Shown piece after piece: positions 1 to 20,645 of a stretch of DNA of 20,645 nucleotides. The position numbers and the translations under genes were made by a program. Numbering within the stretch: position 1 is the stretch's first letter; each line of letters opens with the position of its first letter. The DNA is taken from positions 1-20,645 of IMG/VR virus record IMGVR_UViG_3300024328_000072, one strand, 5' to 3'. The notes under the pieces were generated by a model. That model was not told where the DNA came from. It saw only the letters and a list, made by a program, of their open reading frames with translations, and did no database searches. The stretch is from a virus.

Positions 1-17
1 GTGGGGGTCGTAATCGT

Positions 18-41
18 AGTATAGCACACTACCTTGCGCTC
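18..41 (-). promoter_or_regulatory. Phage promoter candidate with GAGCGCAAGGTA box (copy 1)
   Basis: On the minus strand, GAGCGCAAGGTA (41-30) is followed by three bases, then TG, one base and TATACT (23-18), an extended -10. Two other copies (2391-2414 and 11243-11266) have the same box, spacing and extended -10. This copy lies between the stop of the 77-residue gene and the left edge, so it should drive the next leftward gene outside the window. There is no -35 TTGACA, so the box may be an activator site. No experimental support is visible. Confidence 0.55.
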
Positions 42-51
42 ATGATAAATC

Positions 52-285
52 CTAATCCCTGCGGCTCAAACTCTTTAGTTGAAACTCGTCAAGTATTTGA
101 TTCTGAACGAACTGTGCAGATATGTGACACTTCTTATCGAAGCCTGGATCAGTTCTAGTGAACTGTGCAGAGATTAACTCGTCTCGCTTATCCTCAAAGT
201 ATTCGTAGAACGCACGACCATACTCCGGGTTGTCCCGAAGTAGTTTAATTACGTCTGCTATTGTCTTCTTAGTTTCCTTACTCAT
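52..285 (-). CDS. Small orphan protein downstream of portal
   Basis: A 77-residue charged protein that I do not recognise. The first half (DVIKLLRDNPEYGRAFYEYF) looks helical. The short string ISAQF occurs twice (about residues 38-42 and 55-59), with matching DNA, so a small internal duplication is possible. The ATG lies inside the last codons of the portal gene (8-nt overlap), which indicates translational coupling in the leftward structural operon. There is no membrane segment or cysteine cluster. A small head-assembly or regulatory role is possible from position alone. Confidence 0.7.
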   Translation of the reverse strand: MSKETKKTIADVIKLLRDNPEYGRAFYEYFEDKRDELISAQFTRTDPGFDKKCHISAQFVQNQILDEFQLKSLSRRD

Positions 286-2392
286 TCATGCCTTGTGTTA
301 CTGTGCCACCCATCTGGGCGGGTTGCGCTCCAACCTTGCCGATCTCAGCGTTCTGTAGTTGCTGTAGTTGGAAGGTCAGTTGTTTCTCATACTCGGCAAG
401 TAGGAATTGGAATTGTGGCTTAGACTGTAACTCCATAGCACCCGTCTGTGACTGCTTGTAGTCTTGGACAATCTGAAGTCTAGCTTGACCTGCATTCTGT
501 GGTGCGCCAACAGGTATGCCAGCAGCCATCTTAGCAATGTCGTTAGTTGTCTCATTGACAATCTTAGCAGAACCCTGCTCGGTTGGCATAAGAACTAGGT
601 CGGCTAGTGTGGGATCAAGGGCAGATAGTGCCATATCCGTAATAGCCTCAGAGTTAACACGACCACCTTGGTCGTTTTGTAGGACTTGGTATAAACCTGC
701 TAACATCTTCTCAACCTTTTCTGGGTCATCGTAAGTGGAGTTAAAGCTCACAGTAATGTCCATCTCGCCCTCGTCTTCCTTCTTGGTGAACTGGACTGGC
801 TCTGGATTACCTGTGACACGTAGGAATAGTTCCTCTGGGCCATCTAGTTTCCATGTCTCGTAGGTCATCTTCAACACGTTCTGGACGTGCGATAGGTATT
901 GACCGATGTTGTGCTGTTGTAGCTGGACACTTAGAGGGTCGTTAGGGTCTTGCCCTGCAATCTGATTAGCCTCATCTACTAGTAACTTCTCTAGGTTGAG
1001 GTTAGGTGCAAAGCTAGATGGTCGATCAATATACTCTGGCTTACGTCCTGTAGGCCCACTGATCACGGCACCAGGCCCCATACCAGAAGCATCTACACCT
1101 GCTGGTGCCCAGATAGTTGGGCTAATGCTCCAACCAGACTCGTCCATGTAACTGTCACGTAGGGTCTTTTGGTTCTTCTGTGGCGCACGTAGTAGCTCTG
1201 GAAGTGTAATACCATCGTATAGTGTCTTACCTAGTGAGGTCTTGGTAATGACGACAGGGTAGTTCTTACGACCACTCAGTAGCACACGTTTGGCTACATT
1301 GGGTGTTCCTACTTGTTCTGTCATCTCTGGACACCACACGGTTAGGTAGATGCCTTCAGCGTTGTCAGAGTCGTCTATGAGACGTTCAAATGTTAGGGCA
1401 ACCTCGATTGTATCCCTAGCTCGCTCGTTAGTAATACGAGCAATACGACCAATGCGGCGGTAGCTCTGGACGCTGTTGGGGTTGTAGAACTTGCTTTGGT
1501 CAATACCACGATGGTTTTCAATGACGTAGTTAGCCCACTCCTCGTCCCAGCCTTCAGAGCTAACACGATTTAATAGTTCTTGCGCTGACATCAGCATCCG
1601 AATGTGGATACGTGGTGCGTCTTGGTAGTTTACCGTATAAGCAGGTAGGATAACGTCAGCATCTGGCATAAGCGTCCGAACGTCTGCCTCGGAGTTTTCC
1701 TTAACCGTGACAGGTATCTCTGCTACACCAGACTTACGCAGTTGTCGTAGAGCCTTCTTGACTCGTGCTTCGTTAAGTTCCCAACCTTCTACGCTATTGA
1801 AAAGCTCCATGGCTTCATCAACTCGGTCTTCGTCCATCCAAATCTCTGCTAGCTCCGGTAGGGTCTCAGCAATCTGGTCAATGTCAAATAGCTTGAGGTA
1901 GCTTTGCTTCTTAGCCCTCCAGCCGCAGTAGGTAACCATCAGCCCCGTCTCGTCACCGTAGTAACCAGATAGCTCCATCTCTTGTTGAAAGTTAGGGATA
2001 CCATTGTCTCGTAGCCAACGTAAGAACACAGATACCTCTGTTGAACGATCTACGTCAGAAGACTCACGTGGGTATGCCCGGATGGTGGACTTACGTAGGG
2101 CGTTGGTGCGTAGAGCATCGTTATTACGAATCTTCTGCTTTACCAAGAACACCTCAGTGTCACTTGCCCCTTCATGTGGGAATGCGCCCTCACCTTTCTT
2201 GAGGTCAGAGGACTTGCCTTCCCATGCGCAGTTAATGACGTCTCGGTTCTTTTCGCATCGGTCTACGTATGCACGTAGGTCATCGACGTCGTCATTATAC
2301 GTCTGCTTGAAATTGTCAAAATCGAAGTCCTCCGAGAAATAGATTTCGGGTTCATCCGAACGGTCGGAGTATGATTGTGCCATTGTCGTCAT
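278..2392 (-). CDS. Portal (head-tail connector) protein
   Basis: A protein of about 704 residues that would form the dodecameric ring through which DNA enters the capsid. The N-terminal part has the pattern of long podovirus/P22-like portals (AWEGKSSDLKKGEG near 55-70, then a gas-d-v-f-kq segment). The middle is mixed alpha/beta. The C-terminal ~150 residues are helical and Gln-rich, as expected for a portal barrel. Its place directly after the terminase and two small genes supports the call. Two starts compete: ATG at 2392 and ATG at 2383 (residue 4). The 2392 ATG overlaps the -10 of the promoter at 2391-2414, so if that promoter is used, 2383 is the real start on an almost leaderless mRNA. 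The 3' end overlaps the next gene by 8 nt. Certainty is good for portal, lower for the subfamily. Confidence 0.78.
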   Translation of the reverse strand: MTTMAQSYSDRSDEPEIYFSEDFDFDNFKQTYNDDVDDLRAYVDRCEKNRDVINCAWEGKSSDLKKGEGAFPHEGASDTEVFLVKQKIRNNDALRTNALRKSTIRAYPRESSDVDRSTEVSVFLRWLRDNGIPNFQQEMELSGYYGDETGLMVTYCGWRAKKQSYLKLFDIDQIAETLPELAEIWMDEDRVDEAMELFNSVEGWELNEARVKKALRQLRKSGVAEIPVTVKENSEADVRTLMPDADVILPAYTVNYQDAPRIHIRMLMSAQELLNRVSSEGWDEEWANYVIENHRGIDQSKFYNPNSVQSYRRIGRIARITNERARDTIEVALTFERLIDDSDNAEGIYLTVWCPEMTEQVGTPNVAKRVLLSGRKNYPVVITKTSLGKTLYDGITLPELLRAPQKNQKTLRDSYMDESGWSISPTIWAPAGVDASGMGPGAVISGPTGRKPEYIDRPSSFAPNLNLEKLLVDEANQIAGQDPNDPLSVQLQQHNIGQYLSHVQNVLKMTYETWKLDGPEELFLRVTGNPEPVQFTKKEDEGEMDITVSFNSTYDDPEKVEKMLAGLYQVLQNDQGGRVNSEAITDMALSALDPTLADLVLMPTEQGSAKIVNETTNDIAKMAAGIPVGAPQNAGQARLQIVQDYKQSQTGAMELQSKPQFQFLLAEYEKQLTFQLQQLQNAEIGKVGAQPAQMGGTVTQGMNE

Positions 2393-2414
2393 TGTATCAT
2401 ATTACCTTGCGCTC
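2391..2414 (-). promoter_or_regulatory. Phage promoter candidate with GAGCGCAAGGTA box (copy 3)
   Basis: On the minus strand, GAGCGCAAGGTA (2414-2403), three bases, TG, one base and TACAAT (2396-2391). The box also encodes the last residues (Ser-Ala-Arg-stop) of the preceding 68-residue gene. Transcription would begin near 2384, one base before the ATG at 2383 of the portal gene. That predicts a nearly leaderless late transcript for portal and the genes beyond it. Confidence 0.55.
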
Positions 2415-2608
2415 AAGCTTTTTCTCATTTTAGATAAAATGGGATAGATGTGATTGTCGTTCACACCTAGAGCATCGCACAACTGATTTGATGTCATTGG
2501 TTCTACTGATCCTGATAGTTCTTTCTTTACGCATTCGATCTTAGACCAATATGCGGAATGCCTAGATACAAACCCAGAATTTACGTCTTCCTGTCGTGTA
2601 TCGACCAT
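2402..2608 (-). CDS. Small HTH-like protein upstream of portal
   Basis: A 68-residue protein of unknown function. The C-terminal half (PMTSNQLCDALGVNDNHIYP, then a basic ILSKMRKSL helix) reads like a small winged-helix or helix-turn-helix fold: a helix, the tight turn LGVND, and a second helix. It sits between the 124-residue protein and portal in the leftward operon and is close-packed with the former (2-nt gap). Its last codons are part of the promoter box driving portal. It could be a late transcription factor or a packaging accessory. The fold is inferred by eye only. Confidence 0.65.
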   Translation of the reverse strand: MVDTRQEDVNSGFVSRHSAYWSKIECVKKELSGSVEPMTSNQLCDALGVNDNHIYPILSKMRKSLSAR

Positions 2609-2610
2609 AT

Positions 2611-2985
2611 CTACTTAATCCACTTGTAAAAGAACTCTCCGTCCTCTGAACCACGCTCTGCCTTGTGGATGGTGCGAGGATTGTCCAGAACGGGCTTGCG
2701 ATTCTTGGGCACCCCTACCCTCACCTTAACCTTTCTCTCCAAATCCTTGGCAAATATGAAGCGTGGATTAGCTGTTTTAAGTGGTAGCACTTGCACCTTT
2801 ACAATGTCCACCGTAGCCGTCTCAATAGCCTCCATCTCTTTCTCGAAGAAAGCTAGTATCTTCTTGACCCCAGAGGGCAGGATGTCTTTGCCATCCATGT
2901 CGGACTCATTACACACTTCCTTACGCACACGTCCAATGTGCATTGCGGTCTTACCTAGTTGTTCTGCTAGTTCTTTTGGTTTCAT
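2611..2985 (-). CDS. Phage protein with N-terminal HTH, between terminase and portal
   Basis: A 124-residue protein. Residues 1-25 (KPKELAEQLGKTAMHIGRVR) fit a helix-turn-helix of the kind that reads DNA. The remainder is a Lys/Arg-rich beta segment (KVQVLPLKTANPRFIFAKDL, KVKVRVGVPKNRK) ending in an aromatic tail FFYKWIK. I do not recognise a named family. The start at 2985 is 3 nt after the terminase stop, so it is co-translated with the packaging genes. It could be a packaging accessory or a regulator; the evidence does not separate these. Confidence 0.72.
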   Translation of the reverse strand: MKPKELAEQLGKTAMHIGRVRKEVCNESDMDGKDILPSGVKKILAFFEKEMEAIETATVDIVKVQVLPLKTANPRFIFAKDLERKVKVRVGVPKNRKPVLDNPRTIHKAERGSEDGEFFYKWIK

Positions 2986-2988
2986 AAT

Positions 2989-4629
2989 TTAGTATCCTCC
3001 TGTAGTTCGTCTGATAACTCCTATAGATTGAGAGTCGTAGTGTTCTGGCCCTTCTCCATGGTTCGCCATACGCAAGTAACGGAGGGCATCGATAAAGTCC
3101 TTGAGTGGTTCGTCCTTCTTGCCTTGCGCCCCGTAGTTTAAGATGGAGTATATGAGGTTGCCACAGGACTCGTGTATCTGTATGATTGGTCTGTTGGCTG
3201 CGTCTATCTCGGCATTTGGGTTATACTTGAACCACTCGTCTAGTGCGGCTAGCCCCATGTTCTCGTTCCTACCATCTGACGGCACAAAGTGCATATCGTG
3301 GTCTGCAAACTGGTCAAATAGGTCAATGTTGTCGTCATTCTCACTAGCAAAGAAGCGGGAGTCTCCAATGCGCTCAAAGACACCAACATCTAGTTCTTCC
3401 TCTACTTCGTCAAATAACTCTACATACCCCCTTACGTCATGCCCAATCTTCTTAGAAGCAGGGCCAAACTTCCACTTGGGATCACCAAACTCTGCCCAGC
3501 GTCCATGTGTCTGCTCATCAGGCCACTCTCGTAGCACAGTCACATAGCCATGTTGGTCTACTGCTGCCCATATGGACACATAGTTCCTTGCACCAGCGGG
3601 GTCAACCACCTGGTATATGGTGTGTGTCTCTGGGCTTAGGTCGGGTAGCTCTGAGCAAACGTGGACATTTGTGCTAAATAGCGGGAACAAGGTGGTCATT
3701 GACTTGACCGGGATGCCGTATGCACGGGTAAGTATCTGCTCCCTAGGGCTATGTTGTAGCTCTTTCCTAATGCGCTCATAGCCACCGAAGGGGTTCAAGG
3801 CACTATGGAAGTAGACAATACCAGCGTCCTTCTTGTGATTGACTTGGACAAAGGGAACGTCCTCGTTGTTTAGTAGCTCTGCCTTTCTCGTCTGCAATGT
3901 CTCCGCATCTTTTAGGTATGAGGCTACGAAGGGTGTGTGACCATCAATAGGGGTAAAGCTAATGAGCAACTTAGAGTTACGTGTAGCCAAACGGAAGCGC
4001 ATGGTTTCGACCAAGTCTCCGTCCTCTAGGTATTCATCAAGCCACAGACCAAGGTTGTGCCACTTTGGTGTCTTACTCCCTAGTTCCAAGCCCTCAAACT
4101 TACCACGGTTGGCTATGAACTGAGAGTAAGTGTGGAAGTAAACGGTTGAGCCATTCGGTAGAATGAAGGATGCACCAGTAAACCCGTTCTTGTGGGTGAA
4201 GTTTAAATACTCCATCTCCGACTTCGACTTCTTCTTGAACTCTGGAGGTAGATAGCGGAATACGGCTCGTTGTTGTATACGCACAGATGCATCAGCATCC
4301 TGAGCAAAGCACACAATCTCAGAGTTAGGGTTAGACAACGCTGCTTTGACCACAGCCCTAGAGCTAAATTCTGTCTTTGAACTACGATTGCCACCATAGA
4401 TCATAGTAGTTGAGTAGTTACCTAGGCTATGCTCTGCGTGTTCCCAAGGCTCTAGGGTAAACCCAGAGTTCAAGGGGTCTTCCTCTGATGCCTCAATACG
4501 CTTGTGATACTGCTTGTGCCATTGCTTTAGTAGCTCCTTGTCCGCTTGAGACCCATTCGCAAGTAGGAGTATCTCTTCGTCTGTAGGACGTTCGACGATG
4601 GGGTGGTTAGACCATTCTAGCTCAGCCAT
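2989..4629 (-). CDS. Terminase large subunit (packaging ATPase and nuclease)
   Basis: A 546-residue motor that cuts concatemeric phage DNA and pumps it through the portal. The ATPase half has a Walker A-type loop GGNRSSKTE (about 79-87) and Walker B LGLWLDE (193-199) ending in the catalytic Glu pair, followed by an ISFTP coupling motif near 223-227. The RNase H-like nuclease half shows the expected acidic residues: D343 in VVDPAGARNY, D423 in RIGDSRF, and D511/D514 in DFIDALRYL. The length is normal for the family. It is flanked by the probable small subunit (3-nt gap) upstream and the portal module downstream. This is the most secure functional call in the leftward operon. Confidence 0.93.
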   Translation of the reverse strand: MAELEWSNHPIVERPTDEEILLLANGSQADKELLKQWHKQYHKRIEASEEDPLNSGFTLEPWEHAEHSLGNYSTTMIYGGNRSSKTEFSSRAVVKAALSNPNSEIVCFAQDADASVRIQQRAVFRYLPPEFKKKSKSEMEYLNFTHKNGFTGASFILPNGSTVYFHTYSQFIANRGKFEGLELGSKTPKWHNLGLWLDEYLEDGDLVETMRFRLATRNSKLLISFTPIDGHTPFVASYLKDAETLQTRKAELLNNEDVPFVQVNHKKDAGIVYFHSALNPFGGYERIRKELQHSPREQILTRAYGIPVKSMTTLFPLFSTNVHVCSELPDLSPETHTIYQVVDPAGARNYVSIWAAVDQHGYVTVLREWPDEQTHGRWAEFGDPKWKFGPASKKIGHDVRGYVELFDEVEEELDVGVFERIGDSRFFASENDDNIDLFDQFADHDMHFVPSDGRNENMGLAALDEWFKYNPNAEIDAANRPIIQIHESCGNLIYSILNYGAQGKKDEPLKDFIDALRYLRMANHGEGPEHYDSQSIGVIRRTTGGY

Positions 4630-4632
4630 ATT

Positions 4633-5217
4633 TTAAATATCCTTAGCTACCTCCGCATCAATGGCCGTAGCCCTCATTTGCTTCAACCGTTCTCTAGCTG
4701 CTGAAGCTGTGTCTTCGATGTCAGCGTCAGTGATAACCTTCTCTTCCCTGGTGATCTGAGAAGCCTCACCACGTGCCGTCATGCTTTGCCTATGACTTAC
4801 CTCAAGAATCTTGTTCTTCGCTTGTAGAGCCTTAGAGAGGGCTTCAACGGCCTTCCAGTCTTCCTCTGCCTCTGCCCTAGCGATACGTTCCATCGTGTCA
4901 CTTAGACCCTCTGAGGTGTCCATATAGATGCCACCACTAATCTTACCCCCCTCTTCCTTCCAGTCACCAATGTGGTCGCACCAGTCTGACTTCAACCTAT
5001 ACACCGTGCTAGTAGCACAACCAGTAAGTTCTAGTATCTTCTTACCACTTGTCCCAACCGCCAGCAGCATTAAGACCTCTTGAGCCTTAGCGGGGTTACA
5101 GACGGTCAACGGGGGTCTACCACTACCACTAGGCTCCCAAGCCTTTACAAAGGCATTGACGGACTCAGAGATGGAGTTTGATAGGTTAGCTAAAGTTTGT
5201 TGGTTTTCTTCACTCAT
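4633..5217 (-). CDS. Probable terminase small subunit
   Basis: A 194-residue protein directly before the large terminase. Residues 55-80 (KKILELTGCATSTVYRLKSDW) form a clear helix-turn-helix. Residues 105-150 (RIARAEAEEDWKAVEALSKA and onward) are predicted coiled coil for oligomerisation, and the C-terminus is charged. DNA-binding N-terminus, coiled middle and tail is the usual small-terminase plan: it recognises the packaging site and regulates the large subunit. The start codon overlaps the methyltransferase stop by 4 nt (ATGA). No sequence signature is unique to TerS, so the call relies partly on gene order. Confidence 0.78.
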   Translation of the reverse strand: MSEENQQTLANLSNSISESVNAFVKAWEPSGSGRPPLTVCNPAKAQEVLMLLAVGTSGKKILELTGCATSTVYRLKSDWCDHIGDWKEEGGKISGGIYMDTSEGLSDTMERIARAEAEEDWKAVEALSKALQAKNKILEVSHRQSMTARGEASQITREEKVITDADIEDTASAARERLKQMRATAIDAEVAKDI

Positions 5218-6380
5218 CGTTGTATTCTGGCTTTTGCAATTTTGTAGTATTCCTCGTCAAGTTCACAGCCTACAAAGCTGAAGCCTTCCTTGACTGCAGC
5301 CTTGCCCGTTGATCCGCTACCCATATAAGGGTCTAGGACAACGCCACCCGTAGGGGTGATGAGGCGACATAGGTATTGCATAAGGGCTGTTGGTTTTACT
5401 GTGGGGTGGGTGTTCTTGCGCATAGGATGATTGGGGGGTCTATCCTCCCGATATTCCTTGCCCGTCATCGCGCCTGCTTGCTTCTCCTCAAACCCCTCAA
5501 GCCCCTCGTCGCGATCCTTCTTGCTTGCTTTGGGGCAGTAGAAGAAGCGGGCGGTGGAGTCCTTATTAGTCTCAGGGAACAACTCAAGAACCTGCTGGCT
5601 CCCGTCGTGGATTAGGTTGGCTGGGAAGCGTCCTGCTTTAACGTCCCACACTTCTTCCCTTGGCATATCTTGGTATTTGCCACTTGATTTTCCGCCGAGA
5701 GGAGGTTTTCCCTTATATCTATCACCTCTACTCGTATCAGTCCCCACCCGACACCCATCAATGTTAATCCCACCTGTTCCCCACTTGAGGACATTAGCGG
5801 CCACCGTCTTTTCCGAGAGAGGCTTACGGCATAGCGTGAAGAACTCACAGGCTGGCTTTAGGGCTGTTCCCCAGCCGTCCCATTGCTTTGCTTCTTCGGT
5901 GGCGGGTGTGGTGATGCTGACCTCAAAGCCTGCTGACGCTATTCTGTCTGGTGAGTTTATCCCGCCGTTGTCTGCGGCTAAAAACTGTGGTTTCCCTGGC
6001 CCTCGCTTGCTCCCCACCACCTCACGCTCTGCACCTGCCGCTCGGTCGATTGCCTTGCTGACATTCAAAGACTTCGGGAAGCCTGAGCCGTAAATCCATG
6101 ACACCACGTCACGAATCTCAAACCCAGCGTCCTCAATGTTCACAACCATTCGGTGCTGTGTCCGTGTTCCGCAAGCAATCAAAGCGTGACCTCCGTGCTT
6201 CAGGACACGCATAGCTTCCTTCCACACATCCACCTTGGGAACGTCGTAGTCCCACTTCTTAGCCATGAAGCTAATGCCGTAGGGTGGGTCGGTCACAATG
6301 CTGTCCACGCTGTTGTCTGGTAGTTGCTTCATCTGCTCTAAGCAGTCTCCTTGTAGCAAGTTTATTGTAATATCACTCAT
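5214..6380 (-). CDS. DNA adenine/cytosine-N4 methyltransferase (beta class)
   Basis: A 388-residue S-adenosylmethionine-dependent amino-methyltransferase. Catalytic motif IV (DPPYG) is at residues 31-35 and the SAM-binding motif I (DPYMGSGSTG) is near 350-359, with about 300 residues between them holding the target-recognition region. This IV-before-I order is the beta class. DPPY is most typical of N6-adenine methylation, but N4-cytosine cannot be excluded. No restriction endonuclease is adjacent, so it is an orphan enzyme, plausibly protecting phage DNA or marking packaging DNA. It overlaps the neighbouring genes by 8 nt upstream and 4 nt downstream, so it is made together with the terminase. 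Confidence 0.9.
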   Translation of the reverse strand: MSDITINLLQGDCLEQMKQLPDNSVDSIVTDPPYGISFMAKKWDYDVPKVDVWKEAMRVLKHGGHALIACGTRTQHRMVVNIEDAGFEIRDVVSWIYGSGFPKSLNVSKAIDRAAGAEREVVGSKRGPGKPQFLAADNGGINSPDRIASAGFEVSITTPATEEAKQWDGWGTALKPACEFFTLCRKPLSEKTVAANVLKWGTGGINIDGCRVGTDTSRGDRYKGKPPLGGKSSGKYQDMPREEVWDVKAGRFPANLIHDGSQQVLELFPETNKDSTARFFYCPKASKKDRDEGLEGFEEKQAGAMTGKEYREDRPPNHPMRKNTHPTVKPTALMQYLCRLITPTGGVVLDPYMGSGSTGKAAVKEGFSFVGCELDEEYYKIAKARIQR

Positions 6381-6564
6381 CGTGTGTTGTTATGTCCTTC
6401 GCCCACTCCCTCATACGTTCAGTGAACAAATCCTTGTTGTTAATCTTTCCAAATTTAGCTGGTAATGCCTCATTTGCATGGTGCATCATATACCACTCCA
6501 TAAAGGAAGCATAGAACCTACGGGTTGTAGCCTCAGCAGGTTGCTCTGTCTTCTTAGCCTTCAT
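6373..6564 (-). CDS. Small basic protein of leftward operon
   Basis: A 63-residue protein that I do not recognise. It starts with a Lys-rich segment, followed by an aromatic/Met-rich helix (FYASFMEWYMMHHANEALPA) and an acidic end. The start overlaps the preceding gene's stop by 4 nt (ATGA), and its own end overlaps the methyltransferase start by 8 nt. It therefore belongs to the same translationally coupled chain. No membrane segment is evident, because the hydrophobic stretch contains His, Glu and Asn. Confidence 0.68.
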   Translation of the reverse strand: MKAKKTEQPAEATTRRFYASFMEWYMMHHANEALPAKFGKINNKDLFTERMREWAKDITTHDE

Positions 6565-6722
6565 TTACCAGTTCCTTCCCCATACACTATACGAGTTTTA
6601 ACAAAACCCTTCTTACCCTCCGTCCCCTTGGTCTTACCAGACCATTTAATCTGAGACCAGTTCTTACCCAACCTCTCGTCGTCCCGATTCAGTTGCCTTG
6701 GTTGTGAGCCTTTAGTTGACAT
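6561..6722 (-). CDS. First gene of leftward operon, small basic protein
   Basis: A 53-residue, Lys/Arg- and Gly-rich protein without a recognised family. The frame is open further upstream to 6818, but that extension would run through the promoter and the repeats at 6765-6831, so I start it at the ATG at 6722. The promoter at 6730-6758 predicts transcription beginning about one base before this ATG, so the message would be nearly leaderless. The stop overlaps the next start by 4 nt. The basic composition (KNWSQIKWSGKTKG) could suit nucleic-acid contact, but no function can be assigned. Confidence 0.55.
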   Translation of the reverse strand: MSTKGSQPRQLNRDDERLGKNWSQIKWSGKTKGTEGKKGFVKTRIVYGEGTGK

Positions 6723-6729
6723 AGCACAA

Positions 6730-6758
6730 TCCATATCACACTTTCCCCACTTTGTCAA
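6730..6758 (-). promoter_or_regulatory. Leftward promoter for methyltransferase-terminase operon
   Basis: The minus strand shows TTGACA (6758-6753), a 17-nt spacer and TATGGA (6735-6730). The -35 is perfect and the -10 weak. The predicted start near 6723 is one base upstream of the ATG at 6722. The TGTGACA-type repeats at 6765-6831 lie just upstream of the -35, where an activator or repressor could bind. Confidence 0.5.
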
Positions 6759-6764
6759 CCCCCC

Positions 6765-6831
6765 AACTGTGACACAACTGTGACACCCTGTCACACCAAC
6801 TGTGACACCCTGTCCCATATCCTGTCACACC
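6765..6831. repeat. Clustered TGTGACA/TGTCACA operator-like repeats
   Basis: AACTGTGACAC occurs three times (6765-6775, 6776-6786, 6798-6808), the last two extended to AACTGTGACACCCTGTC. CCTGTCACAC also recurs (6787 onward and 6821 onward). TGTGACA and TGTCACA are inverse complements, so the cluster alternates direct and inverted half-sites. It sits directly upstream of the -35 at 6753-6758 and looks like a regulator-binding array. The regulator is unknown. Confidence 0.6.
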
Positions 6832-6863
6832 TAATATACCCCAAATCCCCTAAACCCTTCATT

Positions 6864-6890
6864 ACCATACCATAACAAAGAGACGGTCAA
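6864..6890 (-). promoter_or_regulatory. Possible second leftward promoter
   Basis: The minus strand shows TTGACC (6890-6885), a short 15-nt spacer and TATGGT (6869-6864). The spacer is shorter than optimal. A similar TTGACC/15-nt/TATGGA arrangement occurs at 13016-13042, so the pair may be a real variant or chance. Confidence 0.3.
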
Positions 6891-7132
6891 ATTGGCACGA
6901 TTCCTGCTAGACTATATACGTAGACACAGAACAACCATCGGAGCAAGCGTATAAGCCCAAGTCCTATAGTCCCCCACTTTGAGTTGTAAAAATACGGGTA
7001 GGCATAGAGGAGTCCTAACGGACGTAAACGAACAGTGTTCTGACGAACGGTGTCCCTAATGCTTAGAGGTTGGATAGCCCTGATGACGCCATGCAAGCTA
7101 GCCATAAAATATTATCAACGATATAGTGTATA

Positions 7133-7161
7133 TTGACTTAACTACCTCGCACTCCTAGTAA
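7133..7161 (+). promoter_or_regulatory. Possible rightward promoter in control region
   Basis: TTGACT (7133-7138), a 17-nt spacer and TAGTAA (7156-7161). If used, it would transcribe the tandem repeats at 7331-7454 as a long untranslated leader or RNA primer. This is based on consensus similarity only. Confidence 0.3.
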
Positions 7162-7330
7162 TCTCTGATTGCTTCTTTCGTAACTCGTTGATATCAGCCC
7201 ATGGGGCGAAGCTGTGTCTACGCATAAGCTCCTAACGTATTAAGGGACTCACAGGAATATATTTTTTTAGAGGGCGTGGGATATATACAGTAACTAGAGC
7301 GTAGCTTGCTTAGCTGACCCCCTCCCCCTT

Positions 7331-7454
7331 GTTTGTCTCGCTGGTTTGTCTCGCTGGTCTGTCTGCCGGTCTGCCTGGCTGATCTGTCTTGCAGTTCAAC
7401 AGCTTGTCAGTTCACCAGCTTGGCAGTTCACCGGCTTGGCAATCGCCGGCTCGC
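7331..7454. repeat. Two adjoining families of short tandem repeats
   Basis: The first block (7331-7392) is about five units of a 13-mer: GTTTGTCTCGCTG twice exactly (7331-7343, 7344-7356), then diverged GTCTGTCTGCCG, GTCTGCCTGGCTG and ATCTGTCTTGC. It passes directly into a second block of 16-mers: AGTTCAACAGCTTGTC (7393), AGTTCACCAGCTTGGC (7409), AGTTCACCGGCTTGGC (7425) and a partial degenerate copy (7441-7454). Iterons of this size and order are typical of origins or protein-binding arrays. They lie in the divergent control region, just ahead of the early promoter. Confidence 0.8.
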
Positions 7455-7485
7455 GTAGACCTCTTTTATTCTTTGTTGGGGGGAT

Positions 7486-7525
7486 GCATCTTGCGACCTA
7501 ATTATAGAGCCCACATCTTGCGACC
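7486..7525. repeat. CATCTTGCGACC direct repeat pair
   Basis: An exact 12-nt sequence occurs at 7487-7498 and 7514-7525, 27 nt apart, with a degenerate third copy (GCATTCTTGCCCC) shortly after. The spacing is between two and three helical turns. They lie about 100 nt upstream of the early promoter at 7625 and may bind a regulator. Confidence 0.55.
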
Positions 7526-7624
7526 AGTTTATGTGACTAGCATTCTTGCCCCTTGTATTGATAAGCTTATACCGTGGCCTATTCTATGGTAAAAAGAAAA
7601 AGCAAAGATTTATTAAAAAAGGTG

Positions 7625-7653
7625 TTGACATACTTTGATCGTCTGTCTTATGG
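7625..7653 (+). promoter_or_regulatory. Rightward early promoter
   Basis: TTGACA (7625-7630), a 17-nt spacer and TTATGG (7648-7653), or an 18-nt spacer and TATGGT. An A/T-rich tract lies directly upstream (7591-7620, AAAAAGAAAAAGC and TTATTAAAAAA), resembling an UP element. Transcription would begin near 7660, about 50 nt before the first early gene. It is the best placed promoter for the whole block 7712-11255. Confidence 0.6.
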
Positions 7654-7711
7654 TGTTTGTATCGCAAGCAAATCCGCAAAGCGAAAACTAAACTAAACCA
7701 AGGAAAACAAA

Positions 7712-7885
7712 ATGAAAGCCACACTGGAACAATGGAAAAACGAAATGTTAGAAAAAGCCGCGCACATGGGTTGCAATAGGTATGAGCTAAAAACAGAAAG
7801 CAACGGCACTGTAAAAATTCACACACTGCGAATGCTTAAAAACAAAACCGAAAGGGATTCGTTTACAATGGTTGAGTTTTGCTAG
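7712..7885 (+). CDS. Small early protein
   Basis: A 57-residue protein, not recognised. It is predicted helical in the first third (LEQWKNEMLEKAAHMG), then has a beta-like segment (GTVKIHTLRML). It is the first gene after the early promoter and has one of the clearest ribosome sites of the block: AAGGA seven bases before the ATG. Small, soluble, first-expressed phage genes often encode host takeover factors, but that is positional inference. Ends just before the first copy of the repeated RNA element (7894-7978). Confidence 0.62.
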   Translation: MKATLEQWKNEMLEKAAHMGCNRYELKTESNGTVKIHTLRMLKNKTERDSFTMVEFC

Positions 7886-7893
7886 TAATAGAC

Positions 7894-7978
7894 AACCCTT
7901 CAACCCTTACCCGCCTTTGCCTTGTGCATCGTGCGGGTTTTGGGGTAGGCGAATGAATCGCCGAACTAAACTAAACCA
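7894..7978 (+). ncRNA. Two-hairpin intercistronic RNA element, copy A
   Basis: After two AACCCTT blocks comes stem 1, ACCCGC (7909-7914) with GCGGGT (7933-7938). Then TTTGGGGTA leads to stem 2, GGCGA (7948-7952), loop ATGAA, TCGCC (7958-7962), and the trailer GAACTAAACTAAACCA. ACCC upstream of stem 1 can also pair with GGGT after it, making a nested or pseudoknotted core. Copies B (8193-8277) and C (9052-9111) keep the architecture with different stem 1 sequences. Confidence 0.6.
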
Positions 7979-8002
7979 AGGAAAAAATAACTAAACTAAA
8001 TC

Positions 8003-8185
8003 ATGAATAAATACAATCCTTCCAACGCCTGGGCTTTTGAAGTTTACGGCCCTTTCTCTTACGTCATTGCATCTTTCGCTATAAATGATGAAGAAACGCA
8101 TCACGCTGCAGCCGAAAAAGCGCGAAAGCTTTGTTTTCAACTCAACAAAGAGGGCAAGCGCGCCTGGATTCGCCTTAAAAACTAA
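8003..8185 (+). CDS. Small early protein
   Basis: A 60-residue protein with aromatic/beta character in the first half (AWAFEVYGPFSYVIASFAIN) and a charged C-terminal helix (HHAAAEKARKLCFQLNKEGK, then RAWIRLK). It is not recognised. The layout (short beta strands, then an amphipathic helix) recalls small alpha/beta domains of phage and plasmid accessory proteins. It lies between copies A and B of the RNA element, so its translation may depend on those structures. The AAGGA upstream is about 20 nt from the ATG, too far for a normal ribosome site. Confidence 0.65.
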   Translation: MNKYNPSNAWAFEVYGPFSYVIASFAINDEETHHAAAEKARKLCFQLNKEGKRAWIRLKN

Positions 8186-8192
8186 AAGCGCA

Positions 8193-8277
8193 AACCCTTC
8201 AACCCTTGTGGCCGCCTTCTCAATTGAGTCGCGCGGCCTTTGGGGTAGGCGAATGAATCGCCGAACTAAACTAAACC
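8193..8277 (+). ncRNA. Two-hairpin intercistronic RNA element, copy B
   Basis: Same plan as copy A. AACCCTT occurs twice. Stem 1 is GGCCGC (8210-8215) with GCGGCC (8233-8238), different in sequence from copy A but still fully paired. Then come TTTGGGGTA, stem 2 GGCGA/TCGCC (8248-8262) and the identical trailer. The core lies exactly 300 nt after that of copy A. Compensatory change in stem 1 against a constant core is the signature of selected RNA structure. Confidence 0.62.
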
Positions 8278-8296
8278 ATAAACAAAGGAAAACAAA

Positions 8297-8551
8297 ATGA
8301 TCGATCTAACATACAAGACAGACGGCCTGAGTGCTACTTTCTATGTAAACAGCAACGCCGGCCTGAGTGCTTACAAAACGCTCGTTGAAACAATAGGAAG
8401 TGCAACGGTGCATCTGAGCCAATTAGACAGCACTTTATATCAGCTTAAACAAGCGGGCTATAAGACAAGGCGCACGCCTAACAAGGCGCAATCAAGTGAC
8501 GAATCATTCAATGCAAGTGACGCGGCTTTACTCGAAAAGCTTTTGGCGTAA
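8297..8551 (+). CDS. Small early protein
   Basis: An 84-residue protein, not recognised. It opens with a beta-like segment (LTYKTDGLSATFYVN) and continues with a helical, Ser/Thr-rich middle (AYKTLVETIGSATVHLSQLD) and a charged tail. The start has a good AAAGGA eight bases upstream. The gene follows copy B of the RNA element directly, so that structure is part of its leader. The tail (SSDESFNASDAALLEKLL) looks flexible, then helical. Confidence 0.66.
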   Translation: MIDLTYKTDGLSATFYVNSNAGLSAYKTLVETIGSATVHLSQLDSTLYQLKQAGYKTRRTPNKAQSSDESFNASDAALLEKLLA

Positions 8552-8638
8552 ACTTTACCCTTGCAATTGATAAAAGACAAAGAGAAAAGACAACCGGCGC
8601 AAATGCCAAAAACTAAAACCATAAACAAAATACTAAAC

Positions 8639-9028
8639 ATGAAAACAAAATTCGAAACAATACAAAGCAAAATTGAAACCATAGCAAGCGAACGATCGGC
8701 ATGGGCGCGAGGCGTGAAAGATTACGCCCTTGAACTAATGGAAAACCTAGAGAACAATCCTAGCCTTATTGATGAATTCAATGACGGTATGCCAATTAGA
8801 GAGAAAGACCTTTTAAGTGGGGCTTCCGACTGGGTTGCTTATAGCTACGGAGGCTGTTCTAGTATTTATAATCAAGACATTGCCGAAAGGCTTTGCACGC
8901 CTAGCGAGCTAAAGAAAGCGCGGCAAGGCGAGCGCAACCCAAACGCCAATGAGGATTGGCTGCAATGCCAGGCGCGTGCATTGGGGCAAGCTTGCCGCCT
9001 TGTATTGCTTGCGGCTAAGTTAGCATAA
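8639..9028 (+). CDS. Conserved-type early protein of unknown function
   Basis: A 129-residue protein. The frame is open upstream to 8561, but the ATG at 8639 carries the A-rich leader typical of this block, so I use it. The C-terminal half has a dense pattern (YSYGGCSSIYNQDIAERLC, PSELKKARQGE, NPNANEDWLQCQARALGQAC) that resembles an uncharacterised domain common in plasmid and prophage proteins. This rests on recall of its style, not a search. The N-terminus is helical. No catalytic motif stands out. Not membrane-bound. It precedes copy C of the RNA element. Confidence 0.72.
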   Translation: MKTKFETIQSKIETIASERSAWARGVKDYALELMENLENNPSLIDEFNDGMPIREKDLLSGASDWVAYSYGGCSSIYNQDIAERLCTPSELKKARQGERNPNANEDWLQCQARALGQACRLVLLAAKLA

Positions 9029-9051
9029 AACCTAGCAAAGCAAAGCAAATC

Positions 9052-9111
9052 ACCCTTGCGCCCTGCGTTCCCTATACGGGGCGCGGGGTTTCGAGGTAGG
9101 TGAAGACACCT
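9052..9111 (+). ncRNA. Two-hairpin intercistronic RNA element, copy C (diverged)
   Basis: ACCCTT is followed by stem 1, GCGCCC (9058-9063) with GGGCGC (9079-9084), then GGGGTTTCGAGGTA, and stem 2, AGGTG (9098-9102), loop AAGA, CACCT (9107-9111). Both stems differ in sequence from copies A and B yet pair fully. The trailer (AAAAACAAAC) is also A-rich. This copy is the best evidence for structure conservation in the set. Confidence 0.55.
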
Positions 9112-9181
9112 AAAAACAAACAAAACGCCCTCAGGGGGCATTCAAACGCCATTAAACGGCATTCAAACCAATAAACAAACC

Positions 9182-9379
9182 ATGAAAATTCAAGACATAG
9201 TAAATCAAATCAATCAAGGCGATTCTGTCGACTTCGAAGCATCAAACGGCGATTCTGTCGAGGTATGGGAAAGCAAGTTCGGCTTCAACCTTATGCTCAA
9301 TGGCAAAGTCATAAAGAGTTGCGAACGGTTCGCCCACATAGCAAGGCACTTAAAGCTAAAGTCATTGATAGAAGCCTAA
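9182..9379 (+). CDS. Small early protein
   Basis: A 65-residue protein, not recognised. The start looks helical (KIQDIVNQINQGDSVDFEAS), followed by beta strands (GDSVEVWESKFGFNLMLNG) and a C-terminal helix (FAHIARHLKLKSLIEA), a compact alpha/beta plan. GDSV occurs twice, with identical DNA GGCGATTCTGTCGA at about 9219 and 9249, a minor internal repeat. The leader is AATAAACAAACC without a Shine-Dalgarno sequence. Confidence 0.66.
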   Translation: MKIQDIVNQINQGDSVDFEASNGDSVEVWESKFGFNLMLNGKVIKSCERFAHIARHLKLKSLIEA

Positions 9380-9401
9380 ACCATCAAACCAATAAACAAA
9401 C

Positions 9402-9821
9402 ATGAAAACGAAACAATTGATATTAGCACTTGCACTTGGCCTAGTTTCAAACCTGTCCGGCAATGCCTCTGAAATCGTCGCAGCAACCCTTATCCTGGAA
9501 GCGGGCGGTGAGTATTCAACTGGCTCAATGGAAGCCGTCAATGAAGTTATAAGGAACCGTGCGGCCAAGCGCAAGCTTACGACCCGGCAAGTGTGCTTGC
9601 AACGTAAACAGTTCAGTTGCTGGAACAGCGGAAGGATTGAGCAGTTGCTAGCCAAAGCAAAGCGGCACCCACGATTCAATGAGGCCCTAGCCATTGTAAA
9701 CGGGAAGCCTACGAATTATACTGGCGGGGCAGATCACTACCACGCAGACTACTGCAATCCATATTGGGCAAGCTCGATGAAAAAGACTTGCATTATAGGC
9801 AAACATATCTTCTATAAGTAA
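9402..9821 (+). CDS. Exported SleB/CwlJ-type cell-wall hydrolase (endolysin)
   Basis: A 139-residue peptidoglycan hydrolase of the SleB/Hydrolase_2 family. A Sec-type signal peptide covers residues 1-23 (KTKQLILALALGLVSNLSGN, with cleavage likely after Ala22-Ser). The mature domain shows the family's pattern: LILEAGGE with the probable catalytic Glu (about 33), EVIRNRA, the QFSCW box (about 70), ADHYHAD (about 110), then WAS and GKHIFYK. Four cysteines (VCL, FSCW, DYCNP, KTCII) suggest disulfides, consistent with export. Two tiny membrane proteins follow directly. I call it the phage lysin. A virion-associated wall enzyme is the alternative. Confidence 0.88.
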   Translation: MKTKQLILALALGLVSNLSGNASEIVAATLILEAGGEYSTGSMEAVNEVIRNRAAKRKLTTRQVCLQRKQFSCWNSGRIEQLLAKAKRHPRFNEALAIVNGKPTNYTGGADHYHADYCNPYWASSMKKTCIIGKHIFYK

Positions 9822-9830
9822 AAACAAACC

Positions 9831-9935
9831 ATGAAAAGACTGACAGACAATCAAATCCTAGCAATCTGCACGGTTGCAAGCACGCTCACAGCAATCATAT
9901 GCGCCATTTATGGCCTCTACAGGTTGCAACTCTAA
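9831..9935 (+). CDS. Tiny single-span membrane protein (holin-like candidate)
   Basis: A 34-residue peptide with a short polar start (KRLTDNQ), one hydrophobic span (ILAICTVASTLTAIICAIYG) and a tiny basic tail. The ATG has the same AAACAAACC leader as its neighbours and begins 10 nt after the lysin stop. Size, topology and place suggest a pinholin-like or lysis-regulating peptide. Very short open frames arise by chance, so certainty is moderate. Confidence 0.5.
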   Translation: MKRLTDNQILAICTVASTLTAIICAIYGLYRLQL

Positions 9936-9949
9936 CCCAACGACAAACA

Positions 9950-10141
9950 ATGAAAATCATTATTATATTATACATCGCAGCTTCGGCCCTTGCGCTGGGC
10001 TTTCTAAGTCACGACTTGAACCGGGCAGAAAGTAACATTGAGATACTGGCCAAAGTGATAAAGAATCACGAAGACAGCCTATCGGACCATCGAACCGTCA
10101 TTTTAGGTCTTTTGGACAAGCGCAACAACTCATTCATGTAA
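9950..10141 (+). CDS. Small membrane-anchored helical protein, lysis cassette candidate
   Basis: A 63-residue protein with an N-terminal hydrophobic anchor (residues 2-19, KIIIILYIAASALALGFL), then a charged helical region (AESNIEILAKVIKNHEDSLS) ending in VILGLLDKRNNSF. The anchor plus coiled region is the usual plan of inner-membrane spanins and some holins. It is placed after the exported hydrolase and the 34-residue membrane peptide. The frame is open further upstream (9899), but the hydrophobic anchor makes ATG 9950 the better start. No lipobox outer spanin was found nearby. Confidence 0.62.
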   Translation: MKIIIILYIAASALALGFLSHDLNRAESNIEILAKVIKNHEDSLSDHRTVILGLLDKRNNSFM

Positions 10142-10148
10142 ACAGCAA

Positions 10149-10319
10149 ATGCAAGACATTACCGAACGTTTAAACCTAGCGAAAATCCTAATCAGAAACA
10201 CGCTAGCATCTCACCAGGGAACACCGGAAACGGCTGTGACATATGCAGTCAGGCAATTAGACTTGCCGCCGGACGTTTCACATTCTCTCATTCAATACGC
10301 CAACCAATTAAACAAATAA
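10149..10319 (+). CDS. Small helical protein coupled to HTH gene
   Basis: A 56-residue, mostly helical protein (TERLNLAKILIRNTLASHQ, then AVTYAVRQLDLPPDVSHSLI). It is not recognised. Its TAA shares one base with the next ATG (TAATG), so it is translated together with the 155-residue DNA-binding candidate and could be its partner or antagonist. Confidence 0.6.
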   Translation: MQDITERLNLAKILIRNTLASHQGTPETAVTYAVRQLDLPPDVSHSLIQYANQLNK

Positions 10320-10786
10320 TGAACACACTAGACATAGCAGGAAATCAAAGCCAAGTATCAAGCTGCATGGGCTTCTTAGCCTCAGGGGCAGCCCGGGACG
10401 CATACCATAGGCTTCTAAAGGAAAGCACAGCAGGGCAGAGCAAGGGCGAGCAACGCAAGGCCGTTTTTGTTCGCCATACTAAAGCAGATCGCAAGCGCAT
10501 GGCCAAAGCGGCGGCGGAAAGGGTAAACAATGGGGAGTCATGGCAACACGTTGCCGCCGGCTATCCTTTGAGCGCAGACTCTATCAGGCGCAACGCAGTT
10601 GCCTTTGGATACTATAAGCCAAGGCAAAAGGCAAGTGAGATGGAAGCGCAACGTGCAATCTACGACCAGCAAGCGCAAGAAGTGCTTGAGCTAGCTGTCG
10701 ACGGCGTCACACAAGCGCAAGCAATGGCCAAGGTGGGCATAAGCGAAAACGCATTTTACCAAGCAATAGAAAGGGCAAAGCGATAA
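10319..10786 (+). CDS. Predicted DNA-binding protein with two HTH segments
   Basis: A 155-residue basic protein. Two segments read as helix-turn-helix: ESWQHVAAGYPLSADSIRRN (about 74-93) and LAVDGVTQAQAMAKVGISEN (about 126-145, followed by AFYQAI). They resemble resolvase/homeodomain-type motifs in which the second helix contacts DNA. The N-terminal third is polar and unassigned. Start and stop are both coupled by TAATG overlaps to the genes on either side. A role as early transcription regulator, perhaps acting on the repeat arrays around 6765-7525, is a reasonable guess without direct evidence. Confidence 0.68.
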   Translation: MNTLDIAGNQSQVSSCMGFLASGAARDAYHRLLKESTAGQSKGEQRKAVFVRHTKADRKRMAKAAAERVNNGESWQHVAAGYPLSADSIRRNAVAFGYYKPRQKASEMEAQRAIYDQQAQEVLELAVDGVTQAQAMAKVGISENAFYQAIERAKR

Positions 10787-11046
10787 TGACGGGAAGCATG
10801 ATAGCAAGCGCAGTTCGATATATGGAAAGCATCAAGGATAAGGTGCCGCCAGCATACGAGGAGGCAATCACCGTCAAGCCCGGCACGACCCATCTGAAAA
10901 CTTTAGGTCTCGACCCTCACAAAATGGTCAAGGATGTGAATAAGCTGAAGGCAAAGGGGATGACGGTAAAGGATGCTTGCGAGCAAGTCGGCATGACTAG
11001 GGCGCAATACTACAAAACTAAGAAAGGAATCACAAACAAGAAATGA
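10786..11046 (+). CDS. Small predicted DNA-binding protein
   Basis: An 86-residue protein with a basic C-terminal helix-turn-helix (KGMTVKDACEQVGMTRAQYY, then KTKKG), similar in style to the second HTH of the preceding gene. That suggests the pair are paralogous or work together. The N-terminal half (AVRYMESIKDKVPPAYEEAI) is helical and may dimerise. The start shares a base with the upstream stop (TAATG), and the stop overlaps the next ATG by 4 nt. No named family. Confidence 0.68.
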   Translation: MTGSMIASAVRYMESIKDKVPPAYEEAITVKPGTTHLKTLGLDPHKMVKDVNKLKAKGMTVKDACEQVGMTRAQYYKTKKGITNKK

Positions 11047-11255
11047 AAACCATACAGCAATACCGAAAGGACAACCCGCACCTGTCAGAAGAGCAGATGC
11101 ACTCTGCTTACCACGTGACAGAGATTGATGCGCCTGAGTTCGCCGTGAGCGGCTTCACGCTCATTGCGCCCGGTAGGTGTCTCGCTATCCATGGAAGCGG
11201 CAATATAGCCCCTTTACGGCTCAAGGGGAGCTATGGTGACGCGAGCGCAAGGTAG
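11043..11255 (+). CDS. Small protein ending in promoter box
   Basis: A 70-residue protein, not recognised. The N-terminus is polar and helical (KTIQQYRKDNPHLSEEQMHS), then compact beta (APEFAVSGFTLIAPGRCLAI, HGSGN). The last codons (Ser-Ala-Arg-stop) are part of the GAGCGCAAGGTA box, as happens in the 68-residue gene before portal. ATGA overlap with the preceding HTH gene. It closes the early block. Confidence 0.6.
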   Translation: MKTIQQYRKDNPHLSEEQMHSAYHVTEIDAPEFAVSGFTLIAPGRCLAIHGSGNIAPLRLKGSYGDASAR

Positions 11256-11266
11256 TGTGTTATAAT
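11243..11266 (+). promoter_or_regulatory. Phage promoter candidate with GAGCGCAAGGTA box (copy 2)
   Basis: GAGCGCAAGGTA (11243-11254), three bases, TG, one base and a perfect TATAAT (11261-11266). Spacing is identical to copies 1 and 3 but on the other strand. The predicted start (about 11273) falls on the -35 of the second promoter at 11269-11297, so the two starts are arranged in tandem and might interfere. Confidence 0.6.
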
Positions 11267-11268
11267 GC

Positions 11269-11297
11269 TTGACAAGTTTAAGAAACTTATTTAATAC
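11269..11297 (+). promoter_or_regulatory. Strong sigma-70-type promoter
   Basis: TTGACA (11269-11274), a 17-nt spacer and TAATAC (11292-11297). It is the closest match to consensus in the window. Transcription would begin near 11304, at the head of the structured RNA that ends at the terminator 11374-11410. Confidence 0.68.
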
Positions 11298-11303
11298 ATT
11301 CAA

Positions 11304-11410
11304 TCATAGCAGCAATGCTACCGTGTCGCGACGGATCAGACCAATTTGCCGCTTGTTTCTACAAGCATTTTAAGGCCTCTTCTAGCGCGACATGGAAGGG
11401 GTCTTTTTTT
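11304..11410 (+). ncRNA. Short structured RNA or attenuator ending in intrinsic terminator
   Basis: No frame is open over this stretch. From the predicted start it holds a hairpin with GCAA tetraloop (TAGCA/TGCTA, 11307-11320), a hairpin GCTTG/CAAGC (11351-11366) and the terminator. In addition CCGTGTCGCG (11321-11330) pairs over all ten bases, with one G-U, to CGCGACATGG (11386-11395), which is the loop of the terminator hairpin. The long helix and the terminator probably compete, giving either a roughly 105-nt small RNA or controlled read-through into the endonuclease gene. Confidence 0.62.
11374..11410 (+). terminator. Intrinsic terminator with pairing-competent loop
   Basis: Stem GGCCTCTTC (11374-11382) with GAAGGGGTC (11395-11403), nine pairs including two G-U, a 12-nt loop, then seven T. 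The loop is complementary to upstream 11321-11330. Confidence 0.75.
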
Positions 11411-11448
11411 ATGCCCATACAGTCAGGACATGCAACAAGGTTCACGTT

Positions 11449-11725
11449 TTCGGAGTAGCACGATAAACCGAAGTTAGCGAAAGCTAAAGCGATCCATAAC
11501 CAAAAGACGTAGAGTTTAACCATCCGAAAGGACAGGAAAAGCTATCCCGCTCTCTACGCAGGGGAAACCTAGACGAAGCTCTAACGGCCATCGACACTGG
11601 AGACTAGGATACGCTGATACCCTCTTAGTAACGTTTACCGAAACGAGGACTTTCCGGCAATGAGATTTAAGACCTCATCAAAGTGACCTCACCCTCGCTT
11701 ATAGGGGAAACCGTATCTAAAGATA
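11449..11725 (+). ncRNA. Chain of hairpins upstream of endonuclease gene, untranslated structured RNA
   Basis: No gene is seen between 11411 and 11753. Instead there are consecutive stems: TTCGG/CCGAA (11449-11472); TTAGC-GAAA-GCTAA (11474-11487); CGTAGAG/CTCTACG (11508-11514 with 11552-11558) enclosing TCC-GAAA-GGA (11523-11532); CCTAG/CTAGG (11568-11608); CGTTT-ACCG-AAACG (11632-11645); ATGAG/CTCAT (11660-11678); TATC-TAAA-GATA (11714-11725). GGGGAAACC and CTGGAGAC each occur twice at similar spacing. Several loops are GNRA. It resembles a large folded RNA, possibly an intron-like element with the endonuclease, but I could not build a group I core. Confidence 0.5.
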
Positions 11726-11753
11726 ACAAGCCTCGAACTGGAGACGAAATCAA

Positions 11754-12311
11754 ATGCACGTATATATTATTGAATGTGGCGAATACCACAAAATAGGACT
11801 AGCCGACAGGCCGGAACGAAGGATAAAAGACCTACAAGTTGGAAACCCTACAAAGTTGAAGCTAGTCCATTCGGTTCGTTACAAAACAAGGCAGCACGCA
11901 AGGGGCGTAGAGCAACTAATGCACATTAAGTTAAAGGCCAACCAAAAACAAGGGGAGTGGTTTTCTGGATCATTAGAATCAATAATACAGGCACTAGGGG
12001 AAGTGGAAGATGAGTTCCACATGAAGGGCAGCAAGCAAAACTTAGGACGCAAAAAGTTTGCTTGCAAGACCAAGAGAGATATTAAGCGCAGGGAGCTATA
12101 TCGGAGCATATCAAAATCCACGGACAAGCACGTAACCATCGACAGGCGCAACCTACTTCTTCTGCTAACCAAGGGCATAGGGCTTCCAAAATCAGTAGCC
12201 GATGTGCTGGAGATACCAATGAAAGGGAACAAGGGTTGGAAGAAAAGAGTCATAGGATTCAAGATGCCCAGAGAGGTGTTCTTGGCTAACTGCGACCCTT
12301 CAATTAAATAA
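11754..12311 (+). CDS. GIY-YIG/T5orf172-type endonuclease
   Basis: A 185-residue protein. Residues 1-90 match the GIY-YIG-related T5orf172/Mug113 pattern: VYIIE at the start, YHKIGLADRPERRIKDLQVG with the conserved Lys-Ile-Gly and Arg, and a Glu in ARGVEQLMHIKL that would hold the metal. The rest is basic with a helical HTH-like segment (LLLLTKGIGLPKSVADVLEI) for DNA recognition. Free-standing homing endonucleases of phages have this architecture. It stands alone, flanked on both sides by structured untranslated RNA (11449-11725 and 12323-12395). The leader is CAAATC before ATG, without a Shine-Dalgarno sequence. A host-directed nuclease is the alternative. Confidence 0.78.
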   Translation: MHVYIIECGEYHKIGLADRPERRIKDLQVGNPTKLKLVHSVRYKTRQHARGVEQLMHIKLKANQKQGEWFSGSLESIIQALGEVEDEFHMKGSKQNLGRKKFACKTKRDIKRRELYRSISKSTDKHVTIDRRNLLLLLTKGIGLPKSVADVLEIPMKGNKGWKKRVIGFKMPREVFLANCDPSIK

Positions 12312-12322
12312 GGATTCCAATG

Positions 12323-12395
12323 GGTGAAACTATGTCTGGACAACAGGACTCACCGATTTGATTGAGACCAAGGGACCAAAGTTTCTTTAGAAACT
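12323..12395 (+). ncRNA. Structured RNA downstream of endonuclease gene
   Basis: GGTGA (12323-12327) pairs with TCACC (12350-12354) around an inner stem GTCTG/CAG-G-AC with loop GACAA. It is followed by a perfect hairpin AGTTTC-TTTA-GAAACT (12380-12395) just ahead of the promoter at 12409. No T-tract follows, so it is not a plain terminator. It may be the 3' half of the folded RNA that begins upstream of the endonuclease. Confidence 0.4.
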
Positions 12396-12408
12396 AGGAC
12401 GTTTCTTC

Positions 12409-12437
12409 TTGACCATACAAATAACTTGCCCTAAATC
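12409..12437 (+). promoter_or_regulatory. Rightward promoter
   Basis: TTGACC (12409-12414), a 17-nt spacer and TAAATC (12432-12437), with a predicted start near 12444, 37 nt before the next gene. The stretch TTGACCATACAAATAAC is nearly repeated at 13016 (TTGACCATACATAAATAAC), so both may answer to the same factor. Confidence 0.5.
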
Positions 12438-12480
12438 TTAATTCATCCACCATACAAGACCAATAAAACAAAGAAACACC

Positions 12481-12867
12481 ATGAAAAAACTAAGTGAAAC
12501 ATATAAAGAACTAGAGATTGCATTTAGCTTTCCTATCAGGATTAAAGATGCCAATGGTAACTTGACTTACTTCGAGAACAGTGATGGCTTCTGGTGTAGG
12601 TATGAGCGTGATGCCGGCGGTTACGTGACTTACTTCGAGAACAGTGATGGCTTCTGGTGTAGGTATGAGCGTGATGCCGGCGGTTACGTGACTTACTTAG
12701 AGGACAGTAATGGCTTCTGGTGTAAGTATGAGTATGATGCCAAAGGTAACGAGACTTACTACGAGAACAGTGATGGCAAAAAGCAAGGAACTCCACGCTC
12801 AGCCAAGACCTGTGACGGTAAAGTCGTAGTAGTCGATGGAACTAAATACAAACTTCAAGCATTATGA
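12481..12867 (+). CDS. Tandem-repeat protein of the FENSDGFW type
   Basis: A 128-residue protein consisting mostly of 21-residue repeats (TYFENSDGFWCRYERDAGGY then V). Units 1 and 2 are identical at the DNA level, unit 3 is diverged and unit 4 is partial. The alternating Tyr/Phe/Trp, Gly-Asn and acidic residues resemble the YD/RHS-like beta-hairpin repeats seen in many phage and prophage proteins of unknown function. N-terminus: a short helical leader. C-terminus: a distinct small domain (GKVVVVDGTKYKLQAL). No signal peptide is seen, so it is probably cytosolic. The stop overlaps the next ATG by 4 nt. Unit number may vary between relatives. Confidence 0.75.
   Translation: MKKLSETYKELEIAFSFPIRIKDANGNLTYFENSDGFWCRYERDAGGYVTYFENSDGFWCRYERDAGGYVTYLEDSNGFWCKYEYDAKGNETYYENSDGKKQGTPRSAKTCDGKVVVVDGTKYKLQAL
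12564..12752 (+). repeat. 63-bp tandem repeat within coding sequence
   Basis: Unit 1 (12564-12626) and unit 2 (12627-12689) are exact copies, unit 3 (12690-12752) is diverged, and a partial unit follows. The length is a multiple of three, so the frame is kept. The exact match points to a recent duplication. Confidence 0.85.
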
Positions 12868-13019
12868 AAACAATACCAACAAAAGTAAGCATCCAGTCCG
12901 CTAATCCTGACTGGAACCCAATTTTCAATAGCATTCAAGTTGGCCCCAATGACGAGGCCGCTGGATCTTTTCTGACCATCTACGGAAATGATACGCAAAA
13001 CAACAAAGATTTTACTTGA
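12864..13019 (+). CDS. Small protein coupled to repeat protein
   Basis: A 51-residue polar protein (KTIPTKVSIQSANPDWNPIF, then NDEAAGSFLTIYGNDTQNN). It is not recognised. The ATG overlaps the previous stop (ATGA), which is the main argument that it is real. It ends inside the TTGACC of the next promoter. No cysteines or membrane segment. Confidence 0.5.
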   Translation: MKTIPTKVSIQSANPDWNPIFNSIQVGPNDEAAGSFLTIYGNDTQNNKDFT

Positions 13020-13042
13020 CCATACATAAATAACCCTATGGA
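13016..13042 (+). promoter_or_regulatory. Possible promoter ahead of tRNA-like gene
   Basis: TTGACC (13016-13021), a short 15-nt spacer and TATGGA (13037-13042). A second TTGACC follows at 13043 without a good -10. The upstream part repeats that of the promoter at 12409. A start near 13049 would give a transcript beginning about 24 nt before the tRNA-like gene. Confidence 0.4.
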
Positions 13043-13072
13043 TTGACCATAGTTCTTTCAAATTTTCATTGT

Positions 13073-13191
13073 GCCCCATTAGTTTAACGGGTAAAACACC
13101 AGCGCAAATCGATATAAGCCGACTAGTAGGCCACTAGTTGGGATCGATGAGCTTAATGTTGGAGATGCGGGTTCAAATCCCGTATGGGACT
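13073..13191 (+). tRNA. tRNA-like gene with 54-nt hairpin in place of anticodon loop
   Basis: The body is a normal tRNA: acceptor GCCCCAT (13073-13079) with ATGGGAC (13184-13190, one C-A mismatch), TA at 8-9, D stem GTTT/AAAC (13082-13097, loop with GGG), anticodon stem CCAGC (13099-13103) with GTTGG (13158-13162), a four-base variable loop AGAT, and T arm GCGGG-TTCAAAT-CCCGT (13167-13183). CCA is not encoded. Between the anticodon stem strands lie 54 nt instead of 7. They fold into a long hairpin: ATCGAT/ATCGAT (13108-13113, 13143-13148) and CCGACTAGT/ACTAGTTGG (13119-13141) with loop AGGCC. No anticodon can be read. This could be a tRNA mimic, a degenerate tRNA, or a precursor needing removal of about 47 nt. 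Confidence 0.65.
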
Positions 13192-13192
13192 G

Positions 13193-13267
13193 CTCTTTCT
13201 GTAGATGCGAAAGCATTGAACAACGAGGCGACAGAACGCGCCTACAACCTTCGGGAGAGAGAAAGAG
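13193..13267 (+). ncRNA. Compact cloverleaf-like RNA next to the tRNA-like gene
   Basis: CTCTTTCT (13193-13200) pairs with AGAAAGAG (13260-13267) over eight bases. Inside are three hairpins: ATGC-GAAA-GCAT (13205-13216, GNRA loop), AGGCG/CGCCT (13226-13243) and CC-TTCG-GG (13248-13255, UUCG loop). It starts two bases after the tRNA-like gene and ends about 40 nt before the exonuclease ATG. It lacks a T-loop, so it is not itself a tRNA. It could be a 3' stabilising or processing element, or a separate small RNA. Confidence 0.45.
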
Positions 13268-13308
13268 GTAAGCACAATAATGAAACTAACTAATCCTAAA
13301 ACAAAACT

Positions 13309-14070
13309 ATGAACTTAAAAACAAATACCAAAACCGCCCTCATTGATCTTGAACTTATCTCTTACTCCCATGCGGCTAAGGCTGAGTCAACCGGCACGGG
13401 TCTCAAAAGCCTTGTCGAGATGGTAGAGTTTACCATACAAAGTGTGGTCTCTGCTTGCCGCGCACAGAAGCATTACCTGGTGGTGTCGGGACGCAACAAC
13501 TTCCGCAAGGTTTTATATCCAGACTACAAAGCCGGGAGACGTGAGAAGCCACCTCTCTATGCCCCATTGATGGACAAGCTCAAGGAGTTGAATGCTTCTC
13601 GCTGGTGCAAGCACGACCAACTGGAGGCGGATGATCTGCTTGGTATCATGCTCACCAACGGACGGGTTGAAAACCCAATCCTTTGCAGCATAGATAAAGA
13701 TTTACTTGGTGTTCCCGGATGGCACTACAACTGGAACAAGGACGACTGGCCTCGTGAGGTTACGAAGGGTGAGGCAGACCACCATTGGTTGGTTCAGTTG
13801 CTCATGGGAGATTCAACCGACAACATTGAGGGGATGAAGGGTATTGGTATTGCTAAGGCTGAGAAGTTGGTTGCCGCCTACTATGAGAAGACGGGGGTCA
13901 TGGACGCACCCGTTGCATCAGCAAAAGAAATTTACGAATCCGAAGGTTTTAGTCTTGACGCATATACGAAGTGCCTCATGCTCGCCTCTATCTGGAGGTC
14001 ACCAATGCCACCAGAGCTTTTAGAAAACGAACTTATCTCGGAGGTGGTGAAGACCATTCCGAGCCTATAA
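13309..14070 (+). CDS. 5'-3' exonuclease (FEN/T7 gp6-like)
   Basis: A 253-residue metal-dependent flap/5' exonuclease, expected to remove RNA primers and recombine or degrade DNA during phage replication. Motifs in order: FRKVLYPDYKAGRREKP (about 65-82), the acidic metal site QLEADDLLGI (about 105-114), CSIDKDLLGVPG (about 126-137), and LLMGDSTDNIEGMKGIGIAKA (about 163-183), a helix-hairpin-helix with two Asp. The length is normal for phage members. It heads the replication operon. The leader is A-rich (AAAACAAAACT) without a Shine-Dalgarno sequence. Confidence 0.9.
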   Translation: MNLKTNTKTALIDLELISYSHAAKAESTGTGLKSLVEMVEFTIQSVVSACRAQKHYLVVSGRNNFRKVLYPDYKAGRREKPPLYAPLMDKLKELNASRWCKHDQLEADDLLGIMLTNGRVENPILCSIDKDLLGVPGWHYNWNKDDWPREVTKGEADHHWLVQLLMGDSTDNIEGMKGIGIAKAEKLVAAYYEKTGVMDAPVASAKEIYESEGFSLDAYTKCLMLASIWRSPMPPELLENELISEVVKTIPSL

Positions 14071-14088
14071 ACCAAACCAAACATAAAC

Positions 14089-14406
14089 ATGAACAAACAA
14101 GACACACACAGAACACCAAGGCGCGAACGCACACAGCTGGAGCAAGACTTCAGGGACAAAGCTGCAAACAACTTCTACACTTCTAGGAAGTGTGACAACA
14201 CTTACTCCGAAGCCCTATACCGTGGTCAGTATATAGCCAACAAGTGGGCAGCAGTTAGCGTTCGCACCGCCCACCGCTATGGTTATATGCAAGACATGAC
14301 CGAAGAGCCTTGCCCATTGACAGCTGAAGCAAAGGATGAAAGCTACGCCAAGAAACTTATGAGAGGCTATGATGCCCTTGAGGAACTCAACAAAGTTTCA
14401 CTATAA
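14089..14406 (+). CDS. Unknown protein of replication operon
   Basis: A 105-residue polar, mostly helical protein (RRERTQLEQDFRDKAANNFY, KLMRGYDALEELNKVSL). It has no recognised family. It sits between the exonuclease and another unknown ahead of the helicase, with gaps of about 20 nt carrying AACATAAACATG leaders. Basic N-terminus, neutral-to-acidic C-terminus, two cysteines (KCDN, EPCP). It could be a replication accessory, from context only. Confidence 0.7.
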   Translation: MNKQDTHRTPRRERTQLEQDFRDKAANNFYTSRKCDNTYSEALYRGQYIANKWAAVSVRTAHRYGYMQDMTEEPCPLTAEAKDESYAKKLMRGYDALEELNKVSL

Positions 14407-14432
14407 ACCAAAACATAAAACAAAACATAAAC

Positions 14433-14810
14433 ATGATTATCAGAACAGCAACCTACCCTTACGGCCCCGCCAACAAGATGGACGGAGACACCCTTGTCCA
14501 ACGTCTACAAGTTGTCGCAGGACGACCACGCTTCGTAGATGACTACGTCGGCTCACTATGTGACGGAGATGAATACTGGATTCCGGGTGTCCACATGAAG
14601 CCTGGAAGACGCACGGGGGATCAGCTCCTTTCGTGGATGACAGACAATGGCATAGACTCTGAGTTTGAGTATGACACAGACATGATGCCAGAGTCTGTTG
14701 TCCTATACAACAAGCACGGCCAGACGCTCGTGACCTACCCATACGGCGAAGCTTGTGTGCGTGAAGCTTGCGAGTTCGTAATGGATCAAGAAGAACGCGA
14801 CAACAGCTAG
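14433..14810 (+). CDS. Unknown protein upstream of helicase
   Basis: A 125-residue protein, probably alpha/beta: ATYPYG near the start and TYPYG near the end repeat, with an acidic middle (DYVGSLCDGDEYWIPG, DSEFEYDTDMMPES). It is not recognised. Its stop is one base before the helicase ATG, so the two are tightly linked. Helicase loaders often occupy this slot, but this protein has no ATPase motif and I do not assign that role. Confidence 0.7.
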   Translation: MIIRTATYPYGPANKMDGDTLVQRLQVVAGRPRFVDDYVGSLCDGDEYWIPGVHMKPGRRTGDQLLSWMTDNGIDSEFEYDTDMMPESVVLYNKHGQTLVTYPYGEACVREACEFVMDQEERDNS

Positions 14811-14811
14811 T

Positions 14812-16149
14812 ATGCCCAGCTCTAAGAACACTCAGCCGCACTCACTTGAGTCGGAGACTGTTGTCCTTGCGTCTTGTCTTCTATCTGAAGATGGATCCGT
14901 CTATGACGAAGTGTCGCAGGTCATTCAGCCCTCTGATTTTTACGTCACCCGCAACTCTACAATCTTCTCGACCATAGGGGAGATTGTGGGGAAGGGGTTG
15001 GAGTTGTCCGACATCACACTACTAGAGCAGTTGCGCTCCAATGGTGATGAAAAGGAAGTTGGTGGTATCAGCACCATCTATACAATCCAGGAAGCCTGTG
15101 AGACCTCAACCCACGCCACGTATGCCGCCAAAATAGTGAAGGAGAAGTCCAAGCTTCGCCAGACCATCCGTCATTGCCGCCTCGCCATTGAGGAAGCAGA
15201 GGAAGGGGAGGAAGAGGCAGACTCTGTGACATCTAAGCTAGAAGCCGCCCTGCAGTCCCTACAAGACGTTGATGACGGCAAGGGGGACGGGAGTATCAGA
15301 AGTGCCGCAGAAGCCCTCAGAGAGGACTACAAGGCCATGGTGAGTGGAACCTATGAGGTCTCTGCCATGCCCACTCGTATAGCACAGGTAGACGAGAAAC
15401 TTAGCTGTGGTGGTGTCGCCAACGGAGAGGTGATGGTCATTGCCGCACCCACCTCCTGTGGTAAGACTGCCCTCGCCCTCAACATTGTCTTGCAGAATGC
15501 TGTCACACATAACACGCCCGGTCTATACTTCTCATTTGAGATGCAAGCAAAGTCCTTGGCTAATCGTATGATTCAAACCTGTGCCGCCGTCCCTCTCAAG
15601 CGATTGCACGATGGGATGATGAAACCAGAACACCAGAAGCGCGTCTGGGAAGCAACGGACAAGATGGCCGAGGCTCCCATCTTCACCAATCACTATGTGA
15701 AAAGTGTGGATGAACTTCGTGCTAAAGCTCGGATGTATAAGCGTAAGCACAAGATTGAGTGGATTGTCATAGACTACCTCCAGCTTGTGCCTTGGGATCG
15801 TAAGATGAAAAAGAACGACGGCATTGCTGAGGTCTCACACCAAGTGAAACTGATGGCGATGGAGTTGGACGTTCCTGTGTTCCTGCTAGCACAAGTTAAT
15901 CGTGAGGGAGCCAAGCGTGAGTCTGGTCTCACCTTGTATGACCTCAAGGATTCTGGTGACATTGAGAATGACTCCGACATCATCTTACTTCTATGGCCTG
16001 ATGGCAAGGATGTGGATGAGGCTAGGAGATCAGACGCAGAGCATGGGTCTTACGTTTCATTGAAGTATAACATAGCCAAGCAGAGGGAGGGAGCACGAGA
16101 CGTGAAAGGTAAGTTCATCTTTAAGAACCACATAGGACGTTTTCATTAA
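14812..16149 (+). CDS. DnaB-type replicative helicase
   Basis: A 445-residue hexameric helicase that unwinds the phage fork. The N-terminal DnaB-N domain (about 8-105) has the usual opening SLESETVVLASCLLSEDGSV. A linker follows, then a RecA-fold core with Walker A APTSCGKTALALN (about 208-220), FEMQAKSLANRM, Walker B IEWIVIDYLQLV (about 314-325), the sensor LLAQVNREGAKR and the arginine-finger region LYDLKDSGDIENDSDIILLL. The length is typical. A separate primase gene is not visible in the window and no primase domain is fused. The next gene starts in the stop codon (TAATG). Confidence 0.95.
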   Translation: MPSSKNTQPHSLESETVVLASCLLSEDGSVYDEVSQVIQPSDFYVTRNSTIFSTIGEIVGKGLELSDITLLEQLRSNGDEKEVGGISTIYTIQEACETSTHATYAAKIVKEKSKLRQTIRHCRLAIEEAEEGEEEADSVTSKLEAALQSLQDVDDGKGDGSIRSAAEALREDYKAMVSGTYEVSAMPTRIAQVDEKLSCGGVANGEVMVIAAPTSCGKTALALNIVLQNAVTHNTPGLYFSFEMQAKSLANRMIQTCAAVPLKRLHDGMMKPEHQKRVWEATDKMAEAPIFTNHYVKSVDELRAKARMYKRKHKIEWIVIDYLQLVPWDRKMKKNDGIAEVSHQVKLMAMELDVPVFLLAQVNREGAKRESGLTLYDLKDSGDIENDSDIILLLWPDGKDVDEARRSDAEHGSYVSLKYNIAKQREGARDVKGKFIFKNHIGRFH

Positions 16150-16328
16150 TGCCCTGCTACAAGATTACATACACCCGAATGGATATGCCCTCACCTTGCT
16201 CTGCACTTAAAACAGCACACACCCAGGAGGAAGCAATTAAATGCTTGACTACTGGTAGCAAGACTAAAGGATACAAGTTGAAGAAGACGAACGTCCCAAT
16301 CACCATTACCAACATAACAGAACTATGA
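16149..16328 (+). CDS. Small protein coupled to helicase
   Basis: A 59-residue basic protein (PCYKITYTRMDMPSPCSALK, then KTKGYKLKKTNVPITITNI). It is not recognised. Its ATG shares one base with the helicase stop and its TGA overlaps the next ATG by four, so both ends are translationally coupled. That is good evidence for a real gene despite its size. It has a beta-rich look and no membrane segment. Confidence 0.68.
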   Translation: MPCYKITYTRMDMPSPCSALKTAHTQEEAIKCLTTGSKTKGYKLKKTNVPITITNITEL

Positions 16329-16570
16329 CAACAGACCTAGACGAAGCACGACAATACGCAGACACAATGCTTGAAGCCCTGGACGTAATGGGGCGAGCAA
16401 TGTATTTTTGCTTAAACCATCCCAACTCTCCAGAGTTCAAGGAACACCGCAAGCTCCTCATCGGAGCGCACGAACGTATGGGTAAAGATACTACCGATAT
16501 GCTAGCGCAACTTGACATTCCAGAACCTCCGTATGAGCCAACCAAGGAAGAGTTAGCACAACATGGCTAG
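16325..16570 (+). CDS. Small helical acidic protein
   Basis: An 81-residue protein, helical (DLDEARQYADTMLEALDVMG, SPEFKEHRKLLIGAHERMGK) with a Pro-rich acidic tail (LDIPEPPYEPTKEE). It is not recognised. It overlaps the genes on both sides (4 nt and 8 nt), placing it firmly in the helicase-HNH string. Confidence 0.7.
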   Translation: MTTDLDEARQYADTMLEALDVMGRAMYFCLNHPNSPEFKEHRKLLIGAHERMGKDTTDMLAQLDIPEPPYEPTKEELAQHG

Positions 16571-16991
16571 GGGTGAAATCAATCCAGTCTTGGGTATGAC
16601 GGAGGGTAGGTTCCGGACTATGGTTAAGTCTGCCCTTCGTCCTTGCTGGCGTAACTCTTCTCGCAAGACCTTCATCCAATCCGTTCGCACACGTGGCATC
16701 AACCCAGCTACAGGTAGAGAACGCTTTGTCGTGGTCTGCGTAGACTGCGGCAAGGAGATGGGGATCACAGAGAAGGAGAGGCGCAAGAAGTTAGATGGAA
16801 CTCTGGAGAAGCGGGCTAAGATCGTCTATGAGATTGACCACGTCGATGGTATCACACCACTTACCAATGTTCAAACCCTAGAGTCCTTAACCCCACACTT
16901 CAGGGACATGATCTACGGCAAACAAGAAGTGGTATGTGTAGCCTGTCACAAAGTTCGCACAGCAAATCAAAGGAAAAATAAATCAAAATAA
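16563..16991 (+). CDS. HNH endonuclease
   Basis: A 142-residue small HNH nuclease. Two Cys pairs for structural zinc (CVDCGKE about 59-64 and VCVACHKV about 123-130) flank the catalytic segment YEIDHVDGITPL (about 90-101) with the His. The last H is in ACHK. The N-terminus (RTRGINPATGRERFV) is the pattern of HNH proteins common in T7-like and siphovirus replication regions. It may help recombination or act as a homing nuclease. The placement between helicase and ssDNA-binding protein favours a replication or repair role. It overlaps the preceding gene by 8 nt. Confidence 0.86.
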   Translation: MARGEINPVLGMTEGRFRTMVKSALRPCWRNSSRKTFIQSVRTRGINPATGRERFVVVCVDCGKEMGITEKERRKKLDGTLEKRAKIVYEIDHVDGITPLTNVQTLESLTPHFRDMIYGKQEVVCVACHKVRTANQRKNKSK

Positions 16992-16994
16992 CCA

Positions 16995-17023
16995 TTGACA
17001 TACCTAAGCCAAGTCCATAGAAC
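16995..17023 (+). promoter_or_regulatory. Promoter for ssDNA-binding protein
   Basis: TTGACA (16995-17000), a 17-nt spacer and TAGAAC (17018-17023). The predicted start near 17030 gives a 25-nt leader before the ATG at 17055. It begins 3 nt after the HNH stop and would give extra expression of an abundant protein. Confidence 0.55.
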
Positions 17024-17054
17024 CTTAACTAACATCATCAACCAATACAATAAT

Positions 17055-17780
17055 ATGAGTAGAACAAGAAATACATCAACCGGGGGTGGTTCATCCAACC
17101 CTGCCGCTAAATACCTAGAGTGGGACACGCAGTCTGGTGACTGGAAATACTGGGACAAAGAAGCAAGCACAGAGAAGCACCTGCCCATCTCGACAGCTTT
17201 CATCGTCCTGGATCAACTCAACACAGTGAAAGGCTTCCTAGAAGCCAAGCAGACTGGCATCTGGTCTAACGAAGTTCGTGCCGTAGGTGACAAGCTTATT
17301 GTTCGCAACAAGGACGGCATCGTAGCTACTGGTGCATGGTCAGACGTTAAGGCTACCCAAGGAGCCAAGTTTACTAAGTCTATCTATGCCATGGCTAAGA
17401 CAGGCTCAGACGACTACGAGCTAATCAACTTTCAAGTTAAGGGTGCTGCCCTCACCGCTTGGATTGAGTTCGTCGATAGCCTCGGTGGTGACAGCGGTCT
17501 ATACAGCGACACAGTTGTTGCCATCAAGGAAGCAACAGACGAGAAGAAGGGTGCCGTGAAGTTCAAGAAACCTCTATTCTCTGTAGTTAGCAACACCTTG
17601 TCCGACGAAGCTGCCGCCCGCGCAGATTACTACGACAACCTCCTGCAAGACTACCTCGACGGATACCTAGGAGTAGCGTCCAAGGAGCCAGACACCGAGG
17701 ATTCTGGTAATAGTGGTTCGGAAGACTTTGGCACATCTGAGCCAACCCCAGAGCCAGAGCTAGTTGAAGCCCCGTTTTAA
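17055..17780 (+). CDS. Phage single-stranded DNA-binding protein
   Basis: A 241-residue protein that would coat ssDNA at the fork. The N-terminus is Ser/Thr/Gly-rich, followed by the core with aromatic and basic residues (YLEWDTQSGDWKYWDKEA, IVLDQLNTVKGFLEAKQTGI, WSNEVRA, GAKFTKSIYAMAKT, LKGAALTAWIEF-like segment). The last 40 residues are acidic and Pro-rich, ending in ELVEAPF, the hydrophobic-tipped tail by which SSBs recruit partner proteins. The frame extends up to a TTG at 16995, but that overlaps the promoter, so I use ATG 17055. It lies in a replication operon behind a dedicated promoter. Fold family recalled, not searched. Confidence 0.82.
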   Translation: MSRTRNTSTGGGSSNPAAKYLEWDTQSGDWKYWDKEASTEKHLPISTAFIVLDQLNTVKGFLEAKQTGIWSNEVRAVGDKLIVRNKDGIVATGAWSDVKATQGAKFTKSIYAMAKTGSDDYELINFQVKGAALTAWIEFVDSLGGDSGLYSDTVVAIKEATDEKKGAVKFKKPLFSVVSNTLSDEAAARADYYDNLLQDYLDGYLGVASKEPDTEDSGNSGSEDFGTSEPTPEPELVEAPF

Positions 17781-17819
17781 CTGCCAACCCTTGTCCTAAC
17801 TAAGAACCCCAAAACGCAA

Positions 17820-17852
17820 GGCGGGGGAGCCGCAAGTAAACGCTCCCTCGCC
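17820..17852 (+). promoter_or_regulatory. Strong GC-rich hairpin in leader of next gene
   Basis: GGCGGGGGAGC (17820-17830) pairs with GCTCCCTCGCC (17842-17852) over eleven bases with one G-T pair and an 11-nt loop, 13 nt before the ATG at 17865. There is no T-tract, so it is probably not an intrinsic terminator. It may block translation or protect the upstream message end. CCTTG (17789) and CAAGG (17817) offer a competing pairing. Confidence 0.55.
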
Positions 17853-17864
17853 CACCACAATGAT

Positions 17865-18257
17865 ATGACAGAAATCAAAGACACTAATCCGAAGGACAGA
17901 GTTGGCATACGCAAGGCTCCAATGTCTGGTCTACCAGCACCAGTTCTTATGGAATGTGGCTTGGTTAAATTACACGGAGACTTAAAGTATGGTGCTTACA
18001 ACTGGCGTGAAGTTGGCGTTAGGGCATCAGTTTATTACGATGCCTTCTTTCGGCACATCGAGGCTTGGTATGAGGGCGAAGACTTAGACCCAGACTCTGG
18101 GGAGCATCACATAGCTCACGCTATTACGGGGCTAATGGTTCTTCGTGACTCTCAAATTTTTGGTAACTGGGTTGATGACAGACCAATCTCACACAAACCA
18201 GGGTGGATACAAGACATGAACGAACGTGCCTCCGCAATGATTGATAAATCTAAATAA
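17865..18257 (+). CDS. dATP/dGTP diphosphohydrolase-like protein (DUF5664 type)
   Basis: A 130-residue protein with the pattern of the phage family named after dATP/dGTP diphosphohydrolase (a MazG-related fold): TNPKDRVGIRKAP at the start, LHGDLKYGAYNWREVGV, YYDAFFRHIEAWYEGEDLDP with the Glu/His/Asp that would bind Mg, then SGEHHIAHAITGLMVLRD and WVDDRP. Members cleave dNTPs to dNMPs and pyrophosphate. In some phages they help replace adenine by 2-aminoadenine (Z). No PurZ or DatZ gene is in the window, so dNTP pool control is all I claim. It follows the leader hairpin at 17820. Confidence 0.8.
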   Translation: MTEIKDTNPKDRVGIRKAPMSGLPAPVLMECGLVKLHGDLKYGAYNWREVGVRASVYYDAFFRHIEAWYEGEDLDPDSGEHHIAHAITGLMVLRDSQIFGNWVDDRPISHKPGWIQDMNERASAMIDKSK

Positions 18258-18259
18258 AT

Positions 18260-18517
18260 ATGAACGATAAAGCATTAACTAAATACCGCCAGGTGACAGG
18301 TGCTTGCGCCCGGTTCATCGAACGCCAACAACGCAACGAACTAACAGAGGACGAGGCTCAAACCTTAATCAACGACAGCAAGGCCAACAGATCAGAGAGT
18401 GACTGGCAAGCCATCAAAGACTTTCAAGATGAGTGCCGCAGAACTGTTTACAAGTGCATCAAGAAGGGCTTGATCCAACCAGCAACTGACTACGTCACTA
18501 GCCACCCAACCCTATGA
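18260..18517 (+). CDS. Small helical protein
   Basis: An 85-residue, helical, charged protein (ARFIERQQRNELTEDEAQTL, SDWQAIKDFQDECRRTVYKC) with three Cys. It is not recognised. It begins 2 nt after the preceding stop and overlaps the next gene by 4 nt (ATGA), so it is part of the nucleotide-metabolism string. Confidence 0.68.
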   Translation: MNDKALTKYRQVTGACARFIERQQRNELTEDEAQTLINDSKANRSESDWQAIKDFQDECRRTVYKCIKKGLIQPATDYVTSHPTL

Positions 18518-18714
18518 AATATAGATACACGTTAGAGATGGACAACGAGAAGGGCGATTCATGCAACGTGACCGTGTGGTTCAACGCAGACAGCCTCAAG
18601 AAGTTTGAGGGTCTAACCGCCATCCTATCGGACAACGCTCTTTACTCTGATGATCTGGCTCACCTAGAAGAGTGGGTGGTCATGGGAAAAAATAATTGGC
18701 ATAAACTACAATAA
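18514..18714 (+). CDS. Small acidic protein
   Basis: A 66-residue acidic protein with a beta-strand start (KYRYTLEMDNEKGDSCNVTV, then WFNADSL) and a helical second half (YSDDLAHLEEWVVMG). It is not recognised. ATGA overlap with the gene before. The plan suits a small ubiquitin-like or regulatory fold, but no motif is present. Confidence 0.66.
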   Translation: MKYRYTLEMDNEKGDSCNVTVWFNADSLKKFEGLTAILSDNALYSDDLAHLEEWVVMGKNNWHKLQ

Positions 18715-18724
18715 CACACGAACT

Positions 18725-18916
18725 ATGGAAAATATAAATACAAAAAAACTAATTGAATACATTAACGACTGGGCGGATCAATCCGAGAAGCAAGCCGACA
18801 AGTGGGGTGCTGATGGCTATTTGTTTGAAGCGCACAAGGATCAAGTGATTGCTGAGTTCTTAAGGGAAGACCTTGTGCGGGGTATCGAGATGGACTTTAT
18901 AGGCGCAGAGAAATAG
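18725..18916 (+). CDS. Small acidic protein
   Basis: A 63-residue protein, helical and acidic (KLIEYINDWADQSEKQADKW, HKDQVIAEFLREDLVRGIEM). It is not recognised. It starts 10 nt after the previous gene with an AACT leader and ends 4 nt before the next. Small acidic phage proteins in this setting are sometimes host enzyme inhibitors; nothing here shows that. Confidence 0.65.
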   Translation: MENINTKKLIEYINDWADQSEKQADKWGADGYLFEAHKDQVIAEFLREDLVRGIEMDFIGAEK

Positions 18917-18920
18917 CACT

Positions 18921-19253
18921 ATGAAAAACCTAAGCGACACGCCAAGGACAGATGAGGTTCGACACAACACAGCAGAACTAGCAATGCACGCTAGAAAACT
19001 TGAGCGAGAGCTAGCTGAACTTAAAGCCATACATAAGACAGCCATTACTGACTGCCAGCAATACACTCCCGCACGTTGGAAAGAAATCTGCAACCTGCAG
19101 GAGCCTGCGGCTGTATGGATTGACGGCAAGCAGATGACTGAGCTTATGAAGAACCAAACATACATCAGGGGAGCAGCGTGCCACGAGGAAGGCGGGGAAA
19201 TTTTCGTCACCGACCAAAGCGGCAACGGCAAACACGCCAAGCTTAAACAATAA
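18921..19253 (+). CDS. Ead/Ea22-like phage protein
   Basis: A 110-residue protein. The N-terminal part (SDTPRTDEVRHNTAELAMHA, RKLERELAELK) matches the DTPRTD...RKLERELA signature of Ead/Ea22-like proteins, which occur in the early regions of many phages and whose function is not established. The C-terminus (AVWIDGKQMTELMKNQTYIR, EIFVTDQSGNG) is alpha/beta. It is the last gene before the AT-rich repeats at 19315-19410. Confidence 0.72.
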   Translation: MKNLSDTPRTDEVRHNTAELAMHARKLERELAELKAIHKTAITDCQQYTPARWKEICNLQEPAAVWIDGKQMTELMKNQTYIRGAACHEEGGEIFVTDQSGNGKHAKLKQ

Positions 19254-19314
19254 CTCATATATACCCAATTGCGAGTATAACTCTATATAATTAGCAAAAT
19301 GACGGGAGTTGTGT

Positions 19315-19410
19315 ATTTTATACGACATTAAACTTAACACAATAACCGTTTAATTACATTAAACTTAACACGTAACAATAACACCTACGTTTAATCCCAT
19401 CAAACTCAAC
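19315..19410. repeat. AT-rich direct and inverted repeats upstream of phosphoesterase gene
   Basis: ACATTAAACTTAACAC occurs exactly at 19325-19340 and 19356-19371 (31-nt period), with a degenerate third copy CATCAAACTCAAC (19398-19410). GTTTAAT precedes copies two and three (19348, 19389) and is the inverse complement of ATTAAAC, so each unit is also a short hairpin. The whole gap 19254-19437 has no gene. Candidate operator array or secondary replication origin. Confidence 0.7.
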
Positions 19411-19437
19411 GAGGTAAAATACAAACCCATACGCCAT

Positions 19438-20121
19438 ATGCCCAAGAAAAATACAGTTCTAATTATCGGTGACACGCACTGCCCCGCCATGCACCCAGAC
19501 TACATCAAGTTCCTCAAGAAGATTGAGAGGAAGCACAAGTGCAACCGGGTTGTCCACATCGGCGACCTAGTAGACTGGAACTCCATCTCTTACCACGAGA
19601 AAGACCCGTCCATGCCCAGCGCAGAAGACGAGTTTGCTGAGGCATTTAAGCAGGTTCGGAAGCTTCATAAAGCCTTCCCCCAGGTAGACTACCTCAAGGG
19701 TAACCATAGTGACCTCCCCTCCCGTAAGGCAAAGACCATTGGTATACCAGAGCATCTAATGAAAGACTTCAAGTCTCTGTGGCAACTGGACGGGTGGACA
19801 ATACACCCTCGCTACCACGACCTAGTAATTGATGATGTCATCTACCGGCACGGAGACAAGGGTAAGGGTGGACAACAGGCGGCATATAAGAATGCTGTGG
19901 CTGAGTTTAACTCTCTAGTCCAAGGACACCTTCACGCCCAAGCTGGTCTAGTCTACCACGCCAACCAACACGATTGTGTGTTTGGTATGCAGGTAGGTTG
20001 TGGCGTAGAACACGATCACCCCTCTATGAACTACGGACGAGTATATGCTGCCAAACCAATCGTAGGGTGTGGCGTTGTCTACAGCTCCAAGGTTGCCTTC
20101 TTTGAACCAATGTTCCTATAA
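19438..20121 (+). CDS. Calcineurin-like metallophosphoesterase
   Basis: A 227-residue two-metal phosphoesterase. All family motifs are present in order: GDTHCP (11-16), GDLVDW (about 42-47), GNHSDLPSR (about 86-94), YRHGDKGKGG (about 136-145) and GHLHAQAG (about 161-168). It is close in size to phage serine/threonine phosphatase or phosphodiesterase homologues found near replication genes. Substrate cannot be told from sequence: protein phosphate, cyclic nucleotides or DNA ends are all possible. It follows the repeat array at 19315-19410, which may control it. The leader is CGCCAT before ATG without a Shine-Dalgarno sequence. Confidence 0.9.
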   Translation: MPKKNTVLIIGDTHCPAMHPDYIKFLKKIERKHKCNRVVHIGDLVDWNSISYHEKDPSMPSAEDEFAEAFKQVRKLHKAFPQVDYLKGNHSDLPSRKAKTIGIPEHLMKDFKSLWQLDGWTIHPRYHDLVIDDVIYRHGDKGKGGQQAAYKNAVAEFNSLVQGHLHAQAGLVYHANQHDCVFGMQVGCGVEHDHPSMNYGRVYAAKPIVGCGVVYSSKVAFFEPMFL

Positions 20122-20125
20122 TACT

Positions 20126-20329
20126 ATGAATAAACTAACATATACAGACACCGAGCCTACCCAATACACAACCATCGAGAACGCAGAGATTGAGTTTGAG
20201 GAAAGCGACATGGCAAACTTCACCGAGGCTTGTCGTAGCTTGGCCTATTGTGCCGGGTTCCATCCAGATACAATTGATCGCTACATGATTAACCCACATG
20301 ATAACTCGTATATTGAGGAGGGAGATTGA
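20126..20329 (+). CDS. Small acidic protein
   Basis: A 67-residue acidic protein (TYTDTEPTQYTTIENAEIEF, EESDMANFTEACRSLAYCAG, FHPDTIDRYM). It is not recognised. An in-frame ATG lies upstream (20069), but it would overlap the phosphoesterase by about 50 nt, so ATG 20126 (4 nt after that stop) is preferred. Its TGA shares a base with the next ATG (TGATG). Confidence 0.66.
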   Translation: MNKLTYTDTEPTQYTTIENAEIEFEESDMANFTEACRSLAYCAGFHPDTIDRYMINPHDNSYIEEGD

Positions 20330-20418
20330 TGTCCTTCTTACTTGAACCCCACGTGGTAATAATCTTCATCATGGCTGTTGCCTTGTTCTTTATAGCCTCA
20401 GAGCCACCAGCACCCTAG
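20329..20418 (+). CDS. Tiny hydrophobic membrane peptide
   Basis: A 29-residue peptide, mostly one hydrophobic span (HVVIIFIMAVALFFIA) with a short SEPPAP tail. Start coupled to the preceding stop (TGATG). It is the last gene before the terminator. Possible membrane regulator or lysis peptide; short enough that chance is not excluded. Confidence 0.5.
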   Translation: MSFLLEPHVVIIFIMAVALFFIASEPPAP

Positions 20419-20445
20419 TAATTAACCTCAGTTTTTACTACATAG

Positions 20446-20480
20446 AAAGCCCCTCAGACGCTGCTGAAGGGCTTTTCTTT
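20446..20480. terminator. Bidirectional intrinsic terminator
   Basis: AAAGCCC-C-TCAG (20446-20456) pairs with CTGA-A-GGGCTTT (20463-20474) around a short loop. The plus strand has TTTTCTTTT after the stem. On the minus strand AAAGCCC follows T-rich sequence, so both the rightward operon and the convergent gene can stop here. Confidence 0.82.
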
Positions 20481-20504
20481 TGTTACGAGGGGTAGGAGTA
20501 GGGT

Positions 20505-20645
20505 CTACTGCCTCAAGGCTCTCAGGACGCTCTCATTGAGCAAACCTTTACGCCTGTATTCTATAACTAGATTGGGTCTTTTCTTGAGGTAAGAGACCTT
20601 ATCCTCTGTCCCAAGTTTGCTGAATACTAGCTCACGTTCGCTCAA
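20505..20645 (-). CDS. 3' end of convergent gene (partial)
   Basis: The minus strand is open from the right edge to TAG at 20505, giving the last 46 residues (ELVFSKLGTEDKVSYLKKRP, NLVIEYRRKGLLNESVLRAL, RQ). Basic and helical, with no recognised family from this fragment. The gene starts outside the window. It converges on the rightward operon across the terminator at 20446-20480. Confidence 0.6.
   Translation of the reverse strand: MSERELVFSKLGTEDKVSYLKKRPNLVIEYRRKGLLNESVLRALRQ

What the first reader, a model, noticed from the sequence alone, without database searches (positions are those of the whole stretch)
13073..13191. tRNA-like gene with a long hairpin where the anticodon loop should be
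Acceptor, D, anticodon-stem and T arms are all intact with canonical spacing, but 54 nt replace the 7-nt anticodon loop and fold into nested perfect helices (ATCGAT/ATCGAT, then CCGACTAGT/ACTAGTTGG). Bacteria have no tRNA-splicing endonuclease and 47 nt is too small for a group I intron. So either this is a non-decoding tRNA mimic (a decoy for host anticodon nucleases or maturation enzymes, or a processing signal) or an unknown removal reaction exists.
Basis: partly seen in the sequence, partly recalled or inferred. Interest (0 to 1): 0.75.

Follow-up and report, generated by a model that had tools for sequence, protein, structure and literature searches.

The report
Phage tRNA with hairpin replacing anticodon
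A marine phage carries an intact-bodied tRNA gene whose anticodon loop is replaced by a long hairpin, on a small cassette that moves between phages; comparing it with others exposed a recurring, well-defined RNA insert in many other phage tRNA genes, including cultured phages, that could be tested at the bench.

Summary
Window 13073-13191 (+) scores 45.3 bits as a tRNA. All arms are intact, but 54 nt replace the 7-nt anticodon loop and fold into nested helices (z -3.8).

The gene sits on a 289-bp block (12997-13285) that is identical in a phage whose other genes are only about 85% identical (L087), and absent from a closer relative (L007). In a third phage (L113) the 230 nt outside the insert are identical, but the inner anticodon arm (13102-13160) is completely different. 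No excision of the insert restores a decodable loop: position 33 is always C (p = 0.13). I favour a non-decoding tRNA-like RNA with a hypervariable anticodon arm; an intron-bearing precursor and a young pseudogene remain possible.

Following the lead, many phage tRNAs carry 25-65 nt inserts whose removal restores a perfect anticodon arm. The largest set ('class A') has a covarying 7-bp hairpin followed by ACAGCAA, and occurs in cultured phages (GAP32, BF, CBB, SNUABM_12). Unexplained introns in Lak-phage tRNAs were reported in 2019 (PMC6784885); I found no published description of these motifs. The window's insert is not class A.

The parts
12997..13285 (+). 289-bp cassette shared without a single difference with phage L087, whose backbone is about 85% identical
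13073..13191 (+). tRNA-like gene, 119 nt, no encoded CCA
   Evidence: RF00005 45.3 bits
13073..13079 (+). acceptor stem 5' strand GCCCCAT (3' strand ATGGGAC 13184-13190, discriminator T 13191); C2-A71 mismatch
   Evidence: and sequence
13082..13097 (+). D arm GTTT-AACGGGTA-AAAC
13099..13103 (+). anticodon stem 5' strand CCAGC (3' strand GTTGG 13158-13162)
13104..13157 (+). 54-nt insert in place of the 7-nt anticodon loop: GC/GC (13104-5/13151-2), ATCGAT/ATCGAT (13108-13/13143-8), CCGACTAGT/ACTAGTTGG (13119-27/13133-41), then 5-nt bulge TTAAT (13153-13157)
   Evidence: z -3.76
13102..13160 (+). segment that is completely different in phage L113 although 105 nt to the left and 125 nt to the right are identical
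13167..13183 (+). T arm GCGGG-TTCAAAT-CCCGT
13195..13276 (+). predicted branched RNA directly 3' of the tRNA-like gene, identical in L087 and L113; fold only weakly better than shuffles (z -1.5)
13036..13052 (+). hairpin CTATGG-ATTGA-CCATAG followed by a T-rich stretch, in the cassette 5' of the tRNA-like gene (terminator-like, function unknown)

Best explanation
It is a tRNA-derived RNA gene of a marine tailed phage that most likely no longer decodes. The acceptor, D and T arms form a normal tRNA body that host RNase P and 3'-end enzymes should recognise; the inner anticodon arm is a hypervariable hairpin. It travels on a 289-bp cassette (leader, tRNA-like gene, branched RNA) inserted in a variable spot before the early exonuclease gene. 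Shown: the intact body, the hairpin, the cassette's identity in a diverged phage, the exchange of the insert, and the absence of any excision that gives a canonical loop. Inferred: that it is transcribed, that the body is the working part (as a processing unit or a decoy for tRNA-binding enzymes), and that the insert is neither removed nor important in sequence.
For: The body is intact, with all positions for tRNA tertiary contacts. The hairpin is non-random. No contiguous excision restores U33; best score 3.7, p = 0.129, against p <= 0.01 for 43 of 60 class A-C tRNAs. Excision to a 7-nt loop would give anticodon UUA, which reads UAA, the stop of 16 of 25 genes examined. L113 keeps 230 of 230 nt around the insert but has another anticodon arm, so no anticodon is conserved. 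A comparable pair, L117 and L031, have the same acceptor and D arm, long anticodon-arm hairpins differing in sequence and no U33.
Against: There is no expression data. The L113 insert folds weakly (-5.2 kcal/mol), so the hairpin is not conserved as such. The cassette is too recently shared to show purifying selection on the tRNA body. No sigma-70-like promoter was found in 12860-13320. A C33 loop is rare but not impossible.
Confidence: 0.45

Rival explanations
1. Intron-bearing tRNA precursor: the 47-nt hairpin between loop positions 33 and 34 is cut out by the reaction that presumably removes the inserts of other phage tRNAs, leaving loop GC-UUA-AU.
For: Many phage tRNAs carry 25-65 nt inserts in the anticodon arm whose removal gives a perfect arm: 30/46 class A, 7/8 class B, 6/6 class C at p <= 0.01. 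Introns in Lak-phage tRNAs are published (PMC6784885). In the window, removing the hairpin leaves 2+5 = 7 loop nt; L104 has a similar layout (stem, 2 bp, 2x2 internal loop, 6-bp helix) and would become tRNA-Lys(UUU). Exons constant while the insert varies is intron-like.
Against: C33, G32 and U38 remain when the hairpin is excised; p = 0.129. The UUA anticodon would suppress the phage's main stop codon. The class A model does not match the window. No intronless homolog in viral or genome contigs.
Confidence: 0.28
2. Young pseudogene: a tRNA captured on the cassette and broken by palindromic insertion and template-switch rearrangement in the anticodon arm, with no function.
For: No decodable anticodon; C2-A71 mismatch; the insert is rearranged between copies, which share little more than ACTAGTTG; L113 also has an A29-A41 mismatch in the anticodon stem; only six loci known.
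Against: Arms and tertiary positions are otherwise perfect, and all changes are confined to the anticodon arm: 0 of 230 nt differ outside it. The cassette itself has spread.
Confidence: 0.22

Closest known systems
Introns in Lak megaphage tRNAs (Devoto et al. 2019, PMC6784885)
   Same: Phage tRNA gene with an unexplained insert, missed by bacterial tRNA settings; inserts come and go between related phages.
   Different: The Lak inserts leave classifiable tRNAs; the window's does not. Lak sequences were not compared here.
Class A inserts of phage tRNAs defined here (7-bp hairpin plus ACAGCAA)
   Same: Compact structured insert in the anticodon arm of a phage tRNA.
   Different: The window has no ACAGCAA motif, its insert lies in the loop rather than at 28|29, and it is not matched by model R1.
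Phage tRNAs with altered anticodon loops that evade host anticodon nucleases (PMC10264068)
   Same: The anticodon loop is the variable part of a phage tRNA.
   Different: Those are reported as anticodon-loop mutations (title and abstract); here the loop is replaced altogether.
Group I introns in bacterial tRNA genes
   Same: Insert in the anticodon arm of a tRNA in bacteria or phages.
   Different: At 47-54 nt it is far too small; no group I family matches in Rfam.

Membership tests
tRNA (RF00005) | Cloverleaf score above the family cut-off | tested here: met
   45.3 bits against 29
Decoding tRNA | 7-nt anticodon loop with U33 and purine 37, directly or after one excision | tested here: not met
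   Best excision score 3.7, C33 in all; p = 0.129
Group I intron | Conserved catalytic core of about 200 nt or more | tested here: not met
   Insert 54 nt; no Rfam match up to E 10 besides tRNA and chance-level hits
Archaeal/eukaryotic protein-spliced tRNA intron | Bulge-helix-bulge (3 nt, 4 bp, 3 nt) at the exon-intron borders | tested here: not met
   The fold shows a 5-nt bulge, 2 bp, a 2x2 internal loop, then 6 bp (by inspection)
Phage tRNA insert class A (this work) | 7-bp hairpin followed by ACAGCAA; removal restores the anticodon arm | tested here: not met
   Model R1 has no match in the window or L113 at E <= 1
Lak-type phage tRNA introns | Insert in a phage tRNA; relatives with and without it align as intact tRNAs | tested here: inconclusive
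   Insert in a phage tRNA: yes. No intronless homolog found
tRNA pseudogene | Neutral decay spread over all arms in relatives | tested here: inconclusive
   Changes confined to the anticodon arm, but the flanks are identical too
Anticodon-nuclease decoy | Binds, resists or titrates a host tRNA nuclease | not testable with these tools
   Needs a bench assay

The most novel reading that the evidence does not exclude
Phages of bacteria use several compact (about 25-65 nt) tRNA inserts that are removed by a reaction not yet described, self-catalysed or by a host enzyme. Class A (covarying hairpin plus ACAGCAA) is the best-defined kind, and the window's hairpin is a divergent member of the general phenomenon.
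Probability: 0.3. Interest if true: 0.88.

Novelty: new variant of a known kind. Interest (0 to 1): 0.6.

Why it matters
Bacteria are not known to splice tRNAs with proteins, and inserts of 25-65 nt are too small for known self-splicing introns. If the recurring inserts found here are removed, a new RNA-processing reaction exists in cultured phages (GAP32, BF, CBB). If they are not, phages make tRNA-like RNAs that cannot decode, plausibly to handle host tRNA nucleases or RNA processing. Either way the 2019 puzzle of introns in Lak-phage tRNAs gains a defined motif and cultured test cases. The window adds a natural experiment: identical tRNA bodies with exchanged anticodon arms on a moving cassette.

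Tried and rejected
Class A membership of the window: rejected, no match to the covariance model.

Bulge-helix-bulge and group I intron: rejected by structure, size and Rfam.

Rejected: C33 remains, and a long variable arm is foreign to tRNA-Val.

A phage-encoded ligase as a universal partner of the inserts: not supported. RtcB is in 4 of 28 and T4-type RNA ligase 1 in 10 of 28 insert-bearing or control phage records, though all five Mimasvirus/Eneladusvirus-type records have the ligase.

A homing endonuclease as the cassette's mover: the window and L113 have T5orf172/GIY-YIG-type genes near the cassette, but L087 has a DNA methyltransferase there instead, so it is not a constant partner.

Finding an intronless homolog to name the amino acid: none.

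Known RNA family for the 3' branched RNA: none.

Class D (GGURAAGGACC) as introns: 0 of 7 regenerate an anticodon arm.

Full report
OBSERVATION. Rfam's tRNA model covers window 13073-13191 (+) end to end with 45.3 bits, placing 54 nt where 7 anticodon-loop positions belong; an E-value search of the neighbourhood adds only chance-level families. Default ARAGORN sees nothing. The body keeps what a tRNA needs: a 7-bp acceptor with one C2-A71 mismatch, G18G19, A14, the A15/U48 pair and a TTCAAAT T loop (sequence). The insert alone folds at -18.5 kcal/mol, z -3.76, 0 of 200 shuffles as good.

WHERE IT SITS. The window is a 20.6-kb virus record of a tailed phage with terminase, DnaB-type helicase and a 5'-3' exonuclease. 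That it is marine is my reading of the metagenome accession numbers, not a tool result. Its terminase is 55% identical to that of Phage C75C1, the nearest annotated record, which has no annotated tRNA. The gene lies between a small variable gene region and the exonuclease gene.

A MOVING CASSETTE. Near-identical contigs carry the same gene (L002, L018, L021, L119). L087 has genes about 85% identical to the window's near this spot, but 12997-13285 is identical over all 289 bp. L113, also about 85% identical, keeps 12997-13101 and 13161-13285 with 0 of 230 differences, while 13102-13160 is replaced by a shorter sequence with little similarity. L007, 94% identical in the exonuclease gene, lacks the cassette. 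What lies between cassette and exonuclease differs by phage: a T5orf172-type gene in L113, a DNA methyltransferase in L087. The simplest reading is that the cassette spread recently into one variable site, and that the inner anticodon arm is the only part of it that has turned over. Because the whole cassette is young, its identity does not prove selection on the tRNA arms.

DOES REMOVAL MAKE A tRNA? I scored every contiguous excision that leaves a 5-bp stem and 7-nt loop (U33, A/G37, pyrimidine 32) against 1000 dinucleotide shuffles. The window reaches 3.7 (p = 0.129), because position 33 is C in every product; L113 reaches 5.0 (p = 0.056) with a mismatched stem. The window's most natural product, GC-UUA-AU, would read UAA, the stop codon of 16 of 25 genes examined. 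No intronless tRNA with the same D and T arms exists in the viral or genome contigs. I therefore lean to a non-decoding tRNA-like RNA.

THE LEAD IT OPENED. A scan for tRNA D and T arms separated by 50-80 nt hit its 120-locus limit in viral contigs. Some hits are tandem tRNAs, but many are single genes with perfect acceptor, D and T arms and a structured insert. For these, excision restores a canonical anticodon arm far more often than chance: 30 of 46 in class A, 7 of 8 in class B (motif GUUACUU), 6 of 6 in class C (UUCCUAU), 0 of 7 in class D (GGURAAGGACC) at p <= 0.01. Restored anticodons include Lys UUU, Asn GUU, Asp GUC, Ile UAU and others. The classes were sorted by eye from motifs, so their borders are provisional, and classes B and C rest on few examples.

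CLASS A. Among 70 distinct D-arm/motif/T-arm genes, 48 have a perfect 7-bp hairpin ending 0-3 nt before the motif, against a shuffle mean of 1.6 and maximum of 6. In 33 aligned cores every one of the 7 pairs shows changes on both sides, and the covariation score is 0.98 against 0.33 in shuffles and at most 0.27 when slid. These 33 were picked for having at least 6 of 7 pairs, which inflates the percentage paired; one search is the fairer test. The loop is usually GACA, GUCA or GUUU. The usual insertion point is between tRNA positions 28 and 29. Rfam searched on ten loci, most of them class A, listed no other family over the insert at gathering scores.

CULTURED EXAMPLES. Cronobacter phage GAP32, Xanthomonas XbC2, Erwinia Kaldavass and pEa_SNUABM_12/_50, Serratia BF and Pectobacterium CBB carry class A-type tRNA genes of 119-127 nt, most of them tRNA-Lys, variously annotated as tRNA-Lys, tRNA-Ser, tRNA-OTHER or, in GAP32, overlaid by a protein call. 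The pairing of the first stem bases differs consistently across the insert (GG..CC in GAP32, CG..CG in SNUABM_12). In genome contigs the pattern hit 34 records, mostly Lachnospiraceae metagenome bins; whether these are phages binned with bacteria was not tested. RtcB or T4-type RNA ligase is not a constant companion. The window is not class A.

WINDOW-LIKE CASES. L117 and L031 share acceptor, D arm and anticodon-stem start, lack U33 in every excision, and carry long hairpins of different sequence that still pair. They are the closest analogue of a tRNA body with a non-decoding hairpin.

PRIOR KNOWLEDGE. Introns in Lak-phage tRNAs were described as enigmatic in 2019 (PMC6784885) and noted again in 2021 (PMC8346664); three other papers on phages and their tRNAs checked for the word intron do not use it. 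Nine literature searches found no account of the motifs above, but the library lacks most subscription journals and nearly all preprints.

VERDICT. The feature is real and unusual. For the window: non-decoding tRNA-like RNA 0.45, intron-bearing precursor 0.28, young pseudogene 0.22. The more valuable result is the class A family and the cultured phages in which removal can be tested directly.

Noticed in passing
L145-L150, L186 (GAP32, XbC2, Kaldavass, CBB, SNUABM_12, SNUABM_50): tRNA genes with class A-type inserts in cultured jumbo phages, mostly tRNA-Lys(UUU); GAP32 has two insert-bearing and one ordinary tRNA-Lys(UUU), and one insert-bearing gene is overlaid by the protein call GAP32_431A.
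   Followed up: partly
L151-L184: Class A inserts in contigs binned as Lachnospiraceae and other bacteria, several per contig in L159, L173 and L184; probably phages, not verified.
   Followed up: partly
L117, L031, L045, L050, L123 (class B); L024, L052, L124, L126 (class C): Two further recurring insert types in phage tRNAs, with motifs GUUACUU and UUCCUAU shortly before the anticodon arm.
   Followed up: partly
L023, L028, L038, L041, L044, L111, L127: Class D: tRNA-like genes with GGURAAGGACC (GGUUAAGGGCC in L028) in place of the anticodon arm; no excision gives an anticodon arm, and the same acceptor stems recur in different phages.
   Followed up: partly
window 12481-12867 (+): 128-aa ORF made largely of near-identical 21-residue repeats (YFENSDGFWCRYERDAGGYVT), encoded by a 63-bp tandem repeat.
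   Followed up: no
window 7894-7978 and 8193-8278: Direct repeat of about 86 bp, 84% identical, before the early genes.
   Followed up: no
L028 2375-2772; L044 2558-2969; L034 8742-9115: RNase P RNA gene and tmRNA genes on phage contigs with many tRNAs.
   Followed up: no
L074 207 (+): Insert-bearing tRNA whose excision gives UUA or CUA, that is, a possible stop-codon suppressor with an intron.
   Followed up: no
L007 3695-4000 and L113 7000-7300 (minus strand): Conserved intergenic stretch upstream of the cassette site, possibly another structured RNA.
   Followed up: no
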